Shown piece by piece: positions 1-64,000 of a stretch of 64,000 nt of DNA; within the stretch, counting starts at the first letter, position 1; every line of letters starts with the position of its first letter. The position numbers were made by a program, and so were the translations under genes. The notes beneath the pieces were generated by a model. That model worked only from the letters and a program-made list of their open reading frames with translations. It was not told where the DNA came from and ran no database searches. This DNA is from Parvularcula lutaonensis (GTDB lineage Bacteria; Pseudomonadota; Alphaproteobacteria; Caulobacterales; Parvularculaceae), in NCBI RefSeq assembly GCF_014651915.1, contig NZ_BMXU01000002.1, positions 186,001-250,000 of the forward strand, in the 5' to 3' direction.

Positions 1-887
1 GTCAGCGAGGTCCCCCAGGCTTCGACAACGTTCGGGCCCATGATGCCGCCGCGGGTATCGAAGACATCGTCGAGAACCGGCGCACCCGAGAAGAGGCCCG
101 GAATTTCCCTGTGGCCGCCGCGGGCGTTGGAGTTGTCCTCGAGATAGTCAGCGGTCCAGCGGACAAACAGCGCGTCACTCGGCTCGAACTCGACCGATCC
201 GCGGGCGGAGAGAACGTCCTTGTTGTAATTCTCCTCGCCGGTGGTGAGGTTCTTGCCGAAGCCGTCGCGGTTAAAGCTTGCAACAGATGCGCCGACGCGG
301 AGGGTATCAGCAAGCGGTAGCTCGCCTGTGGCGACGATGTCACGCTGGTTGAAGGTGCCATAGGTGCCGCGGAGCCTGAGGCTCGGCTCGTCACCGAGGC
401 GCTTGGTGACGTATTTGACCGCCCCACCAATGGTGTTCCGGCCATAGAGCGTGCCCTGCGGGCCACGCAGGACCTCGATACGCTCGACGTCGTAGACATC
501 GAGAACGTTCCCCTGCGGACGGTTGAGATAGACATCGTCGATGTAGATACCGACGCCGGCCTCGAAACCTGCGACCGGGTCCTGCTGGCCGACGCCGCGG
601 ATGAAGGCAGTGATGGTGGAGTTTGTCCCGCGACTGACCTCAAGCGTCGTGTTGGGCGTGGTCTGCGCAATATAGGTGATGTCGGGTGTGCCAAGTTCCT
701 CCAGGCGTTCACCGCTGATCGCGGTCACGGACAGGGGCACGTCCTGGAGGCTCTCCCCCCGGCGGCGAGCGGTGACGGTGATGACATCCCCGTCCTCGCT
801 CTCGACCTGCGCATAGGCAGGCATGAGGGCAGCGCTGGCGGCTGTCAGGAACAGCGCGGCGCGCGAAATCTTTGCGATCGGTTTCAT
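1..887 (-). CDS. TonB-dependent receptor, N-terminal part (cut by window edge)
   Basis: Outer-membrane receptor that would import a scarce substrate using TonB energy. The gene reads from the ATG at 887, with an AGGGAGG ribosome site just upstream, and runs off the left edge, so about 295 residues are visible. They show a signal peptide ending near PAYAQ, a TonB-box-like stretch (ITVTARRR) and a plug domain with LQDVPLSVTAISGERL, the FIRGVGQQDP segment and VLRGPQGTLYGRNTIGG. The start of the barrel follows. The family usually runs 700-1000 residues, so most of the barrel lies outside. An AraC regulator lies about 100 bases upstream on the same strand and may control it. The substrate cannot be told from this part. 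Confidence 0.93.
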   Translation of the reverse strand, partial: MKPIAKISRAALFLTAASAALMPAYAQVESEDGDVITVTARRRGESLQDVPLSVTAISGERLEELGTPDITYIAQTTPNTTLEVSRGTNSTITAFIRGVGQQDPVAGFEAGVGIYIDDVYLNRPQGNVLDVYDVERIEVLRGPQGTLYGRNTIGGAVKYVTKRLGDEPSLRLRGTYGTFNQRDIVATGELPLADTLRVGASVASFNRDGFGKNLTTGEENYNKDVLSARGSVEFEPSDALFVRWTADYLEDNSNARGGHREIPGLFSGAPVLDDVFDTRGGIMGPNVVEAWGTSL

Positions 888-988
888 GGTGATCCTCCCT
901 GCGGACCTATATTTTTATCCTGGGAGGCTAAGCTGTTCGAAATGTCACGAAAACGACCCGACCGCGCAGTCAGTCAGGACAATATCGC

Positions 989-2011
989 TCAAACTTGAGC
1001 GTTTCTGCGTCGCGTGTTCGGGGTTTCACCCGTCCACGCCTTGAAAGCGCGGGAGAAGCTGCGGACATCGGAGAAGCCCAGCCTTTCCGCGACCTGCACG
1101 AGCGGGAGATCGGTCCGCAGAAGCTGGTCGGCCTGTTTTTCGAGCGTCTCCGTCCTGAGCGCGCGGAAGCTTTGCCCCTCTTCCGCTAGGCGGCGGCGCA
1201 GGGTCGCCACGGACATGCCGAGGGCTCTTGCGACAGCGGTCTGGTCGCCTGCCCCCTCCTCGATCAGCATACGGACACGGCCTGCGAAAGTGCGGTCATC
1301 GACGCCGCCGGTAAGGAGCCTGATCTGCTCTTCGGTGACGGCTTCGAGGGTGATCCCCGCCGGCGGCGGGAAGGTGACGATGCGCTCGGCTGCGGCGCGG
1401 TCATAGACCAAGGCATAGGCCAGGCAGCCATAGCGGGTCTCGACGAGGTCATCAAAAGGAACCCTCGCCGGGCCCTGCTCCCGCCGCAGCTCGACCGCGC
1501 GCCAGCCACCCGCCGCGACGCTCGGCACGATGAGGCGCAAAAGCGCGTGCACGAAGAGGAGCGTCGTCTCCATGATGAAAAGGATCTGCTCGTCGTCTTG
1601 GACCGCATACGGAAAATTTCGGTCATCGGTGACGAAAGCGACCTGCCCCTCGCGGTGCTGGACGCTGTTGAACTCACCGCCGTGCAAAAGATTGTAAGAG
1701 CGGGCCGCTGTCTCCATCGCGTCAATGAGCGTGCCGCGGGAAGGAAGGCGCGAAAGCGCGAGTTCCGTGGACCCCGAGAGCAACGGACGCTTGGACAGGC
1801 GGCCGGTCTCGTCATCGAGCAGCGAGGTCAGCCGCGTCTGCAGCCGGAGGAAGCCCGTAAGCGGCAACCGTGAGGCCCCGTTCAGGCCATCAAATTCGAC
1901 GCCGAGGTCCCCGGCTATGCGCGATACGTCGAGGCCCGCGCTTTCCGCGCGGGAACGTAGCGCAGCGAGAGCTGATCGCGGAACGAATGGACCGTCGTGA
2001 GCTGTCTCCAC
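989..2011 (-). CDS. AraC-family transcriptional regulator with Arabinose_bd-type sensor domain
   Basis: DNA-binding regulator of 340 residues. The first 200 or so resemble the PF12625-type ligand domain of OruR/GadX-like AraC proteins. The last 90 hold two helix-turn-helix units: VARALGMSVATLRRRL, then LVQVAERLGFSDVRSFSRAF followed by KAWTGETPN. The start is GTG at 2011, preceded by a purine-rich AAGGGAGAAGGG. It ends about 100 bases before the TonB receptor gene on the same strand, so local control of that receptor is a reasonable inference. The putP gene lies upstream on the same strand, another possible target. The effector is unknown. Confidence 0.88.
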   Translation of the reverse strand: METAHDGPFVPRSALAALRSRAESAGLDVSRIAGDLGVEFDGLNGASRLPLTGFLRLQTRLTSLLDDETGRLSKRPLLSGSTELALSRLPSRGTLIDAMETAARSYNLLHGGEFNSVQHREGQVAFVTDDRNFPYAVQDDEQILFIMETTLLFVHALLRLIVPSVAAGGWRAVELRREQGPARVPFDDLVETRYGCLAYALVYDRAAAERIVTFPPPAGITLEAVTEEQIRLLTGGVDDRTFAGRVRMLIEEGAGDQTAVARALGMSVATLRRRLAEEGQSFRALRTETLEKQADQLLRTDLPLVQVAERLGFSDVRSFSRAFKAWTGETPNTRRRNAQV

Positions 2012-2089
2012 CCCTTCTCCCTTCCGCCTTTCGCAGCGGTCGCTAGGGTTCTTATAAAACCGGGTTGCGAATGGCCCGCATTCTCCGCA

Positions 2090-2121
2090 GCGGGGGCGCT
2101 ATAAATTGCAGCAACCCCCGC
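2090..2121 (-). terminator. Possible hairpin between putP and the AraC gene
   Basis: A 7-base inverted repeat, GCGGGGG at 2090-2096 and CCCCCGC at 2115-2121, sits just downstream of the putP stop. There is no clear T tract, so it could be a weak terminator or only an RNA end structure. Confidence 0.35.
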
Positions 2122-2137
2122 GGATGAGGGGGGAGCG

Positions 2138-3685
2138 TCAGCCGTTCGCGACAGCTTCGGCCACCTCATCGTGACGGGCGGCGATCGGTCTGTCGACACT
2201 GCCAAAGGCCATGCTGCCAAGGAAAATCGCGGCGGTGGCGAGGGCGAAGCCCGGGATGATCGCGGCGATGTCCTGGTGCGGGCCTGCAGGACCGTAGACC
2301 CAGACCAGCACGACAATGGCGCCGGTGAGCATGCCGAGAAGTGCGCCGGTCCGGGTCATCTTCTTCCAAAAGAGGCTGAGCAGGACCACCGGGCCGAAGG
2401 CCGAACCGAAACCGAACCATGCATTCGAGACGAGGGTCAGGATGTTCGACGACCGGTCAAGGGCGAGGCCAATGGCAACGAGCGCCACGACGAGGACCGA
2501 GCTCCGGCCCACGGTGACGAGTTCTTTCTCGCTCGCGCCGCGACGGAGGAAGATCTTGTAGAAGTCCTCGGTCAGCGAGCTCGACGAGACGAGAAGCTGG
2601 GAGGAAATCGTCGACATGATCGCCGCAAGGATGGCTGCGAGCAGGAAGCCCGAGATGAACGGATGGAACAGGATCTGGCTGAGGACGATGAAGATCGTCT
2701 CGGGGTCGAAGGCCTCGATACCTCCCCGGCCCGCTTCGGACAGGTAGGCCGCGATCCCGCCTTCGTCCGAGGCGACATAGGCGCGACCTGCAAGGCCCAC
2801 GAGCACGGCACCGATGACCGTGACGATCATCCAGGCCATGCCGATGTTCCGCGCAACGGCGACATCCTTCAGTGAACGGATGGCCATGAAGCGGACAATG
2901 ATGTGCGGCTGGCCGAAATATCCAAGGCCCCAGGAAAGCAGCGAGATCGTGCCGATCAGCGACAGCGCCTGCGCCCCGCCCATGCCATCGGGCGCCTTGA
3001 ACATGCTGAGATAGGCGGGGTTCGCGTCCTTGAGCAGGCTCAACGTCTCGCCAAAGCCGCCAAGCACCTGGATGGTCACGATAGGCACGAGGACCAGCGC
3101 GATGAACATGATGCAGCCCTGGACGAAATCCGTCAGCGAGACGGCGAGGAAACCGCCGAACAGCGTGTAGGCAACAACGACTCCCGCGGTCAGGAACAGG
3201 CCGACGCGGTAGTCGAGGCCGAAACTCGCCTCGAAGAGCTTGCCGCCGGCCACCACGCCCGACGAGGTGTAGACCGTGAAGAAAACGATGATGACGACGG
3301 CCGAGAGAACGCGCAGGGCACGGCTCGTGTCGTTGAAGCGCTTCTCGAAATAGTCGGGAATGGTGATCGCGTCGTCCGCGACCTCGGTGTAGACCCTGAG
3401 ACGCGGCGCCACGAGCAGGTAGTTGAGGAAGGCGCCCACGGTAAGGCCCACTGCGATCCATGCACTCGAGAGCCCGGAGACATAGACCGCGCCAGGAAGG
3501 CCGAGAAGCATCCAGCCGGACATGTCCGATGCACCAGCCGAAAGCGCGCCCACTGCCGGGCCGAGCTTGCGGCCACCGAGCAGGTAGCCCGAGCTGTCGT
3601 CGGTGCTCTCTTTGTAGGCGTAGAGCCCGATGCCGAGCATCAGGATGAAATAGCCCGCCAGCGAAATGAGCGCTTCGATGTTCAT
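2138..3685 (-). CDS. putP: Sodium/proline symporter PutP
   Basis: Inner-membrane Na+/solute symporter (SSS family), 515 residues, about the usual length for PutP. Around 13 hydrophobic segments can be seen. It begins IEALISLAGYFILMLGIGL and then carries YLLGGRKLGPAVGALSAGASDMSGWMLLG, the region of conserved sodium- and substrate-binding residues in PutP. The middle keeps WGLGYFGQPHIIVRFMA, also typical of proline carriers. The start is the ATG at 3685. It would import proline as nutrient or osmolyte. Proline synthesis genes proA and proB lie next to it, but on separate transcripts as far as I can see. Confidence 0.93.
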   Translation of the reverse strand: MNIEALISLAGYFILMLGIGLYAYKESTDDSSGYLLGGRKLGPAVGALSAGASDMSGWMLLGLPGAVYVSGLSSAWIAVGLTVGAFLNYLLVAPRLRVYTEVADDAITIPDYFEKRFNDTSRALRVLSAVVIIVFFTVYTSSGVVAGGKLFEASFGLDYRVGLFLTAGVVVAYTLFGGFLAVSLTDFVQGCIMFIALVLVPIVTIQVLGGFGETLSLLKDANPAYLSMFKAPDGMGGAQALSLIGTISLLSWGLGYFGQPHIIVRFMAIRSLKDVAVARNIGMAWMIVTVIGAVLVGLAGRAYVASDEGGIAAYLSEAGRGGIEAFDPETIFIVLSQILFHPFISGFLLAAILAAIMSTISSQLLVSSSSLTEDFYKIFLRRGASEKELVTVGRSSVLVVALVAIGLALDRSSNILTLVSNAWFGFGSAFGPVVLLSLFWKKMTRTGALLGMLTGAIVVLVWVYGPAGPHQDIAAIIPGFALATAAIFLGSMAFGSVDRPIAARHDEVAEAVANG

Positions 3686-3842
3686 GGTTCTCTCTGCCCT
3701 CGTGGTCTTCGTGTGTGGTGTCGTGTGGCGTGATCCCTTGCCGATGTCATCCCGGACAGCGCAGGGCTATCCAGGAGAGATCATCTGCGGTTCACGACTT
3801 TCGGTGAGCCCGTCGGCACAGTCGGCATGACGGGCGCGCGGC

Positions 3843-5123
3843 TCAGCTCCGGGTCTGGCCGGTGCCGCGGACGGTGTATTTGAAGGTCGTCAGCTGTTCG
3901 AGGCCGACAGGGCCGCGGGCGTGGATCTTTCCGGTGGCAATGCCGATCTCGGCACCCATGCCGAACTCGCCGCCGTCGGAGAACTGCGTCGAGGCATTGT
4001 GCATGACCACGGCGCTATCGATCTCCGTCAGGAAGCGCTCGGCCGCCACCGGGTCCTCGGTGACGATAGCGTCGGTGTGGTGCGAGGAGAACCGCTCGAT
4101 GTGGGCGATGGCTTCGTCGAGACCACCGACCGTCTTCACCGATATGATGCTGTCGAGATACTCCGTACCCCAATCGGCTTCCGTAGCTTCGCCGATGCGG
4201 CTGTCGGCCTGGCGGGCTTCCTCATCGCCGCGGATCTCGCAGCCTTCGAGGGCGTCGACGATCCGTGGCAGCATCGCAAGGGCCGCGCGGTCGATGACGA
4301 GGCTCTCGGTGGCGCCGCAGATGCCGGTCCGGCGCAGCTTGGCGTTCTTGACGATCGCCGCGGCTTTGCCAGCGTCGGCCTTCTCGTGTATATAAGTGTG
4401 GCAGTTGCCGTCGAGGTGCAGAAGCGTCGGCACCCGCGCCTGATCGCGGACGAGGCTGACAAGACCCTTGCCGCCTCGCGGAATGACGAGATCGACGAGG
4501 CCGACGGCCTGCAGCAGTGCAGCGACGGCCGCACGGTCCGTGGTCGGGACCTTCTGGATCGCTGTCTCGGGCAGGCCCGCGGCCTTGAGGCCCTCCTGCA
4601 TGCAGGCGACGATGACTTCCGTCGAACGGGTGCTTTCCGAACCGCCGCGCAGGATCACGGCATTGCCGGACTTGAGGCAGAGGCCACCGGCATCAGCGCC
4701 GACATTCGGGCGGCTTTCATAGATCATGCCGACGACGCCGAGAGGAACGGCGATGCGTTCGATGACGAGTCCATTGGGACGCTCGAAGGTCGCAAGCTTG
4801 CGGCCAACAGGGTGCGGAAGCTCTGCGATCTGCTCGAGCGCGGTCGCCATGGCTTCGACGCGTTCCTCATCGAGCTTGAGGCGGTCGATGAAGGACGCGG
4901 GCTTGCCAGCCGCCTCGACGTCGGCAACGTCCTTGGCGTTGGCAGCGACCAGCTCTCCGGCGCGATTGCGCAGGGCATCGGCGGCAGCGCGGAGCGCCTT
5001 GTCCTTGGCTTCAGGGCTGGCCGCAGCAAGGCCGCGCGCGCCTTCCCGTGCGCGCAGGCAAAGCGATTCGATCTCGGCGCGAACGCCGCCGTCAGTGTCG
5101 TCGAGCATAGATGTCTCCGTCAT
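3843..5123 (-). CDS. proA: Gamma-glutamyl phosphate reductase ProA
   Basis: Second step of proline synthesis: NADPH-dependent reduction of glutamyl-5-phosphate to the semialdehyde, in the cytoplasm. The protein is an aldehyde-dehydrogenase-fold enzyme with [12 protein letters not shown], the catalytic cysteine in [13 protein letters not shown], and the C-terminal [13 protein letters not shown] motif. I chose the ATG at 5123 (MTETSMLDD), which gives 426 residues and has a CGAGG upstream. An ATG at 5138 would add five residues. It is divergent from proB across a gap of about 290 bases, whereas in many bacteria proB and proA form one operon. Confidence 0.95.
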
Positions 5124-5412
5124 TCGGGCCTCGCACATCGCAGGACCCCTGCCCTGCCAGCGAAGCCTCCCGCTCTGCGATCAAGGCCAGGGCCAATCGC
5201 GGCGGGACGTTCCATTTGCGCGTCGGGTAACGCGATGCGGAGTAAAGAGCAAGGCTACGGCCACCCGTCCAATGGGGCGACCAGAAGGCGAATTCGAAAA
5301 TGCTCACCCTCTCGTGATGCTGCCCCTGCGCTATCTTAAGGTGCCCCAGCCCTTGTTTCGTCGTTCTTTCTCGCTACACGCAAGGCGTATCCAGCAACTG
5401 GAAGAGATTACT

Positions 5413-6588
5413 TTGTATCCACTCAACCGCCGCGTCGTCATCAAGGTCGGATCGAGCCTTTTGGTCAATGAAGAGGACCTGACGATCCGCTACGCCTTCC
5501 TGCACGGACTGCTGTCGGACATTGCCGCCCTTCGCAAGAAAGGTTGCGATGTTGTCCTGACGTCTTCCGGCGCGGCCGCGGTCGGACTGAAGCTGATGGG
5601 GGTGGAGCCCGGCCAGGCGAGCCTGCAGGACAAGCAGGCCGCTGCGGCATGCGGACAGCCCCTCCTGCTCGCTGCCTACAAGCAGGTTGCCCTCGAATTC
5701 GGTATCGAGATCGCGCAGGTTCTTCTGACCTCTGAAGACATGGAGAACCGCCGCCGTTACCTGAACACCAAGAACACGCTCGAGCGCCTGCTCGGCAACG
5801 GCATCCTGCCGATCATCAACGAGAACGACACGGTAACGACGGAGGAAATCCGGGTCGGTGACAATGACCGCCTCGCGGCGAAGATCGCCCAGATGATCCA
5901 GGCGCAAGACTTCGTCATGCTGACCTCGATCGACGGCCTCTATGACAAAGCGCCAGACCACCCCAAGGCGCAATTCGTGCCGGAGGTCGAAGACGTCTCC
6001 GGCTATATCGAGGCGACGATGGGGGTCTCCGCCCTTGGCTCGGGGGGCATGATGACCAAGATGCTGGCCGCCAACATGGCCCAGAACGCGGGCGTGACGG
6101 CATGGATTGGCGAAGGCATCCTCGAGCGACCCGTGACGACGATCCTGAACGGGGAACGCCGGGCGACCAAGTGTATCGCCGATGGCGACCCGCAGTCCGC
6201 CTTCCGCGTCTGGCTGACTGACCGGCTGACGATGCAGGGCTCGCTGGTCGTCACCAACGAAGCGGCGAGGCGGATCAGGAATGACGAAACCGGCGTGCGG
6301 GCCGAGGACCTGATCTCCGTGACGGGAGAGTTCACCAAGGGCGATGTCCTCCACGTCTATGACGAGGATGGCGAGGAATGCGCGAGGGGCCTGTGCAACT
6401 TTTCGACCCAAGAGACCCTGGCGATTGCGCGGCATGACGATGAACAGGTCGAGGAAATCCTCGGTTTCAAGATCACCGGCGACGTCATCAACCAGAACAA
6501 CCTCGTGGTGCTCGAAGACCGTCACCTGCCCTGGGAAGCCCCGGCGGAGGAAGACGACGCGACGGTCGCGGTGGACCTCGCGAGCTGA
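5413..6588 (+). CDS. proB: Glutamate 5-kinase ProB (with PUA domain)
   Basis: First, feedback-controlled step of proline synthesis: ATP-dependent phosphorylation of glutamate. The N-terminal amino-acid-kinase domain starts RRVVIKVGSSLL and has TSSGAAAVG, NENDTVTTEEIRVGDND and GSGGMMTKM. A PUA domain occupies about the last 90 residues. The TTG at 5413 is the most likely start: it puts the kinase fold at the usual distance and has GGAAGAG seven bases upstream. It gives 391 residues. An in-frame ATG at 5317 would add a non-conserved basic leader. The enzyme works with the divergent proA product. Confidence 0.93.
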   Translation: MYPLNRRVVIKVGSSLLVNEEDLTIRYAFLHGLLSDIAALRKKGCDVVLTSSGAAAVGLKLMGVEPGQASLQDKQAAAACGQPLLLAAYKQVALEFGIEIAQVLLTSEDMENRRRYLNTKNTLERLLGNGILPIINENDTVTTEEIRVGDNDRLAAKIAQMIQAQDFVMLTSIDGLYDKAPDHPKAQFVPEVEDVSGYIEATMGVSALGSGGMMTKMLAANMAQNAGVTAWIGEGILERPVTTILNGERRATKCIADGDPQSAFRVWLTDRLTMQGSLVVTNEAARRIRNDETGVRAEDLISVTGEFTKGDVLHVYDEDGEECARGLCNFSTQETLAIARHDDEQVEEILGFKITGDVINQNNLVVLEDRHLPWEAPAEEDDATVAVDLAS

Positions 6589-6612
6589 CCCGGCTGCCCA
6601 GCCAGCAAGAAA

Positions 6613-6638
6613 GGGCGCCCCGCGGGACGCCCTTTTTT
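6613..6638. terminator. Bidirectional rho-independent terminator between proB and cckA
   Basis: A GC-rich inverted repeat spans 6613-6632 (GGGCG...CGCCC with a GC-rich centre). TTTTTT follows on the plus strand, and AA-GAAA precedes it, giving a shorter T tract on the minus strand. It sits between the convergent ends of proB and cckA. Confidence 0.8.
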
Positions 6639-6658
6639 ATCGTTCAAGAGCCGATCGA

Positions 6659-9600
6659 TCAGCGGGCCAGCGCCTCTTTCACCACCGACGCGACGGAGGT
6701 CAGCGTGAAAGGCTTCTGGAGATACTTCGCGCCCTCGATCTCGTTCAGCTTGTCGCGCATGGCGGCTTCGGCATAGCCCGACATGAAGACGACCTTCGCA
6801 CCCTGCAGCTTCTCGCCTGCTTCCTGGATCAGGGTCGGCCCGTCCATCTCCGGCATCATGATGTCGGTGAGGACAAGGTCAAAGCGCTCGCCTGAGTCCT
6901 CGATGATCTCGAGCGCCTCGTCGCCGTCGGTGGCCTCGGTGATCTCGTAGCCGCACATGCCGAGAGCGCGGACGACGATGCTCCGCACGCCGTCTTCGTC
7001 CTCGACAACGAGAATCCTGCCCTTGCCCGTGGGGTCGGCAGCCTCTTCGTTCTTTTTGATCTCGCTGCGGCGCGCGGCGGCGGCGGCGGACTCCTCGGCA
7101 CTCACCGCAGGCAGGAAGATGCGGAAGGTCGCGCCTTCGCCTTCGCGGTTGAAGAGGAAGATGCGGCCGCCCATCTGGCCGATCGCTCCGGCCACGGTGG
7201 AAAGCCCAAGGCCCGTGCCCTGCCCTTCACCCTTGGTGGTGAAGAAGGGCTCGAAGATCTTCTCGGCATGCTCTTTCGGCACGCCGCCGCCAGTGTCGGC
7301 GACCTCGATCAGGACGTGATCGACCTCGTCGAGCACTTCGTAGCCATAGTCGGCAATGGCTTCCGCAGGAACATGTTTCGTCTCGATTCGGAGAGAGCCG
7401 CCGCCTTGCCCCGCCATCGCGTCGCGGGCGTTCACCGCGAGGTTCATGATCGCAAGGTCAACCTGGCCCTTGTCGCATTTCACGTCCGGCAGGTTGCGGC
7501 CGTGGACGACCTGAAGCTGCACCTTCTCCGACACGCAGCGCTTCAGCGCCGGGGTGAAGTCGTTGAGAAGCTCCGTAATGGAACAGATTTCCGGAGTCAG
7601 GGTCTGCTTGCGTGAGAAGGCGAGCAGGTTACGCGTCAGGTCCTGCGCGCGCTGGGACGTCTCGTAGATCATCGCGAGGTCGCGGTAGCTCGGATCGCCG
7701 ACGGGGTGGTTGCGCATCAGGAGCTCGGTCGAGCCTTTGACCACGAGGAGCAAGTTGTTGAAGTCATGGGCGACGGAGCCCGCGATCTGGCCGATCTGCT
7801 GGAGCTTCTGGCCCTGGACGGTCTCTTCCTCCATGCGGCGCTGGTAGGTGATGTCCACAGCGTAAAGAACGGTCTGGCGTGGGCCATAGGCGCCGCGGCG
7901 ACGGCGGACGGGCCGCGCGAACATGCGGTAGGTGTGGGCCGTGGCCCCTTCCCCGACGCGGATTTCGATCGGCTTGGTCAAAGGCTTGTTCTGCGGCCGG
8001 CCCTTCAGAGCAGCCATCAGCTCGCTGACCGCTTCCGATGAAAGGACGCTGGCAAAGCGTGCGCCTTCGCTTGCCTCCGGGAAGAAGGAGGTGAACATAG
8101 CGTTGGCGTAGGTGATCTTGCCGTCTGCGGACGGATCGCCCTCGAGGACAGCGACGCCGAATGGCGCGTCGGTGAGATCGGCCCCTGCCTGCATGCCGAC
8201 CGGATCGGCCTTCGAGCCACCCTTCTCGGCGATCTCGACACAAACGAAGCCTTCGCCCGGACCGCCCTTGGTGAAGGGGGTGAGGACGACTTCCTTCGAC
8301 GTGCCCGCAGCCTCGCCGCGCTGGCGGATGCGGACTTCGTATTCTTCCGCGATCAGCTCCCACAGGTGGCCGACGACAGGCGCGGCTTCGCCGAGGACGA
8401 TGTCGCTGAGCGACATGGCTGCGCCCGGCTTGGTGCCAAAGAGGTTCGCTGCTGCGAGGTTCATCCACGCGATCGCGCCAGAGCGCTCCACGGCGATGAT
8501 CGGGCGCGGCAGGTGGTGGTAAGCGGCCTTCAGCGTGTCCTGCTGGCGATCGACCTCGAGCTCGACGAGGCGCCAGGCGGCATAGGTCTGGCCATCGCCT
8601 GCCGTCTTCATTGGGCGGACGTGGACGGAGAAACGCCGCACAGGCAGCTCGCCTTTTCCACGATGCGCGGCGCGGCCCATGGCCTGGGTCAGCTCTTCCT
8701 CCGCTGGCGTGCCTGAACGGCATGCCTTGGCGAGGCGGAACATCTTGGAGCTTTCAGTGCCTGACTGGCCGAACAGACGGTCGATGCGCGGCGGAAGGCC
8801 CGTCGCACCCTTGACGCCTGCTTCTTCAGCAATCTGAAGATAGGCATCATTGGCGTAGACCACGACGCCGTCGCGGGTGGTGACGAGGCGGGCATCGGCA
8901 TCCGCGTCGATGATGCCTTCAGCAAGGCCCAGCGACTGCATGACCTCGTGTCCGGCGAGCGCGATCGCTTCATCGCGCTTCTTCGAGACGCGCTTGAAGA
9001 GGAAGCTCGTCAGGAGCACCGGCGAGTAAGCCTGCACCATGCTGGCAAGCGTCAGCACGGTGACAAAAATCAGGATGCCCGCGCCGAAGACGCTGGCCAC
9101 GAGAAGGTCCACACCGCCCTGCCATGCGCCATAGGCGAGCGAGGCGACCATCATGGCGAGACTGGTCCAGATCGCGAGAGGCGTGGTGGCTTCGATCAAG
9201 CCGCGGAGCGGGTTCTCCTTGGGCGCTTCAACGCGGCGGGGTTCGGCGGCGAAGGTCATCTGCGGACCATCGCCGTCATTACCGCCGCCCTTGCGCTCCG
9301 CATCGCCAGCGGTGACATCGTCACCGAGGATCGAATCCTCGCGGTCGAGCGCCTCGAGATGGGCAGCGAAGGCATCGCGGATGTCCGACTTGCCGCCCTC
9401 CTCGTCCGGCAGCGGCTTGAGTTCGGACTTGGGTGCCGTCTCCAGCGGGAGCTTGGCCAGGACCGGCTCGTCGATCACCTTGTCCTCGGGCAGCTCCTGC
9501 AGGACGGGTTCCTCGATCGTCTCCAGCGGGCCTTTGACCTGCGGGCGCGCCGGGGGGATGTCGCTCATGGACTGGCGGGCCTGGATCAGCTTGTCGAGAT

Positions 9601-10015
9601 CGGCAGGCTCGGCAAGGTCGGCATCGTCGTCTTCGGGCAGGTCCGGCTTGGCGAGGGCTTGGGCAGCAGCCTTGCGCTTCTCCGCGGCAGCCTTCGCGAT
9701 CTTCAGCGCTCTCGCTTGCGGGGACTCGTCCTCCGCATCGCCGGTGCGGTTCTTCTGGACACGCTCGGCCAGGCGGCGCGCGAGCGCGGCGGTGCCCTCG
9801 GCCTCCTCGTCGCTCAGACGCGAGACATGCTCGGCCTCACGCGTCATCACGTCGTTCAGGATCTTGTCAAAATCCTGTTCTGTCTGATCGTTTTCATCGG
9901 AGGCTGCGAAGCTGAGGGCGGCCTTGAGCTTGCCGCCCATGGCCTTTCCAGGCTTCAGGCTCGCCGGCCGAATGCGCTTCGGGTTCTTCGTTTGACGGTT
10001 CGCGGCTTCTGCCAT
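6659..10015 (-). CDS. cckA: CckA-type hybrid histidine kinase with long acidic N-terminal extension
   Basis: Cell-cycle phosphorelay kinase that in alphaproteobacteria phosphorylates CtrA and CpdR through ChpT. From the ATG at 10015 it has 1118 residues. In order: a charged, Pro/Ala/Glu-rich cytoplasmic region of about 270 residues, two membrane segments near 278-345, PAS-like domains, a HisKA/HATPase core with His750 in AGSVAHDFNNLL, and a C-terminal receiver domain with Asp1051 in LTDIMMPEMDG. The close spacing of membrane segments, PAS domains and receiver, and the VAHDFNNLL box, are typical of CckA. Caulobacter CckA is much shorter (roughly 700 residues). It is convergent with proB. Confidence 0.9.
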   Translation of the reverse strand: MAEAANRQTKNPKRIRPASLKPGKAMGGKLKAALSFAASDENDQTEQDFDKILNDVMTREAEHVSRLSDEEAEGTAALARRLAERVQKNRTGDAEDESPQARALKIAKAAAEKRKAAAQALAKPDLPEDDDADLAEPADLDKLIQARQSMSDIPPARPQVKGPLETIEEPVLQELPEDKVIDEPVLAKLPLETAPKSELKPLPDEEGGKSDIRDAFAAHLEALDREDSILGDDVTAGDAERKGGGNDGDGPQMTFAAEPRRVEAPKENPLRGLIEATTPLAIWTSLAMMVASLAYGAWQGGVDLLVASVFGAGILIFVTVLTLASMVQAYSPVLLTSFLFKRVSKKRDEAIALAGHEVMQSLGLAEGIIDADADARLVTTRDGVVVYANDAYLQIAEEAGVKGATGLPPRIDRLFGQSGTESSKMFRLAKACRSGTPAEEELTQAMGRAAHRGKGELPVRRFSVHVRPMKTAGDGQTYAAWRLVELEVDRQQDTLKAAYHHLPRPIIAVERSGAIAWMNLAAANLFGTKPGAAMSLSDIVLGEAAPVVGHLWELIAEEYEVRIRQRGEAAGTSKEVVLTPFTKGGPGEGFVCVEIAEKGGSKADPVGMQAGADLTDAPFGVAVLEGDPSADGKITYANAMFTSFFPEASEGARFASVLSSEAVSELMAALKGRPQNKPLTKPIEIRVGEGATAHTYRMFARPVRRRRGAYGPRQTVLYAVDITYQRRMEEETVQGQKLQQIGQIAGSVAHDFNNLLLVVKGSTELLMRNHPVGDPSYRDLAMIYETSQRAQDLTRNLLAFSRKQTLTPEICSITELLNDFTPALKRCVSEKVQLQVVHGRNLPDVKCDKGQVDLAIMNLAVNARDAMAGQGGGSLRIETKHVPAEAIADYGYEVLDEVDHVLIEVADTGGGVPKEHAEKIFEPFFTTKGEGQGTGLGLSTVAGAIGQMGGRIFLFNREGEGATFRIFLPAVSAEESAAAAARRSEIKKNEEAADPTGKGRILVVEDEDGVRSIVVRALGMCGYEITEATDGDEALEIIEDSGERFDLVLTDIMMPEMDGPTLIQEAGEKLQGAKVVFMSGYAEAAMRDKLNEIEGAKYLQKPFTLTSVASVVKEALAR

Positions 10016-10187
10016 GCTGCCCTCACAGTGCCTGGGAATTTGCGGCCCCGGCGCCACAGCATCGAAAAATGCGGTAGGCGAAGGGTCCGCGAGGTGGCAC
10101 GTCGACCTATCCTGACTCGCAAGCCAGCGTTACTCCAACGTTAACGGACCTTGCGAAAAACTTATCCCGCCTCTCAAGCGTTAGGGA

Positions 10188-11183
10188 ATGATGACACGAC
10201 AGCTACCGAAAATCGGCATGGCATGGGGCTCGGGCGCGGCAAGGGGCTGGGCCCATGTGGGGGTGCTGAAGGCGCTTGATGAGCTTGGCATCGAGGTCAC
10301 GGTCGAGGCCGGATGCTCCGTCGGCGCCCTCGTCTCTGCCGCCCGGCGCCTCGGGGTCTGGGACGAATTCCTGACCTGGGCCAAGGAGCTCGACCCGATC
10401 GGCGCATTCGGCCATTTCGCGATTGGCATCGGCGCCGGGGGCTTCATCAACCCGGCGAGGGCCTTCGAGGTGTTCCGCTATGCCGACAAGGACATCTGCG
10501 ATCTCGACAAGCCTTGGGGGGCGGTGGCCACGGACCTCGCCACCGGACAGGAGGTCTGGCTGACCCGAGGCTCGGTCCTTGATGCGGCACGGGCTTCGAG
10601 CGCGATCCCGCTGGTGATGCAGGCAGCGCCGGTGATGTTCCAGGGCGCGGAGCGCTGGATGATTGACGGGGCGGCCTCGAACCCCGTTCCCGTCAGCCTC
10701 GCCCGCGCGCTGGGCGCCGAGCGGGTGATCTCGGTTGATCTCAACGCTTCGGCCGTCACCCTCACCCGCTTCGACAGGCCGACCACCCGCGCAGTGGTGC
10801 CGGTGGAGCCCGAACCGGTCGAGGAAGAGAGTTTCCTGCCCGAAACTGTGACCTCATTGATCCGTGACACGAAGAACTTCCTGGACAGGGAGATCACCAT
10901 GGCCCGCGCGAAGGCAAAGTCGAAACCGCATCTGTTCGAGACGGCAGCTGCGACCATGGATATTGTCCAGGCGCACCTCGCCCAGGCGAGGGCGCAGATC
11001 GACGTGGCGGACCTCAGACTGACCCCCAAGCTTGACGACATCTCAGCGGCGGCGTTCGACCGCCACGAAGAGATCACCGAGCGAGGCTATCTTGCGGCGA
11101 TGGCCAAGAAGGACCAACTGCTCGCGATCGCCGGGCTGTACGAGGACGAAGACGTTCGGGCACCGGCAGGGACTGGGAGTTGA
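10188..11183 (+). CDS. Patatin-like phospholipase, RssA/NTE type
   Basis: Predicted serine lipid acyl hydrolase of 331 residues. The oxyanion loop is GMAWGSGAARGWAH, the nucleophile is Ser44 in the elbow GCSVG, and the partner is Asp160 in MIDGAASNPVPV. Both members of the catalytic dyad are therefore present. It matches the RssA/YchK group. A helical tail follows the catalytic domain from about residue 220. The next gene, a DUF302 lipoprotein, begins four bases after its stop, so the two are probably co-transcribed. The lipid substrate is unknown. Confidence 0.88.
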   Translation: MMTRQLPKIGMAWGSGAARGWAHVGVLKALDELGIEVTVEAGCSVGALVSAARRLGVWDEFLTWAKELDPIGAFGHFAIGIGAGGFINPARAFEVFRYADKDICDLDKPWGAVATDLATGQEVWLTRGSVLDAARASSAIPLVMQAAPVMFQGAERWMIDGAASNPVPVSLARALGAERVISVDLNASAVTLTRFDRPTTRAVVPVEPEPVEEESFLPETVTSLIRDTKNFLDREITMARAKAKSKPHLFETAAATMDIVQAHLAQARAQIDVADLRLTPKLDDISAAAFDRHEEITERGYLAAMAKKDQLLAIAGLYEDEDVRAPAGTGS

Positions 11184-11187
11184 GGCG

Positions 11188-11709
11188 ATGAAGATCGGGT
11201 TTTGGGCAGGACTGCTGGCGACCGCAATGGTTGCGGCCTGCAACGGCGCGGCCGGGGATCGGAGTCCTGTCGAAGAGCGGGCAGGGGCAAGCGATAAGCG
11301 GGCCATTGCGCCGCGCTTCGTCGTCACCGAGAGCAATTTCGACCATGACGAAACGATGCGCCGTCTCTACGAGGCCCTCGACCGGCGCGACCTGACGGTC
11401 TTCGCCGTGATCGACCACGCCGCCGGCGCGAGGGAGGCCGGGCTGGAACTGCCCGCGTCCACGGTCGTAATCTTCGGTTCGCCGGATATCGGAACACCGC
11501 TGATGCAGGTGGAGCCGCTCATGGCTGCGGAGCTGCCGATCAGGGCTGCGGTCTTCGAAGACAGCGACGGCAAGGTGAAGGTGGCGGTGACGTCGATGAA
11601 CGCCATGCTGCGCGCCTATGAAAACCTGTCGAGCGAGCGCCAGAGGATTGACCGTATCCGGAATAACCTCGCAGCGCTTTCTGCGGAAACAACGGGCACG
11701 GATGGCTGA
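11188..11709 (+). CDS. DUF302-domain lipoprotein
   Basis: Exported lipoprotein of 173 residues. The N-terminus MKIGFWAGLLATAMVAACNG gives a lipobox with acylated Cys at 19. The body from VVTESNFDHDETMRRL through VVIFGSPDIGTPLM and AVTSMNAMLRAY matches the DUF302 fold, whose role is unsettled. The ATG at 11188 is chosen over the longer open frame because it gives the clean lipoprotein signal. It lies four bases after the patatin stop, so the two are likely one operon, and a membrane-lipid role for the pair is possible but only inferred. Confidence 0.85.
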   Translation: MKIGFWAGLLATAMVAACNGAAGDRSPVEERAGASDKRAIAPRFVVTESNFDHDETMRRLYEALDRRDLTVFAVIDHAAGAREAGLELPASTVVIFGSPDIGTPLMQVEPLMAAELPIRAAVFEDSDGKVKVAVTSMNAMLRAYENLSSERQRIDRIRNNLAALSAETTGTDG

Positions 11710-11728
11710 ACCCGCAAGGGTCCAGCCA
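11703..11728. terminator. GNRA-loop hairpin between convergent genes
   Basis: TGGCTG-A-ACCC, a GCAA loop, then GGGT-C-CAGCCA: ten base pairs with one internal mismatch. It covers the DUF302 stop codon and lies just after the end of the opposing fasciclin gene. It has no T tract, so termination strength is uncertain. Confidence 0.5.
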
Positions 11729-11739
11729 CGCCCTCTGCG

Positions 11740-12318
11740 TCAGGCGTCGTGATCGCCCGACGCCGGCAGAAGCACGCCATCGATGACATGGATGACGCCG
11801 TTCGAAGCGGCGATGTTTGTGTTCACGACCTTGATGTCGTTACCGGCAGCATCGGTCAGGATGACATCGCCGTCCTTGATCCTCGCGGTGAGCTCGGTGC
11901 CTTCGACCGTGGTCACAGTCGCTTCGCCGTCGCCCTCGCGGATAATCTTGACGAGGTCGCCCGCTTTAACCTTTCCGGGTACCACGTGGTAGGTCAGCAC
12001 CATGGAGAGAGCGTCCTTGTTCTCTTCCTTGAGAAGCGTCTCCACCGTGCCCTCAGGCAACGCTTCAAAGGCCGCGTTGGTGGGGGCAAAGACCGTGAAC
12101 GGACCATCCCCGTTCAGCGTTTCGACGAGGCCGGCTGCCTGCACGGCGGTCACCAGGGTCGAGAAATCTTCATTACCGGCGGCAACGCCGACGACGGTCT
12201 TCTCCGCCTTCTTCATCTCGCTTTTCTTGTGGTGATCGAGCGCAGCGGCGCTGGTCACGGTGGCCGGAACCAGGGTTGCGGCGCTGAGCGCGAGAACGAG
12301 TGCTTTGAGCGTCTTCAT
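11740..12318 (-). CDS. Secreted fasciclin-domain protein
   Basis: Exported protein of about 192 residues with one FAS1 (fasciclin) domain, a fold used in adhesion and cell-surface contact. A signal peptide (MKTLKALVLALSAATLVPA) is followed by a His/Lys-rich linker. The FAS1 boxes are FTVFAPTNAAFEALP near the start and SNGVIHVIDGVLLP at the end. The ATG at 12318 is chosen because GGGAGA lies upstream and the signal peptide starts there; a longer frame to 12357 adds a non-signal leader. It is convergent with the DUF302 gene. No partner genes point to a function. Confidence 0.9.
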   Translation of the reverse strand: MKTLKALVLALSAATLVPATVTSAAALDHHKKSEMKKAEKTVVGVAAGNEDFSTLVTAVQAAGLVETLNGDGPFTVFAPTNAAFEALPEGTVETLLKEENKDALSMVLTYHVVPGKVKAGDLVKIIREGDGEATVTTVEGTELTARIKDGDVILTDAAGNDIKVVNTNIAASNGVIHVIDGVLLPASGDHDA

Positions 12319-12465
12319 GTGGGGTCTCCCATTCGTCGTTGATCGACGAAGAGGCACGTAGGAACCGGATCGGCCACGGCGACCGCCTCAGGTGCGACAG
12401 ACTGCCTTTATCATGGGATATTGGCTCAAAGATCAGTAAGCTTTCCCAAAAGAGAGGAAGCTCCC

Positions 12466-13080
12466 GTGACCTTGAAGATTTACCACGCCCGTTTCGCGCG
12501 ATCTGTCCGTGTTCGTTGGTTGTGCCTTGAGATGGGACTCGACCATGAGGTGGTACAGGTGCCGAACAATCCCGAATACCTGACCTCGGACGAGTACAAG
12601 GCGCTGAACCCCTCGCAGAAGATCCCGGCCATCGACGATGACGGCCTGATCCTTTTCGAGTCGACGGCGATCATGGAATACCTGCTGACCAAGCCCGGCG
12701 GCGAGCATCTCGCGCCCAAGCCTGGTGACAGGCTCTACGGCCCCTACCTGCAATGGCTGCATTTCGGCGAGGCGGGCATGGGAATGTATGTGACACTAGC
12801 CCTCGGACACAATGTCCTGTTGCCGGAGGAACGGCGCATTCCGGCCATGGCGAAGTATGGTGCGAAGGAATCCCAGCGCTGCTTCGAAGTTCTTGCAGGA
12901 CCGCTCAGGGCACATGACTACCTTCTGCCCACGGGCTTTTCGGCAGCGGACATCTCTGTGGTCTACATGCTGCTGCTGGCGAAGTTCGCTGGCATCTTCG
13001 ACAACGCCCCGGACGCCGTGAAGGCCTACTTCAACCGATGCGTCGAGCGAGAAGCCTGGAAAGAAGCGACGGCGGACTGA
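12466..13080 (+). CDS. Glutathione S-transferase family protein
   Basis: Cytosolic GST of 204 residues. The thioredoxin-like N-domain runs from LKIYHARFARSVRVRWLCLE and holds NPSQKIPAIDDDGLILFES, the cis-Pro/ESxA glutathione-binding motif. An all-helical C-domain carries FSAADISVVYMLLLAKF. The GTG at 12466 is the likely start, with AGAGAGGAAG upstream; an in-frame TTG at 12421 would add 15 unlikely residues. Substrate and class cannot be set from sequence alone. It is a single-gene unit between the fasciclin and lipoprotein genes. Confidence 0.88.
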   Translation: MTLKIYHARFARSVRVRWLCLEMGLDHEVVQVPNNPEYLTSDEYKALNPSQKIPAIDDDGLILFESTAIMEYLLTKPGGEHLAPKPGDRLYGPYLQWLHFGEAGMGMYVTLALGHNVLLPEERRIPAMAKYGAKESQRCFEVLAGPLRAHDYLLPTGFSAADISVVYMLLLAKFAGIFDNAPDAVKAYFNRCVEREAWKEATAD

Positions 13081-13101
13081 CTGTCCGCCACCTGAGGGAT
13101 G

Positions 13102-13776
13102 TCAGAGGCGGTTGACCGAAGCGATCAGCTCGCGCTTCAGCTCCCGCGGCAGGACCGTCTCGAACTTCACGAAGGCCACGATTTCCGACTTCGGGACGTT
13201 CCGGATGCGAACATTACGCTGCTCCGGACGCCCATCGCGATCGAGGTCAATCACCGTCTCGTAGCGTGTCGGGAAGTTGTACGGGTTCGGACGCTGGTGG
13301 ATGCCTTCATACTCACCCGGAGAGAGACCTTCGTGCAGAGAACAGGTCGTGGACATGGTCACGGCGCCCGTCCCCTTCTTGGCAAGGCGAATGACACGCT
13401 TCTGGACCTTGGCGTAGTCCGGGTCGACGCTGGTCTCGCAGGGCGGGATGGCGGTCGGCTTGGGCGAAGCGAGGCCGGCGGGGATCAGGTTCGAGCCGCG
13501 AAGTTCGCGCAGCGTATCGAAGTCGACCTCGTCCTCAGGAAACAGCTTGTCAGCAAAGCGCTGCCAGTCAGCGCGGCGCCAATCGCTGCGGTCCGGGTGA
13601 TGGCTATCCGCGAGAGTCACAGCCTGACTGACGCCGATCTTGTCGACGCGGATGAAATAGTCGCCGTCGACCTCGACATATTTGAGGCTGAACGCGCCAG
13701 TTTCTGGAACCGGCTCGAGACGGGTGGCGCAGGCAGTGAGAGCGAGCCCGGCCAGAAGAATAGCGGCAAAACGCAT
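13102..13776 (-). CDS. Lipoprotein of unknown function
   Basis: I do not recognise a family. The product is about 224 residues with a lipoprotein signal (MRFAAILLAGLALTACATRL), then a soluble domain with two cysteines (PPCETS and STTCSLHEG) that could form a disulphide in the periplasm. The C-terminal part has VIDLDRDGRPEQRNVRIRNVP, resembling the calcium-loop-like D-x-D-x-D segment of secreted proteins. The ATG at 13776 is preferred over 13797 because it starts the signal peptide. It lies between the GST gene (convergent) and the helicase gene (same strand), with no clear operon. Confidence 0.75.
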   Translation of the reverse strand: MRFAAILLAGLALTACATRLEPVPETGAFSLKYVEVDGDYFIRVDKIGVSQAVTLADSHHPDRSDWRRADWQRFADKLFPEDEVDFDTLRELRGSNLIPAGLASPKPTAIPPCETSVDPDYAKVQKRVIRLAKKGTGAVTMSTTCSLHEGLSPGEYEGIHQRPNPYNFPTRYETVIDLDRDGRPEQRNVRIRNVPKSEIVAFVKFETVLPRELKRELIASVNRL

Positions 13777-13891
13777 GCGTGCCTCCCCAAGGAACATGAC
13801 ACCATCGCTGCAACAGTTGGGCCACCGTTACTAAATCCTCAAGCGGAACCATGCGGGTCAACCCATTGTTAACCTTCCCGGTTTGGGACGC

Positions 13892-16372
13892 CTAACCCTG
13901 CATTTCCTGTAACAGTTCCGCTTCGAGCTCCTCGAGGATCGCTTCATTGGCCGCAGCCTGGATCGTCTCGCGGCCCGCCTCCATCATCACCGGCACGGCG
14001 AGCGGCGAGACGCGCTTCAACCGTTTGTGGACGAGATGACCGCTGACCCGGCCAAGAAGGTCTGACAGCCTGCGGATATCGAGGAAACCCGCCGCAGCGT
14101 CGTTCCAGGCAGCCTTCACAAGGATGTGGTCGGGCTGGTGCTCGCGCAGGACATCGTAGATCAGCCCGGCAGAGAAGCTGACCTGCCGGCCCGATTTCTC
14201 CTGACCCGGATGGTTGCGCTCGATCATGCCTGCAATCATCGCGCAGTTGCGGAAGGTCCGCTTCATCAGCTGCGCATCGGCGAGCCAGAGGTCGAGATCC
14301 TCTCCGAGAAGGTCGGGCTCGAACACCTCGTTCATGTCGAGGCTCGACGGGTCCTTCCGCATCCAGACCGATAGTGCGTATTCCGTCGGGCAGAAACCAA
14401 GCGGCTGCATCCCCATGCGTTCGAGCCTGCGTGTCACGAGCGTGCCGAGCGACTGGTGGGCGATACGGCCGTCGAAAGGGTAGCAGACAACATAGTGCTT
14501 CCCGCCCCTCTCGAAGGTCTCGATCAGGAGTTCATGGGGCTTGGGGAGATATGACTTCGCCTCCTGCAGGCCGAGCCATTCCGCCACCGGACCAGGCAGC
14601 GCGCGCCAGGTCGCAGGGTCGCTGACCATCGTTCGTACACTGTCTGCAAGGAAACTGGATAGCGGGAACTTCGCGCCCTGCCAGCTCGGGATTTTCGGCT
14701 CGTCGGCTTGGGACTTGGTGACGTAGACATCCATGTTCTGCACGCCTTCGAAGCGCAGCATCTCCCCTGCAAAAATGAAGGTGTCACCGGGGGTGATCTG
14801 GCTAAGGAACCATTCCTCGATGGTGCCGAGCTTGCGCCCCCCCCGTGCGACCGTGGGGCGGCCGTCCTTGCGCGCCATTCTCCCGAGGCGGACATTATAG
14901 ACAGGAAGCTCGACGATCGTGCCTGCGTTCATGCGGTAAAGCTGGGCCGTGCGGGCATCTTTGATCCGCATACGCCCGTCAGGCATCTTCACGATCCGGC
15001 GGAAACGGTCATAGGCGCGCATGGCGTATCCGCCAGTGGCGACGAAATCGAGCGCCTCGTCGAACGTCTCGCGCGTAAGGAACCGGTAGGGCGCGGCGGA
15101 AATCACCTCTTCGTACAGACGGTCGGGAAAGAACGGCTCGGCCGCTGCCATGCCCCAGATATGTTGGCACAGGACATCGAGCGCGCCTTCATTATAGGGC
15201 TCGCCATCGAGAAGGCCCTGATCCACCGCCTGTTTTGCTGCGACGCATTCGAGAACCTCGAAACGGTTGGCAGGGACGAGGATCGCCTCCGAAGGTTCAT
15301 CCATCCGGTGATTGGAGCGACCGATCCGCTGCACCAGCCGCGCAGCACCTTTCGGTGCGCCGAGGCACACGCAGAGATCCACTGCGCCCCAATCAATTCC
15401 CATGTCGAGAGTCGCGGTGCAGACCACTGCTTTCAACTGGCCCGCTGCCATCGCGGCTTCTGTCCGTTCGCGCTGCTCCCGGTCGAGGCTGCCGTGATGG
15501 AGGCCGATGGGCAGCGCGTCCTCGTTCATCCGCCAGAGCTCCTGGAAACAGACCTCCGCCTGGCTGCGCGTGTTGGTGAAGACCAGCGTTGTCGTATGCT
15601 GACGGATGAGATCGTAGATTTTTTCGAAGCTGTGCCGGCCAGAATGACCCGACCAGGGAATGTCGTCATCGGGGGTCAGGACCGTGACCTTCGGGCTGAC
15701 CTCGCCTTTGCCGATGACGAGATCGGCGAGGGCCTCGTCCGTGCCGTCCTGGGGAACAAGATAGCGGCGCAGCGGGACCGGGTCGTCGACCGTTGCGGAG
15801 AGGCCAATCGTCCGCATACCGGGAGCGAGTGTCCACAGCCTTGCGAGATCGAGGGACAGAAGGTCGCCGCGCTTCGACTTCCTGAGCGCATGGAGCTCAT
15901 CAAGAATGACGCAGCGGAGTCCGGAGAAAAGCGTCTCTGCCGACGGGTGCGCGAGAAGGAGCGAGACCTGTTCCGGCGTGGTCAGGAGGATGTCTGGCGG
16001 CGCGGTTCGCTGGCGTTGGCGTACGGACTGTATCGTGTCGCCGGTGCGGCTCTCGATGGCAACAGGCAGGCCCATCTCGTCCACGGGCGCTTCGAGATTG
16101 CGAGCGATGTCCACCGCAAGGGCCTTGAGCGGCGAGATGTACAGCGTATGGAGCGAGCGCTCGTTCTTCGGCGCGGCGGAGAGCTCGACCAGGCTCGGCA
16201 GGAAACCGGCGAGGGTCTTGCCTCCCCCGGTTGGTGCGATCAGCAGTGTCGATCGTCCGTTCAGGGAATTTTCGAGAATCTCAAGCTGGTGCGCGCGCGG
16301 ATGCCAGCCGCGCGCGGCGAACCAGTTCTGAAACCGTTCCGGGAGCACCTCTTGCGCGCTATGTTCAGCCAT
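13892..16372 (-). CDS. Lhr-type ligase-associated DEXH-box DNA helicase
   Basis: Superfamily 2 helicase of 826 residues, close to the size of the bacterial ligase-associated DEXH helicases. Motif I is APTGGGKTLAGFLPSL, motif II DELHALRKSKRGD, motif III GLSATVDDP, and motif VI QRIGRSNHRMDEPSEA. The Lhr core C-terminal region continues with RMNAGTIVELPVYNVR. In many proteobacteria these genes sit beside a DNA ligase and a metallophosphoesterase that act in DNA repair. Neither is adjacent here. The ATG at 16372 has GGTGGCG upstream. It lies downstream of gyrB on the same strand. Confidence 0.9.
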   Translation of the reverse strand: MAEHSAQEVLPERFQNWFAARGWHPRAHQLEILENSLNGRSTLLIAPTGGGKTLAGFLPSLVELSAAPKNERSLHTLYISPLKALAVDIARNLEAPVDEMGLPVAIESRTGDTIQSVRQRQRTAPPDILLTTPEQVSLLLAHPSAETLFSGLRCVILDELHALRKSKRGDLLSLDLARLWTLAPGMRTIGLSATVDDPVPLRRYLVPQDGTDEALADLVIGKGEVSPKVTVLTPDDDIPWSGHSGRHSFEKIYDLIRQHTTTLVFTNTRSQAEVCFQELWRMNEDALPIGLHHGSLDREQRERTEAAMAAGQLKAVVCTATLDMGIDWGAVDLCVCLGAPKGAARLVQRIGRSNHRMDEPSEAILVPANRFEVLECVAAKQAVDQGLLDGEPYNEGALDVLCQHIWGMAAAEPFFPDRLYEEVISAAPYRFLTRETFDEALDFVATGGYAMRAYDRFRRIVKMPDGRMRIKDARTAQLYRMNAGTIVELPVYNVRLGRMARKDGRPTVARGGRKLGTIEEWFLSQITPGDTFIFAGEMLRFEGVQNMDVYVTKSQADEPKIPSWQGAKFPLSSFLADSVRTMVSDPATWRALPGPVAEWLGLQEAKSYLPKPHELLIETFERGGKHYVVCYPFDGRIAHQSLGTLVTRRLERMGMQPLGFCPTEYALSVWMRKDPSSLDMNEVFEPDLLGEDLDLWLADAQLMKRTFRNCAMIAGMIERNHPGQEKSGRQVSFSAGLIYDVLREHQPDHILVKAAWNDAAAGFLDIRRLSDLLGRVSGHLVHKRLKRVSPLAVPVMMEAGRETIQAAANEAILEELEAELLQEMQG

Positions 16373-16506
16373 CGCCACCAACCATTCCTGCCATGTAGGG
16401 CAAAGACTTCAGGTGCCGAGGGCGGCCATAGGCCCGCAGGCGCGGCCGCACCCAGGGAGGGATACCTGCCGGGCCGTCGATCCGGCGCGGGAGCCAAACC
16501 CGGCTG

Positions 16507-20159
<3,653 letters not shown>

Positions 20160-20167
20160 GGGGACGA

Positions 20168-21283
20168 TCAGACGCGCAACGGCATCAGGACGTAGAGCGC
20201 GCGCTCATCGGCCTCGTCCGTGATAAGGGTCGGACTGGCCGTGTCGGCGAACGCGAAAGTCATGGTGTCGCCGTCGATCTGCGAGGTGATGTCCAGGAGA
20301 TAGCGGGCATTGAAGCCGATCTCGATGGGCTCGCCCGGATAGTCGACGCCGAGGTCCTCGGTTGCCGTGCCCGTCTCGGGGCTGTTGACGTTGAGGCGCA
20401 GCGTGTCGCCTTCGAGGGCGAGCTTCACCGATCGCGTCTTGTCCGCCGACACGGTGGAGACGCGGTCGACCGACTTTGCGAACTCCGCCGGGCTGACCCG
20501 CATCAGCTTGTCGTTCCCTTGCGGGATGACCCGCGCATAATCCGGGAACGTCCCATCGATGAGCTTGGTCGTCAGCGCGATGTCGTCGAAGGCGAAGCGG
20601 ACCCGCCCCGAGGACACCTGCATCTCCACCGTCTCGCCCGCGTCGTCGAGGAGACGGCGCAGCTCAAGCACGGCCTTGCGCGGGATGATGATCCCTTCAA
20701 GACCCTCCGCACCCTGCGGAAGATCGGCATCGATCCGCGCGAGACGGTGACCGTCGGTGGCCACGGCGCGCAGGGTCTTCTCGCCCCCCTCCTCGCTCGC
20801 ATGCATGTAGATGCCGTTGAGGTAGTAGCGCGTCTCCTCCTGGCTCATTGCGAAACGGGCCTTGTCGATGAGACGGGAAAGGTCCTCGGCAGGAACCTCG
20901 AAGCTCTTACCACCCTCGGCCTGCGGCAGGACGGGGAAGTCGTCCTCCGGCAGGACGGCGAGCGAGAACTCGGAATGCCCTGCAGTCAGCTGGAGCCGGC
21001 CCATCGACGTCTTCTCGAGCTGGACCTGCGTGCCGTCGGGAAGCTTCTTGACGATGTCGAAGAGGGTCACGGCAGCCGCGGTGGCCGCGCCGGGTTGCTC
21101 CACATCCGCGGGGACGTGCTCCACGATCTCGATATCGAGATCGGTCGCCGTCAGCGACAGCGTACCGCCATCCGCGCGCAGCAGCACGTTGGACAGGATG
21201 GGAATCGTGTTCCGGCGCTCAACGACCGACTGGACGTGAGACAGGGCCTTGAGAAGCGTACCGCGTTCGATGGTGACCTTCAC
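20168..21283 (-). CDS. dnaN: DNA polymerase III beta sliding clamp
   Basis: Ring-shaped processivity clamp, 371 residues, three repeats of the clamp fold. It begins MKVTIERGTLLKALSHVQSV and ends YVLMPLRV, the conserved C-terminus. The start is GTG at 21283, with AAGGAGTG eight bases upstream. It lies downstream of dnaA (gap about 110 bases) and upstream of recF (8 bases). Confidence 0.97.
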   Translation of the reverse strand: MKVTIERGTLLKALSHVQSVVERRNTIPILSNVLLRADGGTLSLTATDLDIEIVEHVPADVEQPGAATAAAVTLFDIVKKLPDGTQVQLEKTSMGRLQLTAGHSEFSLAVLPEDDFPVLPQAEGGKSFEVPAEDLSRLIDKARFAMSQEETRYYLNGIYMHASEEGGEKTLRAVATDGHRLARIDADLPQGAEGLEGIIIPRKAVLELRRLLDDAGETVEMQVSSGRVRFAFDDIALTTKLIDGTFPDYARVIPQGNDKLMRVSPAEFAKSVDRVSTVSADKTRSVKLALEGDTLRLNVNSPETGTATEDLGVDYPGEPIEIGFNARYLLDITSQIDGDTMTFAFADTASPTLITDEADERALYVLMPLRV

Positions 21284-21304
21284 GAACCATCACTCCTTGC
21301 TGGT

Positions 21305-21322
21305 GTCGGCGCCCCCGCCGAC
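21305..21322. other. Small GC hairpin in the dnaA-dnaN gap
   Basis: GTCGGCG (21305-21311) and CGCCGAC (21316-21322) form a 7-bp stem with a 4-base loop, between the dnaA stop and the dnaN ribosome site. No T tract follows. It may shape the dnaN leader or do nothing. Confidence 0.4.
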
Positions 21323-21392
21323 TCAAATGGGGGGACATGACATCAGCATAGGACAATCGTTAACGCTAGGCCGTGGCCGCGAAAACCTATCC

Positions 21393-22832
21393 TCAGTCGT
21401 TCTCAAATTCGTCGAAGATGGCCGTGATGCGGCTGCCGAAGGTCGGATCGCTGGACGCCAGGATCTCGGCCGTGCGGATCGAATGCATCACGGTCGTATG
21501 GTCGCGGCCGATCATCGAGCCGATGGCCGTCAGCGGCGTATCCGTCAGCTTGCGGACAGCAAAGCAGAAGGCGTGACGGGCCCGCACGATCGGCTGCTTG
21601 CGCGAACGGCTCATCAGATCGTCCTTCGACAGGCCAAAGGTCTCGGTCGTGAAATCGAGGATCGCTTCCGGTGTGACCTGCTGACGGCGCTGCTTGAGGT
21701 GATCGGAAAGCAGCTGGCGCATCTGCTCGTCCGTGAGCTGACCACCATGCTCCGCAGACGCTTCGGTCGCGACCTGTATCAGGCTGAGAGCCCCCTCGAG
21801 TTCACGCACCGAATCTTCGCAGCGACGCGCGATGAAGTCGAGGTGACGCTGCGGGATCGCGACGCCGGAAACACGCATCGCCTCCTCGGCGAACTGCTTG
21901 GCGATCTTGGTGCGGAGCGCGAGGTCTGGCTTGCCCACCGCGACGCAGAGCCCGCCGCCCAGGCGTCCTGCGAGGCGCGGCGAAATGCCCGTCTCGGCGA
22001 GCTCCTTCGGCGGCATTGCGCCGGCGACCAGAACACGCTTGCCGGCGCTGCGGAGCTTGTCGATCAGGCAGTCGAGCTCTTCCTGCGTGCGCTTGCGTCC
22101 GCGCAGGAGCTGGATGTCGTCGATGAGGAGCACATCCGTATTCTGGAGGAATGCACGGAGTTCCTTGAAGCTCTTCGAGATGAATGCCTCGGAGACATCC
22201 GTCATCAGCGCATCGTAGGTCAGGTAGAGGACGTTGTCGCCCGGATGGCGGCGCAGCCATTCCTGCCCGACTGCATTGAGGAGGTGCGTCTTGCCGCGGC
22301 CCGCAGCGCCGTAAATCATGGTGACGGAAGGCGTCGGGCTGTCGAGCAGCTTCATGATGGCGCGGAAAGCGAGGCTGTTCGTCTCGTTCGTGCAGAAGCG
22401 GTCAAGGGTCATCGCCTGGGCGAAGGTGGGCGCGCCCTCACTGTCAAAACCGGGTTTCTCGGGTTGCGCGGACTTGGGCGTGATCTTCGGCGCGGCGGTC
22501 AGCGAGGACGCAAGGCTCGCCTGTTGCTGGTCCATGCTCTCTTGGATGATGCCTGCATCAGCGCGGACGGAACCCATCTCGTGCGCGCCGCGAACGCTCA
22601 GCTTACTGACAGGGTGGATCTGCTCCGACCAGACCTGGCGCATCCGGCCGAGATAGCGCTGTGAGATCAGCGACGCAGAAAAACGCGTCGGCGCGCAAAG
22701 GGTGACATGGTCGTCACCCACCTCAGCCAGGCTGAGACGGTCGAAGTAGCTGTCAAAGACAGCCTGTCCGAACTGCTCCTTCAGACAGGATTTGAAACGT
22801 GTGAATTGGTGCGTGCTCTGAGCGTTCTGCAT
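21393..22832 (-). CDS. dnaA: Chromosomal replication initiator DnaA
   Basis: AAA+ initiator that opens the origin; 479 residues from the ATG at 22832. The N-terminal interaction domain (FKSCLKEQFGQAVFDSYFDRL) is followed by a variable linker. The AAA+ core carries Walker A GAAGRGKTHLLNAVG and Walker B VLLIDDIQLLRGRKRTQEE. The C-terminal DNA-binding helix has GRDHTTVMHSIR. Two adjacent ATGs stand at 22835 and 22832. The second has better spacing from AAGGCAG. The 5' gap to rpsT contains a near-consensus DnaA box, so autoregulation is plausible. Confidence 0.96.
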   Translation of the reverse strand: MQNAQSTHQFTRFKSCLKEQFGQAVFDSYFDRLSLAEVGDDHVTLCAPTRFSASLISQRYLGRMRQVWSEQIHPVSKLSVRGAHEMGSVRADAGIIQESMDQQQASLASSLTAAPKITPKSAQPEKPGFDSEGAPTFAQAMTLDRFCTNETNSLAFRAIMKLLDSPTPSVTMIYGAAGRGKTHLLNAVGQEWLRRHPGDNVLYLTYDALMTDVSEAFISKSFKELRAFLQNTDVLLIDDIQLLRGRKRTQEELDCLIDKLRSAGKRVLVAGAMPPKELAETGISPRLAGRLGGGLCVAVGKPDLALRTKIAKQFAEEAMRVSGVAIPQRHLDFIARRCEDSVRELEGALSLIQVATEASAEHGGQLTDEQMRQLLSDHLKQRRQQVTPEAILDFTTETFGLSKDDLMSRSRKQPIVRARHAFCFAVRKLTDTPLTAIGSMIGRDHTTVMHSIRTAEILASSDPTFGSRITAIFDEFEND

Positions 22833-23236
22833 CATCTGCCTTCGCAAAACTAGAGTGTTCGACCGCACTAGGGGCCGCGAAATTAAAACGAAATTTTGGA
22901 AACGATCGACTGGCGCCGAGGCCTACTCTTCTTCCATCGGGAGGCCGCTTTGTCCAGCCGAAACGATGTCACGTTCGACCTTGACAACCAAAACACCGCA
23001 CCCGGAGCATCCCCCCGCCCAGCGTAGCGGGGGCTCGTTTCTTGATCATTTTTGTCCTCCCGGATGAAAGGCACCTGCCCGTGCCTGCCTCGACCACCAA
23101 GCTACCTCGCGAGACGGAGATGACAAGCACATGAAGCATTTGTCTCAGGGTGGCGAATTTCGTTTTGAACGGGCTGAACCGCAGATGGAATCAAGCGAAA
23201 TTGAAAAGTTCGTTTCAGGGTAACGCAGCTAAAACT

Positions 23237-23245
23237 TTTTCCACA
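23237..23245 (+). promoter_or_regulatory. Putative DnaA box upstream of dnaA
   Basis: TTTTCCACA has eight of nine bases of the DnaA consensus TTATCCACA. It lies in an AT-rich stretch about 400 bases upstream of dnaA. A single box is weak evidence by itself. Confidence 0.4.
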
Positions 23246-23281
23246 TAACAATTTCGCTCAGTGCAAAGATAAAACTGCAAC

Positions 23282-23313
23282 AAAAAAGGTCGCCCACTGA
23301 TCATGGACGACCT
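23282..23313 (-). terminator. rpsT rho-independent terminator
   Basis: Read on the minus strand: AGGTCGTCC, a nine-base loop, GGGCGACCT (9 bp with one G-T pair), then TTTTTTG. It lies about 45 bases after the rpsT stop and should separate rpsT from dnaA. Confidence 0.85.
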
Positions 23314-23356
23314 CGATAATTCGTGCACTCTTCCGTGACCGGAAGAAGCTCGTGTC

Positions 23357-23623
23357 TTATGCGCTCAGAGCAGCCACGCGCTTGGAAAGCCGCGAGACTT
23401 TCCGGGAAGCGGTGTTCTTGTGGATCACACCCTTGGAAACCGCCCGCATGATCTCGGATTCGGCAGTCCGGAGCGCGGCTTGGGCTTTCGCCTTGTCGCC
23501 AGCTTCCACAGCCTGCTCGAATTTCTTGATGTAGGTACGGACACGGCTGCGACGCGACTTGTTGACCGCCGTGCGGCGCTCAATCTTCCGGACCATTTTC
23601 TGTGCCGACGTCGTGTTGGCCAT
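23357..23623 (-). CDS. rpsT: 30S ribosomal protein S20
   Basis: Small basic ribosomal protein of 88 residues that binds 16S rRNA. It begins [19 protein letters not shown] and includes [16 protein letters not shown] and the [20 protein letters not shown] tail, typical of S20. It lies between mutM and dnaA on the same strand, the usual order in alphaproteobacteria, and has its own strong terminator. Confidence 0.97.
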
Positions 23624-23715
23624 ATTGGGTCAGAAACCTTCTTTGAGTTCGAAACGAGCGCGACTGATACCGAGCGGGGGAAGTCGGGTCAACGATCGAA
23701 ATCGGTTTTTTTCGC

Positions 23716-24582
23716 TCATTTTTGACAGCCGCCGCAGAAGAAGGTCGAACGGCCCGACTGGACGATACGCTGGACCTCGCGCCCGCATTGGCCGCAGGCG
23801 TCGCCTTCCCGGTCATAGACATGAAATTGCTGCTGGAAAGCCCCCTGCTTGCCGTCAGCTGCGGCATAGTCGCGAAGGGTCGAGCCCCCCGCTTCGATCG
23901 CCTTCGTGAGGACGTCCCTGATCGCCGCGACAAGTCGTCCGGCACGCGTCGCGCCAACCGTGCAAGCCTTCCGCCTCGGCGACAGGCCGGCCAGGTAGAG
24001 CGCCTCGCAAACATAGATGTTGCCAAGCCCCGCCACGACGGACTGGTCGAGAAGAGCGGCCTTGAGCGGCATCTTCCTGCCCGAAAGCTTCTCGAGCAAC
24101 GCCTGCGCATGGAAACCATTGCCTAGGGGCTCGGGTCCGAGAGCGCGGAAGCGCGGCGTGTCTTCGATCTCCACTGTCTGTACGATCTCGAAAAAGCCGA
24201 AACGGCGGGGGTCGGAGTAAGTGACGAATGCCCGCCCGCCACCGGCTTTTCTGAGATCGAGACGGAGATGCTCGTGCCCCTTTGGCGGGTCGGGAGCGTA
24301 GAAGGCACCGGGCTCGAGGGTCTTCGCACCCTCCTCCACCGAGAAGCGCCCGGTCATGCCAAGATGGCCAAGCACGGTCTCGCCCGTGGAAAGCGGGAAC
24401 ATCAGGAATTTTGCACGCCGGCCGACACCCTCGATGCGCGCGCCGGTCAGCCGCTCGGCGAAGCGCTCAGGAAACGGGAAGCGCAGGTCCGGGCGGCGCT
24501 GGTCAACGGCACGGATCGTGGCGCCGGTCAGCACCGGCTCCAGCCCACGGCGGACGGTTTCGACTTCGGGAAGTTCAGGCAC
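23716..24582 (-). CDS. mutM: Formamidopyrimidine-DNA glycosylase MutM
   Basis: Base-excision repair enzyme that removes 8-oxoguanine and formamidopyrimidines and nicks the site. It has 288 residues and starts at GTG 24582. After Met removal the catalytic proline begins PELPEVETVRRGLEP; the conserved Lys lies in KFLMFPLSTG. The helix-two-turn-helix is near LLDQSVVAGLGNIYV. The C-terminal zinc finger has four cysteines (CGQCGREV and CGGC). It sits upstream of rpsT on the same strand. Confidence 0.96.
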   Translation of the reverse strand: MPELPEVETVRRGLEPVLTGATIRAVDQRRPDLRFPFPERFAERLTGARIEGVGRRAKFLMFPLSTGETVLGHLGMTGRFSVEEGAKTLEPGAFYAPDPPKGHEHLRLDLRKAGGGRAFVTYSDPRRFGFFEIVQTVEIEDTPRFRALGPEPLGNGFHAQALLEKLSGRKMPLKAALLDQSVVAGLGNIYVCEALYLAGLSPRRKACTVGATRAGRLVAAIRDVLTKAIEAGGSTLRDYAAADGKQGAFQQQFHVYDREGDACGQCGREVQRIVQSGRSTFFCGGCQK

Positions 24583-24678
24583 AGCCGCCTTAGAGCGGGT
24601 CCGGAGCCGCTTGGCGAGCGCCCTCTGGTCGCGGGAAGAAACGACGGCGGGACGCCCGCCTGCGAAGCGGGCTTCAGG

Positions 24679-25044
24679 TCACCGGGGCAGCGCCCCCATC
24701 AAAGCCCGCTTTTCTGCACCATCGAGGAGGTCGAGGGACTGGATGAATGCCTCCGCCTCCTCGCGGCTCGCCCCCTCGTCGCGGATGAGCGGCATGGAGA
24801 GATCGGACCGCGCTGCACGCACTTCGTCGAGCTCCGACAGGATAGCTCCGGCAGCAAGGCCCTTGAGGATCTCGGCACCGCGTTCGGTTACTTCCAGCGC
24901 AGCGGCCGATCCACCGCGCTTTTCGAATGCGATGATCGAGCGTCCGGGAAGACGGGCGCTCGTGATGTCGTAGGCCCGGCTCTCAGCAGCCATGTCGCCG
25001 GCGCGGCCCTGGTCCTGGCGTCGCCTCAGAAAACCCTTGATCAT
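24679..25044 (-). CDS. Hypothetical protein, 121 residues
   Basis: I do not recognise it. The frame from the ATG at 25044 has a good ribosome site (GGGAGAGAG) and encodes a basic N-terminus (MIKGFLRRRQDQGR). A short beta-like stretch (RSIIAFEKRGGSAAALEVTERG) is followed by an acidic helical half rich in Ala, Glu and Leu. There is no signal peptide or membrane segment. It lies about 100 bases upstream of mutM on the same strand, where other alphaproteobacteria often have ubiE, so it may be a lineage-specific insertion. Confidence 0.6.
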   Translation of the reverse strand: MIKGFLRRRQDQGRAGDMAAESRAYDITSARLPGRSIIAFEKRGGSAAALEVTERGAEILKGLAAGAILSELDEVRAARSDLSMPLIRDEGASREEAEAFIQSLDLLDGAEKRALMGALPR

Positions 25045-25221
25045 CGTCTCTCTCCCTTCTGGCGAGAAGGTATCTCCGGGCTTCATGCCGGAGGGAGAAC
25101 GGTACAACGAAGATTCGCGCCTTGGGAAGAAGAAAAGAAAGATCTCTCGCGCCTTCGTGTAGAACAGGCCTGGAACCTAGCATTCATGCGGGGCTGGAGC
25201 TCAGTGTTCTGTTCTCACATA

Positions 25222-25245
25222 TCACTGCAGTGAGGGTTTTCCACA
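25222..25245. promoter_or_regulatory. Perfect palindrome next to a DnaA-like 9-mer
   Basis: TCACTGCAGTGA is self-complementary over all twelve bases, a shape typical of dimeric repressor sites. TTTTCCACA follows after three bases. No gene promoter is clearly tied to it. Confidence 0.4.
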
Positions 25246-25359
25246 ATCTTTATTCGCCTGTTCATCAAACAATACATACCTGACCGCGTCTGACCACCAG
25301 CATATCTTCGCAGGCGCAGCATGGCGTCGATTATTGTTCCACCAAGGCCACGACATAAG

Positions 25360-25390
25360 AAAAAAGGGCGGCCCGAGGGCCGCCCTTCTC
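25360..25390 (-). terminator. groEL rho-independent terminator
   Basis: On the minus strand, GGGCGGCCC, a short loop, GGCCGCCC and then TTTTTT (the A run at 25360-25365). It lies about 30 bases after the groEL stop. Confidence 0.88.
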
Positions 25391-25416
25391 ACATACCGGG
25401 CTGATGCAGCCTTGGC

Positions 25417-27105
<1,689 letters not shown>

Positions 27106-27393
27106 TTACGAAAGGATGCCCAGGATGTCGCTTTCCTTCATGATGAGGAGATCCTCACCGTCGATCTTCACTTCGGTGCCCGACCATTTGCCGAACAGCA
27201 CTCGATCGCCTTCGCGCACGTCGAGCGGCGTGATGTCGCCATTTTCAGAGCGGATGCCGGAACCCACGGCAACGATTTCGCCCTGCTGCGGCTTTTCCTT
27301 GGCGGTGTCAGGAATGATGATGCCGCCGGCGGTCTTGTCGTCTTCTTCGATGCGGCGGACGAGGACACGGTCGTGGAGCGGTCTGAAAGCCAT
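27106..27393 (-). CDS. groS: Co-chaperonin GroES
   Basis: Heptameric lid of GroEL, 95 residues. It begins [18 protein letters not shown], has the mobile-loop segment [17 protein letters not shown], and ends ILS. It is the first gene of the groES-groEL operon. A CIRCE element lies 46 bases upstream of its start codon, so heat control by HrcA is expected. Confidence 0.98.
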
Positions 27394-27439
27394 GCTGCTC
27401 TCCAGATTTTCTCTAGCGTTGAACTTCGTGCAGCCGGTT

Positions 27440-27466
27440 TTAGCACTCTCCAGTGCTGGCTGCTAA
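27440..27466 (-). promoter_or_regulatory. CIRCE operator (HrcA site) upstream of groES
   Basis: TTAGCACTC at 27440-27448, a nine-base spacer, and GGCTGCTAA at 27458-27466. The first arm matches the CIRCE consensus exactly and the second in seven of nine bases (consensus GAGTGCTAA). Spacing is the canonical N9. It predicts an hrcA gene elsewhere in the genome. Confidence 0.9.
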
Positions 27467-27573
27467 CGGCCTATCTAAGTGATGCTTGGGACGCGTCAAT
27501 AACTCTGACCGCAAAAAATCTGGTCCGGGCCGCAAGATTTGCGAGCAACCAGGCTCTGTGACACGCTCACAAG

Positions 27574-28233
27574 ATGGTGAACATTACCCGGACACTCCTT
27601 GCTCTCGCGTTCAGCGGCCTCCTTGTGGCCTGCGCATCCCCGGACGGCTCCGGACCATCGACAGGAGACAAGCGCGAACTGGCTTCCGCACCGTCGGGTG
27701 CCGCCGTCGGTTTCGCGCCAGAGGATTCGCTGTCGCTTTGCCCGCGTATGCAGGTGAGCAACGCGCCGGCAACAGATGGCCAAGGCAAGGTCCGCGGCTA
27801 CAGGCCCTTCGCGACATTCAACGGCGTCAAGCTGCTGGTGAACCCAGCGCCCCGAGGTTGCCTGAGTTCCTCGTTCGGCAGCCGGAACGGAAGGTTGCAC
27901 AAGGGCGTGGACTACCAAAGCGACCCGGCTGGCCCAGTCGTCGCCGCGGGACCGGGGACGGTCCTCGAGTCAGGCTACCGTGATGATTACGGCAACTATG
28001 TGCTGATCGACCATGGCGCAGGCGTTTACACCCGCTACGCCCATCTCGCTTCGCGCACGGGAGCGGCCGGACAGGGCAAAGCGGTGAAGCTCGGCACCCA
28101 GCTCGGCATCATGGGTAACACCGCGAGCTACAGGATCCCGGTGCATCTCCATTATGAAGTGTTGCTCGGTGACTACGGTACGCCGAGCAAGAGCTTTGGC
28201 CTCGAACCGGTGGACCCCTTCTCCAAGATGTAG
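27574..28233 (+). CDS. M23-family (LytM) peptidase lipoprotein
   Basis: Periplasmic lipoprotein of 219 residues. The signal MVNITRTLLALAFSGLLVAC ends in a lipobox. The LytM domain has the first zinc ligands in RLHKGVDYQSD (His and Asp) and the HxH motif in PVHLHYEVLLG. All metal ligands of an active M23 endopeptidase are therefore present, suggesting peptidoglycan cross-link cleavage. It diverges from groES. The tadA gene follows 20 bases after its stop, on the same strand. Confidence 0.88.
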   Translation: MVNITRTLLALAFSGLLVACASPDGSGPSTGDKRELASAPSGAAVGFAPEDSLSLCPRMQVSNAPATDGQGKVRGYRPFATFNGVKLLVNPAPRGCLSSSFGSRNGRLHKGVDYQSDPAGPVVAAGPGTVLESGYRDDYGNYVLIDHGAGVYTRYAHLASRTGAAGQGKAVKLGTQLGIMGNTASYRIPVHLHYEVLLGDYGTPSKSFGLEPVDPFSKM

Positions 28234-28253
28234 GCGCGCCGTAAGCGGGGCCG

Positions 28254-28706
28254 ATGAACGATGAAGATGCGATGACGCGGGCGCTGGAACTGGCGCGCGC
28301 AGCGGCGGAGCGCGACGAAGTGCCGGTCGGCGCCCTCGTGCTCGGACCCGACGGCGCCGTTCTTGCCGAGGGACACAACGCTCCGATCAGGGAGCACGAT
28401 CCGACCGCCCATGCCGAAATCGCGGCGCTCAGGGCCGCGGCAGCGAAGCTTGGCAATTACCGCCTCCCAGGCTGCACGCTGGTGGTGACCCTCGAGCCCT
28501 GCGCGATGTGCGCCGGCGCGATCAGCCATGCGAGGATCGCAAGGCTGGTCTATGGCGCGTCCGATCCGAAAGGCGGCGCGGTGGAGAATGGCCCGCGGCT
28601 CTTCGAGCAAAAGACCCTGCATCACAGGCCGCGAGTAACGCCGGGCGTTCGCGCCGAAGATGCGGCTGGGCTGTTGCGGGACTTCTTCCGGGCACGGCGC
28701 GGCTGA
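28254..28706 (+). CDS. tadA: tRNA-specific adenosine deaminase TadA
   Basis: Zinc deaminase that converts A34 to inosine in the tRNA-Arg(ACG) anticodon; 150 residues. The catalytic site is His53-Ala-Glu55 (TAHAEIAALR) with zinc ligands Cys83 and Cys86 in TLEPCAMCAGAISHARI. The C-terminus includes NHRP-like VTPGVRAEDAAGLL. It lies 20 bases after the M23 gene. Confidence 0.92.
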   Translation: MNDEDAMTRALELARAAAERDEVPVGALVLGPDGAVLAEGHNAPIREHDPTAHAEIAALRAAAAKLGNYRLPGCTLVVTLEPCAMCAGAISHARIARLVYGASDPKGGAVENGPRLFEQKTLHHRPRVTPGVRAEDAAGLLRDFFRARRG

Positions 28707-28787
28707 GCAGCAACCCCTTTGACCGCGGCCCGATGGGAAGGCACAGTCTCTCCCAACAACGAGAACCGCGCGCCAGGGAGGCCGCCC

Positions 28788-30008
28788 ATGCATTTTGAAC
28801 ATTCCGACAGGACCAAGGACTTCATCCGCCGGGTCGAGGACTTCATGTCCGCCCATGTCTGGGACGGCTACGAGACCTACAAAAAACAGCACGCTGAGTT
28901 TCGTGCCGCGGGCGACCCTTGGAAAATTCCGCCGGTCATCGAGGAGCTGAAAGACAAGGCCAGGGACGCTGGCCTGTGGAACATGTTCCTGCCAGACCCC
29001 GAACTTGGCGCCGGGCTCACCAACCTCGAATACGCTCCGATCGCGGAGATCACCGGCAAGTGCCACATCGCGCCGGAGGTCTTCAACTGCGCAGCGCCCG
29101 ATACCGGCAATATGGAAGTGCTCTATAAATACGGCACGGAGGAGCAGAAAGAGCGGTGGCTCATGCCCCTCCTCGACGGCAAGATCCGCTCTGCATTCTT
29201 GATGACCGAGCCGGCCGTCGCTTCTTCGGACGCCACCAACATCGAATGCCGGATCGAGCGCGATGGCGACGAGTACGTCATCAATGGGCGCAAATGGTGG
29301 TCTTCGGGTGCAGGCGACCCTCGGTGTGCGGTCTATATTGTCATGGGCAAGACCGACCCCGACGCGAACACCTACAACCAGCAGTCCATGATCCTCGTTC
29401 CCGCCGATGCAGAAGGCGTCACGGTCGAGCGTCACCTGCCGGTCTTTGGCTATGACGACGCGCCCCACGGACACATGGAAGTGAAGCTCGACAATGTGCG
29501 GGTCCCTGCGTCGAACATGCTGCTCGGCGAAGGTCGCGGCTTCGAGATCGCGCAAGGCCGGCTTGGACCGGGCCGTATCCACCACTGCATGCGGACGATC
29601 GGTGCCGCCGAGCGCGCGCTCGAGGCCATGGTCAAGCGCCTGATGACCCGCAAAGCCTTCGGCAAGGAGATCATCAAGCACTCGGTCTGGGAACAGCGGA
29701 TCGGCGAAGCGCGGACCAATATCGAGATGGTGCGCCTGCTATGCCTCAAGGCGGCCTACATGATGGACACGGTCGGCAACAAGGCGGCGAAGGGCGAGAT
29801 CGCGATGATCAAGGTCGCGGCGCCGAACATGGCGCTCAAGATCATCGACGACGCCATCCAGGCCCATGGCGGCGCCGGGGTCTCGGACGATTTCCACCTT
29901 GCGGAGATCTACGCCCACATGCGGACCCTGCGCCTGGCCGATGGCCCGGACGAAGTCCACAACCGTGCCATCGCCAGGTACGAAGCCAAGCGGTACATAA
30001 ACCAATAG
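28788..30008 (+). CDS. Acyl-CoA dehydrogenase (ACAD10/11-like)
   Basis: FAD-dependent oxidation of an acyl-CoA to the enoyl-CoA; 406 residues from the ATG at 28788, which has AGGGAGG upstream. [16 protein letters not shown] is the FAD/substrate signature. [16 protein letters not shown] is a form I associate with the ACAD10/11 group, which in some organisms handles 4-hydroxyacyl-CoA with a kinase partner. The C-terminal [19 protein letters not shown] is also typical. No kinase or electron-transfer gene is adjacent. A hairpin follows the stop. Confidence 0.9.
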
Positions 30009-30015
30009 GCTTGGG

Positions 30016-30040
30016 GGGCTCCCACGCGGGAGCCCATTTG
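30016..30040 (+). terminator. Terminator-like hairpin after the acyl-CoA dehydrogenase gene
   Basis: GGGCTCCC, ACGC loop, GGGAGCCC (8 bp, 30016-30035), then ATTTGG. The T tract is short. Confidence 0.6.
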
Positions 30041-30213
30041 GCGCGCCGCCATCAGAACGAGCGCGGTCAGGACGCGGCCACCTCGCCGTTCTTGGCCCGC
30101 CCCCCGCGTTCGCTCTGTTTTCCGAGACTGTTGAGACCCACAGCGGTGCCAAGGTGGAACACGACCGCCGCGGGGCGTGTTCTGCCAACGAACGCGACCT
30201 TGAAGGAGCCGCG

Positions 30214-30477
30214 ATGCGCAAGGCTCTCTACGTCACTCTCGGAACGGTTCTGGCTATGATCGGCGGGATCATCTTCGTCTCGCCCATGCCGCTCGGCTTC
30301 CTGTTCCTGATCCCCGGCCTTGCGCTTCTCGTTCTCGGGAGCGAGCGCGTCGCCAACTGGGTGCGGCGGAGGCGCGCCAGGAATGCCGAACTCAACGAGA
30401 AGATGACCGAAGCCTGCGAGCACATGCCCGATGCGGTTAGCGCGCCGCTTGAGGAGACGGTTCCCGACAAGGCCTGA
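30214..30477 (+). CDS. Small membrane protein (PGPGW-like)
   Basis: Protein of 87 residues with two hydrophobic segments (LYVTLGTVLAMIGGIIFV and GFLFLIPGLALLVLG), then a basic helix RVANWVRRRRARNAELNEKM. The PLGF..IPGLALL turn followed by an Arg-rich amphipathic helix recalls the PGPGW family of small integral membrane proteins. ATG 30214 has AAGGAG upstream. A second protein of the same design is encoded at 61636-61911. The function is unknown. lysK begins about 55 bases downstream. Confidence 0.75.
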   Translation: MRKALYVTLGTVLAMIGGIIFVSPMPLGFLFLIPGLALLVLGSERVANWVRRRRARNAELNEKMTEACEHMPDAVSAPLEETVPDKA

Positions 30478-30531
30478 CCGCGGCGGATGTTCCCCCTATC
30501 CTCGCGCGCGGAAGCCGTTATATCCCGCGGC

Positions 30532-32115
30532 ATGACTGATAGATCCTTCGACCCCGCCATCCTCCAAAACGCGAAAGCCTGGCCCTTCCAAGAAGCTAAG
30601 GCCCTGAAAAAGCGTCTGGACAAGATGGGCAAGAAGGACGGCCTCGTGACCTTCGAGACCGGATATGGCCCGTCGGGCCCGCCCCATATCGGCACCTTCG
30701 GAGAAGTGGCCCGCACCTCGATGGTGCGTTTTGCCTTCGGCCTGCTCTGCCCGGAATACGAGACGCGCATTCTCTGTGTTTCGGACGACATGGACGGTAT
30801 GCGGAAGGTCCCGCCGGTTCCCAATGCCGAAATTCTCGAAGAGCACCTGCAAAAGCCCCTCTCCCGTGTCCCCGACCCATCGGGCGAGTATGAGAGCTTT
30901 GCGGCCAGCAACAACGCCAAGCTGCGGGCTTTCCTCGATCGCTTCGGTTTCGACTACGAATTCGTCTCCGCGACCGAAGCCTATGAGACGGGCAAGCTCG
31001 ACAAGGCGCTGCTCCGTATGCTGGAGGTCTATGACGAAGTCATGGACATCATCCTGCCGACCCTTGGGGAGGAACGCCGCAAGACCTATTCTCCGATCCT
31101 GCCGATCAGCCCCGCGACCGGCCGTGTGCTGTATGTTCCGCTGCTGGAACGCGACGCCGCCTCCGGCACCATCGTCTACGAGGACGAGGACGGCACCCGG
31201 CGCGAGCAGAAAGTCACGGGCGGCGCCTGCAAGCTCCAGTGGAAAGCCGACTGGGCCGGTCGCTGGTACGCTCTCGAGGTCGACTACGAAATGGCGGGCG
31301 AGGACCTGACGGAGTCGACGAGGCTGTCCTCCAGGATCGTCCGTGCACTGGGCTCCGAGCCGCCAGCCGGTTTCAACTACCAGCTCTTCCTCGACGAGCA
31401 CGGAAAGAAGATCTCGAAGACGAAAGGCAATGGCCTGACCATCGACGAATGGCTGCGCTATGCCGCGCCCGAGACGCTGCAGCTCTTCAACTTCACCGCG
31501 CCGAAGAAGGCCAAGAAGCTCTATTTCGACGTCATCCCGAAGCAGGCTGACGAATACTGGACCCATGTCGGCAAGTATGCGGAGCAGGAAGACGCGAAGA
31601 AGGTCGAGAACCCGGCCTTCTTCATCCACCAGGGCGAAGTGCCGGACACGACGCCTCCGGTGAGCTTCGGCCTGCTTCTCAATATCGTTGATGCCTCGGG
31701 GACCTCGGACCCGGACGTGTTGCGCGGCTTTGTCCAGAAATACCGTCCGGATGCGTCCGAAGCCGAAATGCGGGCCCTCGAGCCGATGCTCGGCTACGCG
31801 GTGAACTACTTCCAGGACTTTGTCCTGCCGAAGAAGCAGTTCCGTGCACCAACGGACCAGGAACGCGCGGCTCTCGAAATGCTGTCGGCTAGCCTCAAGG
31901 AGGTCGGTGACGGCAAGGAGGAGGACGTCTACCAGACCCTCGTCTTCGACGCTGGCAAGGCGCAGAACTACGAGAACATCCGCGAATGGTTCAAGGGCCT
32001 CTACGAGGTCGTGTTCGGCCAGTCCGAAGGCCCGCGCATGGGTCCGTTCGTTGCGATCTACGGTGCTGAAAACACCGCAGAACTGATCGACAAAGCGCTG
32101 GCCCGGAACAGCTGA
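30532..32115 (+). CDS. lysK: Lysyl-tRNA synthetase, class I
   Basis: Attaches lysine to tRNA-Lys in the cytoplasm, using the class I (archaeal-type) Rossmann fold that most alphaproteobacteria have. It has 527 residues from the ATG at 30532. The HIGH-like motif is GPSGPPHIGTFGEVAR and the KMSKS-like loop is KKISKTKGNG. No zinc finger is obvious. A frame from 30487 would add 15 non-conserved residues. The stop overlaps an ATG (TGATG at 32113-32117) that opens the next frame. Confidence 0.95.
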   Translation: MTDRSFDPAILQNAKAWPFQEAKALKKRLDKMGKKDGLVTFETGYGPSGPPHIGTFGEVARTSMVRFAFGLLCPEYETRILCVSDDMDGMRKVPPVPNAEILEEHLQKPLSRVPDPSGEYESFAASNNAKLRAFLDRFGFDYEFVSATEAYETGKLDKALLRMLEVYDEVMDIILPTLGEERRKTYSPILPISPATGRVLYVPLLERDAASGTIVYEDEDGTRREQKVTGGACKLQWKADWAGRWYALEVDYEMAGEDLTESTRLSSRIVRALGSEPPAGFNYQLFLDEHGKKISKTKGNGLTIDEWLRYAAPETLQLFNFTAPKKAKKLYFDVIPKQADEYWTHVGKYAEQEDAKKVENPAFFIHQGEVPDTTPPVSFGLLLNIVDASGTSDPDVLRGFVQKYRPDASEAEMRALEPMLGYAVNYFQDFVLPKKQFRAPTDQERAALEMLSASLKEVGDGKEEDVYQTLVFDAGKAQNYENIREWFKGLYEVVFGQSEGPRMGPFVAIYGAENTAELIDKALARNS

Positions 32116-33199
32116 TGCAGCTCGAGGAAAGCATCGAAGCGGTGGAGGAGAGCCTCTCTCCGCCGCCGAGAGGACACAGGAGCTGATCGAGACGATCTGG
32201 GGCATGACACCCCTTTTGGTCGTCGCAGTGATCTCGGTCCTGATCTTCTGGATGATCGGCGCCTTCCTTGGCTCCCGTGATTTTTTGACCAAGCGTCTCT
32301 CGCGCGGCAGCGAGCTCATCGAGCAGCTGTTGCGGCGGCTGATCCCTGTCGTCTTTCTCCTCCTCGGCATCGTCTTCGCGCTGAACATTCTCGACGCCGT
32401 GGCGATCCTGTCGGCCATCCTGGGGGCAGCGGGCGTCGTCGGCATCGCCGTGGGCTTCACCATCCGCGACACCATCGAGAATTTCATCGCCTCGGTGATG
32501 CTGTCGATCCGCCAGCCCTTCAGGCCTAAGGACCTTGTCGAGATCGACGGGAAACTCGGGGTCGTCGTCCGCCTCACGAGCCGCGCGACGATCCTGATGA
32601 CCCCTGACGGCAACCACCTGCGCATCCCCAACAGCCAGGTGTTCAAGGCCGTCATTCTCAACTATTCGCGGAACCCCGAACGACGGATCACTTTCGTCCT
32701 CGGAATTGATGCTGAAGACGATCCGAAGGCTGCGATGGAAGCAGGGCTCGCCAAGCTTCGCGCCCTCAAGTTCCCGCTTCTGGACCCGCCCGCCCAGGCC
32801 TGGGTCGAGGAAGTCGGCGACAGCAATATCGTCATCACCTACGCGTTCTGGATCAACCAAACGAACACCGACTTCCTGAAAGCCCGGTCCTCCGCGATCC
32901 GGGTGGTCAAGATGGAACTCGAGGAACAAGGCTTCACCCTGCCCGAGCCGATCTACCGCCTCCGCATTGACCAGATCCCTGACGCCCTCACGGCGGTGGT
33001 CCACAAGAGCGAGCAACCCTTCGAACCTTCGCCGCCAAAAAAGCCCTCACCGAAAGCCAGCGTTGAGGAAGAAGACGTCTCACCTGACCGGACGCTGGAA
33101 GAGAAAGTCGACGAAGACCGTCAGAAATCGGGCGAAGACCTTCTGGACGAGGACAAACCGACCGAGTTCGGCGACGGCGTGCAGTCCACCGCCCGCTAA
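32115..33199 (+). CDS. MscS-family mechanosensitive channel, with likely N-terminal frameshift
   Basis: Small-conductance channel that opens under hypo-osmotic stress. The intact frame runs from ATG 32204 (331 residues): two hydrophobic segments, the pore helix AILGAAGVVGIAVGFTIRDT, then the beta domain PFRPKDLVEIDGKLGVV and HLRIPNSQVF, and an acidic tail. ATG 32204 has no ribosome site. A better start is the ATG at 32115, which overlaps the lysK stop, but its frame ends at 32186 after 23 residues. Removing one CT from CTCTCT (about 32154-32159) would join the frames and give a natural N-terminus (SLSAAERTQELIETIWGM). A frameshift, phase variation or sequence error are all possible. Confidence 0.85.
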
Positions 33200-33205
33200 A
33201 CGCGC

Positions 33206-33240
33206 TCTCGCGCCGCGAGGCCCACCCCTGCGGCGCGAGA
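33206..33240. terminator. Strong GC hairpin after mscS
   Basis: TCTCGCGCCGC (33206-33216) pairs perfectly over 11 bases with GCGGCGCGAGA (33230-33240). No T tract follows, so it may be an RNA 3'-end stabiliser. A second weaker hairpin (GCCGCGC...GCGCGGC) lies at about 33272-33296, with TCTTTT after it. Confidence 0.6.
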
Positions 33241-33313
33241 ACGGGCTCGGCCTTCGTCAGGCAGAGCGAAACGCCGCGCATGATCCCACGCGCGGCGCCA
33301 GTCTTTTCATCCG

Positions 33314-33535
33314 TTAGCGGATCGCCATGGCGAGGCTGCGGTATTCCTGCTGGACCTCTTCCATCTCGCGGCGGCCTTCGGAGACCAGCTTCTCACCCTT
33401 GGCGAGCTTCTTCTTGCCATCGGCGATGTTGTCCTTGCCGCGGTGTTCTTTCAAGCGGGCATCCTTCAGGTCGTCCTCGGCCTGGCGAAGTACCTTGGTG
33501 CCAGCGACGGGATCAGAGATGGCGCAGTGACATGC
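33314..33535 (-). pseudogene. Fragment of a charged helical protein without a start codon
   Basis: The minus-strand frame ending at the TAA at 33314 encodes a strongly helical, Lys/Glu-rich tail (LRQAEDDLKDARLKEHRGKD, GKKKLAKGEKLVSEGRREME). It looks like real protein, but no ATG, GTG or TTG opens it before it becomes antisense to the LysR gene. The composition recalls the coiled-coil lipoprotein at 52950-53477. The simplest reading is a gene that lost its 5' end where the LysR promoter now begins. Chance reading frame in GC-rich DNA is the alternative. Confidence 0.45.
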
Positions 33536-33553
33536 TCCGGGCAAACGAATAGA

Positions 33554-33568
33554 ATTGCGGTTTGCAAT
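33554..33568 (+). promoter_or_regulatory. LysR-type binding box (T-N11-A)
   Basis: ATTGC (33554-33558), five bases, GCAAT (33564-33568): an interrupted palindrome of the T-N11-A kind, 19 bases upstream of the LysR start codon. It fits autoregulation by the LysR protein. Confidence 0.6.
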
Positions 33569-33586
33569 CGAGAATGTCGAACGATC

Positions 33587-34462
33587 ATGGACGTCAACCA
33601 AGCCCGCACCTTCCTCGCCATTGTCGAAGCCGGGAACTTCGTCGCCGCTTCGAAGAGGCTGTTCGTCACGCAGTCGACGGTGTCCGCGTGGATCAAGGCG
33701 CTGGAGGAACTGCTCGGCAAGCCGCTCTTCACCCGCTCGAAGGCGGGCACGGCGCTCACGCCGCAGGGGCAGCAGTTCTACCGCTTCGCCCGGTCCATGG
33801 TCCGGGTCTGGGAGGAGGCTAAGCACCAGGTCGCGGTGCCCGAAGCCTTCGACGACACCCTCGTAGTTGGAGGGCAGTATTCGCTGTGGAACCGGCTCCT
33901 CACCCGCTGGGTCCCGGGCTTTCAGGAGCGCTGCCCGCGTGTGGCCCTGCGTTTGAGCTCCGGGATGCCCCAGCGGCTGATGCGCGAGATGTCCGAGGGC
34001 ACCCTCGACATGGCCGTGATCTATCGTCCGGAGCACCGCCCCGGCCTCGCCATCCAAGAGCTGATCGAGGACCAGCTCGTCCTGGTGACGGCCGATGCAA
34101 AACGACCGCTCGAAGAAAACTATATCTTCTGCGATTGGGGCACGGGCTTCACGGAATGGCACGCGGCCCAGTTCCCCGATCTTCACAACCCTGGCTTGTC
34201 CATCGATCTCGGGGCCCTTGGCGTGAACCTCGTCATCAATCAGGGCGGAGCCGGCTATTTCCCCCGCCGCATCATCGAGCCGCACATGGACGAGGGCCTG
34301 CTCCACCGGATCGAAGGCGCGCCTGTGTTCCCTTACCCTGCCTATGTCGTCTGGCAGGAGGAGTTCGCCGATCCCGCCCTGATCGAGACCGCTTTGGAAA
34401 CTCTCAAAGCTACGGCAGACCTCGCGATGAGAGGCGATCTGCCGCCTCCCTACTGGGCGTGA
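33587..34462 (+). CDS. LysR-family transcriptional regulator
   Basis: DNA-binding regulator of 291 residues. The winged helix-turn-helix is at the N-terminus (VNQARTFLAIVEAGNF and ASKRLFVTQSTVSAWIKALE, then LFTRSKAGTALTPQGQQF). A periplasmic-binding-like effector domain runs to the end. The ATG at 33587 is chosen because the family motif starts at once (MDVNQARTF). An inverted repeat lies just upstream. No divergent metabolic gene reveals the target; its neighbours are mscS and prkA. Confidence 0.9.
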   Translation: MDVNQARTFLAIVEAGNFVAASKRLFVTQSTVSAWIKALEELLGKPLFTRSKAGTALTPQGQQFYRFARSMVRVWEEAKHQVAVPEAFDDTLVVGGQYSLWNRLLTRWVPGFQERCPRVALRLSSGMPQRLMREMSEGTLDMAVIYRPEHRPGLAIQELIEDQLVLVTADAKRPLEENYIFCDWGTGFTEWHAAQFPDLHNPGLSIDLGALGVNLVINQGGAGYFPRRIIEPHMDEGLLHRIEGAPVFPYPAYVVWQEEFADPALIETALETLKATADLAMRGDLPPPYWA

Positions 34463-34830
34463 GGTGAGCAGCACTCTCCCCCCTTCGGTGCCAGCCGATG
34501 GAACCTGAACATCCGTTCACGTATCACCGTCACTGTGCGGCAACGTCGCAGAAAATTTGCGCAATTGTTCAGAATAAGGACCTTGCGGGATCACGCGGCG
34601 CAGGCACATCCTATATGTTGTATCGGTGGTCCTGAGCGCAATCATGCGTTCATAGCGCCGCAATTGGCAGACTGTGATGGCAAAGCTTTAACGCCTCACG
34701 GTTAACCTCAAGATTGCGGCCCGGTTAGACACGGCCGGACCACCTGTGTGCGTAGCGCGTGAGCGGGGAATACGGCGCCCCCGCGGGCGAACCGCCGGCC
34801 GTCAGGGGCTGGCAGAATCGGTGGCAGAAA
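34463..34830. other. Non-coding gap and prkA leader
   Basis: I see no supported gene in these 368 bases. Part is relatively AT-rich (34545-34710). A palindrome-like TTTAACGCCTCACGGTTAAC lies at 34687-34706. The last 90 bases are GC-rich and open in the prkA frame but without conserved sequence. It may hold a long prkA leader. Confidence 0.5.
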
Positions 34831-36789
34831 ATGAGCATGACGATGACGGAAGGACTGGATGTCTTCGACGCCTTCTCTGAAGGCTATGAGCGGACCAAGC
34901 ACGAGGAGATGTCGCTGCGCGACTACCTGCTGGCGTGCCGCGACGACGTCATGATGTATGCCTCCCCGGCGGAGCGGATGGTCAAGGCCATCGGCGAACC
35001 GGAAATGATCGATACGTCGAAGGATCCGCGCCTCAGCCGGATTTTCTTCAACCGCACCATCAAGCGCTATAAGGCCTTCGACGGCTTCTACGGCATGGAA
35101 GACACGATCGAGCGGATCGTCGGCTACTTCCGTCACGCCGCGCAGGGCCTCGAAGAAAAGCGCCAGGTCCTCTACCTCCTCGGCCCGGTCGGCGGCGGCA
35201 AGTCATCGCTCGCCGAGCGCCTCAAGGACCTGATGGAAGAGTACCCGATCTACGTCCTCAAGGCCGGCGACGAACTCTCGCCCGTCTTCGAAAGCCCGCT
35301 GGGCCTGTTCCAGACCGAGGACCTGAAAAACCTCCTCGAAGAAAAATACGGCATCGAGCGCCGCCGCCTGACCGGCATCATGTCTCCATGGGCCGTGAAG
35401 CGCCTCGACGAGTATGGAGGCGACATCTCGAAATTCTCGGTGGTCAAGCTCTACCCGTCCAAGCTGCGCCAGATCGCAATCACGAAGACCGAGCCGGGTG
35501 ACGAGAACAACCAAGACATCTCTGCCCTGGTCGGCAAGGTCGACATCAGGAAGCTCGAGCACTTCAGCCAAGATGACACCGACGCCTATTCCTACTCGGG
35601 TGGCCTGTGTCACGCGAACCAGGGGCTTCTCGAATTCGTCGAGATGTTCAAGGCGCCGATCAAGGTCCTGCACCCGCTGCTGACCGCGACGCAGGAAGGC
35701 AACTATGTCGGCACCGAGTCGCTCGGACCGATCCCCTTCCAAGGCATCATCCTCGCGCACTCGAACGAGAGCGAATGGCAAGCCTTCCGTAACAACCGCA
35801 ACAACGAGGCCTTCCTCGACCGGATCTCGGTCGTCAAAGTTCCGTATGCGCTGCGTCCCACCGAAGAGACCCAGATCTACGAGAAGCTGCTGAAATCCTC
35901 GGAGCTTTCCGACGCGCCATGTGCGCCTGAGACACTGCCGATGCTGGCCCGTTTCTCGGTTCTCACGCGCCTCAAGGAGCACGAGAACTCGAACCTCTAC
36001 TCCAAGATGCGGGTCTATGACGGCGAGAAGCTGAAGGACACAGACCCCAAGGCGAAGAGCCACCAGGAGTACCGCGATGCCGCCGGCGTCGATGAGGGCA
36101 TGGACGGGATCTCTACCCGCTTCGCCTTCAAGGTGCTGTCGGAGACCTTCAACTTCGACACCGAAGAGGTTTCGGCCGACCCGGTGCACCTGATGTATGT
36201 TCTCGAGAACTCCATCCGCCGGGAGCAGTTCCCTGACGAGGTCGAGAAGAAATATCTCGAGTTCATCAAGGCTGAACTCGCCCCCCGCTACGCCGACTTC
36301 ATCGGCAAAGAGATCCAGAAGGCGTATCTCGAAAGCTACGGCGAGTACGGACAGAACCTCTTCGACCGCTACATCGCCTATGCCGATGCGTGGATCGAGG
36401 ACCAGGACTTCAAGGATCCCGACACCGGCCAGCTCCTCGACCGCAACACGCTGGACCAGGAGCTCTCGAAGATCGAGAAGCCCGCGGGCATCGCGAACCC
36501 GAAGGACTTCCGGAACGAGGTGGTCAAGTTCGCCCTCCGCGCCCGCGCGGCCCATGGCGGCAAGAACCCGAGCTGGACCAGCTACGAGAAGCTCCGCTCC
36601 GTCATCGAGAAGCGGATGTTCACCCAGGTGGAAGACCTCCTCCCGGTCATCTCCTTCGACTCGAAGAAGGACAGCGAGACCGCCAAGAAGCACGACGATT
36701 TCGTCAGCCGCATGACCGAGCGTGGCTACACCCCCCGCCAGGTCCGCCGTCTGGTCGAGTGGTACATGCGCGTGAACAAGGCAGGCTGA
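34831..36789 (+). CDS. prkA: PrkA-type serine protein kinase (YeaG family)
   Basis: AAA+ serine kinase linked to stress and starvation responses in other bacteria; 652 residues from ATG 34831. Walker A is YLLGPVGGGKSSLAERL. The AAA+ PrkA domain covers the first 380 or so residues (FYGMEDTIERIVGYFRHAA), and the C-terminal kinase-like part carries LKEHENSNLYSKMRVYDGE. A longer frame from 34759 looks non-coding. In enterobacteria yeaG is followed by yeaH and sometimes a SpoVR gene. Neither is here: a terminator follows, and then a truncated patatin gene. Confidence 0.93.
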   Translation: MSMTMTEGLDVFDAFSEGYERTKHEEMSLRDYLLACRDDVMMYASPAERMVKAIGEPEMIDTSKDPRLSRIFFNRTIKRYKAFDGFYGMEDTIERIVGYFRHAAQGLEEKRQVLYLLGPVGGGKSSLAERLKDLMEEYPIYVLKAGDELSPVFESPLGLFQTEDLKNLLEEKYGIERRRLTGIMSPWAVKRLDEYGGDISKFSVVKLYPSKLRQIAITKTEPGDENNQDISALVGKVDIRKLEHFSQDDTDAYSYSGGLCHANQGLLEFVEMFKAPIKVLHPLLTATQEGNYVGTESLGPIPFQGIILAHSNESEWQAFRNNRNNEAFLDRISVVKVPYALRPTEETQIYEKLLKSSELSDAPCAPETLPMLARFSVLTRLKEHENSNLYSKMRVYDGEKLKDTDPKAKSHQEYRDAAGVDEGMDGISTRFAFKVLSETFNFDTEEVSADPVHLMYVLENSIRREQFPDEVEKKYLEFIKAELAPRYADFIGKEIQKAYLESYGEYGQNLFDRYIAYADAWIEDQDFKDPDTGQLLDRNTLDQELSKIEKPAGIANPKDFRNEVVKFALRARAAHGGKNPSWTSYEKLRSVIEKRMFTQVEDLLPVISFDSKKDSETAKKHDDFVSRMTERGYTPRQVRRLVEWYMRVNKAG

Positions 36790-36814
36790 GCCGCTTTTCC
36801 TATCTCGGAACAGA

Positions 36815-36841
36815 AGCCGGGCCACGCGCCCGGCTTTTTTG
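36815..36841 (+). terminator. prkA rho-independent terminator
   Basis: AGCCGGGC (36815-36822), loop CACGC, GCCCGGCT (36828-36835), then a run of six Ts. It begins about 25 bases after the prkA stop. Confidence 0.92.
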
Positions 36842-36923
36842 TGCGCCGCATCGAGTCGTGGAAGAAATCGTCAACCCACAGAGGACTATCCTCTGCAAAC
36901 GCAGGTTTTGAGAGCCGCCCGCC

Positions 36924-37550
36924 ATGGATCACCAACAGCCCCTCAATCCGCGGCGGCTGCTCAGGCGCGCCGTTTCGGCCTTTGACGGCCGCACGCGAGG
37001 CCGTGTCCTCGCGTTGCAGGGCGGAGGCGCGCTTGGCGCTTTTACCTATGGCGCACTCGACAAGCTGCTCGAGGCTGAGGATCGTCCTTTGACTGCTCTC
37101 TCCGGCGCTTCTGCCGGGGCAATGAATGCCGCTATCCTCGCGACGGGGCTTGTCCGAGGGGGCCGCCAGGGTGCCCGCGACGCCCTTGCCGCTTTCTGGG
37201 ACGACGTTGCCCGCGGCGGAGCGTTTGCCAAAGCGATGCTATTGCCGCGAAAGATCTTCGGGTTCCGCACCGGGAGGGAGGCTCGCGGCGCAGCTTCGCG
37301 CCGCGTGAAGGAGATCGCGCTGGAGCATGCCTTGCCGGGACAAGCGATCGAGGATCTACCCACGCCCGGCCTCGTCCGCGAAAGGGCGGAAGCCGGACGG
37401 GACGCGCTTTCGCTTTATCGTCGATCCGAGGGCCGAGCCCACCGGAAGGATTCGCAGGGCTTCCGGCTGGCCGCCATGTCCGCGGACCGTTCACCTCAGC
37501 GACCACCGAATTTGACGTCATCCCGCTCTGGGGAAACACTAAGCCGATGA
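36924..37550 (+). pseudogene. Truncated patatin-like protein (N-terminal half only)
   Basis: The first 115 residues are clearly patatin: VLALQGGGALGAFTYGALDK (oxyanion loop), the nucleophile Ser63 in GASAGAMNAAIL, and GARDALAAFWDDVARGG. After about residue 115 the sequence becomes Arg-rich and unlike the family, and the protein stops at 208 residues. No DGG or DGA motif with the catalytic Asp is present; complete patatins of this type have about 330 residues, as at 42334. It is probably a decayed gene or one with a replaced tail. Its TGA overlaps the purU ATG (ATGA), so translation of the remnant could still feed purU. Confidence 0.65.
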
Positions 37551-38404
37551 GTGGGCATCAGTCTCACATTCTGCGAACCGCCAGTCCGGATGCTGTGGGC
37601 ATCCTTGCGAGCGTCATGGCGTTCCTCGCCGATCGCGGGCTCAGCGTGGTGGAGAGCCATGACTTCGCTGACAGCGTGTCCGGGCGCTTTTTCGTCTGGG
37701 CGCGCTTCGAGACGAGTGATGTTTTTGATGCTGAGGACTTCGGCCGCGCCTTCGGTGAAGTCGCGCTTCGGCGCGACCTCGCCTGGAATCTGCGTCCGGC
37801 GGGCTACAGGCCCAAGGTCCTTGTCCTCGCCTCGAAGATGGACCACTGCCTCAACGACCTTCTTTTCCGGCACCGGAGCGACAGGCTCGGCGCCGATATC
37901 GTCGGCATCGCATCGAACCATGAGGATGCGCGCTGGCACGCCGACCGGCATGAGATCCGCTTCGACCACATCCCCGTCTCGAAGGAGACAAAGCCGCAGG
38001 CCGAAGACCAGCTCCGTAAACTGATTGATGAGACCTCGGCAGAGTTCGTTGTCCTCGCCCGCTACATGCAGGTGTTGTCGAATGATCTGTGTAGGGAGCT
38101 TGAAGGCCGCTGTATCAACATCCACCACTCTGCCCTTCCGAGCTTCAAGGGCGCACGCCCCTACCACCAGGCCCATGCCCGCGGCGTGAAGCTGATCGGT
38201 GCGACCGCGCATTACGTGACCGCCGATCTCGACGAGGGTCCGATCATCGCGCAGGAAGCTGTCAGCGTCGATCACCGAGCCACGCCCGACAGGCTCGTGG
38301 AAATGGGCCGGGACATCGAGGCTCGGGTCCTCGCCCGCGCTGTCAAGGCCCATGCAGAGGGCCGGGTGTTCCTGAGCGGGGCGCGGACAGTCGTTTTCGA
38401 CTGA
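37547..38404 (+). CDS. purU: Formyltetrahydrofolate deformylase PurU
   Basis: Hydrolyses 10-formyl-THF to THF and formate, supplying formate and balancing one-carbon pools. It has 285 residues. An N-terminal ACT domain (SPDAVGILASVMAFLADRGL) precedes a formyltransferase-like domain with VLARYMQVLSNDLC, INIHHSALPSFKGARPY and the YVTADLDEGPIIAQ active-site region. The start overlaps the stop of the truncated patatin gene by four bases. Confidence 0.95.
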   Translation: MSGHQSHILRTASPDAVGILASVMAFLADRGLSVVESHDFADSVSGRFFVWARFETSDVFDAEDFGRAFGEVALRRDLAWNLRPAGYRPKVLVLASKMDHCLNDLLFRHRSDRLGADIVGIASNHEDARWHADRHEIRFDHIPVSKETKPQAEDQLRKLIDETSAEFVVLARYMQVLSNDLCRELEGRCINIHHSALPSFKGARPYHQAHARGVKLIGATAHYVTADLDEGPIIAQEAVSVDHRATPDRLVEMGRDIEARVLARAVKAHAEGRVFLSGARTVVFD

Positions 38405-38500
38405 TGCGCAGACCCTGAACGAGGGTTATTCCCAGCCCCCTACCGTTGCCGCGCAAAAATCTGCTAGTTCCGCCGTGATCACAAACCGAAAGGGTATCCG

Positions 38501-40711
38501 GTGAGAAAAAGTCTGTTTCTGGGCGCAGCGCTCGTGGCGCTCGCGGCCTGCGGGGGAGCGAACGAAGAAATGAACGCGGAGACTTCTGCGGAAGCTGAAA
38601 TGACCGAGGCGCCGAGCACGGCGGACTTCGCCCTGACCGCACCCTTCGAAGGCCCCTATGGCGGCGTGCCCGCCTTCGACAAGGTCGAGCTGGCCGACTT
38701 CGAGCCCGCCTTGAAAGCCGCGATCGCTGAAGGCCTCGCCGAGATCGACGCCATCGCCAATTCCGACGAGCCGCCGACCTTCGAGAACACCATTGTCGCG
38801 ATGGAGCGCCAGGGGCAGGCCCTCGACCGTTTCTACACCTATTACGGCATCTGGTCCTCGAACCTGTCGAGCCCCGAATTCCAGGAGATCGAGACGAAGC
38901 TCGTTCCTCTGACCTCGGACTATTCCGCCAAGGTCATCGGCAACACGGCCCTGTTCGAGCGTATCGCCGCGATCTACAATGACGAAGACGCGATGGCGGC
39001 CCTCGACCCGGTGCAGCAGCGCCTTGTCTGGGACTACTACACTGACTTCGCCCGCTCGGGCGCAGCTCTCGATGAAGAGACCAAGGAGAAGATCGCCGAC
39101 ATCAACGAGCGGCTCAACGAGCTCTACACGAAGTTCTCTCAGAACCTCCTGCACGACGAAGGCAGCTACGTGACCTTCCTCGACGAGGACCAGCTCGGTG
39201 GCTTGCCTGAGGACCTCGTCGAAGCCATGGCCGCGGCTGCGGAAGCCAAGGGCCAGCCCGGCAAATACGCCGTGACCAACACCCGCTCGTCGATGGACCC
39301 GTTCCTCACCTATTCCACCGAGCGCGACCTCCGCGAGACGGTGTGGCGGAACTACTACAGCCGCGGCGACAACAACGATGCGTACGACAACAAGGCGATC
39401 ATCTCGGAGATCATGAAACTCCGCGGTGAACGGACGAAGCTGCAGGGATACGGCACATTTGCCGATCGGGCGCTGGAGAAGCAGGTCGCCCGGACGCCGG
39501 AAGCGGCAATGGAACTGATGATGAGTGTCTGGCCCGCAGCCAAGGCCCGCGTCGCCGAGGAAGTCGCCGACATGCAGGCCGTTGCCGATCGCGAAGGCGC
39601 GGACATCACCATCGAGCCGTGGGACTACCGTTTCTATGCGGAGAAAGTCCGCAAGGAGAAGTATGACCTCGACGCCGGTGAAGTGAAGCAATACCTCCAG
39701 CTCGACAATCTCCGTGAGGGGATGTTCTGGATGGCTAACGAGCTTTACGGCCTCGAATTCCGTGGACCGATCGACAACGTCCCCGTTTTCCATCCTGACG
39801 TGAAGGTCTGGGAAGTCTACAAGGACGGCAAGCTGAAGGGGCTTTGGTATTTCGACCCTTATGCCCGCGACGGGAAGCGTTCGGGCGCGTGGATGAACGC
39901 CTACCGGACCCAGAACAAACTTGATGGCGAGACCCTTCCGATCGTCTCGAACAACTCGAACTTCGTGAAGGCTCCCGAGGGTGAAGCGACGCTGATCTCG
40001 TGGGACGATGCGGAAACCCTTTTCCACGAGTTCGGCCACGCGCTGCACGGCCTGCTGTCAGATGTGGTCTACCCATCACTTGCCGGCACGGCTGTCCCGC
40101 GCGACTATGTCGAGTTCCCAAGCCAGGTTCACGAGAACTGGCTGGCAACGCCCGAGATCCTTCAGACCTACGCAGTCCATGTCGACACGGGCGAGCCGAT
40201 CCCGGAAGAGCTTGTCCAGAAGATCGAGAATGCTGCGACGTTCAACCAGGGCTTTGCGACCACGGAGTATCTGGCCTCGGCGCTGGTCGACATGAAACTG
40301 CACACGTTGGAAGACCCGTCGAACATCGACGCCGCCGAGTTCGAGCGCACCACCCTCGAAGAGCTTGGCATGCCGTCGGAGCTGCCCATGCGGCACCGCA
40401 TGCCCCATTTCGCTCACATCTTCTCGGGCGAAGGCTATGCAGCGGGCTACTATGCCTATCTCTGGGCCGACACCTTCGCGGCTGATGCCTGGGAAGCCTT
40501 TGCCGAGGCCGACGGCGGTGCCTACGACCCCGACGTGGCGCAGGCCTTTGTCGATCACGTGCTATCCGTTGGCAATACCATTCCGCCTACGGAGGGATAC
40601 AGGGCTTTCCGCGGCAAGGATGTCACGGTCAGTGCCCTGATGCGCCAGCGCGGATTCCCGGACCCGAACCCCGTGCCTGAAGCTGCGGGAAGCCAGGGTG
40701 CACGTGATTGA
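38501..40711 (+). CDS. M3-family oligopeptidase, lipoprotein (Dcp-like)
   Basis: Zinc peptidase of 736 residues that would cut short peptides. Unlike cytosolic Dcp/OpdA it has a lipoprotein signal (VRKSLFLGAALVALAACGG, GTG start at 38501), so it should sit in the periplasm anchored to a membrane. The zinc motif is HEFGH with His509 (ETLFHEFGHALHGLLS), and the third ligand is the Glu after the second helix (DYVEFPSQVHENW). The C-terminal SGEGYAAGYYAYLWAD is typical of M3A. It ends with a strong terminator shared with ppa. Confidence 0.93.
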   Translation: MRKSLFLGAALVALAACGGANEEMNAETSAEAEMTEAPSTADFALTAPFEGPYGGVPAFDKVELADFEPALKAAIAEGLAEIDAIANSDEPPTFENTIVAMERQGQALDRFYTYYGIWSSNLSSPEFQEIETKLVPLTSDYSAKVIGNTALFERIAAIYNDEDAMAALDPVQQRLVWDYYTDFARSGAALDEETKEKIADINERLNELYTKFSQNLLHDEGSYVTFLDEDQLGGLPEDLVEAMAAAAEAKGQPGKYAVTNTRSSMDPFLTYSTERDLRETVWRNYYSRGDNNDAYDNKAIISEIMKLRGERTKLQGYGTFADRALEKQVARTPEAAMELMMSVWPAAKARVAEEVADMQAVADREGADITIEPWDYRFYAEKVRKEKYDLDAGEVKQYLQLDNLREGMFWMANELYGLEFRGPIDNVPVFHPDVKVWEVYKDGKLKGLWYFDPYARDGKRSGAWMNAYRTQNKLDGETLPIVSNNSNFVKAPEGEATLISWDDAETLFHEFGHALHGLLSDVVYPSLAGTAVPRDYVEFPSQVHENWLATPEILQTYAVHVDTGEPIPEELVQKIENAATFNQGFATTEYLASALVDMKLHTLEDPSNIDAAEFERTTLEELGMPSELPMRHRMPHFAHIFSGEGYAAGYYAYLWADTFAADAWEAFAEADGGAYDPDVAQAFVDHVLSVGNTIPPTEGYRAFRGKDVTVSALMRQRGFPDPNPVPEAAGSQGARD

Positions 40712-40733
40712 GCGCCGGCCTGTCGGCAAAAAG

Positions 40734-40760
40734 AAAGGCGGGCCTCGGCCCGCCTTTTTT
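40734..40760. terminator. Bidirectional terminator between the M3 peptidase and ppa
   Basis: AGGCGGGCC, a 2-base centre, GGCCCGCCT, flanked by AAA on the left and TTTTTT on the right. It can act for both convergent genes. Confidence 0.9.
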
Positions 40761-40781
40761 CGTATCGTATGCTGAGCGAGA

Positions 40782-41312
40782 TCACTCAGGCTTGTAGTTG
40801 GCGACGCCTTCCTGGATCAGGCGCTCGGCTTCGTCCTTTCCCTTCCACTCGATGACCTTGACCCACTTGTTCGGCTCGAGATCCTTGTAGTGGTCAAAGA
40901 AATGCCAGATGCGCTCGAGCAACGTGGGCTGGACGTCTTCATAGGTTCTGATGTTGTCGTAGAAGCGCGTCAGCTTCGGGTGCGGTGCGGCGAGAATCTT
41001 TTCGTCGAGGCCAGCCTCGTCTTCCATGATCAGGACACCGATCGGACGCGCGCGGAGGACGCAGCCCGGAACCAGCGGACGGTTGCCCAGCACCATGACA
41101 TCGACAGGGTCGCCATCGCCCGACAGCGTGTGCGGCATGAACCCGTAGTTACAGGGGTAGCGCATCGAGGTGTAGAGGAAACGGTCAACGAAGATCGCGC
41201 CGGACGGCTTGTCGAACTCGTACTTGATCGGTTCGTTGCCGAGGGGGACTTCGATAATGACGTTGATGTCTTCGGGCGGATTCTCCCCGGCGGGGATCTC
41301 GGAAATGCGCAT
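40782..41312 (-). CDS. ppa: Inorganic pyrophosphatase (family I)
   Basis: Soluble enzyme that splits pyrophosphate and drives biosynthesis; 176 residues. Typical pieces are IIEVPLGNEPIKYEFDKPSG, YPCNYGFMPHTLSGDGDPVDVMV (the DGDPVD metal site) and YKDLEPNKWVKVIEWKG. The ATG at 41312 has GAGAGG upstream and gives the normal length. A frame to 41420 is too long. Confidence 0.96.
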   Translation of the reverse strand: MRISEIPAGENPPEDINVIIEVPLGNEPIKYEFDKPSGAIFVDRFLYTSMRYPCNYGFMPHTLSGDGDPVDVMVLGNRPLVPGCVLRARPIGVLIMEDEAGLDEKILAAPHPKLTRFYDNIRTYEDVQPTLLERIWHFFDHYKDLEPNKWVKVIEWKGKDEAERLIQEGVANYKPE

Positions 41313-41526
41313 CGGTCGGCCTCTCTTGCCGTGGAATTGGTCTGACGGCGCACCTCTAAGGGCTTTTTGTGCGCCGCAAAAGCCCTTTGCTCGTGATGGT
41401 GAAACGCGAAACGGCTTCATGTCCCATGCGAGCGAAAACCGAGCGTTTGGGGAGGTGCCCGATCAGTATTGGCCTCGGCGCTCCAGTGGCCTAACTGCGC
41501 GGTATTCTCGGAAAGGATCAGTTGGA

Positions 41527-42318
41527 ATGTTTGAAGACCTGCGTGGCCGCAAGGCCGTCATCACTGGCTCCACCTCGGGCATCGGCCTGGCGTTTGCCGA
41601 GGGGCTGGCCGAAATGGGGGTCGACATCACGCTCAACGGCTTCGGCGACAAGGACGAGATCGAGGAGAACCGCGCGCGCATCGCCGGTGAGCATGGCGTC
41701 GATGTCCGCTATGACGGTGCCGACATGACCAAGCCGCAGGAGATCCGGGACCTCATCACCGGTGCGGAAGCGGCCCACGGCCGAATCGACATCCTGATCA
41801 ACAATGCCGGAATCCAGAAGGTCGCGCCGATCGATGAGTATGATGACGACACCTGGGACCGCATCATCGCGATCAATCTGACCTCGAACTATCACACGAT
41901 CAAAGCCGCGCTTCCGGGGATGAAGAAACGCAAATTCGGCCGTATCGTGAACGTTGCGTCTGCCCATGGCCTTATCGCTTCGCCGTTCAAGTCGGCCTAC
42001 AACTCGGCCAAGCATGGCGTCGTCGGACTGACGAAAACCGTCGCCCTCGAGGCAGCCGAATACGGCGTGACGTGCAACGCGATCTGCCCCGGCTTCGTCC
42101 TGACGCCGTTGCTCGAAGCCCAGATGAAGGACAACGCAAAAGCCCGAAACATGAGTGAGGAAGAGGTCAAGGCGAAGCTCCTGAACGACGCCCACGCGAC
42201 CAAGGAATTCATAACCTATGAGAACCTCATCGGGCTTCTCGTTTACCTCTGCTCCAACGCAGGATCCGGCGCGACCGGTTACCCCTACGCCGTCGATGGC
42301 GGATGGACCGCTCACTGA
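41527..42318 (+). CDS. bdhA: 3-hydroxybutyrate dehydrogenase (SDR)
   Basis: NAD-dependent short-chain dehydrogenase that oxidises D-3-hydroxybutyrate to acetoacetate in polyhydroxybutyrate use; 263 residues. The cofactor site is ITGSTSGIGLAFAEGLAEMG, then ILINNAGIQ. The catalytic residues lie in VNVASAHGLIASPFKSAYNSAKHG (Ser, Tyr, Lys). C-terminal QMKDNAKARNMSEEEV and YAVDGGWTAH match BdhA. ATG 41527 has AAGGA upstream. The patatin gene 15 bases downstream is a common partner. Confidence 0.94.
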   Translation: MFEDLRGRKAVITGSTSGIGLAFAEGLAEMGVDITLNGFGDKDEIEENRARIAGEHGVDVRYDGADMTKPQEIRDLITGAEAAHGRIDILINNAGIQKVAPIDEYDDDTWDRIIAINLTSNYHTIKAALPGMKKRKFGRIVNVASAHGLIASPFKSAYNSAKHGVVGLTKTVALEAAEYGVTCNAICPGFVLTPLLEAQMKDNAKARNMSEEEVKAKLLNDAHATKEFITYENLIGLLVYLCSNAGSGATGYPYAVDGGWTAH

Positions 42319-42333
42319 CAATCGAGGGGCTGG

Positions 42334-43365
42334 ATGGCGAAGGCTGCGAAGAAAACTTTGAACCTTGCCCTCCAGGGCGGCGGCGCCCACGGCGCCTTCG
42401 CTTGGGGCGTATGCGACAGGCTTCTTGCTTCCGAGCGCATTCATATCAACGCCATCACAGCCACCTCGGCGGGGGCGATGAACGCGACGACCCTCGCCTA
42501 TGGCATGCATCTGGGCGATGAACAGGGCGCCCGCGACAAGCTCGACGAGTTCTGGGAAGGCGTCTCGAAGCTCCAGAACCCGTTCGAGCTTCCCATGACG
42601 GCGCCCCTGCCTTTCGTGCAGGAGATCAAGGATTTTTGGAAAGACCAGGCGCTCAACCACATTACAGGCGCGTTCTCGCCCTACCAGCTCAACCCGATGA
42701 ACTGGAACCCGCTCAGGGACCTCCTCGCCAGGGTGGTCGATTTCGATCGGCTACATGAATGCAACAAGATCAAGCTTTTTATCAGTGCAACGAACGTCCG
42801 GTCAGGGAAGGTCCGGATCTTCCAAAATGACGAGCTGAGCATCGATGCCGTCATGGCATCGGCATGCCTGCCCCACCTGTTCCAGGCGGTGATGATCGAT
42901 GGCGAGGCTTACTGGGACGGCGGGTATATGGGCAACCCGTCGCTTTGGCCCCTCTTCTATGAAACCGATGTGAGGGACCTGCTGCTCGTTCACATCAATC
43001 CGATCGTGCGGGACGAGGTCCCCACCACCATTCCCGAGATCGAGAACCGGCTCAATGAGATCACCTTCAACGCCAGCCTCATCAAGGAATTGCGGGCGAT
43101 CGCCTTCGTGAAGAAGCTGCTCGACCAAGGCTGGTTGAAAGAAGAGTATCAGGACAAGCTGTCGAACATCCGATATCATGCCATTCGCGCGGATGAGGTC
43201 CTCAAAGACTTCCCCCTACCAACGAAAATGAAGGCCGATATCGGCTTCCTCCGCGAACTGAAGGCCATCGGCCGGGAGTCCGCGGAGGCATGGATCGAGC
43301 AAAACTACGAGAAGCTCGGCAAGACGGATAGTTGCGACCTTCGCCAGGAGTTTCTCGGCACCTGA
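42334..43365 (+). CDS. Patatin-like phospholipase, PHB-associated type
   Basis: Predicted serine acyl hydrolase, 343 residues, complete. The oxyanion loop is LALQGGGAHGAFAWG, the nucleophile Ser45 in ATSAGAMNA, and the Asp195 partner in YWDGGYMGNP. It starts 15 bases after bdhA, an arrangement known in other alphaproteobacteria and suggestive of a role in polyhydroxybutyrate breakdown. That role is inferred; phospholipase activity is equally possible. It is convergent with the tandem gene group at 43368. Confidence 0.9.
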   Translation: MAKAAKKTLNLALQGGGAHGAFAWGVCDRLLASERIHINAITATSAGAMNATTLAYGMHLGDEQGARDKLDEFWEGVSKLQNPFELPMTAPLPFVQEIKDFWKDQALNHITGAFSPYQLNPMNWNPLRDLLARVVDFDRLHECNKIKLFISATNVRSGKVRIFQNDELSIDAVMASACLPHLFQAVMIDGEAYWDGGYMGNPSLWPLFYETDVRDLLLVHINPIVRDEVPTTIPEIENRLNEITFNASLIKELRAIAFVKKLLDQGWLKEEYQDKLSNIRYHAIRADEVLKDFPLPTKMKADIGFLRELKAIGRESAEAWIEQNYEKLGKTDSCDLRQEFLGT

Positions 43366-43367
43366 GA

Positions 43368-43931
43368 TCAGAACGGATCGATCTTCGACAGCTCGCTCCA
43401 TCTCTCCTCGATCACCGCCTGGGAGGCGGGTGGGACGGAGTCCATTTTCTCGCCAAAGGCCTTCACCCGCAGCGTCAAAATTCGCTGCTTCCGCCGCATG
43501 CGGGCATATTCGGCGTCGGTATAGGACATCGCCCGGTCAACCAACGCGTCGAGACCGAACTGATCGCCTTTCGTCACCGCGCTGACCATAAGAATACGGT
43601 CCCCGACCCTGGCGAATTGTCGGGCATCACGGAACCCGGCCGCCCGGACTTCGCTCTCCAAGGCTTCATACGCCTCGGGGTCGCTTCTCTGGAGACGCCA
43701 GACGAGACGCTTGAGCGCCACGACATCTCCGCTGTCGTTCAACCAACGGCCCAGATCCATCGGGCCGTCCACCGGATCGAATCTGACATGGTCGATCTTC
43801 GCGGCCGCGCAACCATATCGCAGCCGCATCGTCGCTTCCGTGAAACGATCTACTTCATCAGGCTCGACCGACTGGACGGCACCAACCGTCATCGGCCAGG
43901 CGGCCGCAGCCACCACCACCCACTTCCACAT
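43368..43931 (-). CDS. Secreted protein of unknown function, tandem paralogue 1
   Basis: I do not recognise a named family. The protein is 187 residues from ATG 43931 (GGGGGTG upstream) with a signal peptide (MWKWVVVAAAAWPMTVGA). The mature part is helical. It carries LKRLVWRLQRSDPEAYEALE, AAGFRDARQFARVGDRILMV and MRRKQRILTLRVKAF. The same motifs occur, in order, in the next gene on the same strand (44120-44689), so the two are close paralogues; a third, more distant copy is at 44882-45445. It ends two bases from the patatin stop. Confidence 0.75.
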   Translation of the reverse strand: MWKWVVVAAAAWPMTVGAVQSVEPDEVDRFTEATMRLRYGCAAAKIDHVRFDPVDGPMDLGRWLNDSGDVVALKRLVWRLQRSDPEAYEALESEVRAAGFRDARQFARVGDRILMVSAVTKGDQFGLDALVDRAMSYTDAEYARMRRKQRILTLRVKAFGEKMDSVPPASQAVIEERWSELSKIDPF

Positions 43932-44119
43932 AGGCACCCCCGCGCCATTCAAGGAAGCCAGACACACAGGGGCATCTCGGCTTCGGCGGTTGCCCTACCC
44001 CTCCTGCGCGACTGCGAAGAACGCACGCCGGTCACCGCACCGAAACCACTACCACAGGTTGCCTTGCGAGTCGAGTCATCTACCCAGGATTGGGGATCCA
44101 GAGGCGAGCGCGTGCGAGG

Positions 44120-44689
44120 TCAGTCGATCTCGATCGTCTGGAGCTTGGACCAGTTGCTGTCGATCAGGGCAGCTTCGCGCGCCGGAAGGGTTCGCCTGAC
44201 TTCGTCGAAAGCCTGCACCCTGCCGAGAAGGATCCGCTGCTTGCGCGGCAATCCCTCGAGCGTTTCCTGCGAGACCGCCATCGCGGCCGAGACGAGCGGC
44301 TCGAGCCCGATCTCCTCGGTCTTCGCCGCCGCACCCACCGTGAGCACGCGGTCTCCGGTCTTGGCGAATTCCCGCGCATCGCGGAAGCCCGCCTTCTTCG
44401 CCTCGTGATCGATGACCGAAAGCGCCTCCTCGTCTTGGCGCTGGAGGCGCCAGATCAGCCGCTGCAAGACAACGACCTCGCCGTATTTGTCGAGCGTCTT
44501 GCCAAAGTCGATCGGATCAACAATCTCGGCGAAATCGATGTGGTCGAGGCGTCGGGCGTTCGGCCCCTCCTGCATGTTCTCCGTCGCAGTGATGAATTGA
44601 TCGATCGCTGTTTGATCGAGCGGACCCGCCGCGAAAGCCATGCCAGGCAGCATGACTGCGGCTGCCCAGATTCTTCCGAGCATCTTCAT
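44120..44689 (-). CDS. Secreted protein of unknown function, tandem paralogue 2
   Basis: Protein of 189 residues with a signal peptide (MKMLGRIWAAAVMLPGMAFA). It begins its mature part TAIDQFITATENMQEG, then LQRLIWRLQRQDEEAL, KAGFRDAREFAKTGDRVLTV and PRKQRILLGRVQAFDE. These segments match paralogue 1 closely. No cysteine or catalytic motif stands out; the protein looks like a small helical periplasmic domain. It is separated by about 190 bases from each neighbour of the trio, which suggests individual promoters. Confidence 0.78.
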   Translation of the reverse strand: MKMLGRIWAAAVMLPGMAFAAGPLDQTAIDQFITATENMQEGPNARRLDHIDFAEIVDPIDFGKTLDKYGEVVVLQRLIWRLQRQDEEALSVIDHEAKKAGFRDAREFAKTGDRVLTVGAAAKTEEIGLEPLVSAAMAVSQETLEGLPRKQRILLGRVQAFDEVRRTLPAREAALIDSNWSKLQTIEID

Positions 44690-44881
44690 TTCCCATACCC
44701 ACCAGGATCAAGCCGCCAAATACAGTACGCGAACTAAAATCAACGCGGCCGAACGTTTTCCGTTTGCCGAACCGGGAAGCAAAAGCAACGTGAACTCGCG
44801 GCCATCTGCGGTCCCGGCACAAATCTCCAAGCTGTTGGGAACCTTATATCTCCAGAGCAGGCCCCCGACCGCGCGGACTTG

Positions 44882-45445
44882 TCAGAGGTCGAGCGCGTCA
44901 AGACGTGGCTTCGCCTCGCGCGCCAAGGCAAGGTCGCTCTCCGACACGGCCTGCAGCGCCTTGCTGAACTTGCCCATGCGCTCGACCATCGGGCGCATAT
45001 TGGCCGGCACGAAGGCAAGCTGTTCGGGCGGCATGTTCGCCACCTGCTCCATCTCGGCAAGGTCCGCCTTGGACACCTCGAGCCTTGCAATTGCAAGGAT
45101 CAGCTGGTCGCCGACACTGCCGAACTCATCGAGGCTGGAGAAGCCGGAGCTCCGCGCGATCTCACGCATGTCCTTGCCAACACCCGGCTCGTCCTTCACC
45201 CGGTTCATCAGCGAACGCATGATCTGCAGGGAGCCATCCTCGGCGAACATCATGTCGAAGGCTTCGGTCATGTCCTGGTCGTCGATATCGAAATCGATAT
45301 CCACGTCGGGATACTTCTCTTCCAGCTCCTGCATCTTCTCTGCGGCGGCGATGAAGTGATCGACCTTCTTCTTCGTCAGCGGTTCGGCACCCAGCGCGGT
45401 GCCGGGCAGCACCAGCAGCAGCACCATGACCAATCGTTTGAGCAT
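44882..45445 (-). CDS. Secreted protein of unknown function, tandem paralogue 3 (diverged)
   Basis: Protein of 187 residues with signal peptide MLKRLVMVLLLVLPGTALG. The opening KKVDHFIAAAEKMQELEEKY parallels IDQFITATENMQEG of paralogue 2, and SSGFSSLDEFGSVGDQLILA parallels AGFRDAREFAKTGDRVL. An acidic insert (DVDIDFDIDDQDMTEAF) sets it apart. It starts about 15 bases after the SRAP-family gene on the same strand, so it may be translated from that transcript. Confidence 0.75.
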   Translation of the reverse strand: MLKRLVMVLLLVLPGTALGAEPLTKKKVDHFIAAAEKMQELEEKYPDVDIDFDIDDQDMTEAFDMMFAEDGSLQIMRSLMNRVKDEPGVGKDMREIARSSGFSSLDEFGSVGDQLILAIARLEVSKADLAEMEQVANMPPEQLAFVPANMRPMVERMGKFSKALQAVSESDLALAREAKPRLDALDL

Positions 45446-45460
45446 CTCGGAACCCTCCTC

Positions 45461-46183
45461 TCATAATAGCCGGGTCCGAACGGGCTCCGGCGCTTTTTCC
45501 GAGCGAAGCGCGCCGCCTTCGATCGGGCGAGTCAGCGCTTCGTCGTCAGGTTTCCAGCTTCCTACGCGGCGGTCCACCGGCCAGTACACAAACTCCGGTG
45601 GCTTCTCGTTCACAATTGCCCACGAGGCACTGTCGTCCAGCTCATCCACGGCGAGCCAGCCCTCATAATCCTCGGGCCGCACGACCACCGGCGTCCGGCT
45701 GTGAATCTGGCGCACATCGCCCTCCGATTCGCGGGTCAGGAAAGCCGCGCTCCTGAGTTCCGAGCCGTCGGGCCCTAGCCAGTCCTCGTAGAGCCCCGCC
45801 AGAGCAAAGAGCGGCATGTCCGGGCCCAGGCTAATGAAATAGGGCTGCTTCACCCCGTCCTCGGTCCGCCATTCGTAGAAGCCGTTGAGGGGGAAGAGGC
45901 AATGCCTGCGCCTCCAGGCATGCCGGAACATCGGCTTCTCATGCGCCGTTTCGGAGCGGATGTTGACGATGGGCTTTTTCAGCCACTTTCCCTCCTTGTC
46001 CCAGCTCGGCACGAAGCCCCAGCGGACGATCTCGTACTTGCGCTTGCCGCCTTCATGCAGGATCACCGAGACAGGCTGGCTCGGCGCAATGTTGTAGCGG
46101 GCCGGGAAGTTGTCGGTGATGGGCACGTCGAAATGCCTGCCAATCTCCGCCGGTGTATCTTTCAAGGCGAAACGGGCGTTCAT
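45461..46183 (-). CDS. SRAP-domain protein (YedK/HMCES family) with Cys2 replaced by Asn
   Basis: The family shields abasic sites in single-stranded DNA by covalent attachment through Cys2, exposed after Met removal. This 240-residue protein has the whole SRAP fold: NIAPSQPVSV, RWGFVPSWDK, Asn74 in PIVNIRSETA, Glu104 in CLFPLNGFYEW, and His161 in QIHSRTPVVV. These match the catalytic set of E. coli YedK (Asn75, Glu105, His160). The N-terminus, however, reads MNARFAL, not MCGRFAL, so the cross-linking Cys is Asn. AGGGGAG five bases upstream supports the start. The normal reaction should be impossible; a non-covalent or structural role is likely. Confidence 0.9.
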   Translation of the reverse strand: MNARFALKDTPAEIGRHFDVPITDNFPARYNIAPSQPVSVILHEGGKRKYEIVRWGFVPSWDKEGKWLKKPIVNIRSETAHEKPMFRHAWRRRHCLFPLNGFYEWRTEDGVKQPYFISLGPDMPLFALAGLYEDWLGPDGSELRSAAFLTRESEGDVRQIHSRTPVVVRPEDYEGWLAVDELDDSASWAIVNEKPPEFVYWPVDRRVGSWKPDDEALTRPIEGGALRSEKAPEPVRTRLL

Positions 46184-46613
46184 GGAGGCTCCCCTGACCG
46201 ATCAAAGACCCATCGTTGCCGTCGGCGGCGTCGTTCTCAAGGGCGATCAGGTCCTTCTCATCCAGCGCGGCCGCCCGCCCTTGCGCAAGCACTGGTCCAT
46301 TCCCGGCGGCAAGATCGAATATGGCGAGGACATCAGGACGGCCCTTGTCCGCGAGATCGAGGAAGAGACCGGCGTCACCTGCGAACCGATCGGGTTGATC
46401 GGTGTCTTCGAAGCCCTGCCCAAGCGCGAGGGCGACCGCCACTACGTCATGGTCGACTATGCCTGCCGCTACATCTCCGGCGAGGTGACCCCCGGCGACG
46501 ATGCGATGGATGCCGAATGGCTCTCGCTCCCTGAAGCTTTGTCCAGAGTGGCGTGGGACGAGACCCGCCGGGCTGTGCAAGGGGCCCTGAAATTCGCTAA
46601 AGAGGCGAAGTGA
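46182..46613 (+). CDS. Nudix hydrolase (ADP-ribose/NTP pyrophosphatase type)
   Basis: Mg-dependent hydrolase of nucleoside diphosphate derivatives; 143 residues. The Nudix box is GGKIEYGEDIRTALVREIEE followed by ETG, complete with the REIEEETG metal ligands. Opening VAVGGVVLKGDQVLLIQRG is typical. ATG 46182 overlaps the divergent SRAP start codon (CATG), so the two share a tiny promoter space; the in-frame start could instead be a little upstream. Its stop overlaps the next start (GTGA), indicating coupling with the TIGR02301 gene. The substrate is unknown. Confidence 0.88.
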   Translation: MEAPLTDQRPIVAVGGVVLKGDQVLLIQRGRPPLRKHWSIPGGKIEYGEDIRTALVREIEEETGVTCEPIGLIGVFEALPKREGDRHYVMVDYACRYISGEVTPGDDAMDAEWLSLPEALSRVAWDETRRAVQGALKFAKEAK

Positions 46614-46987
46614 TAGCCCTCCTCGCAGCCCTCGCCCTTGCCCAAGCCGAACCGATCGCGCCTGAGGCCAAGGACGTGTTCGAACAGCGCCAGGGCGACC
46701 TGATCGCTCTTGCGGGCAAACTCGGCGGCCTCCACCGGCTCAGCCAAGTCTGCGCAAGCTATGGGAATATTGCGGTTTTCCGGGACAGGATGAAGGAGCT
46801 CATCGACGGCGAGCGTCCGCCCCGTGACACCCGTGAGGCCATGATCGCGCAGTTCAATGCCAGCTACCGCACCATGAGCGGCGCGCATTTCACCTGCAGC
46901 CGCAGGGCCGAAACCGATTTCCGGCGCGAGGCATCGGACGCACTCCGAATCTCCGAGCGGCTGTCTGCATCCCTGCAGCGAGGCTGA
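46610..46987 (+). CDS. TIGR02301-family protein
   Basis: Exported protein of 125 residues, GTG start at 46610 overlapping the Nudix stop. It has a short hydrophobic leader (MIALLAALALAQA), then GDLIALAGKLGGLHRLSQVC, RDRMKELIDGERPP and AQFNASYRTM with a second Cys in HFTCSRRAE. The pattern, two conserved cysteines and an FN.SYR segment, fits TIGR02301, a family of unknown function that I recall next to Nudix genes in alphaproteobacteria. A disulphide in the periplasm is likely. Confidence 0.82.
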   Translation: MIALLAALALAQAEPIAPEAKDVFEQRQGDLIALAGKLGGLHRLSQVCASYGNIAVFRDRMKELIDGERPPRDTREAMIAQFNASYRTMSGAHFTCSRRAETDFRREASDALRISERLSASLQRG

Positions 46988-47059
46988 GACCTCCCTTTCG
47001 CCTTGACCGGACCCCGTTGACCGATAACAATCCGTTAAGGGTCAGGTTTGGGGTTCCGC

Positions 47060-47683
47060 ATGTTCTGGCGAGCAATGTCGGTCCTGGTGATCGCGTTCAC
47101 GCTGGTCATTCAGGTCTTTGCGCTCACGGCGCTGTTCGATGCCTGGGAGCTGTTCGACACCGCATGGCGACCGGAACTCTACCAGCTCGGCAAGTACTAC
47201 ACCTACGCGACCCTCATCGTGGCTGAAAATGTCGGTGGTCTCGGCAGCGCTCTGTTTGGCGATCTGCCGGTGATGAAGAACATCACCCTGCCCTGCTGGT
47301 GGGTGCATGTCCTCGCCATGTATGCCGCAGCAGCTTGCGCCATCTACGCAGGCTCGATGTCACGGGACGAACGCAACCGCCGCATCGGACAGGTCCAGCG
47401 CGGCGGCCTGTCGATTTTCTGGCCACTCGCGATCGGCACCATGATCATCGACGGCGCGCGCAACCGGATCGTGTCGAGCTTCCTCAAGCACCATGCGAGC
47501 ACGGCGCTCTTCTATGGCGTGGCCGCGCTCGGTCTCTACGCAGCGGCGAACTGGGCCAATGCAGTGCTCCTCGACGGCCCGCCCGTTCCCGGCCAGGAGA
47601 TCCGGCTGAAGAACGAAACGCCCTGCCCGGTGACGGACTCGGATGCCGCGCGGGATCAGCTCGCAGGCCTGATTGTTTCCTGA
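47060..47683 (+). CDS. Integral membrane protein of unknown function
   Basis: About 207 residues with four or more hydrophobic segments (AMSVLVIAFTLVIQVFALTA, WVHVLAMYAAAACAIYAGSM, LSIFWPLAIGTMII, LFYGVAALGLYAAANWANAV) separated by charged loops. I do not recognise a family. ATG 47060 is preferred; an in-frame TTG at 47048 is possible. Its 3' end overlaps the 3' end of the convergent dihydroorotase gene by 28 bases. Confidence 0.72.
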   Translation: MFWRAMSVLVIAFTLVIQVFALTALFDAWELFDTAWRPELYQLGKYYTYATLIVAENVGGLGSALFGDLPVMKNITLPCWWVHVLAMYAAAACAIYAGSMSRDERNRRIGQVQRGGLSIFWPLAIGTMIIDGARNRIVSSFLKHHASTALFYGVAALGLYAAANWANAVLLDGPPVPGQEIRLKNETPCPVTDSDAARDQLAGLIVS

Positions 47684-48981
47684 AACTCCACCGGTTTGCC
47701 GGTGCCTTCGGTGACGACCTCGCCTTCCCACATGACAGTCTGCCCACGGATGATGGTTCCGACGGGGAACCCCTCGACCTCCATGCCGTGGAACGGCGTC
47801 CAGCCGGATTTGTTGGCCATCATCTCGTCCGTCAGCGTCACTTTGCGCTTGAGGTCACAGACGGTGATGTCGGCATCATAACCGATCGCCAGACGCCCCT
47901 TGTTGCGCAGGTTGAACAGCCGCTGCGCACCGGCGCTCGTCAGGTCCACGAAGCGCTGAAGGGTCAGCCGCCCCTTCGCCACATGGTCCAGCATCACCGG
48001 CACCAAGGTCTGCACTCCCGGCATGCCCGAAGGGGACAGCGGATAGGGTTTGGCCTTCTCTTCCAGCGTGTGCGGAGCATGGTCCGACCCCACCACGTCG
48101 AAGAGCCCCATATTGAGGTATTTCCAAAGCGCCTCGCGGTGCTCCGCCGTCCTGATCGGCGGGTTCATCTGCGCCTTCGAGCCAAGCCTGTCATAGGCTT
48201 CGGGCGCAGCGAATGTCAGGTGCTGCGGCAGCACCTCGCAGGAGCAGATGTCCTTGTTCGCCGCGAGCAATGGCAATTCGTCAGCGGTCGTCACATGAAG
48301 CACATGGACCCGGCGCCCCGTCTCGCGAGCTATCTTCAGCAGCCGCGTTGTCGACTTGACCGCAGCCTCGACCGAACGGACTTCGTAGTGCGAATGCACG
48401 TCCCCCTCGCGGACAAGCCTGGCATTCGCCACCATCGTGTCTTCGTCCTCCGAATGGACCGCCACCCGTCGGCGTCCTGACGAAAGCGCGGCGCGAAGGC
48501 CTTCGTCGTCGGGGACCAGGAGGTTGCCCGTCGAGGCACCCATGAAGATCTTCACGCCGCAAACGCCCGGCAGCATCTCGAGCTCGGCCAGTTTGTCCGC
48601 ATTGTCCGTGGTCGCACCGACATAGAAGGCGTGGTCGCAATGCATCCGCGCCGCCCGTGAGAGCTTGTCTTCCAGCGCTTCACGGTTCGACGTGGAGGGC
48701 TTGGTGTTCGGCATTTCGAATACCGCGGTGATCCCGCCGAGCACCGCCCCGCGGGAGCCTGATTCGAGGTCTTCCTTGTGCTCGTTACCGGGCTCGCGGA
48801 AGTGAACCTGTGTGTCGATGCAGCCCGGAAAGACGTGAAGCCCGGCGCAGTCGATCACCTCCGCGCCGTCGAGATTCTCGCCGATCGCGGCGATCTTGCC
48901 GCCCTCGATAGCCACGTCGCGAATTCCGGCCCCGTCGTGATTGACGACGGTTCCGCCCTTGAGGACCTTTTCGAAAGCCAT
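47656..48981 (-). CDS. pyrC: Dihydroorotase
   Basis: Third step of pyrimidine synthesis (carbamoyl aspartate to dihydroorotate) or a closely related cyclic amidohydrolase; 441 residues. Seen are DTQVHFREPGNEHKEDLESG, the carbamylated Lys in CGVKIFMGAST, VHVLHVTTADE, and VVGSDHAPHTLEEK with PYPLSPSGMPGVQT. The first His of the usual DxHxH is Gln here; I recall this in an alphaproteobacterial subgroup, so it is probably normal. Overlaps the membrane-protein gene end by 28 bases. Confidence 0.88.
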   Translation of the reverse strand: MAFEKVLKGGTVVNHDGAGIRDVAIEGGKIAAIGENLDGAEVIDCAGLHVFPGCIDTQVHFREPGNEHKEDLESGSRGAVLGGITAVFEMPNTKPSTSNREALEDKLSRAARMHCDHAFYVGATTDNADKLAELEMLPGVCGVKIFMGASTGNLLVPDDEGLRAALSSGRRRVAVHSEDEDTMVANARLVREGDVHSHYEVRSVEAAVKSTTRLLKIARETGRRVHVLHVTTADELPLLAANKDICSCEVLPQHLTFAAPEAYDRLGSKAQMNPPIRTAEHREALWKYLNMGLFDVVGSDHAPHTLEEKAKPYPLSPSGMPGVQTLVPVMLDHVAKGRLTLQRFVDLTSAGAQRLFNLRNKGRLAIGYDADITVCDLKRKVTLTDEMMANKSGWTPFHGMEVEGFPVGTIIRGQTVMWEGEVVTEGTGKPVEFQETIRPAS

Positions 48982-48995
48982 GGTCTTTTCCCTGG

Positions 48996-49934
48996 TTATT
49001 CCATCGGCGGGACAAGCAGCTGGGGATCCATCGGGGTCCCGCGCCAGTTCAATGTCCAGTGGAGGTGGGGGCCGGTTGCCCGTCCGGTCATGCCGACCGC
49101 GCCGATCACTTCACCCTTGGTCACGATCTGGCCGGGTTTCACATCGACGCGGCTGAGATGCATGAGCACCGATTCGATTTCCTGGCCGTGGTCGATGAAG
49201 ACCAGCCCGCCCTCGAAATACATGTCGTCCTCGGCCAGCGTCACGCGGCCGGTGGACGGCGCCCTGACATCGGTGCCCTGGAACTCCATCGGCGTCGTGC
49301 CCGGCGGGGCAGCGACATCGGTGCCTGAATGCGGGCGCGCCGGGTCGCCGTTGAGAATGCGCTGGGCGCCCATGCGGGTCGAGATGCGCCCCTTCACCGG
49401 CCAGTCAAAGCCAGCCCGCCAATAGGAGGTCGCGGCGCGCTCGGCCCTTGCGGCGTTCTTGAGCTCACGGTCCTCGGCGATCTTCGCGAGCTGCTCTTCG
49501 GTGAAGGTGTTCACCTTCGAAGGCGGCAAGCCATCGATCCGGCTGATCGGGAACTCGCGGTCGGCAATGGTCAGGGTTTGCACCAGCGATGTGCCGTCGG
49601 GATAGATCACCCGCAGCTCGGCGTCTTCTGTGCGATCGCGATCGAAACCCAGGGCGAAATGCCCCTCCCGGTCGATCGGCACCAACTTGCCGTCGAGGAA
49701 GACATCCGCACCCGGTTCGGTCTTCCAGAAGGTGAGCGCCGCCTGCGCAGGCTCGCCCTTGTACATGTAGGTGCGCTGTTGTGCGGTGGCGGGAAGCGCT
49801 TCTTCCTCCACCGGCTCGGGCAGGTCGGGCTCGGCAATGATCCGGGCCGGGTTCATGGACGGAGGGGGCTGCGTCGCCGCGCAGGAAACCGATACGAAAA
49901 GTGCCGCGCAGATAAGCGGGATACGCGTGGTCAT
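48996..49934 (-). CDS. M23-family peptidase (lipoprotein-like signal)
   Basis: Periplasmic zinc peptidase of about 312 residues. The leader MTTRIPLICAALFVSVSC ends in a lipobox-like Ser-Cys. A central beta-rich linker domain precedes a LytM domain with PHSGTDVAAPPGTTP (His, Asp), YFEGGLVFIDHGQEIESVLM and GPHLHWTLNW (HxH), so the metal site is complete. It likely cuts peptidoglycan peptides. The ATG at 49934 lies just after the DUF2093 stop (49939), suggesting one transcript. dihydroorotase begins 14 bases downstream. Confidence 0.9.
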   Translation of the reverse strand: MTTRIPLICAALFVSVSCAATQPPPSMNPARIIAEPDLPEPVEEEALPATAQQRTYMYKGEPAQAALTFWKTEPGADVFLDGKLVPIDREGHFALGFDRDRTEDAELRVIYPDGTSLVQTLTIADREFPISRIDGLPPSKVNTFTEEQLAKIAEDRELKNAARAERAATSYWRAGFDWPVKGRISTRMGAQRILNGDPARPHSGTDVAAPPGTTPMEFQGTDVRAPSTGRVTLAEDDMYFEGGLVFIDHGQEIESVLMHLSRVDVKPGQIVTKGEVIGAVGMTGRATGPHLHWTLNWRGTPMDPQLLVPPME

Positions 49935-49938
49935 CGCC

Positions 49939-50175
49939 TCAAAACCCCTCGCCCTTGGCGAGCGATTCGTCGCGCGCCTTGTTCGCGGCTGCCGCGTCGA
50001 CATAAGCCTCCTGCCGGTCGACACTCCAATAACGCAAGGATCTTAAGGGGATAGCCTCGCCGGTCACGGCGCAGCGGACGAAATTGCCAGCCCGCAGCAC
50101 TTCAAAGTCAGCGTCAAGGTAGCGCAGGCGGGCTTCGCCCCCGCCGCTCAAATCAAGCCTGTTCATGGGACTCAC
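49939..50175 (-). CDS. DUF2093-family protein
   Basis: Small protein of 78 residues, with LRYLDADFEVLRAGNFVRCA and VTGEAIPLRSLRYWSVDRQE, the DUF2093 pattern. A single Cys in FVRCAVTG resembles one half of a zinc site but no second pair is visible. The function is unknown. It is followed by the M23 gene within a few bases. Confidence 0.85.
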   Translation of the reverse strand: MSPMNRLDLSGGGEARLRYLDADFEVLRAGNFVRCAVTGEAIPLRSLRYWSVDRQEAYVDAAAANKARDESLAKGEGF

Positions 50176-50313
50176 CTAAGGCCATCACCGGGCTTGGGCC
50201 AAGCTTTCTCTTGAGATGCGCCCCTGCGCCGTTGACCCCGGGAAAGGGCGGTTCTAGACGGCCCCGCGAATTCCTTCGCGGCGCACGAATTTTCGAGGCG
50301 GTGCCACGGTTCC

Positions 50314-50643
50314 ATGAGCGACGACGATCCAAATCGGCGCTCCGATCTTCAGGACTTCGGCGACAGGCTCGCCAAGGCCCGGGGGGAGGAGCCAGGGGCC
50401 AAGGACGAGGCCTCGCGATCGATCGGCGCGTCCGCGGGCGACGGCCTCAGGGTCGCGATCGAATTCGTGGTTTCGGTCCTTGTCGGGTCGGGACTGGGGT
50501 TTGCCATCGGAGGCTGGTTCGGGCAGCCGGTGGTCGGATTGTTAATCGGGATGCCTATCGGCTTTGCCGCCGGGCTCCGCACTGTTTACCGCAGCATGAC
50601 CGCTGCGACCGAAGAAGAGGACGACAAGAGTGGGAATGATTGA
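50314..50643 (+). CDS. atpI: AtpI-like protein (F0 operon)
   Basis: Small membrane protein of 109 residues, two hydrophobic segments (VAIEFVVSVLVGSGLGFAIG and VVGLLIGMPIGFAAGLRTVY). It fits the AtpZ/AtpI group, which in other bacteria helps c-ring assembly and Mg transport. It is first in the F0 operon and its 3' end overlaps the atpB start by 14 bases. Confidence 0.85.
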   Translation: MSDDDPNRRSDLQDFGDRLAKARGEEPGAKDEASRSIGASAGDGLRVAIEFVVSVLVGSGLGFAIGGWFGQPVVGLLIGMPIGFAAGLRTVYRSMTAATEEEDDKSGND

Positions 50644-51451
50644 GCAGCTGATGCCGAGCTTCCTGCGCCCGCTGGCCGCCGGGCCGATGGAGCAGTTCGA
50701 GATCGTTCGGATCATCCCGCTCGACTTCAACGGCGCGGTGGACATCAGCTTCACCAACGCGTCGCTGTGGATGGTGATCGTGGTGCTTTCGGCGACCTTG
50801 TTCTTCGCCCTCGCGACCCGTCGCCTGGCCCTTATTCCCGGGGGCACCCAGTCGATGGGCGAAGTGGCCTACGAATTCATCGCGAAGATGGTACGCGACA
50901 CGATGGGCGACGAAGGACGCCAGTTCTTCCCCTTCGTCTTCACGCTCTTCACCTTCGTGTTTCTCTCCAATTTCCTCGGCCTTCTGCCCTCGATACCGGG
51001 TACCCCGGCCGCAGTGCACAGCTTCACCGTGACCAGCCATATCATCGTCACGTTCACGCTGGCGATCATCTCGGTCGGCCTCGTGGTGGTTTATGGCCTG
51101 ATCAAGCACGGTTTCGGCTTCCTCAAGCTGTTCGCGCCCTCGGGCGTTCCGCTTTGGCTCCTGCCGCTGATCACGCCGATCGAGATCGTCTCGTTCCTGT
51201 CGCGTCCGGTCAGCCTCGCCGTTCGTCTCTTTGCCAACATGCTGGCTGGTCACGTGGTGCTTAAAGTGTTCGCCGGCTTTGTCGGCTCGCTCCTCGCCGC
51301 TGGCGGTGTTCTCTCGATCCTCTCCGTCGTGCCGCTCATCGGCATTGTCGGGGTCTTCCTGCTCGAATTCCTGGTGGCTTTCCTGCAGGCCTTCGTCTTC
51401 GCCATTCTCACCTGCATCTACCTGCAGGACGCGCTCCATCCGAGCCACTGA
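50630..51451 (+). CDS. atpB: ATP synthase F0 subunit a
   Basis: Proton-channel subunit of the ATP synthase; 273 residues. It has FVFLSNFLGLLPSIPG and the essential Arg in FLSRPVSLAVRLFANMLAGH, and ends LQAFVFAILTCIYLQDALHPSH. The start is GTG 50630 or ATG 50636; both lie within the atpI 3' end. c, b' and b subunit genes follow. F1 genes are not in the window, as in many alphaproteobacteria where F0 and F1 are split. Confidence 0.96.
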   Translation: MGMIEQLMPSFLRPLAAGPMEQFEIVRIIPLDFNGAVDISFTNASLWMVIVVLSATLFFALATRRLALIPGGTQSMGEVAYEFIAKMVRDTMGDEGRQFFPFVFTLFTFVFLSNFLGLLPSIPGTPAAVHSFTVTSHIIVTFTLAIISVGLVVVYGLIKHGFGFLKLFAPSGVPLWLLPLITPIEIVSFLSRPVSLAVRLFANMLAGHVVLKVFAGFVGSLLAAGGVLSILSVVPLIGIVGVFLLEFLVAFLQAFVFAILTCIYLQDALHPSH

Positions 51452-51497
51452 GATACCTTCAACCGCAACACCCAAAGATCATCACAAGGAGTAAATC

Positions 51498-51722
51498 ATG
51501 GACGCGGAAGCAGCTAAGTACATCGGCGCCGGCCTTGCCGTTCTCCCCCTCTTCGGTGTCGGCCTCGGCCTTGGCATCATGTTCGGCAACTTCCTCTCGG
51601 GTGCGTTCCGCAACCCGTCGGCGACCGCTGGCCTGACCGGCAACTTCTTCATCGCCTTCGCGCTGACCGAAGCGACAGGTCTGTTCGCCCTCGTCATCGC
51701 CTTCCTCATCCTCTTCTCCTAA
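51498..51722 (+). CDS. atpE: ATP synthase F0 subunit c
   Basis: Rotor-ring subunit, 74 residues, two hydrophobic helices. GAGLAVLPLFGVGLGLGIM then FRNPSATAG in the loop, and the proton-carrying Glu in FALTEATGLFALVIAF. AAGGAG lies upstream of the ATG. It precedes atpF' by two bases. Confidence 0.96.
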   Translation: MDAEAAKYIGAGLAVLPLFGVGLGLGIMFGNFLSGAFRNPSATAGLTGNFFIAFALTEATGLFALVIAFLILFS

Positions 51723-51724
51723 GA

Positions 51725-52315
51725 ATGACGATGAAGCGGTGGCTCCAGGCGGGTGCCGCCTCGGCACTCGCCCTGGCAGGCACCGCCCTCGCCGCCGCCC
51801 CTGCGGAGGGCGAGGCTGAGGGTGGCCTGCCCCAGCTCAACACTGAAACCTACGCCAGTCAGGTCTTCTGGCTGCTGCTCGCCTTTATTGTCCTCTATGT
51901 CCTGATGTCGCGCGTGTTCCTGCCGCCGATCGGGAACATCATCGAGGAACGGCGACAGCGGATCGCGGACGATTTCGACAAGGCGGCTGAGTTCAAGCGT
52001 CAGGCCGAGGAAGCGGAAGCGGCTTACAAACAGGCCCTGGCCGATGCGCGCGCCCGTGCGTCGCGGATCGCCCAGGAGACGCGCGACCAGATCGACGCCG
52101 AGATCAAGGCCATGCAGGCCGAGACCGACAGCAAGCTCGAAGCCGAGATCGCGGCGGCGGAAGCCCGCATTGCCGAGACCTCCGCAAAGGCTGCCGAAGC
52201 GGTGCGTGAAGCCGCGCGTGAGACGACCCGTGCGATCGTCATGGCCCTGATCGACGAACAACCAAGCGACGATGCGATCGATGCAGCGATTCGCGCGGCT
52301 GGAGGTGCACGCTGA
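51725..52315 (+). CDS. atpG: ATP synthase F0 subunit b'
   Basis: One of two stator-stalk b-type subunits, 196 residues. A signal-like hydrophobic leader (MTMKRWLQAGAASALALAG) is followed by the membrane helix SQVFWLLLAFIVLYVLMSRV, then a long Ala/Glu-rich coiled coil. Its stop shares one base with the atpF ATG (TGATG), so the two are translated together. Symbol used for b' in alphaproteobacteria is atpG or atpF'. Confidence 0.9.
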   Translation: MTMKRWLQAGAASALALAGTALAAAPAEGEAEGGLPQLNTETYASQVFWLLLAFIVLYVLMSRVFLPPIGNIIEERRQRIADDFDKAAEFKRQAEEAEAAYKQALADARARASRIAQETRDQIDAEIKAMQAETDSKLEAEIAAAEARIAETSAKAAEAVREAARETTRAIVMALIDEQPSDDAIDAAIRAAGGAR

Positions 52316-52893
52316 TGTTTCTCGCAGAAGAACAGAAGTCACACTCGGGCAGCGAGCTGATCGAAGAGCTCGAGAAGGAAACCTCCGAGTACGGTCATCA
52401 AGGTGATCTCCTGCAGGACTCCAATTTCTGGGTGCTGGTCGGGTTCATTCTCGTGATCGGCATCTTCGTTTGGCAGGGCGTCTTCAAGAAGCTCGGCGGC
52501 TTCCTGTCGAGCCGTGCGGCCCTGATCCAGCAGCAGCTCGACGAAGCCCGCTCCATGCGCGAGGAGGCCCAGCGCCTGCTGGCCGACTATCAGAAGCGCC
52601 AGCGTGAGGCCGAAAGCGAGGCCGAAGACATCATCGCGCTGGCGAAGGCCGACGCGAAGGCCATGGCGGCCGAGGCGAAGGCCAAGCTCGAAGAACAGGT
52701 CGCGCGGCGCACCCAAGCTGCCCACGACCGTATCGCGCGGGCCGAAGCACAGGCAATTGCCGAAGTCCGTGCCCAGACCGCTGATCTCGCGATCGACGCT
52801 GCGCGGGAGATCATCAAGGCCCGGACCGACGGCTCTGCCCAGAAAGCGCTGCTTGACCGCGCCATTTCGGATATTCGCGGCAAACTGAACTAA
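52315..52893 (+). CDS. atpF: ATP synthase F0 subunit b
   Basis: Second stator-stalk subunit, 192 residues, forming a heterodimer with b'. The membrane helix (SNFWVLVGFILVIGIFVWQG) lies after a short charged N-terminus, then KLGGFLSSRAALIQQQLDEA and a coiled coil to the end. It is the last gene of the F0 operon before a strong terminator. Confidence 0.95.
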   Translation: MFLAEEQKSHSGSELIEELEKETSEYGHQGDLLQDSNFWVLVGFILVIGIFVWQGVFKKLGGFLSSRAALIQQQLDEARSMREEAQRLLADYQKRQREAESEAEDIIALAKADAKAMAAEAKAKLEEQVARRTQAAHDRIARAEAQAIAEVRAQTADLAIDAAREIIKARTDGSAQKALLDRAISDIRGKLN

Positions 52894-52914
52894 AACGCCC
52901 CCCGAAAGCGTTGG

Positions 52915-52949
52915 GTCCCCGAAGCTCTAACAGCATCGGGGACTTTTTT
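52915..52949 (+). terminator. atp operon terminator, adjoining the next start codon
   Basis: GTCCCCGA (52915-52922), 13-base loop, TCGGGGAC (52936-52943), then six Ts and immediately ATG at 52950. It is a classical rho-independent terminator that ends exactly where the lipoprotein gene begins. Confidence 0.9.
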
Positions 52950-53477
52950 ATGCCTAGATTCCTAGCCCTTCTCGTCGCTTCCATGCTCGGCCTGAGCGCC
53001 TGTGGGACGTTCGCCGGCGGCGATGACCTCACTTACGGCGAACGGCTGGCCGCCATCGAAGACGAATGGCGCGAGGCCCGCGAAGAGGTCAGCGAAGGCC
53101 AGGAGGCGATCAAGGAAGCCGAAGAGAAGAAAGAAAAGAACGAAAAGCGCCTCCAGCGCGAAGTTGCTGACTTCGAAGAAGCCGAACGCCAGGCGCGCAA
53201 GCTCCGTGCAGAGATCGCCACTGCAACCGTGAACGGCGCTCCCGCCGACAAGATCGAAGCGATGTCCGACCGGCTCAAAAAGCTCGCCAAGAAAGCCGCC
53301 GAGCACAAAGAAGAGGCCGAGGACGCGCAGGACGACATCAACAACGCCGAGAAGAAGATCCGCAAGAACGAAGAGAGGATCGCCAAGGCCAAGCGCAAGA
53401 TGGCCGAGCTCGAAGAACGCTATTTCGCTCTGTCGGGCCGCTCCCTCGAAGAGGTGATGGCCGAAGCCAAGGACTGA
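52950..53477 (+). CDS. Coiled-coil lipoprotein of unknown function
   Basis: Protein of 175 residues with a lipoprotein signal (MPRFLALLVASMLGLSACG), followed by long charged helices rich in Glu, Lys and Ala, a predicted coiled coil almost to the end. No named domain is recognised; a periplasmic spacer or anchor is possible. The signal peptide supports ATG 52950, but the bases before it are the T tract of the atp terminator, so there is no ribosome site. Its 3' end overlaps the BCCT gene on the other strand by 58 bases. Confidence 0.75.
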   Translation: MPRFLALLVASMLGLSACGTFAGGDDLTYGERLAAIEDEWREAREEVSEGQEAIKEAEEKKEKNEKRLQREVADFEEAERQARKLRAEIATATVNGAPADKIEAMSDRLKKLAKKAAEHKEEAEDAQDDINNAEKKIRKNEERIAKAKRKMAELEERYFALSGRSLEEVMAEAKD

Positions 53478-54874
53478 GGGCCGAACAGGCGCCACCCCGC
53501 CACTCCTCCTTGTGCCGCTAGCAGGAAAGTGAGCGGGATGGCGCCTGCCACCGCCATGGCCCGGGTTGCCGACTGTCCGTCTTCGGACAGGATGGCCGCC
53601 GCGGTCAGCGCCGCGAGGACCAAGCCCCAGAACACACGCCCTCCTGCCGACGGGCTCGAGGTTTCCTCCGTGAACATTGCGAGCACATATGCTCCGCTAT
53701 CCGCGCTGGTGATGAGGAAGATCGTCACCAGCGCGATCGTCATGCCCTGCATCAGTGTCGTCAGCGGCAATTCGTCGAGCAGGACGTAGGCAGCGAGCGT
53801 CGCCGTATCGAAATCGGAGATACCGAGATCCCGTCCGGTCTGCTGGACGGCCAGCGCTGCGCCGCCCAGGATTGCGAACCACAGAAGCGTCATTGCGGAG
53901 GGAACGAAGACCGCGGCGATGACGAACTCACGCAAGCTCCGCCCACGGCTGATCCTCGCGAGAAAAACGCCGACAAACGGCGTCCATGCCACCCACCAGA
54001 GAAAATAGGTCAGGGACCACGCACGGGTCCAATCCCGCGCTTCGCCTTCGGGCCGCAGGCGGAAGGAAAGCTCGGCGAAATTCGCGGAATAGCTCAAGGC
54101 GCTGTCGACAAAGGCCGAAACGATCGCGCCCGTGGGTCCAACGATGAAAACGTAAAGGGCCAGCGCCAAGGCAAGCGCGATGTTGACATTGGACAGGATG
54201 GCAATCCCGCGGCGAAGACCCAGCCATGCAGAAACCAGGTAAGCGGTCGTCAGCAGCAGGAGGAAGGGTATTTGCGCGACGATCCCTTCGGGGATCTTGC
54301 CATCGGAGATCGTTGCCAGCCCGGCGCCGACCTGGAACACACCCTGTCCCAGCGACGCGACGAGACCGAAAAGAACGGCGACAAGCGCCGTGATGTCGAT
54401 GCCGCGCCGGGCCCAGTGCGGCAAACCGCCAAACGGTCGGCTCGGCAAGAGAGGCCCCTTGCCCGAGAGGGCCATGCCCACGGCAATGGCTGCCACGCCA
54501 TAGATCGCCCAAGCGTGGAGCGACCAGTGAAATTGGGTGATCGCGAGTGCCTTCCAGCGGGCCTCGTCCGAGTTCGGAGCAATGTCGAGATCAGGCGGCG
54601 GGCTGGCCATGTGGATCAGCGGTTCGGCCGATCCCCAGAAGACGAGACCTGCGCCCATGCCTGCCGCGAACATCATCGCCACCCAGGTCACGCGGCGGAA
54701 CTCTGGTTTTGCTCGGGGTCCTCCGATCACGAACTTTCCATGGGGCAGGAAGAGGACAGCAAGACAGAAGGCCAGGCATGCCGTCGGCAAGAGCAGTGTC
54801 CATCGGTCGAAGCTTTGGAGGAAGCCATTGGCGAGCGACTGGATGGCGGCCGAGAACGTCCCCGGCAGGAACAA
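53420..54874 (-). CDS. BCCT-family transporter, start uncertain
   Basis: Betaine/carnitine/choline-type carrier, at least 484 residues, with the WWVAWTPFVGVFLARISRGR signature and GMGAGLVFWGSAEPLIHMAS. It would take up compatible solutes. The usable TTG at 54874 leaves the first helix short. In-frame codons upstream (to a TGA at 54955) continue a hydrophobic stretch (LSILVAVFSLGALFLPG) but contain no ATG, GTG or TTG. So either a rare start (CTG, ATT) is used or the 5' end was damaged. SURF1 ends about 60 bases upstream on the same strand. Confidence 0.88.
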   Translation of the reverse strand: MFLPGTFSAAIQSLANGFLQSFDRWTLLLPTACLAFCLAVLFLPHGKFVIGGPRAKPEFRRVTWVAMMFAAGMGAGLVFWGSAEPLIHMASPPPDLDIAPNSDEARWKALAITQFHWSLHAWAIYGVAAIAVGMALSGKGPLLPSRPFGGLPHWARRGIDITALVAVLFGLVASLGQGVFQVGAGLATISDGKIPEGIVAQIPFLLLLTTAYLVSAWLGLRRGIAILSNVNIALALALALYVFIVGPTGAIVSAFVDSALSYSANFAELSFRLRPEGEARDWTRAWSLTYFLWWVAWTPFVGVFLARISRGRSLREFVIAAVFVPSAMTLLWFAILGGAALAVQQTGRDLGISDFDTATLAAYVLLDELPLTTLMQGMTIALVTIFLITSADSGAYVLAMFTEETSSPSAGGRVFWGLVLAALTAAAILSEDGQSATRAMAVAGAIPLTFLLAAQGGVAGWRLFGPQSLASAITSSRERPDRAK

Positions 54875-54932
54875 TGCGCCGAGGGAGAAGACGGCGACCA
54901 GAATGCTGAGGTTTCGTCCCTTGGCGATCGCC

Positions 54933-55634
54933 CTAGTTCCTCTTCCGCGACATCACGAAGACGACGCCAATGAGCGCCGCCGCGAGGCCGTACCACGTGA
55001 TGGCGTAGCCAAGATGCGCGTTCCTGAATTCGACCCGCGTCGTGCCGCCCTTGGGCAACTCGGTCGGCAGTGTGCTGTCGATCGCGAAGGGAAGCACATC
55101 CTCACCGGGCGCCAGATAGGCTGCGAGGTCCGAAAGGTCACGGTCGTAAAAGGTGCCGCTGTCGCGCGTGCCCTTGGGTTCGACTGCAGCCGCAATGCCC
55201 GTTACGCCCTCATAGCGCCTCGCCAGCCCGGTTATCGCGGCAGCGTCGGGAAGCGGATACGCCTCCGCCCGCTGGTCCTGGGGGACGAACCCGCGATTGA
55301 CGATCAGTGTCCGGCCCTCAGGCTCATCAAGCCGCATCGCTTGGAAAACGTAATATCCCGGCTGACCGTCCCAGGTACCGAAGACATGCGCCACCTTGGT
55401 TGACGGAAAACCTCCCATGGCCCGGACCGGAAGGTACTCGATATCCTCCCCGGCCGCATACATCGCCAGCGCTTGGGCCAGCGGCACGGGCGGAGAGTCG
55501 ATGCGCGCCTCGACTGTGGCGATCAGGTCGGTCTTCCATTGCAGGCGCTGAACCTGCCACGTGCCGAGGGTGAGCAGGATGGCGACCGCGACAGCGCTCA
55601 CCGCCCAGAGGACGGGGCGTGGGGTGAAGCTCAC
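54933..55634 (-). CDS. SURF1-family cytochrome oxidase assembly protein
   Basis: Inner-membrane factor for cytochrome c oxidase biogenesis (heme a insertion); 233 residues. Two terminal membrane helices (VLWAVSAVAVAILLTLGTWQ and ITWYGLAAALIGVVFVMSRK) enclose a periplasmic domain with RTLIVNRGFVPQDQRA. GTG start at 55634 overlaps the DUF983 stop (GTGA), so the two are coupled. It follows coxC and DUF983 in the usual order. Confidence 0.92.
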   Translation of the reverse strand: MSFTPRPVLWAVSAVAVAILLTLGTWQVQRLQWKTDLIATVEARIDSPPVPLAQALAMYAAGEDIEYLPVRAMGGFPSTKVAHVFGTWDGQPGYYVFQAMRLDEPEGRTLIVNRGFVPQDQRAEAYPLPDAAAITGLARRYEGVTGIAAAVEPKGTRDSGTFYDRDLSDLAAYLAPGEDVLPFAIDSTLPTELPKGGTTRVEFRNAHLGYAITWYGLAAALIGVVFVMSRKRN

Positions 55635-55996
55635 CGCACCCGCCCCTCATGGGCGTTGTTCTTGTACTGGAGCCCGATCATCAGGCCCTTGGCCGGGCGC
55701 AGGATCGCCAACGTCGTGACCATGGTGAAGACGAACCCGATGATCAACGCCAGCCCTGCCACCATCTCGAAAACGATCAGGCAGACCATCACCACCACGA
55801 CGGCCAGGAAGCCGACGATCGACATGACGAAAAATGCCGGACCGTCGCCCGAATCGGCAAAGCTGAAATCGAGATCACAGACGTCGCAGCGGTCCCTGAC
55901 GGAGAGATAGCCGTCGAACAGCTTGCCTTGGCCACAACGCGGGCAGCGTCCGCCCATGGCAGCGCTACCCGGATCCAAGGTTTGGGGATACTCCAT
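55631..55996 (-). CDS. DUF983-family membrane protein
   Basis: Protein of 121 residues. The N-terminus has a CxxC pair (GRCPRCGQGKLFDGYLSV) and a second (DRCDVCDLDFSFADSGDG), a possible zinc or copper site. Two membrane helices follow. DUF983 proteins lie between coxC and SURF1 genes in alphaproteobacteria, so a role in oxidase assembly is likely but not shown. Confidence 0.9.
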   Translation of the reverse strand: MEYPQTLDPGSAAMGGRCPRCGQGKLFDGYLSVRDRCDVCDLDFSFADSGDGPAFFVMSIVGFLAVVVVMVCLIVFEMVAGLALIIGFVFTMVTTLAILRPAKGLMIGLQYKNNAHEGRVR

Positions 55997-56006
55997 CGAG
56001 CTCCGC

Positions 56007-56933
56007 CTAGCTCAAAAGGCCCTGGTTCCCGAAAACGTAGATCGCGGCGAAAAGGAACAGCCACACCACGTCGACGAAGTGCCAGTACCAGGCAGCGGCC
56101 TCAAATCCGAAGTGACGCTTCCGGGTGAACTGGCCGGCAAGGCCACGGAAGAGGCACACCGCCAGGAAAATCGTCCCGACGAAGACGTGGAAGCCGTGGA
56201 AGCCGGTCGCCATGAAGAAACTCGAACCGTAGATCGAGCTGTTGCTGAAGGAGAACATGCCGTTCGCCAACGCCTCGTAGTACTCCAAGATCTGCAAGAA
56301 CGAGAAGATCGCACCGAGGGCGACCGTTGCGATCATGCCCCATTTGAAGCCTTGCCGGTCACCCACCTGGAGGGCGTGGTGGGCCCAGGTCACGGTGGTG
56401 CCCGAGAGCAGCAGGATGATCGTGTTCACCAGCGGCAACTGCCAAGGGTTCAGCGGCTCGACGCCAGCAGGCGGCCACTCGCCGCCGAGGGCATGGAACT
56501 TCGCGTCGTTCTGCAGGAAGGCAGGCTGCCCCTCGGCATTCAGCATCTGGCTGCCATCGCTGAGGATGATCGGAGCGCCGGCGTCAGGGAAGAGGGCCGC
56601 GGCGAAGAACGCCCAGAACCAGGCCACGAAGAACATGACCTCTGACAGGATGAAGAGAACGACGCCGTAGCGCAGGCCAATGCGAACGACGGTCGAGGTG
56701 TTCTCGCCGGTCAGCGATTCCTTCACCACGTCGCGCCACCAGCCGGCCATCCCGAAAAGCAGGCCTGCAAGGCCGGCAATGAAGAGCCACGGGCCCGACA
56801 TGCCGAACAGCTTGATTTCAGAATAACGCCAGACGACCGCGCCGAGCATCATTGCCATCGCGGTGATCGAGCAGACCAGCGGCCAGGGGCTGGGATTTAC
56901 GAGGTGGTAGTCGTGTTTGACGTCGGCAGCCAT
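56007..56933 (-). CDS. ctaE: Cytochrome c oxidase subunit III
   Basis: Membrane subunit of the aa3-type oxidase, 308 residues, seven helices. YHLVNPSPWPLVCSITAMAM at the start, then FILSEVMFFVAWFWAFF, and the C-terminal HFGFEAAAWYWHFVDVVWLF. It is the first of coxC-DUF983-SURF1. The coxB-coxA-ctaB-ctaG genes that often precede it are not present; upstream is a divergent, unrelated gene, so the oxidase cluster is split. Confidence 0.95.
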   Translation of the reverse strand: MAADVKHDYHLVNPSPWPLVCSITAMAMMLGAVVWRYSEIKLFGMSGPWLFIAGLAGLLFGMAGWWRDVVKESLTGENTSTVVRIGLRYGVVLFILSEVMFFVAWFWAFFAAALFPDAGAPIILSDGSQMLNAEGQPAFLQNDAKFHALGGEWPPAGVEPLNPWQLPLVNTIILLLSGTTVTWAHHALQVGDRQGFKWGMIATVALGAIFSFLQILEYYEALANGMFSFSNSSIYGSSFFMATGFHGFHVFVGTIFLAVCLFRGLAGQFTRKRHFGFEAAAWYWHFVDVVWLFLFAAIYVFGNQGLLS

Positions 56934-57079
56934 GGGAAACTCTGTTGGAAATCTCGGCGCCGCTTATCGCCTGAAAGCCGTGAACGCAACGTGACATTGA
57001 TCCCAACTGTCACACATCGTTGAGGCGTCCCCTCCGATTGGTTACGCAACCTGACAGGGTATTGAGGGGTGTCAGGGGC

Positions 57080-58336
57080 ATGGCGTTTTTACGGCGTCGC
57101 TGGCCAGAGCCGATCCGGAAGCTGCGCAGCGAAAGGGCGCAGGACCGGGACGACGGTGACGGCCTTTCGGTCAGCGCCGACAACGCGCAAGGCCAGGGAC
57201 AGGCTCAGGCCACGTCCCAGACGATCAGTGTCAATACCACCCATGGCGGCGGGAGCGGCGGTTCGAAGCGGCCAAAGTCCCCAGGCTGGCTGACAGTCCT
57301 GATGGACCTTTTCGCGCGGTTCCTGATCGTTCTCGGCTTCCTTGGTGCCGCAGCCATGCTGGTCGCTGTCGGCTTCATTCTCGGCTTCGACAAGGGCGAG
57401 GAGGAAATGCTCGAGCGCTGGGCGCGTTTCCCGATCGGCGCCGAAGCGCCGACCTCCTCCCCGGCTCTTGAAGGGGGGCCGTGCCGCGGGTTCGAGGACG
57501 GCATCTGCCCCGAAGCGAGACGCCAGAAATGGTCGATCGATCTCTCCCGCCATTACCTGCGCCGCGGTGATGCCGAGGTGGCCATCGACGAGCGCGAGAA
57601 GGCCCGGATCTTCTTCGATTGGGCGGTGCAGACCGGCCGCCCCGTCGGTGCCGACAGCGCCCGGCTGGCGGCGAAACGCCTGCAATACCTCAACCTCACC
57701 TGCGACTATGACGAGGAGAGCCTCGCAAGGATTTCCCGGGACAGTGAATACAACGTCCTCGGCGGCACCATCACCACCCGCCAGCGGCAGCGCGCCCTCA
57801 AGGCGCTCTCGCACTACACCGGCGACGTCACCGGACGCTTCAACGCCAGCACCCGGCGGGCGGTGGAGCGCTTCCAGAACGAGCTCTGGTTCGACCGCAC
57901 CGGCGTTCTGACCGCCGAACAGACCGTGCTTCTCGTCTGCGGGGCCGCTGAGATCGGCCAGGATCCCGAGAGCCAGAACCTTCTGGGCGCGATGTATGCC
58001 GTCGGTCTCGGCGTGCGCCAGAACACTGACAAGGCCCTGACCTGGTTCAACGAGGCCGCACGCCAGGGTAGCGCCGATGCGTCGTGGAACCTCGCGCTGC
58101 TCTTCGGCACCCGCACCACCGAATCAAGCGTCCTCGTCTGCGATGCCGATCTCTCTCCGGACCGCGCCGACAGCTATCTCAAGGAAGCCTATGACGCAGG
58201 TCATCCCGGCGCCGTGCAGGCTGTCGAGCGCTATGGCGAGCTCGACCCCGAAGACCGCTGGACCCGGATCTCGGGAGACCTCCGAACGCCCGAAGCGCTG
58301 ACCCGTGTCGGCAAGGGCTGCAACCCGAACGGCTAG
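57080..58336 (+). CDS. Membrane protein with PG-binding and Sel1-like repeats
   Basis: About 418 residues from ATG 57080 (AGGGG upstream). A charged, Gln/Ser-rich N-terminus and GGG linker lead to one membrane helix (FLIVLGFLGAAAMLVAVGFI). The outer part has a Cys pair (GPCRGFEDGICPE), a PG_binding_1-like segment (YTGDVTGRFNASTRRAVERF), and Sel1-type repeats (LLGAMYAVGLGVRQNTDKAL, YLKEAYDAGHPGAVQAVERY). It probably sits across the inner membrane and touches the cell wall. The Cys-rich lipoprotein gene follows 11 bases later. Confidence 0.8.
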   Translation: MAFLRRRWPEPIRKLRSERAQDRDDGDGLSVSADNAQGQGQAQATSQTISVNTTHGGGSGGSKRPKSPGWLTVLMDLFARFLIVLGFLGAAAMLVAVGFILGFDKGEEEMLERWARFPIGAEAPTSSPALEGGPCRGFEDGICPEARRQKWSIDLSRHYLRRGDAEVAIDEREKARIFFDWAVQTGRPVGADSARLAAKRLQYLNLTCDYDEESLARISRDSEYNVLGGTITTRQRQRALKALSHYTGDVTGRFNASTRRAVERFQNELWFDRTGVLTAEQTVLLVCGAAEIGQDPESQNLLGAMYAVGLGVRQNTDKALTWFNEAARQGSADASWNLALLFGTRTTESSVLVCDADLSPDRADSYLKEAYDAGHPGAVQAVERYGELDPEDRWTRISGDLRTPEALTRVGKGCNPNG

Positions 58337-58347
58337 GGAGAAGCACC

Positions 58348-58959
58348 ATGCCGAAATCCGTACGCGTTCTATCCGTCATCGCCGCCCTTCTCGCCCTCAC
58401 GGCCTGCGAGACCCAGCCGAACGCCCGCCGCGGGGTCATGCTCGACAATCCGTTCAGGAATGATTCGAATACAGTCATCACGACCAAGTCCACCGGACCG
58501 ACGCCCATGCAGATCTGCTCCTCCGCCTCCCTCGCGGAAGAGCGCACCACAACCCAGAACATCGTCCGCGGCGCGCAGGAAAGCGCCAGCGTCTCCGGCC
58601 AGACCGTTCTCGAGCGGAAGCTGAAGGCTTACTCCGCGGAGTTCGAGATCGCCCATCGTTCCATGGTCCGCTCCTGCCAGCTCTACGCCAACTGCATGGA
58701 CCGCAACAACGGAGACGAAGGTCGTTGTACACGGAGCGAGATGCGCCTCGCCGAGGCGGAGGGCCGGTATTACGACCTGATCCGCCAGCGCGACCTTCTC
58801 GCTTCACAGGCCAGGATATCACGGCCGGCGGGAAGCAGCGCCACGGAAAGCGATTGCAGCAAGAAGACCTGCGGCAAGCCCAAGAGCCGCTGCAAGGCAG
58901 AATGCGACACGACGGCGAATATCTTCACCGACGATTGCTGTCCCACAGACAAGAATTAA
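58348..58959 (+). CDS. Cysteine-rich lipoprotein of unknown function
   Basis: Protein of 203 residues with a lipoprotein signal (MPKSVRVLSVIAALLALTAC). The body is helical and has several cysteines; the last 35 residues are dense in them (SDCSKKTCGKPKSRCKAECD and TDDCC), suggesting disulphides or metal binding. I recognise no family. It is 11 bases after the PG-binding/Sel1 gene and ends in a bidirectional terminator, so the two form a likely two-gene unit at the cell envelope. Confidence 0.78.
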   Translation: MPKSVRVLSVIAALLALTACETQPNARRGVMLDNPFRNDSNTVITTKSTGPTPMQICSSASLAEERTTTQNIVRGAQESASVSGQTVLERKLKAYSAEFEIAHRSMVRSCQLYANCMDRNNGDEGRCTRSEMRLAEAEGRYYDLIRQRDLLASQARISRPAGSSATESDCSKKTCGKPKSRCKAECDTTANIFTDDCCPTDKN

Positions 58960-58960
58960 A

Positions 58961-58984
58961 AAGGGGGCCCGAAGCCCCCTTTTC
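58961..58984. terminator. Bidirectional terminator between the Cys-rich lipoprotein and sulP
   Basis: AAGGGGGC, a 5-base loop, GCCCCCTT with A and T runs on both sides. It serves the convergent genes ending at 58959 and 59008. Confidence 0.88.
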
Positions 58985-59007
58985 GCGCTATTTTGTCAGG
59001 ACACCGA

Positions 59008-60699
59008 TCAACCGGCAGCAGGTGCCGGATCGAGGCCTCGCGCCCCTGCGGCATCGGGAGAGGTCCCGAGAATCTCGCTCGCCAGCTTGAGGGCTTCGAG
59101 CCGGTTGAGGCCAAGCCCTCCCTTCTTCACCAGCCTGGAAATACCGAGGCCGTCCAGCTGTGCCTTCACTTGAGGGCTGACGTCGGCAAAGAGTACGTGG
59201 CGCTCTTCCTTCTCTGCATCCTCGAGGATCGTCTGCAGCGCGTAGGCAGCCGAGACGTCGATGGTAGGCATCTGCAGGAAATCAAGTATCAGCACCTCTC
59301 GTCCGTGTACGTTCTCGCGGACCCTGTGTGCGATGTCCGCCGCCGCGCCGAAGCTCAGCGGGCCCGAAAACTCGAAGATCCGGATCCGGCCACCCGCTGC
59401 ATCATAGAGCGCCTTTTCCTCTGGGGTGAGAGCAACGAGGCGCTCCTCGCCGATGGCCTCGAGCTGGTCCTTTGCGATCGCGTGCACATAGCCGAGCGCC
59501 GCGAGGAAGACACCGATGCCGACCGCAGTGATGAGATCGACAAACACCGTCACCAGCAGGACGACGGCCATGAGGACAAGATCCCAGCGCGGCCCCCTGT
59601 GGGAGCGACGAATATACCGAAAGTCGATGATGTCCCACCCGACCTTGATGAGGATACCCGCGAGGACGGCATTCGGAATCTCGGCGGCGAGCGGGGTCAG
59701 CGCCAGCACCACGGCCAGCAGGACGAGGCTGTGGATCATGCCCGAGAGCCGCGTCATGCCGCCCGTCTTGATATTCACCATCGTCCGCATGGTCGCGCCC
59801 GCGCCCGGAATTGCGCCAAAGAGACCGGCAATAGAGTTGCCGATACCCTGTCCGATCAGTTCCCTGTTGGAGTCATGGCGCGTCCGCGTCGCGTTGTCGG
59901 CAACAAGGCTCGTCAGCAGGCTGTCGATGGCCCCGAGGAGCGCGAGAATGATCGCCGCCTCGAAGACGAGGAACGCCACGCCCCGGTCAATGCTGGGAAT
60001 GGTGAAGGGCGGCAGGCGATCCGCAAAGGTCTCGAAGGTCGGCAGCACCGCGACCAGTTTCGGGATGTCGAATGGCAGGGCCAGCAGCGTCCCGATGATC
60101 AGGGCGGCCAGGGGGCCGGGGATGAACTTGCCGACCTGCTTGGGCCAGAAAAAGACGATCAACAACGACAGGAGCGCGATCCCCGTGGCCACGAGGTCCG
60201 GGCTCATGACAGCGCCAGGAATGGCTTCGATAGCGGCGATCACACCGCCGCGGTCAGGCTCCGAGCCAAAGATCCGGCTCGCCTGAAGCAGGATGATGAT
60301 GACCCCGATCCCCGACATGAAGCCCGAAATCACAGGGTACGGAACGAGCCGGATATACTGGCCGACCTTGAAGATCCCGAACAGGATCTGGAAAATCCCG
60401 GCCAGCACCACGGCGGCGAAAATAATGCCGGAAACCTCGGTGAAGCTTGCCGAACGCTCCAGCGTCAGCTCGCCGACGAGGCCCGCAAACACCACGACCA
60501 TCGGGCCCGTCGGCCCCGTGATCTGCGTGTTGGTGCCGCCGAAAAGGGCCGCGAAGAAGCCCGTGATGATCGCGCCCCAAAGACCGGCGATCGGGCCTGC
60601 ACCCGATGCCTCGCCGAAAGCGAGCGCGAGAGGGAGGGCGACAACCCCGGCGGTGATGCCGCCATAGAGGTCCCCCTTGATGTGCTTGAAGTCGAACAT
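59008..60699 (-). CDS. SulP-family anion transporter, probably bicarbonate
   Basis: Transporter of 563 residues: 10-14 membrane segments, then a C-terminal STAS domain (from about residue 430). Typical pieces are GDLYGGITAGVVALPLALAF, TQITGPTGPMVV and GAGATMRTMVNIKTGG. SulP proteins carry sulphate or bicarbonate. The carbonic anhydrase gene 18 bases upstream on the same strand, likely the same transcript, points to bicarbonate (BicA-like), though that is context only. Confidence 0.9.
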   Translation of the reverse strand: MFDFKHIKGDLYGGITAGVVALPLALAFGEASGAGPIAGLWGAIITGFFAALFGGTNTQITGPTGPMVVVFAGLVGELTLERSASFTEVSGIIFAAVVLAGIFQILFGIFKVGQYIRLVPYPVISGFMSGIGVIIILLQASRIFGSEPDRGGVIAAIEAIPGAVMSPDLVATGIALLSLLIVFFWPKQVGKFIPGPLAALIIGTLLALPFDIPKLVAVLPTFETFADRLPPFTIPSIDRGVAFLVFEAAIILALLGAIDSLLTSLVADNATRTRHDSNRELIGQGIGNSIAGLFGAIPGAGATMRTMVNIKTGGMTRLSGMIHSLVLLAVVLALTPLAAEIPNAVLAGILIKVGWDIIDFRYIRRSHRGPRWDLVLMAVVLLVTVFVDLITAVGIGVFLAALGYVHAIAKDQLEAIGEERLVALTPEEKALYDAAGGRIRIFEFSGPLSFGAAADIAHRVRENVHGREVLILDFLQMPTIDVSAAYALQTILEDAEKEERHVLFADVSPQVKAQLDGLGISRLVKKGGLGLNRLEALKLASEILGTSPDAAGARGLDPAPAAG

Positions 60700-60716
60700 G
60701 CCCTGCCGCTCTTTCT

Positions 60717-61385
60717 TTAGTGTCCGTGCGTGTTGCGTTCGGCGAAGGCCGCCACCTCGGCAGCGTAGCGCTCCTCGACGGGCGTGAAGGCGTTCTTGTC
60801 CTCGTCATAGGCTTCGACGGCGCCGGTCTTGATGTCGTAGACCCAGCCGTGGAGTTTGACCCTGCCCGCGGCGAGAGCGGCAGCGACCGTCGGATGCGTC
60901 CGAAGGTGCTGGAGCTGCAGCAGCACGTTCTCCTGAATGAGGAGATGCATCTTCTCCGGATCGGGCATGTTGGCGCCCTTCTCGTTGACCACGGCGACAG
61001 CCGCCGCCGAGAAGCTCAGCCATTCCTTCGTATGCGGAAGGCTCGACAGGGCATCGAGGTTCATCGCCCCCTTCATCGCACCGCACTCCGTGTGGCCGCA
61101 GACAACGATATGCGGGACCTTCAGCGCGCCGACCGCGAACTCGATGGACGCCGTCATCGCGCCTGTCGCGGTGGTGTGCGGCGGGACGATGTTGCCGGCG
61201 TTGCGGCAGATGAAGAGCTGGCCCGGCTCGGTGGACGTCATCATCGACGGGTCGATCCTGCTGTCCGAGCAGGTGATGAACAGAGCTTCGGGCTCCTGCC
61301 CGGTCGCCAGCTTCTCGAACAGGTCCTTGTGCTTGGGGAAGGTCTCTTTCTGGAACTTCACGACGCCAGCGGCGATTGTGGGCAC
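60717..61385 (-). CDS. Beta-class carbonic anhydrase
   Basis: Zinc enzyme that interconverts CO2 and bicarbonate; 222 residues from the GTG at 61385, with AAGGAGA upstream. Zinc ligands and catalytic pair are Cys39 and Asp41 (TCSDSRIDP), His98 and Cys101 (CGHTECGAMKG). It is first in a two-gene unit with the SulP transporter, so it probably makes or consumes the transported bicarbonate. A frame to 61535 would add a non-conserved leader. Confidence 0.93.
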   Translation of the reverse strand: MPTIAAGVVKFQKETFPKHKDLFEKLATGQEPEALFITCSDSRIDPSMMTSTEPGQLFICRNAGNIVPPHTTATGAMTASIEFAVGALKVPHIVVCGHTECGAMKGAMNLDALSSLPHTKEWLSFSAAAVAVVNEKGANMPDPEKMHLLIQENVLLQLQHLRTHPTVAAALAAGRVKLHGWVYDIKTGAVEAYDEDKNAFTPVEERYAAEVAAFAERNTHGH

Positions 61386-61635
61386 GGCCGTCTCCTTCTG
61401 CTTTATATCTCGTATCGTTGCAGAGATTGTATCATCGCCGATGGCAACCGCGAGTTTCAGCAACTTATGTGGAGATAGGCTTTTCCTATAGAGCCGATCG
61501 GCATTCGCGATGAGCAGGCCGCAGGCCCTCCTCAAGAGGTTAGCAGCCGGCGGCGCGAACCTTGTGATTGCTCATCCTTTCCTGACAAGCAGGAGGGACG
61601 GCTCTGTTCTCAGGAAGCTTGGGTGCGACGTGCGC

Positions 61636-61911
61636 TTAAGGCGCGGTCTTTTCAATCGCGCTGCGAATGACGGGCGGACAGCGGCGCTTGATCTTGCGCA
61701 GCGAGCTATCGACCGAGGTGAAGCGGCAGCGCAGTTTCCGGACGACGTTCTGGACCGGCTTGAAATATGGCGCGAGGAGCAGGAGCCCCAGCGCGATCAT
61801 GATCAGGCCGACAGGAATGGGCAGAGGGAAGAGCACGAGCCCGAAGATCACCAAGGCTGAGCCTGTGACCTTATGCAAGAGAGTAAGAAGGCTTGCAGTA
61901 AGCGGGCCCAT
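61636..61911 (-). CDS. Small membrane protein (PGPGW-like), second copy
   Basis: 91 residues, one long or two short hydrophobic segments (VTGSALVIFGLVLFPLPIPV and GLIMIALGLLLLAPYFKPVQ), then a basic amphipathic tail (VVRKLRCRFTSVDSSLRKIK). Its order resembles the protein at 30214-30477 (P.P.G....GLALL, then Arg-rich helix), so the two are probably related, though weakly. The function is unknown. Confidence 0.7.
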   Translation of the reverse strand: MGPLTASLLTLLHKVTGSALVIFGLVLFPLPIPVGLIMIALGLLLLAPYFKPVQNVVRKLRCRFTSVDSSLRKIKRRCPPVIRSAIEKTAP

Positions 61912-62065
61912 TCATCCTCCACCGTTGCGATCCAATAACAAACTGGCGAGCGCGTCGCAATTGTAAAATACGCACGATGATCGCCCGGTGAAGGATGATT
62001 ACGAGTTTTTCGGCTGCGACTTAACCGTAGGTGACGGATCGTGCTCGCTCCGCCATAGGGCGTGC

Positions 62066-63583
62066 ATGGCCTATCGTTCCCTCCGCGACTTTCTCCAGAA
62101 GCTCGAGCAAGAAGGCGAGCTTCTCCGCGTCAAAGACCCGGTTTCCACGGTGTTGGAGATGACCGCCTTCCAGCGCGAAATGCTCGCGCGGGGTGGTCCG
62201 GCAGTCCTCTTCGAAAACGTGATCCAGGAAGACGGCACCCCCTCGGACATGCCGGTCTTGGTGAATCTCTTCGGGACAGTTCGCCGCGTCGCGATGGCCG
62301 TGACCTTTGGCGGCAAGGAGCGCCGAACCGGTGAAGAGCTCCGCGAAGTCGGCGAGACCCTCGCCTTCCTGCGCCAGCCCGAGCCGCCACAGGGCCTGAA
62401 GGATGCCATGGAACTCCTGCCGCTGGCCAAGCAGGTCCTCGCCATGCGCCCCTCTTCGACCAAGAAGGCCCCCTGCCAGCAAGTCGTGCTGACCGGCGAC
62501 GATATCGACCTGCACAGGATCCCGATCCAGACCTGCTGGCCTGGCGAGCCCGCGCCCCTCATCACCTGGCCTCTGATCGTCACGAAAGGCCCGTCGGACA
62601 AGCGCGAGGATGCCTTCAATCTCGGAATCTACCGCATGCAGCGGCTGGGCCGGAACAAGACGATCATGCGCTGGCTCAAGCATCGCGGCGGCGCCCAGCA
62701 TCACCAGCGCTGGTCAAAGGAAAAGTCCGAGCCCCTGCCCGCCGCGGCCGTCCTTGGCGCGGACCCCGGAACGATTCTCGCGGCCGTCACGCCTGTCCCG
62801 GACACCCTCTCGGAATACCAGTTCGCCGGTCTCCTTCGCGGCAAGAAGGCCGAGCTCGTCGACTGCAAGACCGTGCCGCTGAAAGTCCCTGCCGAAGCTG
62901 AGATCGTCCTCGAAGGCTATGTCTCCCTCGATGAGTATGCCGATGAAGGCCCCTATGGCGATCATACCGGCTACTACAATTCGGTGGAAAAGTTCCCGGT
63001 CTTCACGGTGACAGCCATCACCATGCGCAAGGACCCGATCTACCTCTCGACCTTCACCGGCCGTCCGCCGGATGAGCCATCGGTGCTGGGCGAGGCGCTG
63101 AACGAGGTCTTCATCCCCCTCCTCCAGCAGCAATTCCCGGAGATCACCGATTTCTGGCTGCCGCCCGAGGGCTGCAGCTACCGGATCGCCGTCATCTCCA
63201 TGAAGAAGGCCTATGCGGGCCACGCCAAGCGGGTGATGCTGGGCGCATGGAGCTACCTCCGGCAATTCATGTACACCAAATGGGTGATCGTCGTGGACGA
63301 CGACATCGATGCGCGGAACTGGGAAGATGTCTGGTGGGCGATCTCCACCAAGATGGATCCGGCCCGTGACATCACTGTCCTCGACAATACGCCCATCGAT
63401 TACCTCGACTTCGCCTCGCCCGTGTCCGGCCTCGGGTCGAAAATCGGCCTCGACGCCACGGACAAATGGGAGGGCGAGACCAACCGGGAGTGGGGCGAAG
63501 TGCTTTCCATGGACCCGGAGGTGGAAAGCCGGATGAAATCACTAATCGACAAGTTGACGGATGGTGGAGCGGCGTCAGGATAG
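62066..63583 (+). CDS. ubiD: UbiD-family decarboxylase
   Basis: Prenyl-FMN-dependent decarboxylase; in ubiquinone synthesis it removes CO2 from the polyprenyl hydroxybenzoate. It has 505 residues from ATG 62066 (AGGG upstream). Present are [20 protein letters not shown], the catalytic region [20 protein letters not shown] and the [20 protein letters not shown] segment. The ubiX partner that makes prenyl-FMN is not in the window. A frame from 61988 adds 26 non-conserved residues. Confidence 0.93.
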
Positions 63584-63645
63584 GCAAGCAGGGCATCGTC
63601 TTGTGTCATGGACAAGGGTTCGGGCGCATTTGGTGGGGTAGTTCT

Positions 63646-64000
63646 ATGAAGTCGTTCCGTCTGTTTCTCGCTACTGTTTGTTTCGCAGTCGCGCTTTCTG
63701 GCTGCACGGGCGGCGGAGGCGGCGACGGCACAAGCGGAAGCGGCGGATCACCGACGCCGCCGCCGACCACCCCGCCTCCACCTCCGCCGCCTCCGCCGCC
63801 GCCACCCCCGGCAGAGACCTTCTCGGTCAGCGGCCAGGTGCTGGCCGATCCCATCCTGACGGTGGACAGCGACCTTGCGGATCCGAACAACTCGAACACC
63901 GCCAACGGCACGATCAGCCAAGCCCAGTTCATCGACCCCGACGCAGAAGTGCGCGGCTATATTCAGTGCACGGGAAAAATATCGCCAAGCGACCCCTGCG
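63646..64000 (+). CDS. Lipoprotein with Gly-rich and polyproline linker (partial)
   Basis: Begins at ATG 63646 and runs off the right edge. The signal ends in a lipobox, LSGC, with Cys20, followed by a Gly/Ser stretch and a Pro tract of 13 prolines after PTPPPTT. The next part (TFSVSGQVLADPILTVDSDL, then DPNNSNTAN) looks like the start of a secreted pre-peptidase-like or beta domain of the type found in large exported proteases, but the catalytic part is outside the window. Function cannot be decided. Confidence 0.7.
   Translation, partial: MKSFRLFLATVCFAVALSGCTGGGGGDGTSGSGGSPTPPPTTPPPPPPPPPPPPPAETFSVSGQVLADPILTVDSDLADPNNSNTANGTISQAQFIDPDAEVRGYIQCTGKISPSDPC

Follow-up and report, generated by a model that had tools for sequence, protein, structure and literature searches.

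Tandem expansion of a putatively exported, predicted all-helical protein family with methionine-rich and methionine-poor copies in Parvularcula lutaonensis

Three short genes with no recognised domain lie in a row in the genome of Parvularcula lutaonensis, and the locus raises the question of whether they form one family, how the copies arose and what their products might do. The genes are part of a 64,000-nucleotide stretch of contig NZ_BMXU01000002.1 that we analysed as a whole (hereafter, the window). An initial annotation made from the sequence had described them as three tandem, diverged, secreted paralogues of an unrecognised family.

The three-gene block and its gene calls

The three minus-strand open reading frames were found in a row at the annotated positions. 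Read along the minus strand, the order is the SRAP gene, copy 3, copy 2 and copy 1, followed by a convergent patatin-like gene:

45461-46183, minus strand: SRAP-domain gene; starts MNARF, Cys2 absent; co-directional with copy 3 and 15 bp upstream of it
44882-45445, minus strand: copy 3, 187 aa; ancestral type, 8.0% methionine in the last 150 residues, cysteine-free, predicted all-helical
44690-44881, minus strand: spacer between copies 3 and 2, 192 bp; terminator scan empty
44120-44689, minus strand: copy 2, 189 aa; derived, methionine-poor type, 0.7% methionine in the last 150 residues
43932-44119, minus strand: spacer between copies 2 and 1, 188 bp; terminator scan empty
43368-43931, minus strand: copy 1, 187 aa when started at the ATG at 43931; derived, methionine-poor type, one cysteine
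42334-43365, plus strand: patatin-like phospholipase gene; convergent, with 2 bp between its end and that of copy 1; boundary of the block

The longest open reading frame of copy 1 begins at a GTG at 43967, 12 residues ahead of the ATG at 43931 (codon 13). The ATG opens a normal-looking signal sequence and is the more likely start. The third-position GC content of all three copies (0.74-0.83) resembles that of their neighbours. A scan of the block detected no intrinsic terminator-like site in either spacer, and no strong promoter or terminator pattern was found within the block. Inspected by eye, each copy has a signal peptide with a basic start, a hydrophobic stretch and a small-residue cleavage site. 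None of the three signal peptides has a lipobox cysteine, and about 167 residues follow the cleavage site (by eye), close to the 165 or so mature residues first proposed. On this reading of the sequence all three proteins would be exported, and the family probably resides in the periplasm.

The three genes are diverged paralogues

We compared the mature parts of the proteins by local alignment. The scores were 348 for copies 1 and 2, 103 for copies 2 and 3 and 73 for copies 1 and 3, against maxima of 67, 62 and 55 in 1000 shuffles, and the observed score was reached by 0 of 1000 shuffles in each of the three pairs. The likeness thus exceeds what signal peptides and composition would give, and the proposal of tandem duplication with divergence is confirmed: the three genes are true, diverged paralogues. 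A search of the genome with copy 2 retrieved copy 1 (41% identity, E 5.9e-40) and copy 3 (26% identity, E 2.0e-9) and no further family member. Copies 1 and 2 align over their full length and are sisters in the tree (support 100/100), in agreement with their description as close.

The three-way alignment contains 23 invariant columns. Two of the motifs named in the initial annotation stand, an opening [IV]DxFIxAxExMQE in copies 2 and 3 and RLxWRLQR in copies 1 and 2. The third, a core GFxxxxEFxxxGDxxL common to all copies, is looser than claimed and reads GFxxxx[EQ]FxxxGDxx[LI], with Q in copy 1 and a final I in copy 3. The "acidic insert" attributed to copy 3 is not an insert, because relatives have an acidic linker much like it, and the derived copies are 1 and 2; the linker is ancestral.

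The family is absent from the searched domain libraries and sparse in the phylum

Searches of Pfam, NCBIfam, PHROGs, PADLOC and PDB sequences found no relative of the family, which bears out its description as unrecognised and without a known domain. It has no name in the databases searched. Weak and scattered matches (VHL_C 0.02, UBM 0.0048, SATase_N 0.0013 and similar), each in one to four members, were taken as chance. At E ≤ 0.01 none of the three copies matched a PADLOC anti-phage defence model (0 families), no plasmid match was found, and three scans of viral contigs yielded no relative. The family was also not found in the accessible parts of papers on Parvularcula and methionine-rich proteins, periplasmic methionine-rich proteins, LTXXQ/Spy and periplasmic methionine repair, a set that includes few subscription journals.

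Using copy 3 as the query, we detected matches in all 10 genomes of the genus; copy 2 matched four of the 10. Profile searches were positive in 41 of 62 Parvularculaceae genomes, in 8 of 289 genomes of the class (Alphaproteobacteria) and in 7 of 299 genomes of the phylum, the last two being evenly drawn samples. A broader profile was positive in 18 of 397 phylum genomes, of which nine were accepted (including the genome studied here; E below 1e-17). The other nine were partial matches (E 4e-6 to 9e-4), mostly to the C-terminal half and several in open reading frames of about 1000 aa; these are likely chance and were not counted as family members. Within the order of genome G573, which belongs to another class, probably Gammaproteobacteria, 19 of 145 genomes were positive, 14 with E below 1e-24. 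The family is therefore widespread though sparse in the phylum and reaches several classes.

All three copies were recovered over their full length by the profiles A2, A3 and A7, with E from 1e-69 to 3e-11. A2 and A3 contain copies themselves; A7, which contains copy 3 and neither copy 2 nor copy 1, finds copy 2 at 1.7e-13 and copy 1 at 3.3e-11. In the core of the members, GF precedes F/W and D, and the N-terminus bears an export signal (by eye). An unnamed Parvularculaceae protein of Marinicaulis flavus (L103) is a member by full-length profile match. Relatives of this type share the GF..W/F...GD core with the copies described here, but they are single-copy, carry Trp in place of Phe in the core motif and have neighbours that resemble rlmN, arfB or argG (by eye) rather than SRAP and patatin-like genes. 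A putatively exported family that occurs in several classes of one phylum and is absent from the searched libraries can now be recognised by profile. Another genus of the class (G087, G197, G278) also carries two family genes in tandem, at L091:7047-7676 and L091:7777-8430, both on the minus strand.

Duplication history

We compared gene order across the 10 genomes of the genus. The patatin-SRAP block holds three copies here and one, two and two copies in G004, G005 and G007, and the remaining six genomes have one family copy located elsewhere. The methionine-rich type always adjoins the SRAP gene, with gaps of 15, 12, 3 and 15 bp in G000 (the genome studied here), G004, G005 and G007, and a methionine-poor copy adjoins the patatin-like gene in both two-copy genomes (G005 and G007). 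In the tree, copies 1 and 2 share a long branch (2.66 changes per column) and group with the second copies of G007 (support 85/70) and, weakly, of G005 (61/21), while copy 3 is placed among the SRAP-side copies. Copy 3 is of the ancestral type, and copies 1 and 2 arose by later duplication.

Because of this copy order and tree, we favour one older duplication and then a second in this genome. The starting point would be an ancestral methionine-rich gene of the copy 3 type, downstream of the SRAP gene. Its duplication, which probably predates the split of the present species, would have produced the methionine-poor copy adjoining the patatin-like gene. The methionine-poor copy would then have duplicated again in the genome studied here to give copies 2 and 1. 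Taking homology, gene order and the tree together, we hold a lineage-specific tandem expansion with this two-step history to be highly probable; independent duplications are possible given the weak nodes.

The block had been noted for its place beside a lipid hydrolase and a DNA-damage-type protein. Both genes do adjoin it, but neither explains its function, because the patatin-like gene is convergent, the SRAP gene is tightly linked in just four of the 10 genus genomes, and unrelated genes lie beside the family in other genomes. We found no neighbour gene that recurs beside family members across lineages.

Predicted fold

AlphaFold2 (16 sequences) gave models consisting essentially of helices alone for copy 3 (mean pLDDT 85.0, pTM 0.78; about nine helices) and for the Parvularculaceae relative L097 (mean pLDDT 86.3, pTM 0.79). 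The family is thus confidently predicted to be a small, single-domain, all-helical protein. A Foldseek search of the two models against the PDB returned no chain at E ≤ 0.001 (best E 0.36), an absence that does not amount to a new fold. The best VIA-align matches were bestrophin (Z 4.8, 101 aligned, rmsd 3.7) and myoglobin (Z 3.3, 89 aligned, rmsd 3.8); both lie below the helical noise level of the tool and were rejected as fold likenesses. No Spy or CpxP chain was among the fold-search matches listed.

Methionine content separates the copies

The 45 genes of the window have a mean methionine content of 2.42% (SD 1.07), and copy 3 is the highest with 7.0% over its whole length. For the last 150 residues, the content is 8.0% in copy 3, 0.7% in copy 2 and 3.3% in copy 1. 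Across the family, this region holds 6% methionine or more in 38 of 51 distinct sequences (41 of 55 rows). L139 and the weak matches L140-L144 (from the order of G573) were left out of these counts and of the spacing, column and cysteine analyses below, so that 12 of 13 loci in the set with L139 were used. The second copies of G007 and G005 have 0.7% and 1.3% methionine, compared with 11.3% and 10.0% in their SRAP-side partners. The tandem pair of L091 (G278) differs in the like direction and less strongly (11.3% versus 6.0%). Methionine has been largely lost from copies 1 and 2 and from the second copies of two relatives. Methionine richness is not essential to the family, because 13 of the 51 distinct sequences fall below 6% and some of these, namely L095 (0%), L117 (2.0%), L094 (2.7%) and L138 (2.7%), are low in methionine though not known as second copies.

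Methionine pairs in the last 95 residues are enriched at spacings of 1, 3, 4, 7 and 8 and depleted at 2 (at spacing 4, 114 pairs versus 39.8 in shuffles), with z-scores that are inflated by the relatedness of the sequences. Such helical spacing would also be expected from any amphipathic helix with methionine as a core residue. The alternatives in methionine columns are mostly L, I or V, with polar residues at some. With the four methionine-poor second copies set aside, 0 of 47 sequences contain a cysteine among their last 160 residues, and histidine in the same region averages 2.1.

A tentative client-binding role and its alternatives

The methionine pattern suggests that the family may act on proteins or oxidants beyond the inner membrane. 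The chaperone Spy is all-helical. According to the accessible part of one report, mature Spy contains 11 methionines, and its chaperone activity depends on the core ones, which MsrPQ repairs (PMC12503329). By analogy, the methionine-lined faces of the C-terminal helices may form a flexible, oxidisable, non-polar surface; like Spy, the protein would use it to bind periplasmic clients, either proteins or peptides. The methionine-poor extra copies would then be paralogues that either bind another client or are insensitive to oxidation. Like the family studied here, the Spy/CpxP (LTXXQ) proteins are small, exported, helical and methionine-rich. However, the family, with its 167 or so mature residues and about nine helices, does not match their LTXXQ domain: in Pfam searches no LTXXQ match appeared for the three copies and 14 members at a limit of E 1, or for 19 members at a limit of E 0.1, and neither the sequence searches nor the fold searches of the two models linked the family to Spy/CpxP or to any chaperone. 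We do not claim membership of Spy/CpxP because the LTXXQ match is absent. Taken as a whole, the combination of a tandem expansion of an exported helical family with a Spy-like, client-binding periplasmic role is a tentative proposal that is more apt to prove wrong than right.

We consider it possible, if rather doubtful, that the family instead has an accessory role in the envelope, structural or ligand-binding, for example as a transporter adaptor, and that its methionine content is incidental. TonB-domain proteins are neighbours at L057 and L059, a DctM TRAP component is a neighbour at L088, and neighbours in other lineages look by eye like more TRAP genes and a LivK-like binding protein; however, none of these recurs across lineages, and no transporter gene adjoins the copies in their own block.

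Another alternative is a sacrificial sink that would scavenge periplasmic hypochlorite or peroxide and be re-reduced by a periplasmic Msr, as has been proposed for MrpX/BcrX. In the part of the report available to us, BcrX is a peptide of MXKDX repeats whose gene shares an operon with a methionine sulfoxide reductase system (PMC8315932), and this precedent fits copies that are methionine-rich, cysteine-free and, by eye, exported. An MsrB with a Tat- or lipoprotein-like N-terminus (by eye) is encoded in all 10 genus genomes (L158-L167), where MsrP is absent or below the cut-off. However, MsrP passes its curated cut-off in none of the 62 genomes of the family Parvularculaceae and has no match whatever in G000. 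Although MrpX/BcrX are likewise methionine-rich and thought to be exported, they are peptides with an msrQP operon, whereas the family here is a predicted folded domain in which an MXKDX-like repeat is absent (by eye). The methionines lie in predicted helices, at places where relatives often carry L, I or V, and most are gone from two of the three copies. These points make a sink unlikely.

It is more improbable still that copies 1 and 2 have no function and are duplicates in decay. Their long shared branch and loss of methionine would fit decay, but their frames are open with coding-type third-position GC (0.74 and 0.80), both retain GF, F and GD in the core, and the two still align over their full length. 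A Cu(I)/Ag(I)-binding periplasmic buffer acting through methionine thioethers, which methionine clusters in an exported protein and the methionine-rich copper proteins described in the accessible literature might suggest, has the least to recommend it, given the absence of cysteine, the few histidines, the lack of a recognised copper gene alongside and the loss of the would-be ligands from copies 1 and 2.

Returning to client binding, we regard as a long shot its strongest form, in which the family would be a new class of methionine-faced helical periplasmic chaperone found in several classes of one phylum, with an oxidisable copy 3 type and oxidation-proof copies 1 and 2. If true, these copies would offer a built-in comparison of the part that methionine plays in a client-binding surface. 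Methionine-rich and methionine-poor paralogues in one genome permit a direct test of client binding versus oxidant sensing.

Observations on the flanking genes

The adjoining SRAP protein (YedK/HMCES-like; window 45461-46183, minus strand) starts with MNARF, so that the "invariant" catalytic Cys2 is replaced. Nine of the 11 SRAP loci in the genus are of this type (L147-L155, in nine of the 10 genomes); all nine lack Cys2 and start with MNAR, MNTR, LNAR or VTAR. The other two, of a different type, start with MCNRY and MCNLY and retain the cysteine. Outside the genus, more than 30 matches were present in the family; of 30 such SRAP loci examined, 29 start with MCGR, and the start of the thirtieth (L192) was unreadable. 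Of 41 SRAP loci scanned in all, 40 gave a SRAP match. By our own reading of the alignment, the nine Cys2-less proteins keep the active-site Asn in eight cases, Glu in eight and His in seven. In the accessible parts of two reports Cys2 is termed invariant or absolutely conserved, and the DNA-protein cross-link is said to require it (PMC3765255, PMC9436759); the second describes a YedK C2A mutant with lyase activity that forms no cross-link (PMC9436759). No mention of natural Cys2-less SRAPs was found in those portions of the SRAP literature that were available. Judged from the sequences, the genus appears to hold a natural clade of Cys2-less SRAPs. A changed SRAP activity is testable, because YedK C2A shows lyase activity instead of the cross-link.

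Further along the plus strand (46610-46987 of the window), downstream of a Nudix-like gene (named by eye), lies a gene for a TIGR02301/DUF2385 protein, whose function is not known; its synteny is held in G004, G005 and G007. On the other side of the block (41209-43365, plus strand), the patatin-like gene lies a short way behind a 3-hydroxybutyrate dehydrogenase gene (PHB_DH, over the cut-off). This pair is also kept in G004 and G005 and may hint at a link to polyhydroxybutyrate use.
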